Positions 1 through 44,189 of a DNA stretch of 44,189 bases are shown one piece after another. Below the pieces are notes generated by a model, which worked only from the letters and a program-made list of their open reading frames with translations, had not been told where the DNA came from and did no database searches. Origin of the DNA: a virus; IMG/VR virus record IMGVR_UViG_3300039098_000208, positions 1 to 44,189 of that record; one strand, given 5' to 3'. Made by a program: the position numbers and the translations under genes. Position 1 is the stretch's first letter. Each line of letters begins with the position of its first letter.

Positions 1-174
1 CTTTTATGAATGATTGCGTTATGGAAATATAATTTTTATAAACAAATGAATTGATGCTAAGTGTAAAGTGTTAATTTTATTATAATATTTTTTTTGTGCT
101 CAATTTGAAAGTGTGGTATACAATAAAATTATAATCGAAGAGTAAATTACAGTGGATTGTAATAAATTATATGA
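1..174. other. Non-coding leader upstream of TerL
   Basis: No credible gene is visible. The stretch is very AT-rich. It has TATAAT boxes at 81-86 and 130-135; the second lies 19 bases after TTGAAA at 105-110, a weak promoter candidate reading into the terminase gene. It also contains GTATACAAT (116-124), which matches an arm of the palindromic array at 44091-44124, and TAAAGTGTT (64-72), which recurs at 32810 and 40491. If the genome is circular this segment continues the non-coding end of the window. Confidence 0.5.
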
Positions 175-2145
175 ATGCAACTAAACGGTATTAAACTCAT
201 GAGTAGAAAAAAGAATAATGATATCATAGATTTATCTTGGCGATCATCCGAGAAAAAGGCGTGGGCACCTACGGAAAAATTAGATATGATCCAATGGGGT
301 GAGAAGTATATCAAGTTAAGCGGTTCATCTGCCGAACAGGGGGCCTGGAGGGTCAAGAGGACGCCTTACTTGAGACCGCTTTTTGACTGGGCCACAGAAA
401 TGGATACTGAGACAATAGTCCTAAATAAATCTGCGCAAGTAGCCGGGACAACTTTCTTAGTGATTGCATCGCTTTACCATACCTTTCAAAGTCAGTGCAC
501 AGTCCTATTCGTACTTGCCGATCAAAAAACGTCCAAGTATATCGCTAAGGACCGTATTTTCAAAATGTCATCTCAGGAAATCCTACCACGCGGGGCGAGT
601 GATGAAGAAATTTCCTTTGTTAATGGGTCACACGTGTTAATGGCTTGGGCATCTTCCGTTTCCGGTCTCGGGTCCAGGGATTGCAAGATTGTGATAGGTG
701 ACGAAATCTGCAAGCCCGGTTATTATGTGAAAAGTAAGGAGGCCTCCCCAATTTCACTTATGCGAGAACGAACAGAATCGTATTATGAATTCAAAGTGAT
801 CTTGACTTCGACGCCAACGATACCAGATAGCAACATGGATGTCGAAATGGGGTCCTGTGATGCAGTTTATGATTGGCATGTACCCTGTCCGCATTGTGGT
901 ATCAAGCAACCGTTAAGATTTGGGCGTTGCGAGGAATTCAAGGATAATGCATACAGGGGACTGGACGGGGAGATGCATAACGTTGGGCAAATTACCTGGC
1001 AAGGCGGACGCAATGCAACGCAAGATCAAATTATGGCCGCTGGGTACACGTGTGGGACGTGCGGGAAGTTATGGTCAACAATCCAGAAAAACGATGCCGT
1101 TGAAAAAGGAATAGAAGTTCCTCGAACACAATTAATCGATAAACCTCGCAAAAAGGGATTGAGTGTGAATAGACTTTACTCTTTACTTGGAAAATCTGGG
1201 TCAATTTCTAAAATTGTGAATAATTACAAGAATTCATTCAACGATCCCGGTAAGCGGCAGGGATTCGAGAATTCAACTCTTGCTCAATCATATAAAGAGG
1301 TTGTGCTGAAAATCAGTGAGTCGGTGCTTGAACAGGCTAAGCGTCACAGTCTCGATCCACAGGTAGCGCCGGAAGGTACAATCGCACTTACATGCGGTAT
1401 CGATAATCAGAAATATGGGAGGTACTTTTGTGTTAGGGCCTGGTTTCGTGATTATACATCTTTTTTAATTCATTACGGGTATCTGGATTCTTGGATTGGA
1501 GTGGAGGATTTATTATTCAATACTCGCTATCCTGTTGGCAAAGTGGGTTCCGGTATAGATATCGGAATATGGAGAGTCGGATTAGATACTGGTGGTACAA
1601 GGTTAAATGAATCTGTAACTATGACGGAGGAGGTATATTTTTGGATTAGAAATAACATGGGGCGCGGATGTGCACTTTTTCCCGTTAAGGGATCAAGTAA
1701 TGCATTACAGGGGCGCATGAAGATTGGAAAGGTATTGGATGAGACTCCATCAGGGAAGCCATTGCAAGGAGGTATGAGATTACTGCTTATCGATACCAAC
1801 AAGGCTAAGGATGCGTATCACTATTCTGTTACTCAAGCAATATGTGATGGAACTAAAGCCGCGTACTTCCACAAAAAAACAGGTAAAGATTATTTTTCGC
1901 AAATTCGGGCAGAGCAAAAGGTAAAGAAAAAGGGTAAGATCGTATGGCATGCATTTAAAAAGGATAATCATTATTTTGATGCGGATTGTATTGCTTTAAC
2001 TTTGGCCGAACCGGATTGTCCGGGAGGAGGGGTCCATCTTGTAGCTGATGACACCGAGCGTCGCAGTACGGATATTGTAGATCAAGATGGTCAAAGAGGA
2101 CGATACCGGTCTGTGCAGAGCAAATGGATGAGTAAGGGTAGATGA
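175..2145 (+). CDS. terL: Terminase large subunit (lambda gpA type)
   Basis: A 656-aa DNA-packaging motor of the GpA family: an ATPase that drives DNA into the prohead plus a nuclease that cuts the concatemer. A divergent Walker A lies at residues 85-92 (KSAQVAGT) and Walker B at 171-177 (KIVIGDE). Two CxxC pairs (C238/C241 and C293/C296) form the zinc-binding insert typical of gpA. The C-terminal nuclease domain starts near residue 405 with acidic residues in GIDNQ (D410) and GLDTGG (D471) and another in HYFDAD near the end. Length fits the family. The start is uncertain: ATG 175 or ATG 199 (MSRKK), neither with a clear ribosome binding site. The small subunit is at the other end of the window (42355-43047), which fits a circularly permuted map. 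Confidence 0.93.
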   Translation: MQLNGIKLMSRKKNNDIIDLSWRSSEKKAWAPTEKLDMIQWGEKYIKLSGSSAEQGAWRVKRTPYLRPLFDWATEMDTETIVLNKSAQVAGTTFLVIASLYHTFQSQCTVLFVLADQKTSKYIAKDRIFKMSSQEILPRGASDEEISFVNGSHVLMAWASSVSGLGSRDCKIVIGDEICKPGYYVKSKEASPISLMRERTESYYEFKVILTSTPTIPDSNMDVEMGSCDAVYDWHVPCPHCGIKQPLRFGRCEEFKDNAYRGLDGEMHNVGQITWQGGRNATQDQIMAAGYTCGTCGKLWSTIQKNDAVEKGIEVPRTQLIDKPRKKGLSVNRLYSLLGKSGSISKIVNNYKNSFNDPGKRQGFENSTLAQSYKEVVLKISESVLEQAKRHSLDPQVAPEGTIALTCGIDNQKYGRYFCVRAWFRDYTSFLIHYGYLDSWIGVEDLLFNTRYPVGKVGSGIDIGIWRVGLDTGGTRLNESVTMTEEVYFWIRNNMGRGCALFPVKGSSNALQGRMKIGKVLDETPSGKPLQGGMRLLLIDTNKAKDAYHYSVTQAICDGTKAAYFHKKTGKDYFSQIRAEQKVKKKGKIVWHAFKKDNHYFDADCIALTLAEPDCPGGGVHLVADDTERRSTDIVDQDGQRGRYRSVQSKWMSKGR

Positions 2146-2187
2146 GTAATGTGAGTAATGAGTAATTAGTAATGAGTAATTAGTAAT
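2145..2187 (+). repeat. AGTAAT short tandem repeat
   Basis: Six copies of AGTAAT (2145, 2154, 2161, 2168, 2175, 2182) separated by 0 to 3 bases, including two near-identical 14-base units. It begins inside the TerL stop codon and runs into further TAAT-rich sequence up to about 2200. It is probably a product of replication slippage between TerL and its terminator. No function is evident. Confidence 0.8.
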
Positions 2188-2215
2188 TAATAATTAATAT
2201 TAAGAACTTGATTTG

Positions 2216-2271
2216 AATCCATTGAGTATATTCACATATTATTTATGAATATACTCAATGGATTTTTTTTT
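2216..2271 (+). terminator. Rho-independent terminator after TerL
   Basis: A perfect 19-bp inverted repeat: arms 2216-2234 and 2246-2264, loop of 11 bases, followed directly by a run of nine T. It ends TerL transcription just before the promoter of the head operon. It is one of the most convincing intrinsic terminators in the window. Confidence 0.92.
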
Positions 2272-2284
2272 ACCTATAGTTTTA

Positions 2285-2293
2285 TGGTATAAT
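2285..2293 (+). promoter_or_regulatory. Extended -10 promoter for the head operon
   Basis: TGGTATAAT at 2285-2293 is an extended -10 element (TGnTATAAT) 31 bases upstream of the gpW-like start and just after the terminator. There is no good -35 hexamer, as is common with extended -10 promoters. Separate transcription of head genes from TerL is plausible. Confidence 0.5.
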
Positions 2294-2324
2294 TTATTAG
2301 CTTTTTATTTACAAGGAGACTATT

Positions 2325-2549
2325 ATGTTTACTCAGGCCGATTTAGATAGTGTTAACCAAGCAATCCTTGATCTTGCGACAGGCGAACGAGTTGTAAGTA
2401 TTACCGTAGCAGGCAAGACAACGTCCTTCGCTTCAGTTGAACTTGCTGAATTGAAAAATATTCGCGAGGTAATAGCCGGGGATGTAACAGTTGCCACCTT
2501 ACCGAACAGAAAGCAATTTATGCTTGCTACTTCGAGAAAGGGATTATAA
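2325..2549 (+). CDS. gpW-like head-to-tail joining protein
   Basis: 74 aa with a strong AAGGAGAC ribosome binding site. In lambda, gpW (68 aa) completes the filled head so that FII and the tail can attach. Size, position between terminase and portal, and the pattern of an N-terminal helix (TQADLDSVNQAILDLATG), a short beta hairpin (VVSITVAGKTTSFAS) and a second helix (ELAELKNIREVI) all match the gpW family. It is separated from the portal by 5 bases, so co-translation is likely. Confidence 0.85.
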   Translation: MFTQADLDSVNQAILDLATGERVVSITVAGKTTSFASVELAELKNIREVIAGDVTVATLPNRKQFMLATSRKGL

Positions 2550-2554
2550 TATAA

Positions 2555-4051
2555 ATGAATAGTGATAACGGTATATTGATGGCAGACGGGACTGCGTATG
2601 AACCTGAGTATGGATTTGAAGGCGGGGCGATTGGCGGTCGCAGGCTCGGGTACTGGGGGCTCAATTCCTCTGGGCCGAATGCATTAATTCGATGTTCGTT
2701 GCAAGCTCTCAGGAGTAGATGCCATGCGCTCATTCGATCAAATCCAATTATTTCGGGTACATTTGACAGCCTCGTAAGTGATGTTGTTGGCTCAGGGCTT
2801 ATTCCGTCATTTAAAATGTTTGACAATGATGAGGAACTAAAAGAGGAATGGAATGAATGGGTACTTGACTGTGATTACGATGGAGTAAATGATTTTTATG
2901 GTTTACAGTCGCTAGTATTTCGTTCAATGGTTACTTCCGGTGAGTGCTTTGTTCTTTATTATACTGGAAAAAATCCATACGGTGAATATATTTTGAAGGT
3001 TAGATTGATTGAATCCGACCAGGTACCTGATTCCCTAAACATGTTGCTTCCCAATGGAAACATAATAGTAATGGGCATAGAATTTAATCGTCGGGGCAGA
3101 CGGGTGGCGTACCATATGTATAAAACTCACCCTCAAGACGATGAGCGTCACGATAGCCTTATTACTGAAAGGATTCTTGCCTCACGGGTTGCTCACATCT
3201 ATAGACCGTTAAGGCCTGGACAGATTCGTGGGTACCCGTTGATTGCTTCTGTTATCGTAAAGGCAAAGGATATCGATGAGGCTGTAGATGCAGAATTGAT
3301 GAGGCGCAAAACTACTGCAATGTTTGGTGGTTTTATTGAATCTGACTATAATGCAAATAATCGCAAGCTTCTTGGCAGCAAACCCCCGGGGATTAAGGAC
3401 CCCGATAACAATATGATTGCGATGGAACCAGCTACCTTTGTCGAGCTTGATCCTGGGCAGAGAGTTACACTGTCCTCACCTAAGGATGTTTCCGGGTCGT
3501 ATAATGACTGGATGTCCACTCAGCACGGAGACCTGGCACGGGGACTAAATGTGCTCAAAGAAGTATTGACTGGTGATTACAGTGGAGTTACTTTTTCGTC
3601 GGTAAGGACTGCTCTGCAAAATATCAGAAGATTGTACAGAACGTATCAGACACAGAACATTATTCATCAATTTTGCCGGCCAACAGTTACTCGCAAGTTT
3701 GAAATGGGAGTAAAATTTGATTTATTGAACGTATCAGAAAAAGATATGAGTACCCGGAAATACAGAACAATTCGTTGGCAAGCAGACGCTTGGGATTATA
3801 TTAAGCCAACTGAAGATATAGCGACAAAGGTCACGGCAATCAGGGCTGGGCTCGCGACTCGTGACACCGCACTTGCCACGATGCCTGGTGGATATGATAG
3901 TAGTATGATTGATAGTGAGAATGCTAAGCTGCAAGACAGGTCAAGCGAGCTTGGATTGGTATATGATAGTAATGCGAAACAGGCAACTCAGTATGGTCAA
4001 TTATCGGAATACGAAAAAGCTGAAGCAGAGGGAGACAAGGACGATGAGTAA
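2555..4051 (+). CDS. Portal protein (lambda gpB type)
   Basis: 498 aa. It forms the dodecameric ring at the head vertex through which DNA passes and on which the prohead assembles. N-terminal part (residues ~40-110: SRCHALIRSNPIISGTFDSL, VGSGLIPS) and the middle (SGECFVLYY, RLIESDQVPD, ASRVAHIYRPLRPGQIRGYP) are typical of the lambda-family portal. The C-terminal tail beyond residue 460 is charged and low complexity. Its last 8 bases overlap the protease start, suggesting translational coupling. Confidence 0.93.
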   Translation: MNSDNGILMADGTAYEPEYGFEGGAIGGRRLGYWGLNSSGPNALIRCSLQALRSRCHALIRSNPIISGTFDSLVSDVVGSGLIPSFKMFDNDEELKEEWNEWVLDCDYDGVNDFYGLQSLVFRSMVTSGECFVLYYTGKNPYGEYILKVRLIESDQVPDSLNMLLPNGNIIVMGIEFNRRGRRVAYHMYKTHPQDDERHDSLITERILASRVAHIYRPLRPGQIRGYPLIASVIVKAKDIDEAVDAELMRRKTTAMFGGFIESDYNANNRKLLGSKPPGIKDPDNNMIAMEPATFVELDPGQRVTLSSPKDVSGSYNDWMSTQHGDLARGLNVLKEVLTGDYSGVTFSSVRTALQNIRRLYRTYQTQNIIHQFCRPTVTRKFEMGVKFDLLNVSEKDMSTRKYRTIRWQADAWDYIKPTEDIATKVTAIRAGLATRDTALATMPGGYDSSMIDSENAKLQDRSSELGLVYDSNAKQATQYGQLSEYEKAEAEGDKDDE

Positions 4052-5264
4052 GAATAATGTTAACAATGTTAATGACAAGATGATCAAGAAAATATTTGAT
4101 GGAAAAGTGGCTATGATTGACCCTGATGATCTTGTTGCTTTCAATATTTTTGATTTATTTCAGGAAAAAGAGGACAAGATAGTTAGCCACGAAGATGTAA
4201 AAATTGTAAATATTCGTGGCGTACTGTTAAATACTGGCTGGGGTACTACTTACGGAGAGGTTCTGGGTAATATTACCAGTGCGATTGAAGAAGGATTTAC
4301 AAAAATTTTGCTAAGAATTGGCTCTCCGGGTGGTGGAGTTGCTGGTGTATTCGATACAGCTGAAGCAATTTACAATTTACGTAATGATATTGAGATCGTG
4401 AGTGTTGTGGATGATCAAGCCACGTCGGCGGCATACCTGATTGCTTCAGCTACAAGCAGGGTATATATTTCAGAAACATCAAGAGTTGGAAGTATAGGTG
4501 CTGCAATTATACATACCAGCATTGAAAAAAGTCTCGAAAAAGAGGGTCGTGATGTAACGATTATCTCATCGGGAAAGAATAAGGTTGAAGGGTCACCGTA
4601 CAAACAGTTGAGTGATGAGGCCAAGCAGCATAGGCAACAAGAAGTTGATGAGATAAGACAGCTTTTCGTTGAGCGCGTAGGAAAGTATCGTAACCTACCC
4701 ACTAAGGAGTTGCTTGATACCGAGGCAAAGGTTTTTGATGGCCATTATGCAATTGATAACAAGTTGGCAGATGAAATTATTAATGTAAAGGAACTGTTTG
4801 CCAAAGAAGGGATGATAATTGACTTATTCAGTGAAAAGGGGGGTACAGGGATGAATAAAGAGGATGTTGGGAAGGCATTGAAAGAGATGAGTATAGACGA
4901 TGTTGCGTTGGTGATGGAGTCCATGGGATACATAAGTGCTGAGCGCGCCAAGGCCGATTCGGTGAAAGCTGTTGCGGATATTAATATTAACATGGATAGC
5001 GAGGTCAAGAACAAGGTAGCTGGTTATAAGCTTGGGCATGCAAGTCATGTGAAAAGCGTTATGGAGGCTTGTGCCGTAGCCGGTATGGATATGACCGATT
5101 GCGCTAAGTACATTGATATGTCTCATAAGGAAGCCATGACTGCTATTCTTTCGGATGCAGAGAGCATGAATAAAGGGGATATCTCTACTTCATTTATTGA
5201 TGGAGACAAAGAGGGTTTCCTTGTAGCCGACGCGGTCAAGCGATACGGAAAGCAGGGTAAGTAG
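4044..5264 (+). CDS. S49-family capsid maturation protease (lambda C type)
   Basis: 406 aa from ATG 4044, chosen because GGAGACAAGG lies just upstream and the start overlaps the portal stop. An in-frame ORF extends further upstream but has no ribosome binding site. SppA/ClpP-like fold: oxyanion-loop motif RIGSPGGGVAG, then DDQATSAAYLIAS, whose serine aligns with the S49 nucleophile, and VGSIGAAI. In lambda, protein C cleaves scaffold and portal in the prohead. The C-terminal third has no protease features and matches the nested-scaffold arrangement annotated separately. Confidence 0.9.
   Translation: MSKNNVNNVNDKMIKKIFDGKVAMIDPDDLVAFNIFDLFQEKEDKIVSHEDVKIVNIRGVLLNTGWGTTYGEVLGNITSAIEEGFTKILLRIGSPGGGVAGVFDTAEAIYNLRNDIEIVSVVDDQATSAAYLIASATSRVYISETSRVGSIGAAIIHTSIEKSLEKEGRDVTIISSGKNKVEGSPYKQLSDEAKQHRQQEVDEIRQLFVERVGKYRNLPTKELLDTEAKVFDGHYAIDNKLADEIINVKELFAKEGMIIDLFSEKGGTGMNKEDVGKALKEMSIDDVALVMESMGYISAERAKADSVKAVADININMDSEVKNKVAGYKLGHASHVKSVMEACAVAGMDMTDCAKYIDMSHKEAMTAILSDAESMNKGDISTSFIDGDKEGFLVADAVKRYGKQGK
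4851..5264 (+). CDS. Nested scaffold protein (Nu3-like), in frame in the protease gene
   Basis: An internal ATG at 4851, in frame with the protease, is preceded by AAGGGGGG (4836-4843) at good spacing. It would give a separate 137-aa protein equal to the protease C-terminus. Lambda uses the same layout, with scaffold Nu3 encoded in frame inside gene C. The product is rich in charged and helical segments (MNKEDVGKALKEMSIDDVAL at the start), as expected for a scaffold. The protease would carry a scaffold-like tail that targets it into the prohead. Confidence 0.7.
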   Translation: MNKEDVGKALKEMSIDDVALVMESMGYISAERAKADSVKAVADININMDSEVKNKVAGYKLGHASHVKSVMEACAVAGMDMTDCAKYIDMSHKEAMTAILSDAESMNKGDISTSFIDGDKEGFLVADAVKRYGKQGK

Positions 5265-5328
5265 GTAAACTGGTAGTAACGGATTGAATGAATTAAAAAT
5301 AATTGAATAAGGAATGGAGGTTACTAAA

Positions 5329-5871
5329 ATGGTAAAAGTAATGAAACGAGGTCTGGAAAGCGTATTGAAGTGGGAAGAAGACGGTAAATATTCCCGTGAC
5401 GAGGTAAGCGAAAAGGCTGGGTCTGACTTGCTTGTGGGTTCCGTTGTTGAGGTTGATGGTAATGACGTGAAAGCATATGACAGCTCTGCCGATGATGCAT
5501 GTGGTTTTATGGCGGCAAGCGAAGTGTTGGTCGCTAGAGAAGCACTCATCGATCAAAAGAGTCTGGTTTTTGAGATACCTTTTGACTCTGGTGGCACTAC
5601 AGAGATTGTTGAAGCAGATGCGCTTGTAATCGGTGTCGGTGCAGACAAGGCAACCGCGGCCAAAATCACTGTTACCTCTGGAACGTGGGCAGGCGGAGAT
5701 GCTGCGGGTGTGATACACGTGTATGATCTGGTGGGTGATTTGGCGGATGGCGACGCCATTAAGGTTGGTGGCGTAGATTGTGGGACAGTTGATCTGATTG
5801 CGGGCGTGCTTGTTGTTCAGGCGATTGCAAAGCTCAAGGGTCTTGGAATTATAGCTCGGGTTGGTGCATAA
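5329..5871 (+). CDS. Head decoration protein (lambda gpD-like)
   Basis: 180 aa. An ATG at 5314 is in frame, but the GGAGG at 5316-5320 fits the ATG at 5329, so I use that. Position between scaffold and major capsid protein and the beta-rich pattern (SDLLVGSVVEVDGNDVKAYD, ACGFMAASEVLV) fit the gpD family, whose trimers clamp the expanded capsid. It is longer than lambda gpD (110 aa); the extra C-terminal part is glycine/alanine-rich (GTWAGGDAAGVIHVYDL) and may be an added outward domain. Confidence 0.75.
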   Translation: MVKVMKRGLESVLKWEEDGKYSRDEVSEKAGSDLLVGSVVEVDGNDVKAYDSSADDACGFMAASEVLVAREALIDQKSLVFEIPFDSGGTTEIVEADALVIGVGADKATAAKITVTSGTWAGGDAAGVIHVYDLVGDLADGDAIKVGGVDCGTVDLIAGVLVVQAIAKLKGLGIIARVGA

Positions 5872-5936
5872 GGCACGCAAGCAAATTATAATTAAGTAAA
5901 AACAAAAAAAAATAATACTATAAGGAGGTATTCAAA

Positions 5937-6944
5937 ATGCCGGAATTCATTACAATTGACGACGGTTTCGGAGTATCCGAGTTGACCGCCGCGATCAATG
6001 TACAAGAAAACAAGTACGGCCTCATGGAAAGTATGAATTTGTTTCCAGAAAAAGGTGTGTACACCCGAACAATTTCTATCGAAGAGAAGAATGGTGTCCT
6101 TACAATTCTGCCCACAGCCCCTCTTGGTGGACCGCCTACGGTTACCACAAGTGGTGGACGTCAAATAAGGAGCTTTGTTATCCCCCATGTGCCTCACGAG
6201 GGTGTCCTGCTGCCGGAAGAGTATGCCAATGTGCGTGCGTTTGGTACGGCGGCCCCCATGGCTGGTGTAAGCGAAGTGATTAATGACAAGCTTGCAGAGT
6301 ATAAGGCAAAGCTTGCGATTACCCTTGAATATCATCGTTGTGGTGCCCTGGCAGGCGAGATTCTTGATGCAGACGGTTCTGTGATTTACAATCTGTTCAC
6401 TGAATCGGGCGTCGCAGAATTCGACCAGGACTTCAAGTTTTCCGTTGCTGGTACCGATATACCTGCCGCTTGCCGTTCAGTGCGTCGGCATATCAAAAAG
6501 AGCCTTAAGGGTGAGATCATGACAGGCGTTGTGGGTATCGCGGATGCCGATTTTATGGATAAGCTTCGTGCGCATCCCACGGTCAAGGAATGGTTTGTGA
6601 ATCATCCCGGTGCAGTGGCTTATGGTCAAGCCGATGAGGACGATGCTATATTTATTGGCGGTATCAAGTTCATTGAATACGTCGGTGAATCAGCAAATGC
6701 TGCTGGGGTTGCGAAGCCCTTTATCGCAGCAGATACATGTCGCTTTGCCCCTATAGGTACGGGTGCCATGAGTACCAGTGTGGCTCCAGGTGACTTTACC
6801 GAAACTATTGGGACTAAGGGCAAGCTCATGTATGCAAAGATGGTTGAGCGCAAATTTAATCGTGGATACGATATTCACGTACAGATGAATGCTTTGCCAT
6901 GGTGCAATAGACCCGCAGTGCTCGCAAAGGGTAGTTGCAGCTAA
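5937..6944 (+). CDS. Major capsid protein (lambda gpE family)
   Basis: 335 aa with a very strong ribosome binding site (AAGGAGG). Lambda gpE is 341 aa. N-terminal features of the family are visible: YTRTISIEEKNGVLTILPT and RSFVIPHVPHEGVLLPEEY, then the E-loop/P-domain region and a basic C-terminal MVERKFNRGYDIHVQMNALP with the usual LPWCNRP ending. Codon use is somewhat richer in G/C than in neighbouring genes, as expected for a highly expressed gene. Confidence 0.95.
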   Translation: MPEFITIDDGFGVSELTAAINVQENKYGLMESMNLFPEKGVYTRTISIEEKNGVLTILPTAPLGGPPTVTTSGGRQIRSFVIPHVPHEGVLLPEEYANVRAFGTAAPMAGVSEVINDKLAEYKAKLAITLEYHRCGALAGEILDADGSVIYNLFTESGVAEFDQDFKFSVAGTDIPAACRSVRRHIKKSLKGEIMTGVVGIADADFMDKLRAHPTVKEWFVNHPGAVAYGQADEDDAIFIGGIKFIEYVGESANAAGVAKPFIAADTCRFAPIGTGAMSTSVAPGDFTETIGTKGKLMYAKMVERKFNRGYDIHVQMNALPWCNRPAVLAKGSCS

Positions 6945-6973
6945 TCAATAATGAGTATTGCATGTAAATAAGT

Positions 6974-7010
6974 GTGTAGCTAGTACGATAATACGTTGTG
7001 CTAGCTACAC
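6974..7010 (+). terminator. Hairpin after the major capsid gene
   Basis: A perfect 10-bp inverted repeat GTGTAGCTAG / CTAGCTACAC (6974-6983 and 7001-7010) with a 17-base loop, 30 bases after the capsid stop. No U-run follows, so it is more likely a partial terminator or 3'-end stabiliser that lowers expression of downstream connector genes than a full stop. Confidence 0.5.
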
Positions 7011-7057
7011 AAATTGATTGTTGTAGTAAGAATCAATTAAGGGGTACTGATATCGCT

Positions 7058-8335
7058 ATGGGAAACTATATCAATAAAGCATTGGATATATTGTATTCAG
7101 ATCGTTTTCTCGGCGAATATTCAAAGAATGTTGTTTATACCCCAAAGGGCAAGCCCGGTATCGATCTCAGGGCCTTAGTCTTATCTGAAGATCCCACTTT
7201 ACAAGAAGAAGTTATTGGTGATGCTGAAATTTTTGAAATAAGGTATTCTGAATTAAATGCGAAGCCTCGAAAAGGTGATACAATTTCCATTGGTGCGGCG
7301 CAAGATGGATCTGCTATCTGGCAAATTAAGTCAGAAATCGAGGATCAAATTGAGATTAAGTCGCTGTGTGCGTTTGAAGATTATCTTTATGCGGGTAGTG
7401 CTGATGATGGAAAAGTTTACAGGTCAAATAATGCTATAAACTGGGAAACGGTTTTCGATTCAGCGAAGACATCAACGGATGCAATGTGCGTGTATGGGGG
7501 TGCATTGTATATTGCTCAGTCAGTTCCTGGTGAAATCTTGAGAACGGAAAATGGAACTGATTGGGAATCCGTATATCAAGGGTTGCCGGGTATCTTCGAT
7601 TCCGGGTATCGGTTTTGCGAATTCGATGGATATTTGTACATGAGTACACTCGATTCACCTGCGCAAATAGGACAGGAGATCAATCTGTATCGATCTGCAA
7701 CCGGGGATGCGGGAACGTGGTTATCAAGCCATATGTATATATCCAATGGCTATGACGGGGGAGCTATCAAGGAATTTAAAGGATATTTATACTACCTTCT
7801 TGGTGATATTCCTGCAACGAGACCAATGTTAGCAAGATCGTTAGATGGGGTGAGCTTTACGCCATCTTATCTAGCGTGGAATATTTCCGACATAGAAGAG
7901 TGTAATGAATACTTGTATTTTGTTACGGAAACTAATTCAGTTTATCGATCTAGTGATGGTGTTTCGTGGGGGTCCGGTACAAGGATTATACCATATGTTA
8001 CTTTTGGTCACGTTCAATTTTCAATGTATCAGGACGAATTGTATTGTAGTATTCCCGGAGACTCATTATCTTTGGAGTATGGTGGAATATTTAAAACCAG
8101 CGATGGATTGTTATGGATACAAGAATTAAGTAAAACACACAAAACTTTTGAGCCATCATCGCTTGCAATATTAAAAAACAATCTTTACACAGCCATACGT
8201 GTTTATAATAATTATAGTGAACCGGTTAAGATTTATGAAAAGGGTTACACCGTACACCATGTGACCGGTGTTCGTGGTGGGATTGCGCAGGGAACGTGGA
8301 TTATTAATACAAGCAAATCCTTTTATCGGTATTAA
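7058..8335 (+). CDS. FII-like head-tail connector interrupted by a six-bladed beta-propeller
   Basis: 425 aa from ATG 7058 (AAGGGG upstream, rather long spacing; a GTG start at 6998 is possible but sits in a hairpin). Residues 1-83 resemble the lambda FII connector, ending in the strand PRKGDTISIGA. Residues ~84-395 are a beta-propeller with six repeats of roughly 50 residues carrying RSNNAINW, RTENGTDW, RSATGDAGTW, RSLDGVSF, RSSDGVSW and KTSDGLLW. The last ~30 residues (YTVHHVTGVRGG, GTWIIN) look like the remaining strands of FII, so the propeller appears inserted in a hairpin loop of the connector. The gene lies exactly where FII lies in lambda. The propeller is homologous to that at 9448. 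The FII assignment is inference from order and short motifs. Confidence 0.7.
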   Translation: MGNYINKALDILYSDRFLGEYSKNVVYTPKGKPGIDLRALVLSEDPTLQEEVIGDAEIFEIRYSELNAKPRKGDTISIGAAQDGSAIWQIKSEIEDQIEIKSLCAFEDYLYAGSADDGKVYRSNNAINWETVFDSAKTSTDAMCVYGGALYIAQSVPGEILRTENGTDWESVYQGLPGIFDSGYRFCEFDGYLYMSTLDSPAQIGQEINLYRSATGDAGTWLSSHMYISNGYDGGAIKEFKGYLYYLLGDIPATRPMLARSLDGVSFTPSYLAWNISDIEECNEYLYFVTETNSVYRSSDGVSWGSGTRIIPYVTFGHVQFSMYQDELYCSIPGDSLSLEYGGIFKTSDGLLWIQELSKTHKTFEPSSLAILKNNLYTAIRVYNNYSEPVKIYEKGYTVHHVTGVRGGIAQGTWIINTSKSFYRY

Positions 8336-8336
8336 A

Positions 8337-8918
8337 ATGTTACAATTTTCAGCAAAAATTCTAAAAGGTTACCTTAAAACTGTTGAAGGCGTTGACAAAC
8401 AACTCACCGGTGCTGTTCTTACCGGATTGCGAAAAGAAGGGTATCGAATATACAAAGAGACAAAAGATGGATTGATATCTGGTAATTTGGGTTTAAGGAA
8501 TCGGGTTACATATAAAAATAAATTAATTATAGGTAAAAGGAAAAGGGATAAAAGATTTAAACGTCAAGTAAGTGCAAGTAAACCATTATTACGTTTACAT
8601 CAAGGAGTTTTATATAAAGTTGATAAAGAGAGGCTCAAGGTTCGTATCGGTTTTCTGGGTGAAGGATGGAAGATGACCAATTGGCGTAACCTCGCGCTTG
8701 ACCATGCTGATGGATACAGTTTTAATCCCTCAAAAAATTATCGAAATTCTTTACACCGACGAGGAATACATCTTCGTAAATCAACAATGAGTATAAAAGT
8801 TCCACGACGATGGATCATGGGTGCAGTGATGCAGGGAAATAAAAATGATAAGATTGCATACAATGTGAAAAGACAATTTGAACTTAGAATGAAAGGGTAT
8901 GCAGGATATAAATCATGA
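8337..8918 (+). CDS. Minor tail protein Z-like
   Basis: 193 aa, starting 1 base after the connector stop. The protein is very basic (many KR pairs, e.g. IIGKRKRDKRFKRQ), helical at its N-terminus (VDKQLTGAVLTGLRKEGYRIYKETKDGL) and has the RHVP-like ending seen in gpZ/HK97 gp10-type tail-completion proteins (STMSIKVPRRWIMGAVMQ). Position between FII and U analogues is the main support. Its likely role is in joining or completing the tail at its head-proximal end. Confidence 0.65.
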   Translation: MLQFSAKILKGYLKTVEGVDKQLTGAVLTGLRKEGYRIYKETKDGLISGNLGLRNRVTYKNKLIIGKRKRDKRFKRQVSASKPLLRLHQGVLYKVDKERLKVRIGFLGEGWKMTNWRNLALDHADGYSFNPSKNYRNSLHRRGIHLRKSTMSIKVPRRWIMGAVMQGNKNDKIAYNVKRQFELRMKGYAGYKS

Positions 8919-9334
8919 GAGACTTAATGCTTGCAATTCAGGATCGATTGGATACGTTGAATTACTCTACGTACATAGCTATTGATGAAGCTATCCTGCC
9001 GTTCGGAATAACTTTCCCGGCAATTGGTATAAAGGATGGTGCGGTATCCCGAAAAGAGTGCATGGGAAACAGATTAGATGAAACCGATGATATTATTTTA
9101 TATATATCAGTGGATGTATCAAAAAATGATATATTGACAAGCGAAAATGGTTTGTTAAGTATTGTTGAAGAAATACATACTATTCTTGATGAATACTTAC
9201 TCGCAAATTGCGGAGACATAGAATCAGCATTTTGTCGAAGCGAAGAAGGAAGTGTACCTGTTCAGTACGATGATTTTGTTTTACAGCAGAAAACTCTTGT
9301 TTACGAATATCAGAGACAAGTCAATAGACCATAA
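8915..9334 (+). CDS. Tail terminator U-like
   Basis: 139 aa, overlapping the Z-like gene by 4 bases (ATGA). Lambda gpU is 131 aa and caps the tail tube, fixing tail length. The pattern of an N-terminal helix (MRDLMLAIQDRLDTLNYS), several strands, and a central helix (LLSIVEEIHTILDEYLL) fits this family. The assignment is mostly from synteny: FII, Z, U, V order is conserved. Confidence 0.65.
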   Translation: MRDLMLAIQDRLDTLNYSTYIAIDEAILPFGITFPAIGIKDGAVSRKECMGNRLDETDDIILYISVDVSKNDILTSENGLLSIVEEIHTILDEYLLANCGDIESAFCRSEEGSVPVQYDDFVLQQKTLVYEYQRQVNRP

Positions 9335-9350
9335 TAATGATTTATAGATT

Positions 9351-9404
9351 TATTTTTTACTGTAATTTTCAATATAATGATATAATAAAAAACAGTAAAA
9401 AATA
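9351..9404 (+). promoter_or_regulatory. Hairpin and possible promoter before the tail tube gene
   Basis: A perfect 13-bp inverted repeat, TATTTTTTACTGT / ACAGTAAAAAATA (9351-9363, 9392-9404), with a 28-base loop that contains two TATAAT boxes (9373-9378, 9381-9386). It may act as a weak terminator for the upstream genes with a new promoter for the abundant tail tube protein. The -35 regions are poor, so the promoter is tentative. Confidence 0.4.
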
Positions 9405-9447
9405 ATAAAATAGTATACTGTTGAGTAGTTGAGAAAGGGAAGTAATT

Positions 9448-11604
9448 ATGGCATGGGAATATATATCTGAAATTGTAGGAGAGACCAATAGTGTTTCTGC
9501 TATCTGTGAATTCAAGGGTAATCTCTATGCTGGCAGTATGCTACACGGTGAGATATATAGGACATCAGACGGAATATCATGGAATGAAGTTTACAAATCT
9601 GATCAAGATGTTGTATGGGATTTATATGTTTATAACAATTATTTGTATGCTTCCTATCAAAACAATGGTGTAGTGGTTCGGACAATTGATGGAATTACCT
9701 GGGAGCAAGTAATGGATCTCGCAATAAGATTATTTAGATTTTGCGAATTCAATAATCATCTTTATATCGGGGAAGGCAGTAGTGGATTACTTGCAAGATC
9801 GGAAACTGGTGCTACTGGTACGTGGAGTACTTGTCATGATTTTACTGAAGGAAAAGCAAAAGCATTAGAAGTGTTCAATAATGAACTCTGGGCTTCGCTT
9901 GATTCAAAAATCTATAAATCCGCCAACGGAACGGATTGGGTATTACAAGATAGCACAATACCCAATGACGGCTCCTTATACGCAGATCTTAAGACATTCA
10001 AAGGGTATCTATATCTCCTTAACGGGATCGGGGAGATATATCGTTCAAATGGAGCCGGGTGGATCAAGGTTCGGGCGGGTCTTGTAAGTGAATCGTCATA
10101 CGAGCTTGCAATTTTTGACGATGAATTATATGCAACTATTGGAACTACAAATGATACTGATGGAATTTATAAAACTAATAATGGTACTGTGTGGGTAAAA
10201 GATTTTTCACTCATCACAGAGCCGAAGGGAATGGGCACCTTCGGATATCAATTGTATGTTGGAGTCAAAAATATATTAAGCACTAAATTTTATTATATTT
10301 ACATAGATCCACCTGAGGAGGTAGAGGTAATGAGAAGCGCGAGAGCAAAGAAAAATATGGTAGCTGTGTCAGCTAACACAATGGAAACAGGAATTAATGT
10401 GGACCAGGTGACCGACACTGCCATAATGGTAGCAGTAACGGATATGGCGGATATTACTCATCGGCGAGAAAATAATGTTGATGAATTAACTGGTAAAGAG
10501 GAAGCAGATGTTATCTATGCGCTCGGCGGGACATCTGCTATGGCATGGACGTTTAAGCGAGCACAACCACAACACTTTGCAATTTTGTATGCTTACGGTT
10601 TTGGTAACATTGTAAGTAGTGATCTGGTTGGCGGAGGAAGGCTGCACACAATCAAACCGATTGACGGTGACCTGCAACTGCTTCGCTCCAACCCGACAAT
10701 GACACTAGTCTTTCGAGAAGGCGACGTGATTGATTACGCAAAGTATACATCCATGGCGGTTGAATCCGTAACGTCTACATTTCGCAAGGATGATTGGGTG
10801 TCGGTTAATGGAAGCCTTGTTGGCACTGGTAAACATGAATTACTTTCCTACCAGGAGACAGTAGTTGATGCAGAAGACACCACAGAATTGACCGTAGTGG
10901 ATGGAACCATAAACGGTTCTGATTCCGCTAGCAGGGCGGATAATATTCATCAGGTACGAATGCAGGAAAGTACTGGTGAGTGGAGTGAGATTGGTGTAAC
11001 CGGGTCGTCCTCGGATACAACAATTCAGATCATCGCTGGTGGTGCAGGCATCGAGGACAGGACATTCAAAATCATTTATCTTCGTGGTGGTCAAACGTGG
11101 ACCGCGGAAAGAGATATGGTTTACGAGAGTCCCTTGCGAGTTTCCGAAGTCGAAGTTAATCTTGGCGGGAAGTGGAATGGTACTGAGTTTGTTGGTGGTA
11201 AGACTATCAGTAATCAGATTTCCGATATTACTCATACGGTAACCAACGGATTCGCAGTTGAATTCCTCCCGGGTGCTGGGGGTAATTTTGCAAGCAGGAT
11301 ATTCCGGCCTGCAAGAACCCAGACACTCACGTTAAACCGTGAGTTGCGAGACGCAATTATAAAGCATTACGCTAACACTGTTGAGTATTTTGGCGTTAAA
11401 ATTGTGGCAACTGGTGCGGCAATTAGCGCTACGGAAAATTATTCCGTAACTCTGATCTTTCCTCGTTGCGGGATACTCGATAATAAGGTTTCCGTTGACG
11501 GTCAAAGAATAAATGAGGCTGGTGACCTGTCCGTTCTCGAGGATGCTACTTACGGTTCCGCGATAGTATTGGTACAGAATGAAATAGCGACCTACGCAGC
11601 ATAG
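9448..11604 (+). CDS. Beta-propeller fused to the major tail tube protein (V-like)
   Basis: 718 aa. Residues 1-~285 form a six-bladed propeller with RTSDGISW, RTIDGITW, RSETGATGTW, KSANGTDW, RSNGAGW and KTNNGTVW. It is clearly homologous to the propeller of 7058-8335 (ICEFKGNLYAGS versus LCAFEDYLYAGS; RFCEFNNHLYIG versus RFCEFDGYLYMS). From residue ~295 the protein is a tail tube protein (VDELTGKEEADVIYALGG, FKRAQPQHFAILYAYGFG), beta-rich as expected for a gpV-type tube. Start ATG 9448 has a good AAGGGAAG. A strong internal ribosome binding site separates the two parts, so both the long form and the tube alone are probably made. The gene sits where V sits in lambda. Confidence 0.85.
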   Translation: MAWEYISEIVGETNSVSAICEFKGNLYAGSMLHGEIYRTSDGISWNEVYKSDQDVVWDLYVYNNYLYASYQNNGVVVRTIDGITWEQVMDLAIRLFRFCEFNNHLYIGEGSSGLLARSETGATGTWSTCHDFTEGKAKALEVFNNELWASLDSKIYKSANGTDWVLQDSTIPNDGSLYADLKTFKGYLYLLNGIGEIYRSNGAGWIKVRAGLVSESSYELAIFDDELYATIGTTNDTDGIYKTNNGTVWVKDFSLITEPKGMGTFGYQLYVGVKNILSTKFYYIYIDPPEEVEVMRSARAKKNMVAVSANTMETGINVDQVTDTAIMVAVTDMADITHRRENNVDELTGKEEADVIYALGGTSAMAWTFKRAQPQHFAILYAYGFGNIVSSDLVGGGRLHTIKPIDGDLQLLRSNPTMTLVFREGDVIDYAKYTSMAVESVTSTFRKDDWVSVNGSLVGTGKHELLSYQETVVDAEDTTELTVVDGTINGSDSASRADNIHQVRMQESTGEWSEIGVTGSSSDTTIQIIAGGAGIEDRTFKIIYLRGGQTWTAERDMVYESPLRVSEVEVNLGGKWNGTEFVGGKTISNQISDITHTVTNGFAVEFLPGAGGNFASRIFRPARTQTLTLNRELRDAIIKHYANTVEYFGVKIVATGAAISATENYSVTLIFPRCGILDNKVSVDGQRINEAGDLSVLEDATYGSAIVLVQNEIATYAA
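10330..11604 (+). CDS. Tail tube protein, short form from internal start
   Basis: ATG 10330 (MRSARAKKN) is in frame with the propeller-tube gene and preceded by GAGGAGGT (10315-10322) with 7-base spacing, a stronger ribosome binding site than that of the long form. The 424-aa product starts exactly at the tube domain. Tube subunits are needed in hundreds of copies, so I infer that the short form is the bulk subunit and the long form is a minority decorated subunit. Only the sequence signals are seen; the protein ratio is inference. Confidence 0.75.
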   Translation: MRSARAKKNMVAVSANTMETGINVDQVTDTAIMVAVTDMADITHRRENNVDELTGKEEADVIYALGGTSAMAWTFKRAQPQHFAILYAYGFGNIVSSDLVGGGRLHTIKPIDGDLQLLRSNPTMTLVFREGDVIDYAKYTSMAVESVTSTFRKDDWVSVNGSLVGTGKHELLSYQETVVDAEDTTELTVVDGTINGSDSASRADNIHQVRMQESTGEWSEIGVTGSSSDTTIQIIAGGAGIEDRTFKIIYLRGGQTWTAERDMVYESPLRVSEVEVNLGGKWNGTEFVGGKTISNQISDITHTVTNGFAVEFLPGAGGNFASRIFRPARTQTLTLNRELRDAIIKHYANTVEYFGVKIVATGAAISATENYSVTLIFPRCGILDNKVSVDGQRINEAGDLSVLEDATYGSAIVLVQNEIATYAA

Positions 11605-11642
11605 AATAGGGGGTTAAACTTCGTGTCGGCTTCGTGTGAGCA

Positions 11643-11693
11643 CTCCATCGGTGTTTATGCGGGGTCGGCACTACAAAAAAAATACCGATGGAG
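11643..11693 (+). promoter_or_regulatory. Hairpin masking the ribosome binding site of the G-like gene
   Basis: CTCCATCGGT (11643-11652) pairs perfectly with ACCGATGGAG (11684-11693). The 3' arm contains GGAG of the GGAGG that serves the start at 11704. Folding would hide the ribosome binding site. This is a simple way to keep tail chaperone synthesis well below that of the tube protein encoded just upstream on the same transcript. Confidence 0.6.
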
Positions 11694-11703
11694 GTAAAGG
11701 ATT

Positions 11704-12138
11704 ATGAGAGTATTAGGCGCGCAAAAAAATGAATTAAAGGTACTGGACAGGTTAAGTGAAACTACTGTAACACTGTATTACGATATGCCGACAACCAAAG
11801 ATCGAATGAATTACAGCAATGCTCTTGTCAAGCGTATTGGTAAAAAAGTGAAAATTGAGTTAAGCACAGTCAGATTGAAGTACGGCTTAAAGCTTTTAAC
11901 GGGATTTGCTGAGAATGATTTTGGGCAAGAAGTTGATGGGGTAACGGTTGCCATTTCATCCGATCCAAATATGGAATTTTTCCTCCCTGACTGGAAAGAG
12001 TATCTTCAGAAATACGCTTCAGATATTGTTGAGTATTTTTCAGCGGCGGTTTTCGAGGCCTCTGTTTCAGCCGCCGATGAAACCGGAATGGAAAACGATG
12101 GTGGCGACGAAGATGATGAGGACATCTCAAAAAACTAA
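11704..12138 (+). CDS. Tail assembly chaperone, G-like
   Basis: 144 aa. In lambda, gpG and the frameshift product gpGT coat the tape measure during tail assembly. This protein has the same place (between tube and tape measure), similar length, a helical body and an acidic C-terminus (GGDEDDEDISKN). Its last codons are the slippery heptamer A AAA AAC directly before the stop TAA, allowing a -1 shift into the next ORF. Translation is probably limited by the hairpin at 11643-11693. Confidence 0.85.
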   Translation: MRVLGAQKNELKVLDRLSETTVTLYYDMPTTKDRMNYSNALVKRIGKKVKIELSTVRLKYGLKLLTGFAENDFGQEVDGVTVAISSDPNMEFFLPDWKEYLQKYASDIVEYFSAAVFEASVSAADETGMENDGGDEDDEDISKN

Positions 12139-12170
12139 TAAGGGACCTTCGGGCTATGTCCGAGGGTCTC
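12129..12170 (+). promoter_or_regulatory. Programmed -1 ribosomal frameshift site (G to GT)
   Basis: Slippery heptamer A AAA AAC at 12129-12135 in the correct phase of the G-like frame, followed by stop TAA. After a 6-base spacer comes a hairpin: GGGACCTTCGG (12142-12152) pairs with CCGAGGGTCTC (12160-12170), 11 pairs with two G-U, loop of 7. A -1 slip at 12135 reads CTA ATA AGG GAC and enters the frame of the ORF annotated from 12156, with no stop. The fused product would be about 246 aa. Heptamer, spacer and hairpin all match the standard form of such signals. Confidence 0.9.
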
Positions 12171-12443
12171 TGTACCGAGAAAGTAGAAGAGGAGTGTAAG
12201 CTTGAATTTGGATCAAAATATACATGGGCGTGTAAGGATTGTAAGAAAAAGAAGCCCGAAGAGATTTCACCTTACACCCTGAAGCTGTTACAAATCAGAT
12301 TACTTATGAAAGGTGGTTACCCGTTTGCCGCAAATGATTTATCGAAAGAAGACTGGATGGACCTTGGGGTTGTTGAACAATGGTTGCATACCCAGGAATC
12401 AAACAAAATGTTTGCTAGATTAGCCGGGACAAGGGAAAAATAA
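12156..12443 (+). CDS. T-like domain, made as -1 frameshift extension of the G-like protein
   Basis: An open frame of 95 codons from ATG 12156, but the frame is open from 12135, and the ATG lies in the loop of the frameshift hairpin without a good ribosome binding site. It is therefore best read as the T part of a GT fusion. It contains Cys residues (EECKLEF, WACKDCKKKKPEE), which could bind a metal, followed by a helical part (LLKGGYPFAAND-like, SKEDWMDLGVVEQWL). In lambda the T part binds the tail tube protein and recruits it to the tape measure. Confidence 0.8.
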   Translation: MSEGLCTEKVEEECKLEFGSKYTWACKDCKKKKPEEISPYTLKLLQIRLLMKGGYPFAANDLSKEDWMDLGVVEQWLHTQESNKMFARLAGTREK

Positions 12444-12446
12444 TAA

Positions 12447-15400
12447 ATGGGTAACGCTGGAAAAATTGTAGTTGAATTGGGCGTTGATTATAAGGGTGAG
12501 GTCACTCTCAAAGAATTCGAGGGTGACCTCGCTCGTCTCGGTCTCAAAACAGATAAGGCATTTAGTAAGGGTGCCGCTTCAGCTAAGAAAATGAATAATG
12601 CTGTTAGCGATTCTGTTGCGACGGTTAAGAATCTTGTAGGTGCATACGTTTCCCTGCATAGCGCAATAGCTTTGTATGACACGGCTAAGTTCGGCGCCAA
12701 AGTTCAGCAAGAAGCTGATGCATTTAAAAACTTAACCGCAGCACACGGAATCAGCTCGGCGCTCCTGATCGATCAATTGAAAACTGCTGCCGGTGAAGCA
12801 ATCAGTACCAGCGAGGTTATACAGAAAGCTGGTACAGCTATCATGCTAGGTGTATCGGGTGAAAAAACAGTTAAGTTGATGGAAATTGCTCGTTCTACTG
12901 CTCGTATGACCGGACAAACAATAGCGGATGCATTTAACAGTTTAAGTTTAGGTACGGCAAGAATGTCAAGATTGCTTTTGGATAATACTGGTATCATTGT
13001 TTCTGTGACGGAAGCTAATGAAAAATATGCTCAGTCCGTTGGCGGTACCGTGTCGGCATTATCTGATCAAGAAAAGAGACTTGCATTTATCAATGAAATT
13101 GTTTCCAAGGGTGATAGTCTGATATCAAGACTCGGGGGCAGTACGGCAACAGCATCAGAAAAGTTCCAGGAATTTGAGGCAACACTCGGTAACGTAAAAG
13201 CTTCTATCGGCGGATTGCTTACAACAGCATTCATACCGCTAGTAGAGCAACTGGGTGCTGCAAGCGCAGCTATGGATAAGCTCCTTAATCCTGATGTTGG
13301 AACTGTGAAGGCACTGGACAAAGAAATCAGATCAATAATGGATTCCATGGAAAAGGGAACGAATTGGTTTGATAAAACATTTTACTCCAAAGATGTTGCA
13401 CAGTCAGATAAGCTTCAGGCGGAGAGGCTGAAGCGATTAATAGATCAAAGGCAACAATTGATCCTGAAGAGCATTGAGGAAGAAGGGCAGCTCAAGAAAA
13501 ATAGCGAGGAACTCAAAAAACAAATCAAGATAGGCGAGGAAAAGGAACGGGTAGCCCAGGAAACCCTTGAATTCAATAAGAAAAAAGCAATTTTTGAAAA
13601 GAAATTTACAGAGCAGCATATTAAGTTAACCTCGAAGCAATATGATTACGAATTAGAATTACTCAAACGTAATCGGGATCAAGCTGTAAAGTTTGGTATG
13701 GGGGAAGCAAAGATCAATGAAGTGTTCATGGTGCAGAAGTTAGCGCTGGATCAAAAGTATGCAGATATAACCAGCAAGGAAAAGGAAAAGTTGCATCAGG
13801 ATGAATTGAAACGCAAGAAAGAAGAAATCAAAGCAGAACAAGAAGTAGCTAAAGCTGCGTACATAAAGCTTCAAACTTATGATAAGGTTTACACTGAAAT
13901 CAATAACAAGTCTGCGCACGCCTTTGAAGTGAGAAAGCAACTGCTTAAAGCAGAGCATGACAACCTTGTTAAGATTTTAGGGGATTCTGCCTTGGCATGG
14001 CAGTGGTACATGGAGAAGATGGAGGAAGAGTGGATCAAGCAAGCTCGCGCCGGGGATGTATTTGTTGATGGAATGAAGGCGAAGCTGATTGAACTTCAGG
14101 ATGAGTTCCTGACTTTCGGTGAAGCCGGGTACCAAGCTATGGAGACATTATTCACCTCCGCCACTACAACGTTCGAGAGTATATTTTATGACGGAATGAC
14201 TGGACAGCTTGATTCTCTTGGTGAGTATTGGGATAGCTTTTGTCAATCAATTCTAAAGAAAATTGCACAGTTAGCAGCACAATTAGCTACACAGGAATTG
14301 ATTGTACCAATAGTTACTAAGTTTCTTGGTGGTAGTAGTGGTGCAACTGGATTGGTATCGGATTTACTTGGCGGTCAAAGTGGTGGCTATCTTGGCGGTC
14401 AAGGTCAAAGTGGTATAGGATCATCCATTTTGAGCGAGGGCGTTGGCTGGATAGGTGATAAGTTGGGGATCTCCGGGTTGCTTGGTGGAGGTGCCGCTCT
14501 AGCCGGAACGGGGTTGGCTAGCATGGGGGGTGGCGTCGGTGTAGTGTCCGGCGATATGGCTAACTGGGCTGTAGAAGGTGTCGGTCAAGCTACTAGCGGT
14601 TCCTCGCTGGGGGGGCTACTTGGAAGTGGCAGTGTGTTGGGAAAGGCCTTGCCTATCGCCGGGATAGCTCTCGGAGGATACAATATGATTTCAAATGCCT
14701 TCTCCGACGATCCAAATAAATTGACCGGGGCTTTGTCTGGCGCATCTGCGGGGGCAGGCGTTGGTACCCTCATTGTCCCTGGCATCGGAACGCTAATTGG
14801 GGGCCTGATTGGTGGCGTAGTAGGTTTCGTTAGTTCATTGTTTGGTACTGAATCCACATGGGAAGGTCTTGATCTTGGATTGGCCGCTGAATTTGATAAG
14901 CAACTTGGATTTGTACCCAAAGACATCATGGGGCAACGTGGCGCGATGTCTCTTGAGGAACTTAAGGGGGCAACGTCCGGTTACTATGAAGATGTAGAAA
15001 AGTTCGGCATAGCTTATCATGAAATGATCTCACTGTTCAATGATAGCTACATTACTTACATGGAGACAATTCCCGATAACCTTGAAGCCACGATGATTGA
15101 TTATATTTCACATCAGCCAGACCTTTCCGTAGGCGTTGGAAATAAGTTTGGTGAATTGTACACAATGAACATTGGTGAAATCGTTAAGAATTACACTACT
15201 CAGTGGATGCAGAGCGCTGATGATTTGTTGGCTGCCGCTGAGATCAAAGGTATCGAAGCGATCATCGGGGATCAAATTGAAAGATTTGGTACAGCTCAAG
15301 AGTATTTGCCGGAATTTGTTCAAGAGGTAATTGAGTTAAATGTTGATACATACGAAGACGTAGCTTCTGTAATGGATAGAATTAACGATACAACGTTACA

Positions 15401-16124
15401 GAAATACCAGGAATTATTTGAGGTATTGCACGCATACGCATTAAAATCAACTGAAATGATAAACGCAGCTTTTACCACGGGTTTAAAAGCTGGTGATTTC
15501 GATGTATTTGGTGATGCACTGCGCGATTCTGTTTACAATTCTATAGTGGATGGAGTGTTAATGGCCTTCTCTCAAACCTCTATGATACAGGATTCTTTGC
15601 AACCATTGCTGTTTTCCATCGATACGGCGATAGCAGAATCTCTATCCACTGGTGTATTTGATGCTGAAATTTTCAGGGAACTCATTGATCCACAAATCGC
15701 AACTGTGGGAGAGACAATCTCTGCGATGGAACCGGTTTTTAACGAGATGAATGATGTTCTTGAACACTTTAAAACTGCATTGGGATTAAACGCTGAACTG
15801 GCAGGCGAACAAGCATCGGTTGCGGAAAGTATACTTGTTGACACGGTGAGCCCTGTGCTTGATGATGTGACTGAGGTTCTTGGTAGTCTTGATAATGCGA
15901 TGGATGTAAACGCTGAACAAATGAGTGTGCTGTCAGAGCAGGTAACTACACCCTCACATACCAATATTGTTAATGAGGTTAGCAATATATCAAACACTGT
16001 TAACGCTGAAGTGATCACAACGAAGGACGCAAAGACCTGGTTTTCTGATGTCATGACAAGTATTGGCGTAGATCGAACAGATTTAGAAATTCAACAAACC
16101 TCAGTGGATACTGTTGGGATATAA
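12447..16124 (+). CDS. Tape measure protein (H-like)
   Basis: 1225 aa; sets tail length, forms the core of the growing tail and is ejected into the cell envelope with DNA. It has a typical N-terminal region (EVTLKEFEGDLARLGLKTDK; TASEKFQEFEATLGNVKASI), a highly charged coiled coil around residues 340-480, and a glycine-zipper/membrane-like region at about 630-800 (SGASAGAGVGTLIVPGIGTL and IGGLIGGVVGFVSSLF). I see no lysozyme or peptidase motif. It starts 3 bases after the T-like stop, so the two are tightly coupled. Length suggests a tail of roughly 180 nm if the usual ratio of about 0.15 nm per residue holds. Confidence 0.93.
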   Translation: MGNAGKIVVELGVDYKGEVTLKEFEGDLARLGLKTDKAFSKGAASAKKMNNAVSDSVATVKNLVGAYVSLHSAIALYDTAKFGAKVQQEADAFKNLTAAHGISSALLIDQLKTAAGEAISTSEVIQKAGTAIMLGVSGEKTVKLMEIARSTARMTGQTIADAFNSLSLGTARMSRLLLDNTGIIVSVTEANEKYAQSVGGTVSALSDQEKRLAFINEIVSKGDSLISRLGGSTATASEKFQEFEATLGNVKASIGGLLTTAFIPLVEQLGAASAAMDKLLNPDVGTVKALDKEIRSIMDSMEKGTNWFDKTFYSKDVAQSDKLQAERLKRLIDQRQQLILKSIEEEGQLKKNSEELKKQIKIGEEKERVAQETLEFNKKKAIFEKKFTEQHIKLTSKQYDYELELLKRNRDQAVKFGMGEAKINEVFMVQKLALDQKYADITSKEKEKLHQDELKRKKEEIKAEQEVAKAAYIKLQTYDKVYTEINNKSAHAFEVRKQLLKAEHDNLVKILGDSALAWQWYMEKMEEEWIKQARAGDVFVDGMKAKLIELQDEFLTFGEAGYQAMETLFTSATTTFESIFYDGMTGQLDSLGEYWDSFCQSILKKIAQLAAQLATQELIVPIVTKFLGGSSGATGLVSDLLGGQSGGYLGGQGQSGIGSSILSEGVGWIGDKLGISGLLGGGAALAGTGLASMGGGVGVVSGDMANWAVEGVGQATSGSSLGGLLGSGSVLGKALPIAGIALGGYNMISNAFSDDPNKLTGALSGASAGAGVGTLIVPGIGTLIGGLIGGVVGFVSSLFGTESTWEGLDLGLAAEFDKQLGFVPKDIMGQRGAMSLEELKGATSGYYEDVEKFGIAYHEMISLFNDSYITYMETIPDNLEATMIDYISHQPDLSVGVGNKFGELYTMNIGEIVKNYTTQWMQSADDLLAAAEIKGIEAIIGDQIERFGTAQEYLPEFVQEVIELNVDTYEDVASVMDRINDTTLQKYQELFEVLHAYALKSTEMINAAFTTGLKAGDFDVFGDALRDSVYNSIVDGVLMAFSQTSMIQDSLQPLLFSIDTAIAESLSTGVFDAEIFRELIDPQIATVGETISAMEPVFNEMNDVLEHFKTALGLNAELAGEQASVAESILVDTVSPVLDDVTEVLGSLDNAMDVNAEQMSVLSEQVTTPSHTNIVNEVSNISNTVNAEVITTKDAKTWFSDVMTSIGVDRTDLEIQQTSVDTVGI

Positions 16125-16138
16125 GGGATATTGATATA

Positions 16139-18652
16139 ATGGCTACCAAATTTATTACATCCCCAGCTTGGCCGGATGATTGTATTGTGGATATATCATC
16201 GCTTTCCGGTATGAATATGCTACCCGTTAGACATGGATCTGGGAATACCGGAAGCTATGTGCCGGCCCCTGTAGTTGAAAATGCTACCAAGAAGGTTACC
16301 GGTATAGTGACCGCAACCGGTTCTACCCTACAGATCATCGATACAGAACGACTGAAATCATTTGGAAACAATCAATTAAAAGACATAATAATTCTGATAA
16401 CATCCGGGAATTGCAATGGCGAAAAGAAAATAATAGCAAGCAATACGTTATCAACGGGAACGCTTGTTGTTGATTCTGCGTTTTCTCAAGTACTAGCTAT
16501 TGGTGATACTTACGAGATAGTTACATACATACAGGATGTATCAGAATATAAACTTGAAATTACTGATGGCAATTCGACTGGGCAAACAGGTCCAGAATAC
16601 GCAGCTTTTAAGTATTCGCGCGACGACGGAGTAACATACTATGGCGCTAAGGACATCAATGAAGCAAACTGGGATTCCAGGCTTACGGTTAACAATACAA
16701 TAAAGCAAGGCTCATCTGTTGTGTCTTGTCAGACATCAAATGGGGACCTGATCACGCTATATCAAAACAATAGTGATAGTATAGTTAAAAAGAAAATCAG
16801 CAATGATTGGGGTAAATGTAATTTTAGTGCTGCATCAAATTTTTTCGGGACACTTGAGGGTACGCCAAAAGATATGATTCTATTGAATAATGGACACGTG
16901 CTCGCGGTTATCGAAACTGCTGCGCAGGGAAATGAATTGTTCGCAGTAACAAAGACATATCGCTCGCTAGATCACGGCGCGACATGGGCACTTCGTAGCG
17001 CTTACGCCATAAATAGTTTCAGGCAGCTTGACAATGGAAATATTATCGGCGTTTATACATATAACAAAGCAACTGGAACGTCTTTTTTGTACTGTGCATT
17101 TTCATCGGATGAGGGAGCGAGCTGGGGGTCAATCGAAACCATTGAGTCCTCCTCCGATAATCATTATTATAATCCGGTTGTAAGATTTAAAACTTTTGAA
17201 AATCCGACGTACGGGAATGAAGCAGTGGTGTATGAACAAAAAGTTATAGCAACCAGTGCTAGATCTTTACGGCGAGCAAGGCGAGTATTTGGAGGCTGGC
17301 TAACAGATGAGATACAAAGTGGCGATTGTTTCTATCCTTGCTTGGTCGAGAGATGGAATGGGTACCTTGGACTTTTTTATGTCGATAACGCAAATACATT
17401 ATGGTACACTCAGGAATGGCCGTCACAACCATGGAGTACCAGGGTGAGTATAATTTCCGATGCGGTGAATGGCGTTTCGTGGCCGCATGCTTGCCGATGC
17501 GATGGACATTTCATAATTTGTAATTACAATGCTGGTACTGCAAACGACGCCATTCAAATGAAGCATGGACAGCTACAAGTCGGTCAAACTAAAATCTGGT
17601 TATCGAGAACCCCTGATTTTTGTCCGATATACCCACAAGTTAAAATTCACTGGACCGGCGGTAACGCTGTTGTTGGAGATACATTTGAAATCGAATTTGA
17701 ATTCTTGTATACCGGTGAATCGATTTACAAGGCAACCCCACAAATGCCTTGGAGATCTGCAACTGATGAATCTGATGAATTTATTGTTTTAGATGCAAAC
17801 GGATACCATATTGATGGTATATTGGTGATGAATACTAATGTGCGAACATTAAAATTCGAGGCAAATGATATTGATAACTGGTCAAATCCTGTTGTGTCCT
17901 GTGAATTAAAGATGGATAAATTCAATGGTGAAGTGATTAGTGACGCCGCTCATGGTGGAAACCCCGGAACTCCTAATACTTACAAGATTGAATTCGATGA
18001 AACAATGATTGATCATAAATATATTGATTACTGTTTAATGATTACTTCCGGGGTACATAACGGTGTATCTGTTGAAATACTTGATAACACTGAATGCCAA
18101 GATGGAACCGGCACATGGATATACTTTAACAGTGCATCGAGCCTAACCCTTGCCGTTGGCACCACGGTAACATTGCTGGAAAAAAATAGAGCCTTTACCG
18201 GTATGGTCGGGAAACCTTGTAAGTATATCCGAATTGCCATTCCATCACAAAAAACGCCCCACGGGTACTATCAGTTAGCGTCACTGCTTGGCTACACTAC
18301 AATACTGCCGATTGGATTTCAAGTTGGATATAGTCATACTTTAAATCAGAATCTATCGTTTCTTGGTTCCAACAATACTCCGGTTGTGGACGGCGAGCCC
18401 CGGCGGGAATTCTCGTTAACATTTGATTATCTTAATGGCGATGAAAACAACTTGACCGCAACGGCAAATTATCTGCGAGGCAAGAAGTTTTGTTTTATCC
18501 CATTCGGACACAATCATGATGTCCCCGTTGCGGCCCCGGATACACCTGAGGAGCTTGCTGCATACCTCGTTCGCATGATTAATAATGTAGATCAAAATCA
18601 CCATGCAAGAAATTGGATGACTGGATCTATTAAACTCGTGGAAAGCAACTAA
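16139..18652 (+). CDS. Distal tail protein with sialidase-like beta-propeller
   Basis: 837 aa just after the tape measure, where tail-tip proteins lie. Residues ~155-510 carry sialidase-type Asp-boxes: SRDDGVTY (near 160), SLDHGATW (near 276) and SSDEGASW (near 322), in the classical SxDxGxxW spacing. The flanks look structural. The C-terminal ~110 residues (EPRREFSLTFDYLNGDENN, LRGKKFCFIPFGH) resemble the folding core of distal tail proteins. I infer a tail-tip protein with an inserted glycan-binding or glycan-cleaving propeller. A catalytic sialidase is not shown, because I cannot confirm the arginine triad. The propeller is of a different type from those at 7058 and 9448. Confidence 0.65.
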   Translation: MATKFITSPAWPDDCIVDISSLSGMNMLPVRHGSGNTGSYVPAPVVENATKKVTGIVTATGSTLQIIDTERLKSFGNNQLKDIIILITSGNCNGEKKIIASNTLSTGTLVVDSAFSQVLAIGDTYEIVTYIQDVSEYKLEITDGNSTGQTGPEYAAFKYSRDDGVTYYGAKDINEANWDSRLTVNNTIKQGSSVVSCQTSNGDLITLYQNNSDSIVKKKISNDWGKCNFSAASNFFGTLEGTPKDMILLNNGHVLAVIETAAQGNELFAVTKTYRSLDHGATWALRSAYAINSFRQLDNGNIIGVYTYNKATGTSFLYCAFSSDEGASWGSIETIESSSDNHYYNPVVRFKTFENPTYGNEAVVYEQKVIATSARSLRRARRVFGGWLTDEIQSGDCFYPCLVERWNGYLGLFYVDNANTLWYTQEWPSQPWSTRVSIISDAVNGVSWPHACRCDGHFIICNYNAGTANDAIQMKHGQLQVGQTKIWLSRTPDFCPIYPQVKIHWTGGNAVVGDTFEIEFEFLYTGESIYKATPQMPWRSATDESDEFIVLDANGYHIDGILVMNTNVRTLKFEANDIDNWSNPVVSCELKMDKFNGEVISDAAHGGNPGTPNTYKIEFDETMIDHKYIDYCLMITSGVHNGVSVEILDNTECQDGTGTWIYFNSASSLTLAVGTTVTLLEKNRAFTGMVGKPCKYIRIAIPSQKTPHGYYQLASLLGYTTILPIGFQVGYSHTLNQNLSFLGSNNTPVVDGEPRREFSLTFDYLNGDENNLTATANYLRGKKFCFIPFGHNHDVPVAAPDTPEELAAYLVRMINNVDQNHHARNWMTGSIKLVESN

Positions 18653-18655
18653 GAC

Positions 18656-19816
18656 ATGGCAACCCCAGATAAATTACTTGAAGCCTTTGCGGTAACGTCG
18701 TCGCGGTACTGGCTGGTGAAACTCGATTTTGCCGGAATAGCGCGTTATTACACATCCAAAGCTGGTGGAGATATTATTGATAGTGATACTTCAACGGGGA
18801 TCGTGGCTCGGGATGGATTACAATCGGTCCCCCAGATTCGAAATACTTTGAGTTTTTCACTTTTTAGATCCTCGGTAAATTCAGTAAATATTGATCTGGT
18901 GAGAACTGATGAGGTAATCGAAAAATTTCAAACCACTAATCAAAAAGATATTTCAGTTACTATTTGGATATATACTCCAGGTATTCTTCTCGAAGATTTT
19001 ATTGATTTTCCACTATACCATGGACGGTGTCACCTACAGGGTTACGATAGTGGGAAGTGCAAATTATTCATAGAGAATAATAACATCCTACCCAGGATAT
19101 CGATCCCAACTTTCAGTAGAAATGATCATCCCGTTGACCAGATTGAATATATTTTAACTACTAAATGTGGATTGGTCGCTGGCGATCTGGATGCTGAAAC
19201 GTTTGCAGAGGTTAAGGCCCTGCTACCTAGCTGGGTATTCAGCACAGCGCTTAACAGTGAAACTGGATCGTTTGATTTACTGGATAGGATCTATACTCAA
19301 TGTAAAATTTTTCAATTCTTTAAATGGAATAAAATTGCATTAGCTGCGTACAATACAACTTTACCTGTGCAGGTTGCAATCTTTTCCCATAGCTTGATTG
19401 AACCACCAACGTTTAAGTATACTGAGCATTCAACTCTGTGTAATAAATATGAGTTTAAATATTATGCGAATCCTGATTGGACATCAAAATTTGTAAATCA
19501 AGGTAATAATGCCGCCTGCCTGGCATCCGTTGGCAGGTATGGCGAAACGGCAATCAGGACGGTGTCCCTGGCTGATTGCTCAACTAATGATACAGCGCAG
19601 TTAGTAATTGATAGGTATGTGCCGATTCAGTGTAATCAGCACGAAATTGTAAAGTTTAGGGTTCCCCATCAGATTGGTTTTGATATCCATCCTGGGCAAC
19701 CGGTCACGTTGCACCTTCCTACGCAATACGGATACACTAGCGATGGGATTCGACATATCTTAATCGAAAAAGGTATTGACACACAAATAATCAATATGAC
19801 GTGGCTAAGGACTTAA
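18656..19816 (+). CDS. Putative tail tip/hub protein
   Basis: 386 aa, 3 bases after the preceding gene. It is beta-rich and soluble, with features of phage baseplate or hub proteins (RYWLVKLDFAGIARYYTSK, DLVRTDEVIEKF, PLYHGRCHLQGY; C-terminal GFDIHPGQPVTLHLPTQYG). Lambda has M, L, K, I and J in this region; here only this and the previous gene occur before lysis, so these two must cover tip assembly and probably receptor contact. No specific family is assigned. Confidence 0.55.
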   Translation: MATPDKLLEAFAVTSSRYWLVKLDFAGIARYYTSKAGGDIIDSDTSTGIVARDGLQSVPQIRNTLSFSLFRSSVNSVNIDLVRTDEVIEKFQTTNQKDISVTIWIYTPGILLEDFIDFPLYHGRCHLQGYDSGKCKLFIENNNILPRISIPTFSRNDHPVDQIEYILTTKCGLVAGDLDAETFAEVKALLPSWVFSTALNSETGSFDLLDRIYTQCKIFQFFKWNKIALAAYNTTLPVQVAIFSHSLIEPPTFKYTEHSTLCNKYEFKYYANPDWTSKFVNQGNNAACLASVGRYGETAIRTVSLADCSTNDTAQLVIDRYVPIQCNQHEIVKFRVPHQIGFDIHPGQPVTLHLPTQYGYTSDGIRHILIEKGIDTQIINMTWLRT

Positions 19817-19820
19817 TATT

Positions 19821-20345
19821 ATGAATAAATCATTTAAAATTACAATAAAAAATATAGTGCAATCCCTATTATTTGTATTTTTGATTATCATCGTAATAAG
19901 TGGTATAATTTATACCGAATGTGAATCGATTGATATGCTATCGGATGATCAATTAATGGCACTGTGTATTTATGTCGAGGCCCGCGGGGAAGGCCGTGAA
20001 GGCATGATGGGAGTCGGTAATGTAATCCTGAATAGAACTGAATGTCCAGAACGGTTTGGCAAGACAATTCGAGAGGTAATTTTAAAAAGGAAGCAATTTT
20101 CAGGTATGTCAAATAAGTCGCTCAAGAGAAATCGTTACGCCACATTGATTGCAAGCTTGGATAGCACGTATAATAAAAGTTACTTAAAGTGCCTGGCGAC
20201 AGCACGGGATATTATGGATAATAAGGGGTATGATAACACTTTTGGATCAAATCATTATTGTACAGTTGACTGCTTTCCGTATTGGAGTAAGGGGCAAAGA
20301 GTGATTGTGGTCATTGGGAATCATAAATTTTTTAAAATAAAATAA
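19821..20345 (+). CDS. Cell wall hydrolase, SleB-like endolysin with N-terminal membrane segment
   Basis: 174 aa. Hydrolase_2/SleB-family lytic transglycosylase domain: YVEARGEGREGMMGVGNVIL with the catalytic glutamate in EARGE, conserved NR near 71-72, QFSG, and the C-terminal AxDxxD-like and GSNHY segments. Residues ~12-31 (IVQSLLFVFLIIIVISGIIY) form one hydrophobic helix, either a signal peptide or a signal-anchor-release segment as in SAR endolysins. It degrades peptidoglycan at the end of infection. A holin-like gene follows two genes later. Confidence 0.88.
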   Translation: MNKSFKITIKNIVQSLLFVFLIIIVISGIIYTECESIDMLSDDQLMALCIYVEARGEGREGMMGVGNVILNRTECPERFGKTIREVILKRKQFSGMSNKSLKRNRYATLIASLDSTYNKSYLKCLATARDIMDNKGYDNTFGSNHYCTVDCFPYWSKGQRVIVVIGNHKFFKIK

Positions 20346-20364
20346 TAACAAGGAGGGTATTGGT

Positions 20365-20583
20365 ATGTTCAAAGTGCTTGGAATTATCGGGTGTCTCGGG
20401 AAAGCTGCTACGCTATTTAGGGCAGTGAGGACATGGTACGAAGGTGTTCAGCTTGACGACGGAATGATTAATCTGGATGACGCATTGGAATTGATTCAGA
20501 TCGTAGCCGACGTATTTGGTTTTGATTTTGATTTTGATTTTGATGATATTCTTGAGGAAATCGATGCCGATGATGTATTGTAA
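20365..20583 (+). CDS. Small acidic protein in the lysis region
   Basis: 72 aa with strong AAGGAGGG. An N-terminal hydrophobic, basic stretch (KVLGIIGCLGKAATLFRAVR) is followed by a very acidic C-terminal half with a DFDFDFDD tract. The tract is encoded by four tandem TTTGAT units (20521-20544). It lies between endolysin and holin-like gene; a role in lysis timing or as a small virion component is possible, but the family is not recognised. Confidence 0.6.
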   Translation: MFKVLGIIGCLGKAATLFRAVRTWYEGVQLDDGMINLDDALELIQIVADVFGFDFDFDFDDILEEIDADDVL

Positions 20584-20588
20584 GAATC

Positions 20589-20885
20589 ATGGATATTAAT
20601 AGAGATACATTGCTGAAAGCAGATCACGAAACTAGATACATGTTAATCTGTGATCTGCTTCAAGCAATTTATTCACAACAGAAAGAGAATAATGCGTTAA
20701 TACATTTGCGTGTCAACGCCATGGAAAATAAGTTTGATAATTTAAATATTAGCGAGAGAATCAGTGACGTCGAAATTAAAAATCACAAGAATACAATTTA
20801 CACATTAATCGTCTCCTCTGTCACGGGATTAATCGGGGGTATTCTCGCCGTATTAACAGGGACATCATTTTTTGCCCCCAGGTAA
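20589..20885 (+). CDS. Holin-like protein with one C-terminal membrane helix
   Basis: 98 aa. A soluble, charged helical N-terminus (coiled coil near residues 35-65) is followed by one membrane helix (TLIVSSVTGLIGGILAVLTG) and a short positive end. This is the layout of XhlA/haemolysin-type holin partners and of some Rz-like proteins. Its place directly after the endolysin supports a lysis role. The start at 20589 lacks a strong ribosome binding site and lies 6 bases after the previous stop, so coupling is likely. Confidence 0.65.
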   Translation: MDINRDTLLKADHETRYMLICDLLQAIYSQQKENNALIHLRVNAMENKFDNLNISERISDVEIKNHKNTIYTLIVSSVTGLIGGILAVLTGTSFFAPR

Positions 20886-20887
20886 AT

Positions 20888-21154
20888 CTAAGTAGTTAAC
20901 TGTTTTACTCTTTCCATTCCCTCGATAATCCTTGTTGAAATTTTTAACATAGTGCTTAACTTTAACTTTTCCATACCAACGGGACAAGACTTGGTAGAAA
21001 ATTCGTGCCGCCTGCACTCCGCCGGTCGGTTACTGTAGATCCCGCAAAAATAAAAGCTTCCATCTTGTATTAAATGTGGGCATGGTTCCGGGGCAGAAAA
21101 TGGAGACATTCGTAGGCAACAATCACCGCAGTGTAAACAGTTCATTGTAATCAT
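20888..21154 (-). CDS. YkgJ-like CxxCxxCC zinc/iron-cluster protein
   Basis: 88 aa, last gene of the leftward accessory block, facing the holin-like gene with only 2 bases between stops. It contains CLHCGDCCLRMSP, then CPHL, FYFCGIYSNRPAECRRH, and CPVG. This is the pattern of the small YkgJ/CxxCxxCC family, thought to bind a metal cluster; the biochemical role is not known. The start overlaps the upstream gene by 4 bases. Confidence 0.75.
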   Translation of the reverse strand: MITMNCLHCGDCCLRMSPFSAPEPCPHLIQDGSFYFCGIYSNRPAECRRHEFSTKSCPVGMEKLKLSTMLKISTRIIEGMERVKQLTT

Positions 21155-21573
21155 ATCTCACAATAATTCAATGTACAGTACAATTGCATTCTGCTTGGGG
21201 ACGCTATATCCCCCCTGTCGAGCCCCATGTTATCAATAATCTTATTGATTAAACCGTCATAGTGATATTTCTTACCATTACTGATTGTCGTTGATTCAAA
21301 CAATAACCTCCTGAGTTTGTTTTGTTTCATGTTCACTTGCTCAACAAACTCATTCTCCCAATGACCTTGACCGTCCGGATATTTGTCAACAAAATCCAGT
21401 GTACAGGAGTGGGGTAGCTGTAGCCACTGATCAATCAATTCATCTTCTTCTTGCTCAGTCATATTATCAATGTTAATGTCCCCGGGTGACTGAACTAATC
21501 CCCAGATTGCGTTATGGCGACAATTAAAATTAACGCAAACACCACTATCATTCATGCATTCAGATCTTTTCAT
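21151..21573 (-). CDS. Cys-rich protein related to sigma-like phage regulators (tentative)
   Basis: 140 aa from the ATG at 21573, which follows GGAGG (an ATG 24 bases upstream lacks one). Residues ~10-60 (GVCVNFNCRHNAIWGL, LPHSCTLDFVDK) resemble the start of small proteins that carry a CPxxxCKYH/HSCALD segment followed by a sigma-70 region 4-type HTH. The HTH is not obvious here; the C-terminal half (NKLRRLLFESTTISNGKKYH) may be diverged. Four or more Cys suggest metal binding. Function not assigned. Confidence 0.6.
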   Translation of the reverse strand: MKRSECMNDSGVCVNFNCRHNAIWGLVQSPGDINIDNMTEQEEDELIDQWLQLPHSCTLDFVDKYPDGQGHWENEFVEQVNMKQNKLRRLLFESTTISNGKKYHYDGLINKIIDNMGLDRGDIASPSRMQLYCTLNYCEI

Positions 21574-21603
21574 ATTAATTGAACCTCCGGTTTCCATAAA
21601 CGA

Positions 21604-21792
21604 TTATTTTATCTTTTCAATTTCGGGCTTCATCTTTTTGTAGCACTCGATACATAGTCCGTGGGATATCCCGGCGAATCGATAGGTAACTTCCTGGATG
21701 GATTTGATGACTCCACATTCACAGCATATCGTTATAAGCGTACGTGTTTTACGTGCAATTACATCAAGTCGCTGTGTAGCATTGTCCTTCAT
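21604..21792 (-). CDS. Small zinc-ribbon protein
   Basis: 62 aa. Two CxxC knuckles (CCECG and CIECYKKMKPEI) 26 residues apart define a C4 zinc ribbon, resembling the TraR/DksA type in spacing but without the rest of that fold. It overlaps the upstream gene by 4 bases (ATGA). Confidence 0.65.
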   Translation of the reverse strand: MKDNATQRLDVIARKTRTLITICCECGVIKSIQEVTYRFAGISHGLCIECYKKMKPEIEKIK

Positions 21793-21995
21793 GATATAAA
21801 CCCCCTTTTATATTTGGTATTTATTATCCTGATGTAACATTTTGTACATACATTAATGGTTAACCCGGATGATCTGCACCTACTGAAGTTAAAGAGGTAT
21901 CTCGAATTTAATTTTATGCGTGCAGCACAAGATTGACATAACTCAATACTATTGTTTTCTTTGGTTTTTTTTTCTAAATTGAGTATTGAATTCAT
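21789..21995 (-). CDS. Small zinc-ribbon protein
   Basis: 68 aa. CQSC and CTKC separated by about 27 residues give another C4 ribbon; overall organisation is like the next gene downstream, so the two may be old duplicates. The ribosome binding site is weak. Confidence 0.55.
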   Translation of the reverse strand: MNSILNLEKKTKENNSIELCQSCAARIKLNSRYLFNFSRCRSSGLTINVCTKCYIRIINTKYKRGFIS

Positions 21996-22057
21996 AGTTA
22001 TATTCCACTATTTTGCATGTGTGCATGGTTTCCGAACCGAGGAATCGATTTCCCTAA

Positions 22058-22210
22058 TCAATCATCAGGCAAGTGTAATCCAGGTACCTGTTTTTTGTTA
22101 AAAAGATCGTCTTGTTCTTCAGGTGAGAAAAGCTCATCAACATCAATAGCGTCTTCTTGAGTTTCATCTTCATAATAAGTCTTTTGGGTTTCGCTGTATC
22201 CTTGATTCAT
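22058..22210 (-). CDS. Small acidic protein
   Basis: 50 aa, starting MNQGYSETQKTYYEDETQED and ending in HLPDD, with an excellent GGAGGGGAGCT ribosome binding site. It is strongly acidic and probably unstructured. No family is recognised. It fills what would otherwise be a 250-base gap between leftward genes. Confidence 0.65.
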   Translation of the reverse strand: MNQGYSETQKTYYEDETQEDAIDVDELFSPEEQDDLFNKKQVPGLHLPDD

Positions 22211-22244
22211 AGCTCCCCTCCTTTTTTGTGTGTAAAGGTTTCTT

Positions 22245-22520
22245 TTAAATTAATTCAAGCTTCAGATTATACCTTGCAAATGAAATATGGACACTTGATT
22301 CAATTAATTCGTTCGTATCTATTTCCCGTCCATATGGTTCAGCTTGTACGTACATGAGTATCCCTGTAGCCACTTTAATATATTTGACGACCATTTCCTC
22401 TCTTGATAAATTAAGATGCTCTGACAGCGCTCTGGCTACGTGTCCCGGCTCGGGAATGATCCTGCCCGTGTGACTGTATTTAAAGTTTGTAACCTTGAAG
22501 ATTGCTTTATTTTCTTTCAT
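22245..22520 (-). CDS. Hypothetical protein
   Basis: 91 aa, overlapping the upstream gene by 14 bases. Alternating strands and helices (KAIFKVTNFKYSH; PGHVARALSEHLNL; ATGILMYVQAEP; SSVHISFARYNLKLELI) suggest a small alpha/beta fold, possibly ferredoxin-like as in the genes at 24392-25322. No family recognised. Confidence 0.55.
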   Translation of the reverse strand: MKENKAIFKVTNFKYSHTGRIIPEPGHVARALSEHLNLSREEMVVKYIKVATGILMYVQAEPYGREIDTNELIESSVHISFARYNLKLELI

Positions 22521-22917
22521 GTGTTTGTTCGTGCCCCCTGATAATTTCGCGATTTAGTCTATTGGTGAAATCGCGAAACATAGCTTGACCGTTGTATTCT
22601 GTATTGAAAGAACATTGATTGCAATTTTCTTTGTGACATATACAGGCTGTGCAATAAGGGGCTTTGTGTGCAATGATATGAATGATATTCAGTATTTCGT
22701 TTAGATTTCTTTGCTGTTGATGTAAATTTAACTTGCGACAATTTTCGTTATACATAGTGCGCCATCTTTCCGTATGGTGTTCGTAACCCAAATAGATAAG
22801 CGCATAATCAATTTCAGTTGCTATATCTATGATCGTTTCAGCGTCGCCAAGTAAATCCTGAATATTTGATAGTACATGTGCAATCAACTCCCATTTCCTC
22901 AACATTTTTTCCTTCAT
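22507..22917 (-). CDS. Cys-containing helical protein, paralogue family A
   Basis: 136 aa. Begins LRKWELIAHVL and continues as helices; a Cys cluster YCTACICHKENCNQCSF lies near residue 90. The same layout (LRKWEL start, YCxAC...CxxCxF cluster, FxxxxxRLxREI end) occurs in the genes at 23487 and, more distantly, 26466. Function unknown; metal binding by the cluster is likely. Confidence 0.65.
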   Translation of the reverse strand: MKEKMLRKWELIAHVLSNIQDLLGDAETIIDIATEIDYALIYLGYEHHTERWRTMYNENCRKLNLHQQQRNLNEILNIIHIIAHKAPYCTACICHKENCNQCSFNTEYNGQAMFRDFTNRLNREIIRGHEQTHERK

Positions 22918-22940
22918 GATGCTTTACTCTCCTTTTAATA

Positions 22941-23084
22941 TTATTTACCAATGCTGTCTATCCACTCAATTTGCGTTGACTTTGCTTTCTTGGCTCGACA
23001 AATTTCATTATTGACAACATCAAGCAAATTCCAACCGACAATGATTAACACTGTAGCGATTACAATACAATTAATGATTCTCAT
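22941..23084 (-). CDS. Small membrane protein
   Basis: 47 aa with a very strong AAGGAGG ribosome binding site. Residues 3-22 (IINCIVIATVLIIVGWNLLD) form one membrane helix, followed by a basic, hydrophilic end. This is the form of small phage inner-membrane proteins that act on the host envelope (for example in superinfection exclusion), but no function can be read from it. Confidence 0.65.
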   Translation of the reverse strand: MRIINCIVIATVLIIVGWNLLDVVNNEICRAKKAKSTQIEWIDSIGK

Positions 23085-23110
23085 GGGTAACCTCCTTGCT
23101 GGGAAAATAT

Positions 23111-23350
23111 TTACCTGTTTCGACGATAACGAACATTGTTTGCGATATCACCACTGTTAAGGTTAACCTCGCTCGTCGTGCCGTCCGTATTGTGAAATTC
23201 AATAGCCATGAGGACGCCGTGGATATAGTGCCGAATCTTTTTTAGTGCACCATTCGTATCGAAATACTCGATCTTACCTATAACGCCATTCGGATTGTAA
23301 TGGTATTTGATTTTTAAGGTGCCATTTTCGTGGTAAGTTTTTTCTATCAT
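23111..23350 (-). CDS. MORN_2-like repeat protein
   Basis: 79 aa. Three to four repeats of about 17 residues, such as YHENGTLKIKYHY, NPNGVIGKIEYFD and TNGALKKIRHY, match the MORN variant (xxNGxxxxxxxYxxG) found in YwqK-type proteins. Such beta-meander repeats serve as binding surfaces. It is the first gene after the promoter at 23398-23426. Confidence 0.65.
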   Translation of the reverse strand: MIEKTYHENGTLKIKYHYNPNGVIGKIEYFDTNGALKKIRHYIHGVLMAIEFHNTDGTTSEVNLNSGDIANNVRYRRNR

Positions 23351-23397
23351 TCCTTTTGCCCCCCTCTTTTTTATTTCATCCCACTGTCTTCTTCTTT

Positions 23398-23426
23398 AAT
23401 ATAATACCGATATCGCTACCCGTCAA
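23398..23426 (-). promoter_or_regulatory. Leftward sigma-70 promoter
   Basis: On the minus strand: TTGACG (23426-23421), 17 bases, TATATT (23403-23398). It lies upstream of the MORN-like gene with about 48 bases to the start. It should drive the leftward genes from 23350 downward. Confidence 0.65.
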
Positions 23427-23462
23427 GGGTTATTTTGCTTTTTTAAAAATAAAGTCCCTTGA
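23423..23462 (-). terminator. Inverted repeat upstream of the 23398 promoter
   Basis: TCAAGGG (23423-23429) and CCCTTGA (23456-23462) flank an inner TTATTTT/AAAATAA pairing. It lies just after the stop of the gene at 23487 and overlaps the -35 box, so it may be a terminator of the upstream unit or an operator of the promoter. No U-run follows on the minus strand. Confidence 0.4.
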
Positions 23463-23486
23463 TATGTCTCCACTTCCCTTCGATAT

Positions 23487-23873
23487 TTATTGATATATCT
23501 CGGTTGCTTCGCGAATCGCCCTCTCTAATTGATAAAGAAAGGATTGAAAAGCTTTTTTACCGCCCTGGTTACCGAAGCAACATTTATCACAGAACTCAGA
23601 ATGCTTTTTGCACGCAGAACAGTAACTTGTATCGTTAGCGAGGGATTCTATTATATACAATAATTCAGTAGCCGTACTTGCAGTGATTATGTCTTGATGC
23701 ACTTCCTCGTAATCTCTTATCCATGATTCTGTATAATCATCATAATCGAGATCAACTAGAAGCGAATCAATTCTGTTGGCTATACCAATCAGGTCTCGAA
23801 TTGCGGGCAAGCGCTTGCATTCATAAAGCGCATACGAAATCAATTCCCATTTTCTTAACATTAATATTTCCAT
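23487..23873 (-). CDS. Cys-containing helical protein, paralogue family A
   Basis: 128 aa, start supported by GGGGGT. It begins MEILMLRKWELISYAL and carries the cluster YCSACKKHSEFCDKCCF near residue 85, then FQSFLYQLERAI. Clear homologue of the gene at 22507-22917 (same start motif, cluster and end). Function unknown. Confidence 0.65.
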   Translation of the reverse strand: MEILMLRKWELISYALYECKRLPAIRDLIGIANRIDSLLVDLDYDDYTESWIRDYEEVHQDIITASTATELLYIIESLANDTSYCSACKKHSEFCDKCCFGNQGGKKAFQSFLYQLERAIREATEIYQ

Positions 23874-23883
23874 TGCTACCCCC

Positions 23884-24084
23884 TTAATTTATTCTTTTTT
23901 TTCCATAATCGGTTTCGTACCAGCCGTTCCCCTTGAGCCGGAAAGATGATAGTGATATGACTTCCACCAGATCTGTTTTGTCACACACAGCGCAACGCCG
24001 GCACGTGAGAAGATCGTCACTGGAAAGATATAAGATTTCATTGATATATCCACAATCCTTACATCGATATTCTTTAATCGGCAT
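23884..24084 (-). CDS. FmdB-like zinc-ribbon protein
   Basis: 66 aa. MPIKEYRCKDCGYINEIL, then CRRCAVC, and the FmdB-type ending LSSFRLKGNGWYETDY (family: SSFxLKGxGWYxTDY). The family is a small regulatory-type zinc ribbon that is widespread in bacteria; its molecular role is uncertain. Strong GGAGGGC ribosome binding site. Confidence 0.85.
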   Translation of the reverse strand: MPIKEYRCKDCGYINEILYLSSDDLLTCRRCAVCDKTDLVEVISLSSFRLKGNGWYETDYGKKRIN

Positions 24085-24105
24085 CAGGTGCCCTCCTGTG
24101 TATCC

Positions 24106-24342
24106 TTATTTTTGATTGTCAAGAAATTGACGGAGAGGAACTTCAACGGTATAACCCGTAGGATTTTCCAAGATTTTTGTGATTCCATCCTGCAAGTCTA
24201 CACCTCGCTCGAACAAGGCTATGATGCAATCCCGCATGCAATCTTCGGTGAAGCTGCCATTGTACTTGTTTGTAATATTCGCGATGAGTGGATCTGTTGA
24301 GCGCAAGAGATTAAGATATTCCCCTTTATCTTCTTTGGTCAT
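24106..24342 (-). CDS. Hypothetical helical protein
   Basis: 78 aa from ATG 24342, preceded by GGGAGGGAATC; an upstream in-frame extension to 24408 has no ribosome binding site and overlaps the next gene. Sequence MTKEDKGEYLNLLRSTDPLI then helices with Cys (ECMRDC-type EDCMRDCIIALFERG). No family recognised. Confidence 0.6.
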   Translation of the reverse strand: MTKEDKGEYLNLLRSTDPLIANITNKYNGSFTEDCMRDCIIALFERGVDLQDGITKILENPTGYTVEVPLRQFLDNQK

Positions 24343-24391
24343 GTTTGATTCCCTCCCTTTCACCTGATTAATCATAATCACATAATTATAA

Positions 24392-24670
24392 TTAGCACAG
24401 ATTAGCAAAGATTTCGGACAGTTCCATGTTCATAATTTCGCATAGCTCAGTTTTAACCTGTGTTACAACTTCGTGTATTGTCAGCCGGGGGTAATTTCCG
24501 TACACAATGAATCTTACCCAAAGAAGCTTGCCTGCAATATTAACAACGACTACATCCGCCATATCAATTTCCAGGGTGTCCGATATGATTGTTCGCACTA
24601 CCTTTTTAGCGACGTCACCACTTTCACTCGTAATTGCAAATAATATTTTGTACTCTCTCTGCTCTATCAT
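24392..24670 (-). CDS. Hypothetical alpha/beta protein
   Basis: 92 aa with GGAGAGAT upstream. Pattern beta-alpha-beta-beta-alpha (YKILFAITSES; VAKKVVRTIIS; ADVVVVNIAGKLLWVRFIVYG; TIHEVVTQVKTELCEI) suggests a ferredoxin-like fold similar to the two following genes. No family recognised. Confidence 0.55.
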   Translation of the reverse strand: MIEQREYKILFAITSESGDVAKKVVRTIISDTLEIDMADVVVVNIAGKLLWVRFIVYGNYPRLTIHEVVTQVKTELCEIMNMELSEIFANLC

Positions 24671-24733
24671 TTCATCTCTCCATTGGGGTTAAAGGTTTAA
24701 TAATACGATACTGTGATACTGTCATCCCTTTTC

Positions 24734-25015
24734 CTACCAATCCTGTAATGAATATTTCAGCATCCTTGCATTAAGAATTTCTTGAAGCCGCAAAAAAGCT
24801 TTGTAACAATGATGCTGAATAACTTTATCGTTCAAGTCCGAAATGTAAAACAGAAAACCGTATACATGTTCAAAGCTGTACAGCGTAAGGTCTTCAACTT
24901 GCACATTATATGTATCGAAACACTGATCAAATAAGTTGTGCATGGTATCAGAATTTACATATGTTATCCCTGAATCTTTTTTTAATTCTAACTTGATTTC
25001 AATTTTATATTTCAT
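24734..25015 (-). CDS. Tandem duplicate alpha/beta protein (copy 2)
   Basis: 93 aa from ATG 25015 (GAGG at good spacing; the longer frame to 25036 starts inside the Shine-Dalgarno region). Begins MKYKIEIKLELKKDSG and ends in ILNARMLKYSLQDW. Clearly homologous along its whole length to the gene at 25047-25322 (MKYRIEIKLKLKKDA; ILNANVLKYSLQEW). The two are a tandem duplication. Confidence 0.65.
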   Translation of the reverse strand: MKYKIEIKLELKKDSGITYVNSDTMHNLFDQCFDTYNVQVEDLTLYSFEHVYGFLFYISDLNDKVIQHHCYKAFLRLQEILNARMLKYSLQDW

Positions 25016-25046
25016 GGGCAACCTCACTTTCTGCATATCCTGTTTC

Positions 25047-25322
25047 TTACCATTCCTGCAATGAATACTTCAGCACATTTGCATTGAGAATTTTCTGCAA
25101 CATCAAGAACACCTCGTGACAACGATGATGAATGTTTTCATCCTTCACATTTGATACGCAAAACACAAAACCGTATATACGTTCAGCCTTATATTTCATG
25201 GGGCCTTCAGCCCATATGTTATGCGTTTCAAGGCATTTATTAAGCAAGTCAAGAGCAATGCTGGAACTTACAGGTATTGCATCTTTTTTTAATTTCAATT
25301 TAATTTCAATCCTATATTTCAT
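25047..25322 (-). CDS. Tandem duplicate alpha/beta protein (copy 1)
   Basis: 91 aa, strong AAAGGAGGGAG. A beta strand, a helix with LDLLNKCLETHNI, two strands (RIYGFVFCVSN) and a final helix fit a ferredoxin-like fold. See the duplicate at 24734. Function unknown. Confidence 0.65.
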   Translation of the reverse strand: MKYRIEIKLKLKKDAIPVSSSIALDLLNKCLETHNIWAEGPMKYKAERIYGFVFCVSNVKDENIHHRCHEVFLMLQKILNANVLKYSLQEW

Positions 25323-25389
25323 CTACGCACTCCCTCCTTTTTTTATTAAAAAATTCGGTAACATAATTTCTCGTTATATTTATTTTTAT

Positions 25390-25860
25390 CTACTTATCAC
25401 GACAATAATATTGCGCAAAAAGACTCAAGTCACTTCCATCTACATCACCGTCTCCATCAAGGTCTGGAGAGCCGGGAGTGATATACAGTCTGTCGTTATA
25501 ATTGCTTTCATTGCCATACTTATCGTATGCAGTAACTGCGAATTCGTATGTTATACACGAACACAATCCTGCAGCTATGTGCGTTGTACGGTTGCCAACA
25601 TCCACAACACGGGAATCGTCTTGCATCATACCATACCATTTAATGTGCACTCGGTATCCAGCAAGGTCCTGCTCGGTGTTAGCATCCCATACAAGTCGTT
25701 TTGACACCGAATACCGACAAGGTATTGCGTATACGTGTTCGCTTGCATGTGCACCGGAAACGATAGAATTGTGTCTGGATGTAATTTTTACGCTCAACAC
25801 AAACATGCAGATTAGAGCTGCGATTAATGCAACGAAGATTAATTTGATAGAATTAGACAT
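25390..25860 (-). CDS. Exported FN3-like protein with dockerin-type calcium repeat
   Basis: 156 aa from ATG 25860 (GGGAGG, spacing 6; a TTG two codons upstream is less likely). Residues ~4-25 are a signal or membrane-anchor helix (IKLIFVALIAALICMFVLSV). Residues ~55-125 resemble a fibronectin type III domain (LVWDANTEQDLAGYRVHIKW; ITYEFAVTAYDKYGNES). The C-terminus DLDGDGDVDGSDLSLFAQYY is one dockerin-like calcium-binding repeat. Both parts resemble proteins common in Desulfobacterota. The protein would lie outside the inner membrane. It may have been taken from the host; I infer a cell-surface or envelope role such as exclusion of other phages. Confidence 0.75.
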   Translation of the reverse strand: MSNSIKLIFVALIAALICMFVLSVKITSRHNSIVSGAHASEHVYAIPCRYSVSKRLVWDANTEQDLAGYRVHIKWYGMMQDDSRVVDVGNRTTHIAAGLCSCITYEFAVTAYDKYGNESNYNDRLYITPGSPDLDGDGDVDGSDLSLFAQYYCRDK

Positions 25861-25875
25861 TTGCAACCTCCCTTA

Positions 25876-25995
25876 TTAAGTCATTAAAGTTATTAGTGCC
25901 GTGTTTCCCTTAGATGTTAAGAGCTTAAAAGCAGTTTTGACGCCAAAATACTTCCAAATTCTAAAAAAATCTTTTTTTGTTATCACCCCCTTCAT
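25876..25995 (-). CDS. Small basic protein
   Basis: 39 aa: start MKGVITKKDFFRIWKYFGVK, end LITLMT. AAGGTG lies 8 bases before the ATG, it sits snugly between two leftward genes (stop 15 bases before the next start) and has a basic amphipathic character. Too short for family assignment; the case rests on the ribosome binding site and packing. Confidence 0.45.
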   Translation of the reverse strand: MKGVITKKDFFRIWKYFGVKTAFKLLTSKGNTALITLMT

Positions 25996-26005
25996 AATAT
26001 TCACC

Positions 26006-26401
26006 TTAATCGAGTTTCGGTTTGCTGTGATCCCGCATCCAAATAGAATTCATTATCCTTAAGAAATCTTGACCATAATCATAAGTACACAAATCATAAT
26101 TGTCAACTAAAAAGATTTGTGCAAGGCGTTCAAGTTGCGCGAACACTGTCCAATCTTTCACGCTTAACAGCATATCCTTGACAAGCGTTTGTACCTCCAA
26201 TTTCTTTCCGGTTTCGGTTAGACGCCCAAAACAATCGTTATCAAAGTTATGCAGCTTGTACGCCAAGCACATTGCGCGATAGACTTCTGGACTACTATCA
26301 ATAAAACAGTGTAATACATTAACAATATATAACCAGTCTACAGTTGCACGCGGCCTTTTAATCCCCTTCAATTTTATTGATGTTGAAATTTTTATGCCCA
26401 C
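26006..26401 (-). CDS. Helical protein, possibly family A relative
   Basis: 131 aa, GTG start at 26401 with GGGGGTG at good spacing. After a basic N-terminus (KISTSIKLKGIKRPRATVD) come helices beginning DWLYIVNVLHCFI, a similar opening to the family A proteins (WELIAHVL, WLFVSKIL) but without the Cys cluster. First gene behind the consensus promoter at 26430-26457. Confidence 0.6.
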   Translation of the reverse strand: MGIKISTSIKLKGIKRPRATVDWLYIVNVLHCFIDSSPEVYRAMCLAYKLHNFDNDCFGRLTETGKKLEVQTLVKDMLLSVKDWTVFAQLERLAQIFLVDNYDLCTYDYGQDFLRIMNSIWMRDHSKPKLD

Positions 26402-26429
26402 AATTTCACCCCCTTTTTTTTCTAAATCT

Positions 26430-26457
26430 ATTATATGTATTTTTACACATATGTCAA
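26430..26457 (-). promoter_or_regulatory. Consensus leftward sigma-70 promoter
   Basis: On the minus strand: TTGACA (26457-26452), 16 bases, TATAAT (26435-26430). Both hexamers are perfect matches to consensus. It reads into the gene at 26401 and the exported protein behind it. Such a strong promoter suggests early or constitutive expression of this unit. Confidence 0.8.
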
Positions 26458-26465
26458 GGATTATT

Positions 26466-26945
26466 TCACATGAGACTAAAAATAATTTCCTCTATATTAT
26501 TTTCTTTATCATTATACATACTTACGTATGAAGCTTTTAGGGCTCGGATGAAATTCGCAATCAGAGCGTCACTTTCAGCTATAGCAAATTGACAAAAACC
26601 ACAATCGTAATGAGGATCGGTTGGTTCAAACGCTACACAGTATTCTTTTTTATCAATAAAATCAAATAGATAATCGATAACATTCTCATTTGTCCTGCAT
26701 GACATTATCTGCGAAACCTTCGTTGCGTATGCTTGCTCCCACTGTAATGCATTTCTATATCCATAAATACGTATTAGCAACGAATGTATATTTTGTGCTA
26801 ACAGAATGAGATGATTAACAATTCTATCATGCTTATACTCAATTACCAGGCAGGCTAAAATCTTGCTAACAAATAACCATCGGGACGGAATGTAAAAAGG
26901 TTTCGGTTTCAATGTTTTAAGATTTTTTATCAACAAATCACTCAC
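26466..26945 (-). CDS. Cys-containing helical protein, family A (diverged)
   Basis: 159 aa, GTG start at 26945 after GGAGG. SRWLFVSKILACLV matches the opening of the family A proteins; YCVAFEPTDPHYDCGFCQF matches their Cys cluster, and FIRALKASY their end. It lies downstream of the terminator at 26963, so it is probably expressed at a low level by read-through or from an unseen promoter. Confidence 0.6.
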   Translation of the reverse strand: MSDLLIKNLKTLKPKPFYIPSRWLFVSKILACLVIEYKHDRIVNHLILLAQNIHSLLIRIYGYRNALQWEQAYATKVSQIMSCRTNENVIDYLFDFIDKKEYCVAFEPTDPHYDCGFCQFAIAESDALIANFIRALKASYVSMYNDKENNIEEIIFSLM

Positions 26946-26962
26946 TTAAACCTCCTTAAGGT

Positions 26963-27018
26963 AAAAAAGGGATGATAGTTTAATGTTGGCTCGATACATT
27001 AACTATCATCCCCTCTTT
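26963..27018 (-). terminator. Terminator (probably bidirectional)
   Basis: GGGATGATAGTT-T-AATGT (26969-26986) pairs with ACATTAACTATCATCCC (26996-27012): 17 pairs with one bulged T, 9-base loop. On the minus strand six T follow the stem; on the plus strand a CTCTTTTTT tract follows. It lies between the genes at 27052 and 26466 and should stop leftward transcription from the recombination block. Confidence 0.85.
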
Positions 27019-27051
27019 TTTAAATATCATGTTGATTTACGTTTGTCTTTT

Positions 27052-27330
27052 TTATTTAAGATACAATTTATATATTGTAGATTGTATCAGAAATACAAGG
27101 CGGTGATAATTCATTGCTTCGTGTATATAAATATAAAGTATGGTCAATGCCTGAGAGTGCATCCCTTGAATCGGGTCCCCTGCAACCTGATTAATCACCC
27201 TGGCGACATAGTCAGCCTTGCCATACATGCGCCATAATTCAGTGTAGGTTGGCTTAATTAATTTACACCGATACATTACTCTTGGACGGAATGGAATGTT
27301 TTTGATAATCTCAAATTGACATAATTTCAT
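27052..27330 (-). CDS. Hypothetical helical protein
   Basis: 92 aa from ATG 27330 (AAGGTGG). MKLCQFEIIKNI then a helical part (YGKADYVARVINQVAG; QALTILYIYIHEAMNYHRLV). Not recognised. It is the last gene before the terminator at 26963. Confidence 0.55.
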   Translation of the reverse strand: MKLCQFEIIKNIPFRPRVMYRCKLIKPTYTELWRMYGKADYVARVINQVAGDPIQGMHSQALTILYIYIHEAMNYHRLVFLIQSTIYKLYLK

Positions 27331-27360
27331 TTTGACCACCTTTTATTTATGGTTAACCCC

Positions 27361-28125
27361 TTATTCTGATTGCCATGGACAGATTCCTTGCATATCCTCA
27401 AAATCGTCAAATGGTCCACTGTTGCTTTCGGGGGCCTGAAACTTATCCATAACCTCGAAGTCAAACTTTTCGATATTCCCGGTTACATCAATGGAATAAC
27501 CATTGGTAACGATATCTTTACCGACAGATGTTTGACCTATATAGCGACCACCAATTTGACCGCTGGCGAACTCGCTTGTCAAGTTGAATTGTCCGTCATT
27601 CCCGTTCTGTATGTATTCAGATCTGAACTTCTTAACATTATTCAATCTCGCGGAACCTAAAACAGTACTTGAATTCAATCCGGCTGCAGAGTTGACAGTA
27701 CCCTCTGCTTTCTCTGTATAAGTAACATCTGTCTCCGGGGTACCGTCAAATACCATATCAGTTCCAGCGGATACCTCATTGAAGTGAGTTTCAAAAACTC
27801 CACCCCCTACTGATGTACCACGGATGTCAAGATGATATTTTTTGGTAGTAGTGATTTCATCCATGGCACGAACATCATTCATACTGGATTGGATATCAAT
27901 AGATCCATTTCCGCTGTCTGCGAATTGTGTAGACGAACTAATGTCAACAGCAAGAGCCCGGTCAAATGCAAAACAGATAAGAAAAATAGTAATAACCAGT
28001 ATGAAGAAAGTAGTAGCACTGTAATATATTGTATCCAGGACTTGCCTTAATCTTGTAAGTCCAGTTGGCCTACCCGGTTCATTTAAAATAGCAACCTTCA
28101 ATTCATTTATTTTGTCTTTTTTCAT
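27361..28125 (-). CDS. Membrane-anchored exported protein
   Basis: 254 aa. A cytoplasmic basic N-terminus of ~35 residues, one membrane helix at ~36-57 (YSATTFFILVITIFLICFAF), then ~195 residues outside. The outer part is beta-rich, polar, rich in T/S/G/N and ends acidic (FDDFEDMQGICPW). Type II topology by the positive-inside rule. No family is recognised. With the FN3-dockerin protein it is the second product directed to the envelope, so this block may alter the host surface. Confidence 0.65.
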   Translation of the reverse strand: MKKDKINELKVAILNEPGRPTGLTRLRQVLDTIYYSATTFFILVITIFLICFAFDRALAVDISSSTQFADSGNGSIDIQSSMNDVRAMDEITTTKKYHLDIRGTSVGGGVFETHFNEVSAGTDMVFDGTPETDVTYTEKAEGTVNSAAGLNSSTVLGSARLNNVKKFRSEYIQNGNDGQFNLTSEFASGQIGGRYIGQTSVGKDIVTNGYSIDVTGNIEKFDFEVMDKFQAPESNSGPFDDFEDMQGICPWQSE

Positions 28126-28160
28126 AATTCAATTTTTCCTCTTTAGAATTATTATAGATA

Positions 28161-28191
28161 CGCGCGCCACATTTACAGCTTATGGCGCGCG
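28161..28191 (-). promoter_or_regulatory. GC-rich inverted repeat between SSB-like gene and exported protein
   Basis: CGCGCGCCA / TGGCGCGCG (28161-28169, 28183-28191) with a 13-base loop, a conspicuous GC-rich hairpin in AT-rich sequence. On the minus strand it is followed by CTATAATAATT, so it is either a terminator of the recombination operon lacking a U-run or an operator next to a -10 box for the exported-protein gene. Confidence 0.5.
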
Positions 28192-28244
28192 CACTATCAT
28201 TGATTATACTTCGATATCATGGTAATCAATTACTAGTTATAACC

Positions 28245-28802
28245 TTAGTCCCAGTCTTCATCATCGTTATTATCGTTAACAACGTTAACCTCGGCGACGG
28301 GCTTTACCCGGGTTACCTGAGCAGCCTTAGACCTTGCAGTGGCCTTCGCGGTTCCGACAGTCTTGGGGGCTCGTGTACTCTTGAAGTTTGTGAAGTTCAC
28401 AACCTCTTTTCCCTTGAAATCCTTGAGTTCGTGGGTAGCCTTGAAGATCTTGTCAACCAGGGTGATCTGGAGGGTTTGCAGAAACTCTTCGCTTGCTGGA
28501 TCGATATCGGCTCCGAGTTTCTTGATAATCTTGTTGAGCGTTTCCGTGCAATCCATGATTGCAAGCAGGACCCTTTCACCGTACTTGTTATCCGTTCCGG
28601 CAAAGATGCAGGAGCTTTCGCCAACCTGTGCAGACCCATCGATTACATCCACAATGGAAATCGGAATCATAATAGTAGAACTTCCATCATCTTTTACAAT
28701 AAAATCGATACCTTCCTTGACCATCCAGATGTAAGTTCCCTCTGGTGGCGTGGTGAAACCCATATCGTATCCATCGGCATTGTCGTTTCCCTTGAGTATC
28801 AT
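28245..28802 (-). CDS. Putative single-stranded DNA-binding protein
   Basis: 185 aa. A beta-rich N-terminal domain (residues ~1-125; GTYIWMVKEGIDFIVKDDGS, STIMIPISIVDVID), a basic linker (RAPKTVGTAKATARSKAAQV) and a very acidic end (NDNNDDEDWD). This is the layout of SSB proteins, in which the acidic tip recruits partners; the core resembles phage DUF669-type SSB. It lies next to a Sak4-type ATPase, a usual pairing in phage recombination modules. Function is inferred from layout and context. Confidence 0.65.
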   Translation of the reverse strand: MILKGNDNADGYDMGFTTPPEGTYIWMVKEGIDFIVKDDGSSTIMIPISIVDVIDGSAQVGESSCIFAGTDNKYGERVLLAIMDCTETLNKIIKKLGADIDPASEEFLQTLQITLVDKIFKATHELKDFKGKEVVNFTNFKSTRAPKTVGTAKATARSKAAQVTRVKPVAEVNVVNDNNDDEDWD

Positions 28803-28887
28803 AATTTTCCTTGCTCCTTTTTTAATGGTTTAATTCAAGATTCGTATTCATCGTATTTAATAAAATTATCATTATCTTTTCAGTGCC

Positions 28888-29718
28888 TTATTCACCCCCT
28901 TTTGTTTTCTTGTTTCTTGCCATATTAACAAGCTTCTCAATATGTAAAACTCCGGTCAGTTTTTTTCTGACTCCTGAGTACTTACTTAGAAACGTTCCTG
29001 GTGGATCAATTAATTCCCCATCATTATCATACATTTCACCAGCAAAAGAAATGTATGGTGGATATTTTTTGTTTCCATCCTTGTCAAGTCTATCAAACAC
29101 GTATCCGATGAGATCAAAGTACTGGGTTACGTTCTTGGGAAACATGCGTCCACCAAGTAACGGGGCCGAATCGTAAAGTAGAGCCCACGACGGTCTTGTT
29201 TCAACGAGACAGATACAAACAATGGTCTTGCCCGAATTAACGTATTGAGTCAGTAGTTCCTGTATACGCATCATCTGGGACGCAAGAGCACCGTAGCCCT
29301 CCTCACCGGACTTAGATTGGTAGACCAAGCTCTTAACCTTGGCTTTTTTCTGGGTCTTCGATGAGTCCATATAACCCTGATACGCTTGTTCGTTGATTTC
29401 TTGGATAAGCAAAACTGTGCTCAGATATGTATAGGAATCCATAACGATTGTTTTGTATTCCGCAAATTCCTTTGTGTCCGCAAGCAACTCTTTTAAGGAA
29501 TTACAATCTTCGTATTCATATACATTACCATCAATATTATCAATTCCAAGCGCATCCATTGTCATACCAAGAGATCTGCGTTCAGTTTTGATGTAAGCCA
29601 CTGGTTTTTCACAGGTGGCCAAAATGTTAGTTGTTTTCCCAACATCGGTTTTCCCGTAAACGAGAATCGAGCAACCGGAACCGTCTTTCTTGAATTTTTC
29701 AAATGATACTTTTTTCAT
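28888..29718 (-). CDS. Sak4-type RecA-like ATPase
   Basis: 276 aa. Walker A YGKTDVGKTT (residues 21-30) and Walker B TIVMDSYTYL (90-99) of the phage AAA_24/Sak4 family. These are single-domain RecA/Rad51 relatives that stimulate strand annealing during phage recombination, usually together with a phage SSB, which is the next gene here. The region LVYQSKSGEEGYGALASQMM corresponds to the sensor area of the family. Confidence 0.88.
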   Translation of the reverse strand: MKKVSFEKFKKDGSGCSILVYGKTDVGKTTNILATCEKPVAYIKTERRSLGMTMDALGIDNIDGNVYEYEDCNSLKELLADTKEFAEYKTIVMDSYTYLSTVLLIQEINEQAYQGYMDSSKTQKKAKVKSLVYQSKSGEEGYGALASQMMRIQELLTQYVNSGKTIVCICLVETRPSWALLYDSAPLLGGRMFPKNVTQYFDLIGYVFDRLDKDGNKKYPPYISFAGEMYDNDGELIDPPGTFLSKYSGVRKKLTGVLHIEKLVNMARNKKTKGGE

Positions 29719-29762
29719 TAACTGCCTCCTAATATTTTACGATCCCTTGTCCCTGTTTACGA

Positions 29763-29978
29763 TTATCGCTTTCCGTAGATAGCGAAACCACCACTCTTTA
29801 ATCTTGAAATTTCCTCATCATCAAGTTCGGCGAGAACGGGATCTTTGTTGGTTAACGATCTAAGCGCATTTACAATTTCAGGTATTGTAAATCTTGTACC
29901 CAGAAAACATTCTATCGCCCTTACCTTGTCTTCTTCATTACCCTTTGACAAAAAACTACTTTCAATTTCTACTTTCAT
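29763..29978 (-). CDS. Small hypothetical protein in the recombination block
   Basis: 71 aa. MKVEIESSFLSKGNEEDKV, then two helices, ending SGGFAIYGKR. Charged, soluble. Its place between the Cas4-like nuclease and Sak4 ATPase suggests an accessory role in DNA processing. No family recognised. Confidence 0.6.
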   Translation of the reverse strand: MKVEIESSFLSKGNEEDKVRAIECFLGTRFTIPEIVNALRSLTNKDPVLAELDDEEISRLKSGGFAIYGKR

Positions 29979-29993
29979 TGGTTTGTACCTCCC

Positions 29994-30965
29994 TTATTTT
30001 TTTATATCTCTTTCCTTGAAAATTAAATCAGATATCCCGCCTGTCTTATGGATATCAAAGAAATCGCACATGAATGGATTCATACACATGGCGTGATTCG
30101 GGTACCAGAGATCGTTGTCAATAGTATGTCTGATGTCCAACCCTACTTTATGAATCATTTGCCTTAACCAATCGTAGTTAAATTCCTGCCTGTAAAACGT
30201 TGTACCAAAGCTACCCGATGCCCGATCAATACCGATGAAGTAAAAAGAGGGTCTCTTGATAATATCGGCACACACTCTATCTTCAAACTCCTCAACACTT
30301 TCATCCTGTGTTATCTTCTGAGCGGGCATCTTAGTAACTTCCATAATAACTTTTTCAAGTTCCGGGTTAAGCATGAAATAAATACCTACCTGATTATAAA
30401 TGTTCTGCTTCTCTGAGTAATATGATGGACGCGAAGACAATTTTGTTTCGACAAAGTATTCATCATATTTTCGATCAAGTACACCTACAATTTCGTATCC
30501 ATCAATCTCACCGCTACACTTGGATTGCGTGACGACTTCTTTATTATTGATTGTCATTGCGCTATCAACTCCAAGCTCGATGCAGGCCCTGACAAGTGCA
30601 GATAATTTACCATGAATAGCCTTAGGGATATTATATTTTTCACAAGCAATAGTTAATTTATTATAGTCAACAGTACCCTTAACTACATCCTCACAATAAT
30701 TGTCCCAAATAATTCCCGCCTTTAGCGCTGGGGACTTATACTCATCGCGAATACTTAATTTCCTGATATACTTATAATAATATTTCATCTTACAATTCCA
30801 TGAAGCAATGGCACTCATAGATAGCCTGTGTACTTCGATATTTTTATTTTCAAGACACAAGAATTCTGCACCTAAACTACACAAACATGTCCCATCGTTA
30901 GCTTTGATATTGTGGATACATTGATCTTTGCCGTGCTTTAGCGTTTTATTTTTACATAATTTCAT
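29994..30965 (-). CDS. Cas4/RecB-like PD-(D/E)XK nuclease
   Basis: 323 aa. Core motif: HRLSMSAIASWNCKMKYYYK near residues 46-65 (start of PDDEXK_1 domains), catalytic D164 (GVLDRKY), E173-x-K175 (VETK) and the Q-containing helix QNIYNQVGIYFML. Conserved Cys58 with C-terminal AMCMNPFMCDFF suggests an iron-sulphur cluster as in Cas4 and AddB. An extra N-terminal Cys group (C4, C16, C27, C29, C37) is unusual. It probably makes single-stranded ends for the annealing proteins. Confidence 0.87.
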   Translation of the reverse strand: MKLCKNKTLKHGKDQCIHNIKANDGTCLCSLGAEFLCLENKNIEVHRLSMSAIASWNCKMKYYYKYIRKLSIRDEYKSPALKAGIIWDNYCEDVVKGTVDYNKLTIACEKYNIPKAIHGKLSALVRACIELGVDSAMTINNKEVVTQSKCSGEIDGYEIVGVLDRKYDEYFVETKLSSRPSYYSEKQNIYNQVGIYFMLNPELEKVIMEVTKMPAQKITQDESVEEFEDRVCADIIKRPSFYFIGIDRASGSFGTTFYRQEFNYDWLRQMIHKVGLDIRHTIDNDLWYPNHAMCMNPFMCDFFDIHKTGGISDLIFKERDIKK

Positions 30966-30983
30966 AATACATATTCCCTATTC

Positions 30984-31610
30984 CTACCAGTCTGATTTAC
31001 TTTCAAGGAAAACTTTTTTTACTATCTTGTCATTAAAATCATTTTCAATTTTTCCCTGAAGTTGTTCACCAAGGATACTACCAGCATAAGACCAAATCAA
31101 TTTCAAGTGATCAATTGCTTCATCGTTGTTAATAGATTTTGAATCTACACCGGACTTGATTTGACTTAACATTTTGGAAACTTCTTTCTTAACAGCATCT
31201 TTGGCAGTAACACCTTCAAGTGTCTCTTGTAATTGACACCAAACTTGAGCATTCGCCGTAGCATTCAGGGCACCTTCGCTGACTGCCCTTCTATATATAT
31301 ACCCTAAACCTATCGCCATGGCTGCGCGTAAGATTTCCGACTTAGTATTTCCCTGTGCATAGTGTCGAGCTAGCAATTCGACTGTCCGGGAATGGCTTTC
31401 CTCGGCACGAAATTGTATTAATGATGATTTGTTTCCCTTGCGAATATTAAAAGCGTAAGGGATTTTAACCTTTGCTATCTCGGAGGCCCACGCCCCAAAT
31501 GTTTTATCTAAGCGAATACGACGACCAGCAGACCCCTTGATTGTTATCGGTGAGCTGTCTTTATCGCTAGTGAATTGACCCTTATCATTTTTATTAGATA
31601 TTAATTTCAT
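30984..31610 (-). CDS. Ribbon-helix-helix protein
   Basis: 208 aa. Residues ~63-105 form a ribbon-helix-helix: strand SSLIQFRAEES, helix RTVELLARHYAQG, turn NTKSEILRAAMAIGLGYI (the NTKSE turn is typical of this fold). The rest is basic N-terminally and helical C-terminally. It may regulate the leftward operon, binding one of the palindromes in the intergenic region, or act in DNA metabolism with the nucleases around it. Family not identified beyond the fold. Confidence 0.7.
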   Translation of the reverse strand: MKLISNKNDKGQFTSDKDSSPITIKGSAGRRIRLDKTFGAWASEIAKVKIPYAFNIRKGNKSSLIQFRAEESHSRTVELLARHYAQGNTKSEILRAAMAIGLGYIYRRAVSEGALNATANAQVWCQLQETLEGVTAKDAVKKEVSKMLSQIKSGVDSKSINNDEAIDHLKLIWSYAGSILGEQLQGKIENDFNDKIVKKVFLESKSDW

Positions 31611-31623
31611 AGGCTTTTATCTA

Positions 31624-31767
31624 TTAATTGTTGCTATTGCTTTTTCGTATTAAATATAGTTGCTTTATAATTTTGCTTAGAACAATCACCTGGGCCATGA
31701 ATTCTTTTTCCGACATACCTGTAACCGACTTGCAGTAGCAATCCGCTAATTCGTTATTGTTACTCAT
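31624..31767 (-). CDS. Small hypothetical protein
   Basis: 47 aa: MSNNNELADCYCKSVTGMSE, then a basic helix (SKIIKQLYLIRK). Its ATG overlaps the upstream stop by 8 bases (ATGAGTAA), a clear sign of translational coupling. Too short to be obvious; function unknown. Confidence 0.6.
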   Translation of the reverse strand: MSNNNELADCYCKSVTGMSEKEFMAQVIVLSKIIKQLYLIRKSNSNN

Positions 31768-31999
31768 AATTTTCACTTTGTTCAATCAATTGATAGAGGT
31801 AATTTGCATACTTTTTATTTTTTGATTGATAATAAACAGCTTGTTTTTCCAGGAAGCAAATAAATTCTGTACTTAAATGATTAGTTGATAATTCCTTTAA
31901 CCATTTTTCAAATTTATTTACTCCAAACTTTTTAGATTCCCAGTTTGCCTTCCCTAACATCTCGATAAGACATTTTTTTTCTTTATTAATTACTTTCAT
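31760..31999 (-). CDS. Small hypothetical protein
   Basis: 79 aa, entirely helical and basic (KCLIEMLGKANWESKKFG; AVYYQSKNKKYANYLYQLI). It lies one base after the ERCC4 nuclease gene and overlaps the small gene downstream. No family recognised. Confidence 0.6.
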   Translation of the reverse strand: MKVINKEKKCLIEMLGKANWESKKFGVNKFEKWLKELSTNHLSTEFICFLEKQAVYYQSKNKKYANYLYQLIEQSENYE

Positions 32000-32000
32000 T

Positions 32001-32678
32001 TTATACTGTAATAATTCTGGGTCTCGGTTTCTTGATTCGTCCAGTTGCGAGAGATTCCTTAACTTTATTTCGTCTCCGTTTCATCCCCTTTGATTTCTCG
32101 AGAGAAGATTTTTTATCAAATTTATTGTATCTAAAAAATTTCGTTGCGGTTGTTAGGATGTATTTCCTGCACGCATCTCTATTGTTCGAGATATATACAT
32201 GGATTCCAAAACGGGTTTGTAGACTCATAAGGAAACCATACACACAGGCAGGTTTAATTCTAGTGTATCGGGAACCGTGCATGATATCATCCTCAGATGC
32301 TTCTATCAATAAGCATGCAAAGCAATGATTAGCCATTTCATCAATTTTATCAATAGTATGATTCTTATCAACTACAAGCGTATAAAGGTCTGAGATTTTC
32401 TTTCGTTCGATTGTATAGCGCTCGACAAAGCCATCAATGGAATAATCGCCGGTTCTTAAAACATGTTTCGCAAGCGGGATGCCCGGTGTTAATTTTTCGG
32501 AAAATAATGGTTGCTGTTCATTCGGGTCAACAATCAGTTTAAATCCATCTGGTATCTTAATGGTGTCTATCGGGTACAATGATTTGTTTGTAACGATTAT
32601 AGGGGTAGATTCGTTACTGTTTTGTGATTGCGTCTTGCTTGTCTTCGCGCCTATGCCGGCACTTCGCTTTAAATTCAT
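32001..32678 (-). CDS. ERCC4-type nuclease
   Basis: 225 aa, first gene of the leftward operon. ERCC4/XPF nuclease core: LIVDPNEQQP (D51, E54), TGDYS (77-81) and the signature ERKKISDL (91-98), followed by LLIEA and the helical end. No helix-hairpin-helix is visible. Such stand-alone ERCC4 proteins occur in phages and probably cut branched or flap DNA. The last ~40 residues are very basic (KGMKRRRNKVKE; RIKKPRPR), suited to DNA binding. Confidence 0.88.
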   Translation of the reverse strand: MNLKRSAGIGAKTSKTQSQNSNESTPIIVTNKSLYPIDTIKIPDGFKLIVDPNEQQPLFSEKLTPGIPLAKHVLRTGDYSIDGFVERYTIERKKISDLYTLVVDKNHTIDKIDEMANHCFACLLIEASEDDIMHGSRYTRIKPACVYGFLMSLQTRFGIHVYISNNRDACRKYILTTATKFFRYNKFDKKSSLEKSKGMKRRRNKVKESLATGRIKKPRPRIITV

Positions 32679-32777
32679 AAGCGTAATTCCTTTTCCGAAA
32701 AAGTAATATTAATAATAAGGATTCCCGTCGAATGTCCGAAACATAGCATAATATTTTATATCATATCAAAAAAAAAT

Positions 32778-32826
32778 ACATTATCGTATTAAATATCCCT
32801 GGTCAAAGTTAAAGTGTTACTTTAAC
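32778..32826 (-). promoter_or_regulatory. Leftward promoter with adjacent operator palindrome
   Basis: On the minus strand: palindrome GTTAAAGT-aac-ACTTTAAC (32826-32808), then TTGACC (32806-32801), 17 bases, TAATGT (32783-32778); a GATAAT with 15-base spacing overlaps. The palindrome abuts the -35 box, an ideal place for a repressor or activator. It should drive the ERCC4-to-SSB operon. Confidence 0.65.
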
Positions 32827-33117
32827 TATTGGTTGAAACTCTGCCCCGAAACCCAAAAATAATAAGTAAAACTATTACTTGTTATTGATATTTTGCAAAC
32901 ATGGTCTGAAACCGGGGATAAGTCCTGGGATAAGAGGGTTTTTTTTGAGCGTTTTTTGCATTTTTTTTACTCATAAAAGTGTACCAATATGAAACGTTTT
33001 GGGCAAAAAAGTGAAATTTCGTAATAAAGGACCGTAGTTATAGTTATCCCAAAACGTGTAGTATACTTGCTCACCGTAAACTATACATAATATCAACTAC
33101 TTAACGCATGTAAAACT

Positions 33118-33136
33118 TTGTGAAATCATTTCACAA
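33118..33136. promoter_or_regulatory. Near-perfect 19-bp operator palindrome
   Basis: TTGTGAAATCATTTCACAA: two 9-bp arms around a central C. A half site GTGAAAT recurs at 33011-33017. Form and length are typical of a dimeric HTH or RHH protein site. Confidence 0.65.
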
Positions 33137-33222
33137 TACCATGTTATTTCAATTTTTTTAAGTACTTTTCACTAATCTAACGTATTGTTTTTCTTCTCTT
33201 TTTTTCGCCTTTACTTCAGTAC

Positions 33223-33256
33223 TGTATACACGTAGGGGTAAAGTGTGTATACACGT
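33223..33256. repeat. Two direct copies of TGTATACACGT
   Basis: Copies at 33223-33233 and 33246-33256, 23 bases apart (about two helix turns), each with the palindrome GTATAC. A third exact copy lies at 44104-44114 in the other large non-coding region. Suggests one DNA-binding protein acting at both places. Confidence 0.7.
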
Positions 33257-33521
33257 GCGCGTATTAAGAAGGGGGGTTCCAAGGGGGGTGATTTGAAACT
33301 GTTTTGCTAATTTTTAGCACTTTTGAATCATATTTTTGATATCTGGATTACGAATCTCATTAAAAATGACGTAAAATCGCAAAGCATGATAGGGTAGAAT
33401 CGATTTATTTAAGTTTTTAATACCATTGTATACGGTATAGATACTTCGTGCTCTTAAAACGATTAGAGGGAGTTTGATTTTTTTGTTTTTAGTATGAAAA
33501 AAGTATCAAGTTGAAACTGAA

Positions 33522-33560
33522 AAACTCGAATCATAATTTATCGATTTTTGATTCGAGTTT
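33522..33560. terminator. 12-bp perfect inverted repeat
   Basis: AAACTCGAATCA (33522-33533) and TGATTCGAGTTT (33549-33560), loop of 15 bases. CCCCTTTTTG follows shortly after on the plus strand, so a weak intrinsic terminator is possible; alternatively part of an origin hairpin. Several TTTCGATT/TTCGATT copies follow up to 33613. Confidence 0.5.
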
Positions 33561-33885
33561 CCTGGTTCCCCTTTTTGTTGATTTTCGATTTGATGATTAA
33601 TGTAATTTCGATTCAGGTTGTTCGTGAGTTTTGATAATATATTTGCGATACGAGGATCTATATAAGGATTGCAAATTATGTACCAAAAAAATGATTAAAA
33701 AAAATGACAATTAGTTTAGATTTTTTTTTCTCAGGTTTAGAATTGTGTTACATATTGGTTATTCAAGTTGTACAAAAAAAAGTTGTTATTATTTACAAGT
33801 GATTGGAGTTGCTATCCAATCTAAGCAGAGCCTTATCATACTAGTTGATACGTGAGAAAGAATGCTGCAAGCGAATCCATTTGAA

Positions 33886-33912
33886 ACTATGAATTAAAAT
33901 GAGATTCATAGT
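33886..33912. promoter_or_regulatory. 9-bp inverted repeat before the rightward operon
   Basis: ACTATGAAT (33886-33894) and ATTCATAGT (33904-33912) with a 9-base spacer, 73 bases upstream of the first rightward start and overlapping a TTGAAACT copy. Position suggests an operator or leader hairpin for the rightward early operon. Confidence 0.5.
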
Positions 33913-33984
33913 AATAAGAGTAGGATGGATGTTCGTGAACATACTGCATTTGTAAATAATTCAAAAAAAGGAACTGTGAATATT

Positions 33985-34173
33985 ATGGAAAAAATAACAG
34001 AATGGTTCGACGTGCATGACATTGAACATCTTCAGGCGTATAAACATTTGAGTACCACAGGACATTGGCCGGAGGGATTTATTCCCAGTAGAATGGAATT
34101 TCCTGCTCACTGGCAGATTACTATAGCCGGTCATCTGGTTCGCGCTTACTTGCAATTAGTGGTACCTGATTAA
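33985..34173 (+). CDS. Small hypothetical protein
   Basis: 62 aa from ATG 33985 (AAAGGAA upstream). The frame is open back to ATG 33925, but that start has no proper ribosome binding site. MEKITEWFDVHDIEHLQAYK, GHWPEGFIP, HWQITIAGHLVRAYLQLV. First gene of the rightward early operon. The family is not recognised. Confidence 0.6.
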   Translation: MEKITEWFDVHDIEHLQAYKHLSTTGHWPEGFIPSRMEFPAHWQITIAGHLVRAYLQLVVPD

Positions 34174-34197
34174 ATTTTCAAGGAGGGAATCGGTAAA

Positions 34198-34944
34198 ATG
34201 AAAAATGTTTACATCACAAAATGTCCTTACAAGGATCAAAAGATTGAAAACATCAAACAGTTGAGATTGGCTATGGATTTGAGTTTAATGGAAAGCAAGA
34301 GAATTGTTGACCGGATAGACGAGCATGGAGAGGCGACTATGAATGTTACCGATTTGAATGTCCTGTCGCTGAAAGATCACGGTTTCGTTATCCAAGAAGA
34401 CTATCTTGGTAAGGAGGGTGATAACATGAAAAATGTTTGTATTTCCGAATGTCCTTTCCCGGAAAGGTCTCGAAATATCGATCACCTGGCAATTGCTACG
34501 GGTTGGAACGAGGAGAGAAGTACAATAATTATCGATCAAGTAATGTATTATTACAAAGCGTATGTGGATGTTACAACGGAGGAACTCATAGGTATAGCTG
34601 CAAACGGCTTCAAAGTCAGAATCATCAAGTATGAGTGTTGTATAAAAGAAGATATTAACAACACAGATATTGTAACTGATATCGTCGAGACCACTGATGC
34701 TCCTGAGATTATTGAGGCCCTTGAAATCGCCGATACTGTTGAGATCGTTGATATCGCTACTGATGCCACTACTAATATCACCACTGATACCGTTGATCCA
34801 AAACAACCAAGTGATGAATCCCTGAGCCCAGATGCTGTACTTCGCCATATCGATACAATCATCAAGCACCTTGTTGATATCAAGGATTACAATGGAATCA
34901 AGGCGATTTTGTGCTTGCTAGCATCATACAATAACAAGTTTTAA
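34198..34944 (+). CDS. Protein with two L7/L12-CTD-like domains
   Basis: 248 aa, strong AAGGAGGGAAT. Residues 1-68 (MKNVYITKCPYKDQKIENIK; LSLMESKRIVDRI) and 77-145 (MKNVCISECPFPERSRNIDH; ERSTIIIDQVMYYYKA) are two copies of one domain whose pattern, helix-LxxAKxIVDxI-strand with a final GFxVxI strand, resembles the C-terminal domain of ribosomal protein L7/L12 or ClpS. A low-complexity D/T/I-rich linker and a helical end (HIDTIIKHLVDIKDYNGIKA) follow. The second copy has its own ribosome binding site. The single-domain homologue is at 34991. Function unknown. Confidence 0.7.
   Translation: MKNVYITKCPYKDQKIENIKQLRLAMDLSLMESKRIVDRIDEHGEATMNVTDLNVLSLKDHGFVIQEDYLGKEGDNMKNVCISECPFPERSRNIDHLAIATGWNEERSTIIIDQVMYYYKAYVDVTTEELIGIAANGFKVRIIKYECCIKEDINNTDIVTDIVETTDAPEIIEALEIADTVEIVDIATDATTNITTDTVDPKQPSDESLSPDAVLRHIDTIIKHLVDIKDYNGIKAILCLLASYNNKF
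34426..34944 (+). CDS. Internal start giving the second L7/L12-like domain alone
   Basis: ATG 34426 is preceded by AAGGAGGGTGATAAC (34411-34425), as strong as the site of the full gene. In another phase the same bases read TAA, the kind of stop/ribosome-binding-site joint found between tandem genes. This looks like two duplicate genes fused by loss of the first stop, with the second start kept; the 172-aa short form is probably made. Confidence 0.65.
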   Translation: MKNVCISECPFPERSRNIDHLAIATGWNEERSTIIIDQVMYYYKAYVDVTTEELIGIAANGFKVRIIKYECCIKEDINNTDIVTDIVETTDAPEIIEALEIADTVEIVDIATDATTNITTDTVDPKQPSDESLSPDAVLRHIDTIIKHLVDIKDYNGIKAILCLLASYNNKF

Positions 34945-34990
34945 GTTCAGAGAAAGAGTCACAAATCAATATTATAAGGAGGAGGTTAAA

Positions 34991-35329
34991 ATGAAAAACG
35001 CTTGTATTATAAGGTGTCCTTTTGGTGAAAAATCTCAAAACATCAAGCAGCTCTCAACGGCTACGGGATGGAGTGAGGAAAGAAGTACGGAAATCATAGA
35101 TTCATTTTTTGACAACTGGAAAGCGCACGCAATGATTATAGTTACGGACACAGAGGTTAAGGCAATCGAGAATTTTGGCTTTACCGTTCAAAGCAATTTT
35201 GATTGTAATTGCGACAACGATGTATTCTACCACATTGATGCAATCGCTAAGCATCTTATCGATATTCGTGATTACAATGGAATTGCATGGGTTCTGAAAC
35301 TCATTGACGTAATAAATAAACATTCGTAA
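34991..35329 (+). CDS. Single L7/L12-CTD-like domain protein
   Basis: 112 aa, very strong AAGGAGGAGG. MKNACIIRCPFGEKSQNIKQ, ATGWSEERSTEIIDS and a final helix (HIDAIAKHLIDIRDYNGIAW) show it to be the third copy of the module in 34198-34944, including the same C-terminal helix but lacking the linker. All three copies keep the MKNxxIxxCP start. Confidence 0.7.
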   Translation: MKNACIIRCPFGEKSQNIKQLSTATGWSEERSTEIIDSFFDNWKAHAMIIVTDTEVKAIENFGFTVQSNFDCNCDNDVFYHIDAIAKHLIDIRDYNGIAWVLKLIDVINKHS

Positions 35330-35366
35330 CCAATAAGACAAACAGTCTTAAGTATGGAATCAAATT

Positions 35367-36902
35367 ATGTTTATCGATTATAAAAATCATTTCAGTAAAT
35401 TTTCAGACAAGGAATTGCGACCCCAACAAGACGCGGCACTTGATTTTCTCGACAAAGCTGAGACATCAATCAAGATCTTGCGGGCCGGGACCGGAGTTGG
35501 AAAGTCGTTAATTGGTACTTGCTACGGGATTCAGAGCTCCAGGTTCCTGTATTTAGTTGGCACAAAATACCTTCAAGATCAAATGGTTGAAAGTTTTCCG
35601 GAAATCTCAACTATTAAGGGTAAGTCAAACTATCCGTGTATCCGGTACCCTGGTTTAAATTGCGATGATTGTCCTCCGGGGGTTATGCAATGCAAAATAA
35701 AACAGGATTGTGTTTATCAAAAAGAACGTAATAAATTTTTCAACAATCCCTACAAGTTAACCAACTATCCGTATTTCTTAGGTGAAGTTAACAACATCGG
35801 AAAGCTAAAAACACAAACGATTATCGCTGATGAAGCAGATCAACTTGAAGAAATGCTGTATTCGTATTTATCATTGAAATTTTCACAATCAATTATTTCA
35901 CAGTTTAAGCTTAGCGATCCCGCACGAAAAACGGCTACCTCGAAACAGGGGATAAATCCATGGCTGGAATGGGCAGAGAACGTCAAGGCAACTATTACAC
36001 CGGCCCATTCTCATGCAGTGGCTCGGGCCAAGGGGTCAACTGATATACAGTTACTGAAACGAGAAAAGTATCTGCGTAGTATTCTCGGAAAAATTAATCT
36101 TTTTCTCGAAATAGTGGATGAGAATTGGATATACGAACGCAATCAAACCGGAATGACATTTCAGCCAGTTTGGCTAAACCCGACAATAACAAAAATGTTA
36201 TTCTGGGATCACGCTGAGCAATTCTTATTGTTATCCGCAACCTTTCCAACGATAAAGGTGTTAACTCACACACTCGGTCTCACTTCGAGTCAGATAACTT
36301 TGGGTGAAATCGAAACGCCTTTTCCCGCAGAGCAGAGACCTGTGATATTAACAAATTCAGCGAACATGGTTTATACGGAACTGGATAAAGAGACCCCAAA
36401 GTTATTACGGGATATAAAAAAGATCCTTACGCGCCATAAAAAACAAAAAGGGATCATACATTCAGTATCGTACAAGCTGAATCAAGCTATTATGAGTATC
36501 GGGGACAAGAGATTGATTACCCATGAAGCAGCTAACAAGTATGATGTACTTAATAAATTTCAGTATTCTAATGAACCCCTAGTCTTCGTGTCGCCTTCTT
36601 CTGGAAGGGGCCTGGATTTGCCTTATGATTCATGTCGCTTTTCGATAGTAGCAAAAGCGCCGTATAAGTCATTGGCATCCAAGTTAATTAAGCAGAGATT
36701 GTACTCTGAAAATATTGGTTCATATTGGTACAAATCAATAACCGCTCAGGAAATCGAGCAGATGGCCGGGCGAGGCATGAGAAGCATGGATGATAGTTGC
36801 GTTACGTACATTATGGATCGTCAAGCTTGTCAATTGATATCCCGAAAGCGCAAATTGTTTTCAAGGGGTTTCCTGGAGAGCTTGGATGTTGAGAGATTAT
36901 AA
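35367..36902 (+). CDS. XPD/DinG-type superfamily 2 helicase with iron-sulphur cysteines
   Basis: 511 aa. Motif I AGTGVGKSL (40-48), motif Ia-like YLVGTKYLQDQM, DEAD box IIADEAD (152-158), and C-terminal motifs LLSATFPT, VSPSSGRGLDLP (V) and QMAGRGMRS (VI). Cys91, 99, 102, 109 and 115 between motifs Ia and II match the place of the 4Fe-4S cluster in XPD and DinG, which open DNA in the 5'-3' direction. It is the only helicase I see and probably serves replication or recombination. The start has only a weak ribosome binding site (GGAA). Confidence 0.9.
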   Translation: MFIDYKNHFSKFSDKELRPQQDAALDFLDKAETSIKILRAGTGVGKSLIGTCYGIQSSRFLYLVGTKYLQDQMVESFPEISTIKGKSNYPCIRYPGLNCDDCPPGVMQCKIKQDCVYQKERNKFFNNPYKLTNYPYFLGEVNNIGKLKTQTIIADEADQLEEMLYSYLSLKFSQSIISQFKLSDPARKTATSKQGINPWLEWAENVKATITPAHSHAVARAKGSTDIQLLKREKYLRSILGKINLFLEIVDENWIYERNQTGMTFQPVWLNPTITKMLFWDHAEQFLLLSATFPTIKVLTHTLGLTSSQITLGEIETPFPAEQRPVILTNSANMVYTELDKETPKLLRDIKKILTRHKKQKGIIHSVSYKLNQAIMSIGDKRLITHEAANKYDVLNKFQYSNEPLVFVSPSSGRGLDLPYDSCRFSIVAKAPYKSLASKLIKQRLYSENIGSYWYKSITAQEIEQMAGRGMRSMDDSCVTYIMDRQACQLISRKRKLFSRGFLESLDVERL

Positions 36903-36929
36903 TAAAAAAAAGGGGGGACCGGTAAGCAA

Positions 36930-37358
36930 ATGAATGATTGTATTTATTATAAGAAGGGGTACGGGTATCAATTAATAGAACATTGTGTCATTAAGATAGG
37001 CATTAAGGGTACAAATATTTATTGGTATGATAGTTACTTGTCGTTAATGGATGATGGAATCTTAACAATCTTCAAGGGATATGCCTGGGATGGTCCCAGC
37101 GGCCCAACGATTGACACCAAGAATTTTATGCGAGGATCGCTAGTTCATGATGCATTATACCAATTAATTCGCAATGGATGTTTACCGAAATCAGCACGTA
37201 AGCAGGCTGATATTGAGTTAAAAAGGATATGTATTGAAGACGGTATGTCTAAGTTGCGAGCAAGTTGGGTATACTGGGGAGTAAGGATGTTTGCGAAATT
37301 TGCTTCGGAAAGCAGAAGTATTAAACAAGTGTTCAGGGCGCCTTGGAAAAGGGAGTGA
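36930..37358 (+). CDS. DUF1353 protein
   Basis: 142 aa, GGGGGG upstream with long spacing. IFKGYAWDGPSGPTIDTKNF, GSLVHDALYQLIRNG and ADIELKRICIEDGMSKLRAS are the DUF1353 signature, found in many phages. Conserved His and Asp in SLVHDALYQ suggest an enzyme, but no activity is known to me. Confidence 0.9.
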   Translation: MNDCIYYKKGYGYQLIEHCVIKIGIKGTNIYWYDSYLSLMDDGILTIFKGYAWDGPSGPTIDTKNFMRGSLVHDALYQLIRNGCLPKSARKQADIELKRICIEDGMSKLRASWVYWGVRMFAKFASESRSIKQVFRAPWKRE

Positions 37359-37422
37359 AAAGCGATATGGTGCGAAATATTCTTTACAAGAAATTCTAAT
37401 GCTTGTAAAGGGGGTATAAGGT

Positions 37423-37848
37423 ATGAGTATTATTAATAACAAGGGTATTGATATATCCAATTTGGTTCCAAGGCGTCAAACCGTGATTTATATAACGGGG
37501 CCACGCAGGGCAAGCACTGGATATGAGGTAGTGCAAAATATTCGACGCGCCGAAGCATTGGCATTAAAATTGTGGAAAGCTGGCTTTACCGTGATTTGTT
37601 CACACAAAAACACAGCTTTAATGGATGGGGCTTGTGACAGCTATGTTTGGTTAGAGGGGGGCCTGGAATTATTGCGCCGATGCGATGCTGTTGTTGTTCT
37701 TCCCGATTGGGAATCAAGTTCTGATTCATGTTGGGAGGTAGCAGAAGCCAGGGATTGTGGTATTCCGGTATTCAAGAATTACAAGGAATTGTATGAAATT
37801 GTCATGGTAAACCAAAAAAGAAAAGAAAGAGGAGGGCGGCGGGCATGA
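37423..37848 (+). CDS. DUF4406 / nucleoside 2-deoxyribosyltransferase-like protein
   Basis: 141 aa. IYITGPRR near residue 23, then AEALALKLWKAGFTVICSHK, WLEGGLELLRRCDAVVVLPD and SDSCWEVAEARDCGIPVF match DUF4406, a Rossmann-like family related to nucleoside 2-deoxyribosyltransferases. The serine/acid region WESSSDSCWEVAEA corresponds to the catalytic area (GxxxExxxA). A role in nucleotide salvage or modification is likely. Overlaps the next gene by 4 bases. Confidence 0.85.
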   Translation: MSIINNKGIDISNLVPRRQTVIYITGPRRASTGYEVVQNIRRAEALALKLWKAGFTVICSHKNTALMDGACDSYVWLEGGLELLRRCDAVVVLPDWESSSDSCWEVAEARDCGIPVFKNYKELYEIVMVNQKRKERGGRRA

Positions 37849-39173
37849 GGAATTTTGTTTGTAACGAAAAGGATTTACTTACATACTTACAAAAACATAT
37901 CCATGATAGCGTTGAGAATACGATTTCCATGAAATCCTTTGATAGCTATGGTGATAAACCAGCAACATCCAGAACGTACATTAGAATGTTCGGGACATGG
38001 AAAAAAGCGATCTATGCAGCAAGGAGTATGGATGTAGATATAAACACAGATACAGAACAGAAGAGCTGCTCACCGGATGATGTTAATGGCAGCAGTAACC
38101 CTGAGGTCCAAAAACAGGACGAAATGATCCATATATTGGCAGTGGATCATAATATTCAGCTTGCGCGCCACAAGATAGCTATTGGCGACCTACAACGAGA
38201 GAACACTGCTCTGCGAAAGAAGGTGATTGCAAGCGAGGGGAATCTACAGAGATCGATTGAATTACTCAAACTTCCTTTTGATGTTGATCGCATTAACGAT
38301 ATGGATACCAACGGTGCCCGGTCTGGACTGTCAAGCAAGAATGAATCGCATGCAGGCACACTATCTGTAATGCTGTCCGATTGGCACTACGGTGAGTATG
38401 TTGACCCAGATCAAATTCATGGATTGAATAAAATGACCACCATGGATGATTACACGGCAAGGGTTCAAACGTTATACGGAAATATTCACAAGATCGTTAC
38501 GCGGTATTTGCCGAAAATCGATAACGAACTCAATCTTTTGCTGGCAGGTGATATGGTTAACGGTGATATTCATGAGGAATTGACCGCGACCAATATTTCG
38601 CCAATAATGCCAATTGTGCTACGAACGTATGAAGATTTGGTATGGATTATCACCAATCTTGCCAAGCTATTCGATGCGGTTAACGTGTATTGCGTTGCTG
38701 GCAACCATGCCCGAACCACAACGAAGATACCGGCGAAGAACTTTTGTTATACAAGTTACGATTGGCTTATCTACAAATACATAGAAAAAGTGTTTGCGGG
38801 CAGCAAGGTCAATATAAATGTATCAGATGGATACACACAGCGCTTCAAGGTAGCCGGGTACCAGTACCTGCTTACCCATGGTTGTGAATTCGGCGGCGGT
38901 CAAGGATTTATTGGGGTTGACGCCCCTATGATACGCGGCGAAATGAAAAAGAGGGTAGCACATACTACTCAGGGAATACCGTACGACTACTTAGCGATGG
39001 GGCACTTTCATCAATATAAGATGTTGAGCAGGGTAATCGCCAACGGGTCGCTGATTGGCTACAATGAATATGCAATGCGAGGGTCGTTCCCCTACGAGGT
39101 ACCAGTGCAGGCTGGTTGGATAACCCATCCTGAGCATGGGCGGACGTTTACATTTCCATTGTTTTGCACGTAG
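37845..39173 (+). CDS. Metallophosphoesterase with N-terminal homing-endonuclease-associated repeat
   Basis: 442 aa. Residues ~26-60 (TISMKSFDSYGDKPATSRTY; MFGTWKKAIYAAR) match the short repeat that accompanies HNH homing endonucleases, a small DNA-binding helix pair. A coiled coil follows at ~100-145. Residues ~172-430 are a calcineurin-like phosphoesterase with the full metal-site set: D179-x-H181, GD 235-236, GNH 286-288, TH 344-345 and GHFH 386-389. This suggests an enzyme acting on DNA ends or nucleotides and tethered to DNA. No nuclease HNH motif is present. Confidence 0.87.
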   Translation: MRNFVCNEKDLLTYLQKHIHDSVENTISMKSFDSYGDKPATSRTYIRMFGTWKKAIYAARSMDVDINTDTEQKSCSPDDVNGSSNPEVQKQDEMIHILAVDHNIQLARHKIAIGDLQRENTALRKKVIASEGNLQRSIELLKLPFDVDRINDMDTNGARSGLSSKNESHAGTLSVMLSDWHYGEYVDPDQIHGLNKMTTMDDYTARVQTLYGNIHKIVTRYLPKIDNELNLLLAGDMVNGDIHEELTATNISPIMPIVLRTYEDLVWIITNLAKLFDAVNVYCVAGNHARTTTKIPAKNFCYTSYDWLIYKYIEKVFAGSKVNINVSDGYTQRFKVAGYQYLLTHGCEFGGGQGFIGVDAPMIRGEMKKRVAHTTQGIPYDYLAMGHFHQYKMLSRVIANGSLIGYNEYAMRGSFPYEVPVQAGWITHPEHGRTFTFPLFCT

Positions 39174-39233
39174 TGATTAGTTGTAATTAGTTGTTAACCA
39201 TAAATTAATAAAATAAAACAAGGAGACTGGAAA

Positions 39234-39536
39234 ATGGATGAAACCAAGATGGAGCATTTGGTTGAGAAGTTGATTGTTGCAACTAGGATGTTTGATGCGT
39301 CAAGGACTGCGGTTATCGATTCCCAGAGAAGCTTAAACGAAGCTAGGAAAGCGGTCAAGGATACTAATCTCTTGCACGAAATGCGAACAAAAGTGCATGA
39401 GAAAAGTGTAACGGCGTTAATCGATATAGGCACCAAGATCGTTGAGATTAAGTCGGGTATCAAACCGCCTGAAGAACTTAAGTCTGAGCCGTCCGAAAAA
39501 CTTGAGTTGCCACACCTAGTTACAATGAAGCCGTAA
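39234..39536 (+). CDS. Small helical protein
   Basis: 100 aa, strong AAGGAGAC. Long charged helices (EKLIVATRMFDASRTAVIDS; SLNEARKAVKD) form a probable coiled coil, ending in a proline/glutamate-rich tail. No family recognised. The leader 39174-39233 has a TTAGTTGTAA near-repeat. Confidence 0.6.
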   Translation: MDETKMEHLVEKLIVATRMFDASRTAVIDSQRSLNEARKAVKDTNLLHEMRTKVHEKSVTALIDIGTKIVEIKSGIKPPEELKSEPSEKLELPHLVTMKP

Positions 39537-39556
39537 AGGAGAGAAAGGGGGATTGA

Positions 39557-40147
39557 ATGAATTTTATATCGGATTATCATGAACATGAATGTACATATGT
39601 ATCTCAAGGTCTTATGAATAATATTGAAGGGAATTTTGTACAAAAAATCACCGTTTCGATAGACACAACTAAGCAGTTGGATTACCTTTATCCCGATTTT
39701 TACAGGTCACGTATTGTTGTTGATACAGAGGAAGGCAGTCGGGTTTTCGCTGTTTACATAGTGCACAAAGAAGATCTTGGTCATCTGCGTGCACTTATGA
39801 GTAACGCCATGCATTGCTTGCAACACATAACAGCCAGGTCAATGCGAGGGGAAGCGTGTAGCGACAAAGGTTGGTACGGTCGGTTTCGCCATAATAATGA
39901 GGAAGTGAACTGTTTTGATGAAGCAAGTATCGAAGAAACTGTATCGGCACATTCGCATATCGATAATAATCAGACAATACACGTTGAGATTTTTCCAATA
40001 GGGAAAATTGAATGCAGTGAACTGGTATCAATACGTTACAGTATCAGAATTATTAATCAAAAGGGGGGAGTAATCGAAATTACGACTGGTATAAATTGCG
40101 AAATTGCGGATATAATCAGGCAATTCAATCGAATCTTAACACTATAA
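39557..40147 (+). CDS. Hypothetical protein
   Basis: 196 aa with AAGGGGGATT. Mixed alpha/beta (KITVSIDTTKQLDYLYPDFY; RVFAVYIVHKEDLGHLRALM; TIHVEIFPIGKIE; VSIRYSIRIINQKGGVIEI). Not recognised. Length and normal codon use indicate a real gene. Confidence 0.6.
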   Translation: MNFISDYHEHECTYVSQGLMNNIEGNFVQKITVSIDTTKQLDYLYPDFYRSRIVVDTEEGSRVFAVYIVHKEDLGHLRALMSNAMHCLQHITARSMRGEACSDKGWYGRFRHNNEEVNCFDEASIEETVSAHSHIDNNQTIHVEIFPIGKIECSELVSIRYSIRIINQKGGVIEITTGINCEIADIIRQFNRILTL

Positions 40148-40182
40148 AACACAAAACACAAAAAAAGGGGGGGGGTATTGGG

Positions 40183-40422
40183 ATGAGGGAGATAACCGAG
40201 CAGTGCAGGGCAGCTAATTGCGACAAAATAATTCAGGTGCACAAATTTGGATCACAGGTATGCAAAATGTACATGAATCCATCTGCGCAATTCAGGAATG
40301 CGGGCCATGCCGGGGCAATGTTTGAGAGTTGTGCGTACCTGGAATCCTGTCGGCGGTTCAAGGGTGTAGCGCCCAGTGGGAAGGTACGCATTGGACAGCA
40401 AAAGCAAACCAAGAAAAAATAG
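40183..40422 (+). CDS. Small Cys-rich protein
   Basis: 79 aa from ATG 40183 after a run of nine G. CRAANCDKI, VCKMYMNP and ESCAYLESCRRF give six Cys, likely a metal site; the end is basic (RIGQQKQTKKK). A longer frame to 40096 overlaps the upstream gene and lacks a ribosome binding site. Family not recognised. Confidence 0.65.
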   Translation: MREITEQCRAANCDKIIQVHKFGSQVCKMYMNPSAQFRNAGHAGAMFESCAYLESCRRFKGVAPSGKVRIGQQKQTKKK

Positions 40423-40523
40423 CGTGGTTTGTTCGTGGAAACGAAAATCATGGTAAAGAATAAACATCCTGAGTCAAGTTGAATTGAACTTAAAGTGTTT
40501 CAGCAAGTAAAAAGGAGAGTATT

Positions 40524-40781
40524 GTGAGTATACTAGAAGATGAATTGAAACAGGAAAGAGAAGATGAGCAAAACGAATTAAACAGACAGGATATTGAATA
40601 CGGAATGAATATTATTACACACGCCATGGCAAGAATGTTTTCCAAGAGCATCTTGACAGCGATAATGAGGCCGGATATTCAAGAATCAGTTATCAATAAA
40701 TTCAATTCAAGATCCTCGGATATTGAACGCAAAGCAAACTACGGCTACACCGGTAATAAGGTATGTGATTACGATTTCTAG
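40524..40781 (+). CDS. Small hypothetical protein
   Basis: 85 aa, GTG start with AAAGGAGAG. Charged helix EDELKQEREDEQNELNRQD, then helices and a polar end. The 100-base leader holds a small TTCGT-GGAA-ACGAA hairpin (40432-40445) and TAAAGTGTT (40491-40499). Not recognised. Confidence 0.6.
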   Translation: MSILEDELKQEREDEQNELNRQDIEYGMNIITHAMARMFSKSILTAIMRPDIQESVINKFNSRSSDIERKANYGYTGNKVCDYDF

Positions 40782-40801
40782 GGACAATGGGGGTATAAAT
40801 T

Positions 40802-41260
40802 ATGGGTTTAAAGCGGGATGAGATATATGAGAATGAAAGCAGACCAAGCGCGGAAACAGCACGCATGTTTCCCTTGACTTCGCAACTTAAGCAGGAACCA
40901 GGTGTAAAGCACGATAAGGATAAGCTTCGATATGACTTGATTCCAACCTCTGTGATCAAATCATTGGCGGCTCGCCTTACGTATGGTGTTACGGAGTACA
41001 GTGACCGGAACTGGGAAAGGGGAATGTCGTGGAGCCGGGTCTATCGCGCAGTTATCGGGCACCTGATTGATTGGTATAACGGTGAGGAAATAGATATCGA
41101 TTCACATAAAGATCCCCGGTGCACAGATCTTGTGCGCAATAACGGGGGTACATTGCATTTATCCGCAGCATTCACGGAACTTGCGTTCCTCATTGAATAC
41201 CAAAAAACGCTTGCGGGTACAGACGACAGGGTGACCGATAAGGAAACAGTCCGATGGTAA
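40802..41260 (+). CDS. dATP/dGTP diphosphohydrolase-like (MazG-type) protein
   Basis: 152 aa with GGGGG ribosome binding site. KHDKDKLRYDLIP, LTYGVTEYSDRNWERGMSWS, AVIGHLIDWYNGEEIDIDS and a final HLSAAFTELAFLIEY helix are the signature of the phage dATP/dGTP diphosphohydrolase N-terminal family (all-alpha NTP pyrophosphatases). Members hydrolyse dNTPs to dNMPs; MazZ of 2-aminoadenine phages is related. Here it more likely adjusts nucleotide pools, as no PurZ or DatZ is visible. Overlaps the next gene by 7 bases. Confidence 0.85.
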   Translation: MGLKRDEIYENESRPSAETARMFPLTSQLKQEPGVKHDKDKLRYDLIPTSVIKSLAARLTYGVTEYSDRNWERGMSWSRVYRAVIGHLIDWYNGEEIDIDSHKDPRCTDLVRNNGGTLHLSAAFTELAFLIEYQKTLAGTDDRVTDKETVRW

Positions 41261-41697
41261 CTATAGTTGATTACGGGTTAACGAGATATATTCCGAATCC
41301 TGACAACCTGCGAGTGGTGAAGAAATTACAGTATAATCTCAAGCATTTTTGTTGTGTACATAAGTGCTTTCTCTACGCTTCACTGCTCGCAGAAAAAGAT
41401 TCCATGGCAAACAGAAAGACAATTATAGTAATAGGTAACGAGTTGCCTGGTCCACGTAGATACCGTCATGCATGGATCGAGATACTTTACAGGAATCTAT
41501 GGTATCACGTGGACCCCATGACCCCGACCATTGTCAACGACGGCTTCGCAGTTGGGCACATGAAAAATCAAAAGTTTCAAGGGGAGTACATATTTACCTA
41601 TCCGTTTTCCCTTCGAGTTATGACGCATCTTAATGATGACGATGTATATTGCAAGTATTGCAACAAATATATGATACAAAAGGAAAGGATGCTGTAA
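41254..41697 (+). CDS. Transglutaminase-like (papain-fold) protein
   Basis: 147 aa. Order and spacing of CVHKCFLYASLLAEKDS, RKTIIVIGNE, RHAWIEILYRNLWYHVDPM gives the Cys-His-Asp triad of the transglutaminase-like fold (C near 37, H in RHAWIEI, D in HVDP). A CxxC (YCKYCNKY) near the end may bind zinc. This family includes cysteine proteases and cross-linking enzymes; substrate unknown. Recognised from motif logic alone. Confidence 0.6.
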   Translation: MVTIVDYGLTRYIPNPDNLRVVKKLQYNLKHFCCVHKCFLYASLLAEKDSMANRKTIIVIGNELPGPRRYRHAWIEILYRNLWYHVDPMTPTIVNDGFAVGHMKNQKFQGEYIFTYPFSLRVMTHLNDDDVYCKYCNKYMIQKERML

Positions 41698-42071
41698 TGA
41701 TGAGACCTGAGGATATCAAACCCAAAACCTTTAGTTTTCGATCTGATGGCAGTGCTTGGGTCGCTGAGATTATTTCCTTTTTCCCGAAAAAGAATAAATT
41801 GGTTCCGAGCAAGAAAAGAGAGGTCGGTGACTCGATATTGTGTCAGACGACGCTTCAGCCGGGAGTGCTGTACGAAGCGTTTCGTATCAAGAATGGAACG
41901 GGTCAAAGGCGGGTAATCATTAACGATGGGCGCAACATCAATAAGCTAACTTCTTATCAAGTGCAGGATGCGACCCAGCATGATAAAGAACACTTCATCG
42001 TTCCGAGAAAGAATTTCAAGCGAAAAAATAAAGCGAAGGCGGCGGTAAAGTCTATAGGGGTACAGTTATGA
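41697..42071 (+). CDS. Hypothetical protein
   Basis: 124 aa from ATG 41697 (1-base overlap with the preceding stop; AAAGGATG upstream); ATG 41700 is equally possible. Basic, beta-rich (FSFRSDGSAWVAEIISFF; RRVIINDGRNINKL) with a lysine-rich end (RKNFKRKNKAKAA). May bind nucleic acid. Not recognised. Confidence 0.55.
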   Translation: MMRPEDIKPKTFSFRSDGSAWVAEIISFFPKKNKLVPSKKREVGDSILCQTTLQPGVLYEAFRIKNGTGQRRVIINDGRNINKLTSYQVQDATQHDKEHFIVPRKNFKRKNKAKAAVKSIGVQL

Positions 42072-42358
42072 GTATAAAGAGTTTTGCCATGGAACCATGG
42101 AAAGTATTTAAGCAGAAATCTGATAACGAAAAAAATATCAATCCGTGTTTAACAAATCCATTCGGTGAAGACAGCAAATATATTCCGTGGTTAAGTATAA
42201 GTCACGAAGTTCGATCCTGCCTACTACGGGTCGAGATTAAAGAGGCAATCATCTCTTTTTCATCTGATAACGAAGAAAAGAAAAGATTGAGAGCTGAAGT
42301 CAAAGAGTGCGAGGAAGCGATTATCGAGTATTACGAAAAAAAGGGTTTGGCACTATGA
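42068..42358 (+). CDS. Small hypothetical protein before TerS
   Basis: 96 aa, overlapping both neighbours by 4 bases. MSIKSFAMEPWKVFKQKSDN, NPFGEDSKYIPWLS, then a long charged helix ending EYYEKKGLAL. Coupled to TerS translation; it may take part in packaging. Not recognised. Confidence 0.6.
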   Translation: MSIKSFAMEPWKVFKQKSDNEKNINPCLTNPFGEDSKYIPWLSISHEVRSCLLRVEIKEAIISFSSDNEEKKRLRAEVKECEEAIIEYYEKKGLAL

Positions 42359-43047
42359 ATAAACATGGTAGCAAAAAAAATACCGGGGGTAGGGATAAAT
42401 TAGATACCGGTGATCTGAAAGGCAAGGTTGCGGATTACCAGGCAGCAATTTCCCGTGTCAGGGATGAGGGAGACGCATCGAGAGAGGCCCTGCAATCCCT
42501 GGATGCAAGGGAAAAGGATCTCGATAGCTCGGGTACGCCTGATGATATTCAAGTCTTCGTGAAGGATACGGCGGCGGCAAGATACCTGGGAATCACAAAA
42601 CAAAAGCTATCCTATCATGTGACACAAGGTAATATCAATAGAGATGTTGATGGACACTTAACATCTACTGAACTGGATCGCTGGTCGAAGAAATATCAAA
42701 AGGGTTTAAAGTCAACGGCGTCTGGGAGTATAGAGGAAATTGATATTATTTACAAAACGGCTCGCGCGAATAGGGAGAAAGTTCGGGCTAAGCGCGAGGA
42801 AATTATCCTTGAACAAGTAAAAGGATCATTGCTGTCATGGACTGATTTCGAGAGAGCGATGGTGGAGCGCATCAACATTGTAAAGAACGGATTGAACCTG
42901 TTCAGGTCAAGGCTCTCGCCCTTGCTGGTGGGAAAGGATCAAAGCCAGATTATGAATATCATCCAGGAGGAAGTTGACATACTGTTAACAGCTTTCAGTG
43001 AACATGGTGAGTACGGAGGAAAGCTCGATGAAATCAAGAAGAAATAA
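42355..43047 (+). CDS. terS: Terminase small subunit (Nu1-like)
   Basis: 230 aa from ATG 42355 (overlap ATGA with the preceding gene). Residues ~72-115 form a winged HTH of the Nu1/excisionase type: VKDTAAARYLGITKQKLSYH, then VDGHLTSTELDRW. A long coiled-coil region (TARANREKVRAKREEIILEQ) and a C-terminal helical part (FERAMVERINIVKNGLNLFR) follow, as in phage DNA-packaging protein Nu1 and its relatives. It recognises the packaging site and loads TerL (175-2145). Confidence 0.8.
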   Translation: MNKHGSKKNTGGRDKLDTGDLKGKVADYQAAISRVRDEGDASREALQSLDAREKDLDSSGTPDDIQVFVKDTAAARYLGITKQKLSYHVTQGNINRDVDGHLTSTELDRWSKKYQKGLKSTASGSIEEIDIIYKTARANREKVRAKREEIILEQVKGSLLSWTDFERAMVERINIVKNGLNLFRSRLSPLLVGKDQSQIMNIIQEEVDILLTAFSEHGEYGGKLDEIKKK

Positions 43048-43270
43048 ACTCGTGGTAATAGGAGTGTGTCGTTACTGTAAGTCTCGTATCTATAAGGACA
43101 AAGACTCGGGCGAGATAATGTGGCCGGATGTTGATTGTTTCTGTGAAATCCGAAAGCGCAGACACGGCAGATATAAAAATCCAGAGCAACCAGAGCTAGA
43201 CATTGTTGACAAGTTCAAGCAGTCAACTCTTGGTAATATTGACTGGATTGAATTGGAATATGATGAATAA
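43028..43270 (+). CDS. Small zinc-binding protein
   Basis: 80 aa from ATG 43028, after GGAGG (43016-43020), overlapping TerS by 20 bases. CRYCKSRIYKD and DCFCEIRKRRHGRY form a C4 zinc site with a basic flank, suited to nucleic acid binding. Not recognised further. Confidence 0.65.
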   Translation: MKSRRNKLVVIGVCRYCKSRIYKDKDSGEIMWPDVDCFCEIRKRRHGRYKNPEQPELDIVDKFKQSTLGNIDWIELEYDE

Positions 43271-43282
43271 CGGAGGTAGGTT

Positions 43283-43597
43283 ATGATAACTGAGAATGCT
43301 TCTAGGGACAGCATTGCGCGATTATCTGGGCAATGGGAATTAATGGGGGATACCCTTGATGCTGTATTTAACGTTGCTATGTTACTTGGCCGGAATGAAG
43401 TGTGTACGGAGTTAATACTGCTATCACATATGTCGTATCGTGTAAGCCTTCAACTTCAGAACGTTGCTCAGGCTTACGATCTTGTTCGGGGTTACGAGCT
43501 TTGTGAATTCGAATTCAAAGAGATTGAGATAGGATTGCGCAGCATCGTAGCGCTGGCAGATCTAAATGACTGGGCAAAGCAAACGTTAATTTGGTAA
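43283..43597 (+). CDS. Helical protein, paralogue pair B (copy 1)
   Basis: 104 aa. SGQWELMGDTLDAVFNVAML, then LILLSHMSYRVSLQLQNV and FKEIEIGLRSIVALADLND. The next gene is a clear homologue (LLSCMSHRISVRL; EIEISLRNIVALMD). The opening W-E-L and helical plan recall family A in the leftward block. Function unknown. Confidence 0.6.
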   Translation: MITENASRDSIARLSGQWELMGDTLDAVFNVAMLLGRNEVCTELILLSHMSYRVSLQLQNVAQAYDLVRGYELCEFEFKEIEIGLRSIVALADLNDWAKQTLIW

Positions 43598-43608
43598 GGA
43601 GGGTGGTA

Positions 43609-43887
43609 ATGGTATTGAATGCTTTTAGGGACAATATGATATGGTTGTCTCTTAGATGGAAATTGATTGGGAATATTTTTTTTGGTAGCGCCTTGGATAT
43701 AACTTTATTGCCGGGTGAGAATGAAGCGCATACACGGTTGGCACTGCTATCGTGCATGTCGCACCGTATAAGCGTCCGGCTTTGCGAGATCACTCAGATA
43801 CATAACCTTGCTAATATTGAGCCTGAGAGATTTGACGAAATCGAGATTAGCTTGCGTAACATTGTGGCGTTAATGGACTCGGATTAG
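43609..43887 (+). CDS. Helical protein, paralogue pair B (copy 2)
   Basis: 92 aa from ATG 43609, preceded by AAGGAGGGTGG. Begins MVLNAFRDNMIWLSLRWKLI. Tandem duplicate of the preceding gene, with an A/P/G-containing loop change (LLPGENEAHTRL versus LLGRNEVCTEL). Last gene before the terminal non-coding region. Confidence 0.6.
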   Translation: MVLNAFRDNMIWLSLRWKLIGNIFFGSALDITLLPGENEAHTRLALLSCMSHRISVRLCEITQIHNLANIEPERFDEIEISLRNIVALMDSD

Positions 43888-44189
43888 ATAATGTAGGTAT
43901 TAGTCGGGTAGGCATTTTTCAGTGCGATATACTAGAAATTTGTACCCGGTTATTAGCTCAACCGTATACCCCGTGTAGGGTGCATGCAGGGATGTACGCG
44001 GGGCTGATAGCGTGAGGTTATCGTCATTACTCGGGGATCATAAAGGCTAACTCTGAATCTTTTACCGAGAATGCTAATCGCTTCCCCTCTTACATTGTAT
44101 ACATGTATACACGTATACAATGTATCCCCCTGTATATTGTATCTGCTGATGACCTTATTTGTAATCCATGTACACATATAGTTGATAAT
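43888..44189. other. Terminal non-coding region
   Basis: 302 bases without a credible gene. It contains a hairpin CCCCGTGTA / TACGCGGGG (43969-43977, 43995-44003; one G-U) around the palindrome TGCATGCA, and the GTATAC array at 44091-44124 with further TGTAT/TTGTAT elements up to 44151. It lies between the TerS operon and, if circular, TerL; a packaging (cos/pac) site or operator is possible. Confidence 0.5.
44091..44124. repeat. Palindromic array of three GTATAC sites
   Basis: Perfect 12-bp arms TACATTGTATAC (44091-44102) and GTATACAATGTA (44113-44124) flank a central GTATAC (44105-44110), so three GTATAC are spaced exactly 8 bases apart. The 11-mer TGTATACACGT at 44104-44114 is identical to the two copies near 33.2 kb. 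GTATACAAT recurs at 116-124. Confidence 0.8.

Follow-up and report, generated by a model that had tools for sequence, protein, structure and literature searches.

Homologous beta-propellers in an FII-like protein and a tail tube protein of one metagenomic phage, and a predicted second start in the tube gene

Why do two structural genes of one phage each carry a beta-propeller, and can a tail tube be built from subunits that bear such a module at their N termini? The questions arise from a single metagenome-derived virus record (IMG/VR IMGVR_UViG_3300039098_000208), of which the 44,189 nucleotides analyzed here are called the window. Its genes are ordered terminase, portal, protease, D-like decoration protein, E capsid protein, FII-like gene with propeller, a gene in the Z position, a gene in the U position, propeller with tube domain, G-like, T-like, and tape measure, followed by a tail gene that encodes 837 aa and has BNR repeats, another tail gene, and a cell wall hydrolase. 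The names E, D (below cut-off), tape measure, and hydrolase reflect family matches (for the tape measure downstream of the tube gene, PHROG 3779), and portal, protease, Z, U, G, and T were named by position and resemblance only. Scans with the capsid protein and the terminase recovered no near relatives of this phage.

The two genes in question encode P0001 (7058-8335, 425 aa), situated directly 3′ of the capsid gene E (PF03864) and 5′ of the U-like and tube genes, and P0002 (9448-11604, 718 aa). Each is preceded by a hairpin or an inverted repeat (Table 1). The hairpin between the capsid gene and the FII-propeller gene lies in a region with a folding z of -4.4, has no clean U tract at its tail, and may lower the expression of genes 3′ of the capsid gene; the inverted repeat in the gap 5′ of the propeller-tube gene has an ordinary folding energy (z=-0.8).

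Table 1. Features of the window around the two propeller genes
Feature	Coordinates	Strand	Basis or description
Major capsid protein E	5937..6944	+	PF03864, E=8.7e-83; Shine-Dalgarno -13.5 kcal/mol
Hairpin	6973..7011	+	17-pair stem
FII-like (probable head-tail joining) N-terminal domain	7058..7318	+	P0001 residues 1-87; library matches and position
Propeller A	7319..8245	+	P0001 residues 88-396; seven predicted blades; AlphaFold2
C-terminal tail after propeller A, with stop	8246..8335	+	Sequence; ends GGIAQGTWIINTSKSFYRY
AT-rich inverted repeat	9350..9405	.	26-nt arms, 81% complementary
Propeller B	9448..10311	+	P0002 residues 1-288, in the 718-aa fusion protein; in-register homology to A
Internal Shine-Dalgarno, AGGAGGT	10316..10322	+	7 nt before ATG 10330, inside the propeller-tube frame
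Tail tube domain	10330..11604	+	P0002 M295-A718; own conserved start; predicted separate 424-aa product

Two propellers and their kinship

The first-pass annotation described two similar stretches of ~290 residues in the genes starting at 7058 and 9448, and these are indeed present, at ~290 to 310 residues (propellers A and B). Direct BLASTP aligns P0001 residues 88-381 with P0002 residues 3-274 at 93.6 bits (E=1e-24), with 27% identity and 46% positives across 299 columns, and P0002, used as the query against all six frames of the record, recovers the P0001 stretch at 4.8e-24. The local alignment score of 264 compares with 39 ± 6 (maximum, 60) for 300 residue shuffles, such that the alignment between the segments is significant by either measure. 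Because repeats can look alike blade by blade, both propellers were divided into seven blades and every blade pair was scored. Blade scores sum to 293 in register, versus 126 to 153 for the six other rotations, and the in-register pairing ranks 14th among the 5040 assignments. The irregular third blades find their best match in each other (score, 66.5), in agreement with the earlier observation that this oddity is shared. The in-register match indicates that the likeness of A and B exceeds that of common Asp-box repeats: by these alignments, they are homologous whole propellers of one lineage. The motif count fared less well: instead of six per copy, the strict pattern [RKS][STE]x[DNT]Gxx[WF] finds four, and two more in each copy are degenerate, so that a total of six needs forms like RSNNAINW, RSATGDAGTW, and RSNGAGW.

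Structure prediction, which had been proposed for both proteins, gave a propeller for A. Modeled by AlphaFold2 with the P0002 propeller as the sole other alignment row, P0001 forms a closed seven-bladed propeller over residues 87-396 (block pLDDT mostly 55-90), its seventh blade closed by the N-terminal strand 87-94. This blade count, which is our own reading of the strand list of the model, replaces the six blades assumed originally. The PDB matches of the model are propellers, with virginiamycin B lyase (TMt 0.71) and YCF48 (TMt 0.64) among them, and its BFVD matches include many uncultured-phage proteins, some of them named DUF6242; the DUF6242 profile (PF19755) scores 32 bits in A against a cut-off of 29, across 44 residues only, and has no match in B. 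Copy A is thus predicted to be an Asp-box type beta-propeller with a closed seven-bladed fold. In the case of P0002, which was modeled with tube relatives, the propeller had no aligned partner, and pLDDT stays <50 over residues 1-300; because B has no confident model, its putative propeller fold derives from its homology to A.

The domain ahead of propeller A is probably an FII-like head-tail joining domain. It scores 18.2 bits against Pfam PF05354 (Phage_attach; cut-off, 26) and 15.9 bits against NCBIfam tail_join_FII (cut-off, 25), with a weak PHROG match, and thereby misses the curated cut-offs of the lambda gpFII/Phage_attach family in both Pfam and NCBIfam; we therefore term it FII-like and do not file it as a family member. 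The original description of a propeller in an FII-like connector is supported as regards the FII position, and the FII label, which derives from these matches and gene order, is probable. Residues 1-86 of P0001 have pLDDT <50, and its last 29 residues likewise have no confident model. Propeller A follows the FII-like domain or sits inside it, and propeller B precedes the tube domain. The C-terminal tail behind A may correspond to the final strand of the FII-like domain, in which case A would be an insertion; in a joined-flank test against eight FII homologues, the FII score rises from 4.4-4.8 to only 9.2 bits. One presumed FII relative, L159, turned out to be an AraC-type regulator.

How one genome came by both copies is a separate matter. 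A and B are mutual best matches, at 94 bits versus ≤49 bits for propellers detected among 395 genomes from the phylum to which the host of one tail relative belongs (16 of these genomes yielded weak propeller matches, in standalone or multi-repeat proteins), and this makes the copying within the genome that was first proposed plausible. At 27% identity and with no DNA-level similarity left between the copies (the best being 16-nt matches), an old duplication and two acquisitions from one family are, however, inseparable, and we regard intragenomic copying as likely and old, though unproven. Separate acquisition from one wider family, a doubtful but serious alternative that concerns origin only and is compatible with the dual-start mechanism proposed below, would fit this low identity, the absence of DNA similarity, and also the abundance of the broad propeller type among phages in BFVD; against it stands the wide margin by which A and B, odd third blade included, prefer each other among the sequences searched, a comparison in which the IMG/VR scans were limited to short exact patterns and sampling was thin. 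Those pattern-limited scans (with a single sequence and with a two-row alignment) returned no close propeller relatives, tblastn against INPHARED phages returned none up to E=1, and a plasmid search gave only weak partial matches. The claim that the module was copied at matching boundaries is not supported beyond the propeller's own ends. The common W-Q-I-K-S-E-I boundary, considered as a sign of the direction of copying, carries no weight in this respect, as that strand also closes the propeller.

A tube gene with a start inside the fusion

The tail tube domain reported behind the second propeller is genuine. P0002 residues ~300-718 match the tubes of P74-26, DT57C, T5, and SH-Ab15497 in Foldseek (E 1.4e-6 to 4e-5), which, at the level of predicted fold, identifies a siphophage tail tube protein of the two-domain pb6/P74-26 type; from the same matches, it would assemble into trimeric rings. 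The G-like, T-like, and tape measure genes that follow it in the window are also its neighbours in relatives. In 103 of 103 distinct relatives, the first residue of the tube protein corresponds to M295 in the window (ATG 10330): none has an N-terminal extension, no upstream frame holds an ATG that would provide one, and the longest open frame upstream of the tube start measures 49 codons. A two-row propeller profile found no propeller in the available flanks of these relatives. When the best-scoring ATG, GTG, or TTG no more than a few codons from the start position is taken for each, 99% have a Shine-Dalgarno (SD) at least as strong as -6 kcal/mol, with a median of -10.8. These relatives were drawn from viral contigs, and those with a named source belong mainly to Desulfobacterota genomes, with one from Candidatus Brocadia, which hints at a possible host among these groups.

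In the window, this conserved start has come to lie inside a longer frame and is served by an exceptional SD. With -13.4 kcal/mol to the anti-SD, ATG 10330 ranks second among 483 ATGs (window about 30-20,400), surpassed solely by the major capsid start, and only about 6% of the synonymous encodings of the upstream peptide have an SD as strong; the upstream fusion start at 9448 has a weak one (-6.0 kcal/mol), all such values being rough predictors of initiation only. The capsid and tube starts would be expected to be the strongest, and they are, with that of the tube being internal.

The propeller frame is open through the entire junction, and homology to A extends to about residue 288, some 20 nt short of the tube start. 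The other frames have stops near the junction (10304, 10314, 10322, and 10328); a programmed frameshift at this point is ruled out by the continuous frame. The GC content steps from 0.375 to 0.461 at the junction, in agreement with a later addition of the propeller but not decisively so, since the entire 7.0-10.3 kb block is low in GC.

One gene, two proposed tube proteins

The best explanation, which we consider somewhat more probable than all others combined, is that one gene yields a major, plain tube protein of 424 aa and a minor, propeller-bearing form of 718 aa, resulting in a decorated tail. Two old copies of one seven-bladed module would reside in the FII-like joining protein and at the N terminus of the tube protein, the latter placed in frame 5′ of a complete tube gene that retained its start codon and SD. 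Both starts would then be used, giving products with a common C terminus: from ATG 10330 the abundant plain protein, which would build most rings, and from ATG 9448 the scarce long form, which would enter some ring positions of the virion and display its propeller outside the tail. The likeliest ligand of the propellers would be a glycan or protein of the host surface or the environment, and binding would assist reversible adsorption both at the neck and at sites scattered along the tail. We give roughly even weight, for and against, to the overall claim of a tube gene with dual in-frame starts and the same propeller lineage in the joining protein, the tail dose being set by two ribosome-binding sites.

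A propeller on every tail subunit, as the first-pass annotation implied, is unlikely, in that the ancestral start of the tube domain persists, together with a very strong ribosome-binding site (10316-10332). In the tube protein of P74-26, the top fold match, Met1 and the first residues lie in the ring interface and gate assembly, according to simulations and structure (PMC10034513); a free N terminus is therefore expected for most subunits, and because this N terminus controls assembly, a 294-residue load on every one is unlikely, with a mixed or capped tail being likelier. The long frame is nevertheless intact and has its own plausible, if weaker, SD at 9448, and fully decorated tails with built-in Ig domains are known (T5 pb6, PMC8718954). 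Yet for the 718-aa form to be the real tube protein, covering the whole tail and leaving the internal SD a relic, the ancestral start would have been kept alongside an SD that is among the two strongest of the structural region, and an N terminus that is buried in the P74-26 ring interface (PMC10034513) would have to carry the module; we find this reading highly improbable. Of similarly low probability is a position-specific role, in which the bulky N terminus blocks stacking, so that the long form caps the tube at one end or serves as a marker of its first ring, whether at the neck or at the tip. It would suit the control that the P74-26 N terminus exerts over socket opening and ring assembly (PMC10034513), as well as the FII-like copy, which would likewise sit at the head-tail joint, but in other phages the extended tube proteins are interspersed along the length of the tail.

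The fusion itself could also have arisen from an error in sequencing or assembly, or from a recent mutation private to this phage, with the propeller normally being a separate product (e.g., a loose decoration or accessory protein) that ends just before the tube gene. We judge this unlikely, if less so than the two preceding readings. The relatives encode the tube protein separately, each with its own SD, the record is a single virus contig, and the other two frames have stops within 10304-10331, such that one wrong base near 10310-10330 could join two genes, with those stops ending the propeller gene. No second example of a propeller-tube fusion was found, and none of the relatives shares it. 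The open frame over the junction and the homology to A reaching about residue 288 lower this risk but do not remove it, and the module was fused to virion genes twice in this genome, copy A being the other case.

Parallels in other phages

The dual form that we favor has partial counterparts among characterized phages, and the earlier statement that no such arrangement is known holds only in part. Lactococcal siphophages of the 936 group bear carbohydrate-binding modules (CBMs) in the neck passage structure, MTP-TpeX, and Dit, of which two neck/tail modules were shown to bind hosts (PMC6669499). As in the window, binding-type modules occur both on the major tail protein and on a protein of the neck, and some members have two forms of the latter; however, the 936 extension is C-terminal, arises by programmed frameshift, and has BppA-like CBM folds, whereas the window has a propeller of seven blades at the N terminus and an in-frame start inside the gene, and its neck and tail modules are clear homologues of each other. 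In the SPP1 tail, plain gp17.1 and extended gp17.1* occur together at 3:1 (PMC8718954, PMC7666168), resembling the plain and minority extended forms predicted here, although the SPP1 extension is a C-terminal FN3 domain produced by ribosomal frameshift rather than an N-terminal propeller with a predicted dual start. As the window's extension is N-terminal and in frame, and the SPP1/936 dual forms are C-terminal and frameshifted, the gene does not belong to that class, but by analogy it may work like it. In-frame internal starts are found in phage endolysin genes (PMC9430671), where, as predicted for the window, one gene with an internal ribosome-binding site gives two in-frame products with a common C terminus; those products are lysis enzymes, whereas the window's are virion building blocks.

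The trimeric two-domain tube proteins T5 pb6, DT57C, and P74-26 are the best fold matches of the tube domain, but P74-26 has no extra domain and pb6 has a C-terminal Ig domain, and neither has a propeller. Propeller folds do occur in phage proteins, including DUF6242/Asp-box propellers and the tip propeller of T7 gp17; the latter is situated at a fibre tip, and no named BFVD match is described as a tube or joining protein.

Phages are known to combine decorated and plain tail subunits through ribosomal frameshifts. The locus described here suggests a simpler path of evolution, in which a module is dropped in frame 5′ of the tube gene and the start is left intact: the essential plain subunit would still be made, and the new module would be displayed at low dose. 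Within one genome, it also points to two virion proteins that reuse the same propeller lineage, and the features that it predicts can be tested, namely, two products, their ratio, and their location at neck and tail. For annotators, it serves as a warning that a long frame taken at face value can hide the true start of a tube protein. If the proposal is correct, a single binding module would occupy two sites on one virion, and phages would have a new route to mixed-subunit tails.

Propeller-like sequences elsewhere

BNR/Asp-box repeats occur at residues ~158-410 of the product of the tail gene 16139-18652, which lies downstream of the tape measure; a PF13088 match to this stretch (E=7e-4) falls under the cut-off, and BLAST detects no similarity between the product and propeller A (in the FII-like protein) or B (in the propeller-tube protein). 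The stretch is a possible third propeller. In a cellular genome, a propeller-like protein (L038, 663-2499) is seemingly in two pieces, as overlapping frames, possibly reflecting a frameshift in that genome.

Longer tube relatives

Three homologues of the tail-tube domain measure 488-510 aa, versus the usual ~425, because of an internal insertion, which alignment places between the two halves of the L022 protein; the insertion is perhaps an extra domain.

Features of the window and longer tube relatives
Feature	Source	Positions	Strand	Location
Two adjacent hairpins	window	6973-7038		between capsid and FII-like genes
AT-rich inverted repeat, 26-nt	window	9350-9405		113-nt gap directly 5' of propeller-tube gene
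Sak4-like annealing protein	window	28888-29718	-	
ERCC4-type nuclease	window	32001-32678	-	
DNA helicase	window	35367-36902	+	
Longer tube relative	L022	2561-4084		
Longer tube relative	L034	~6803-8308		
Longer tube relative	L035	9001-10464		

Intergenic elements and replication genes

The hairpin pair, whose folding has z=-4.4, may serve to terminate transcription or to damp expression. Together, the annealing protein, nuclease, and helicase are the phage's replication/recombination module.
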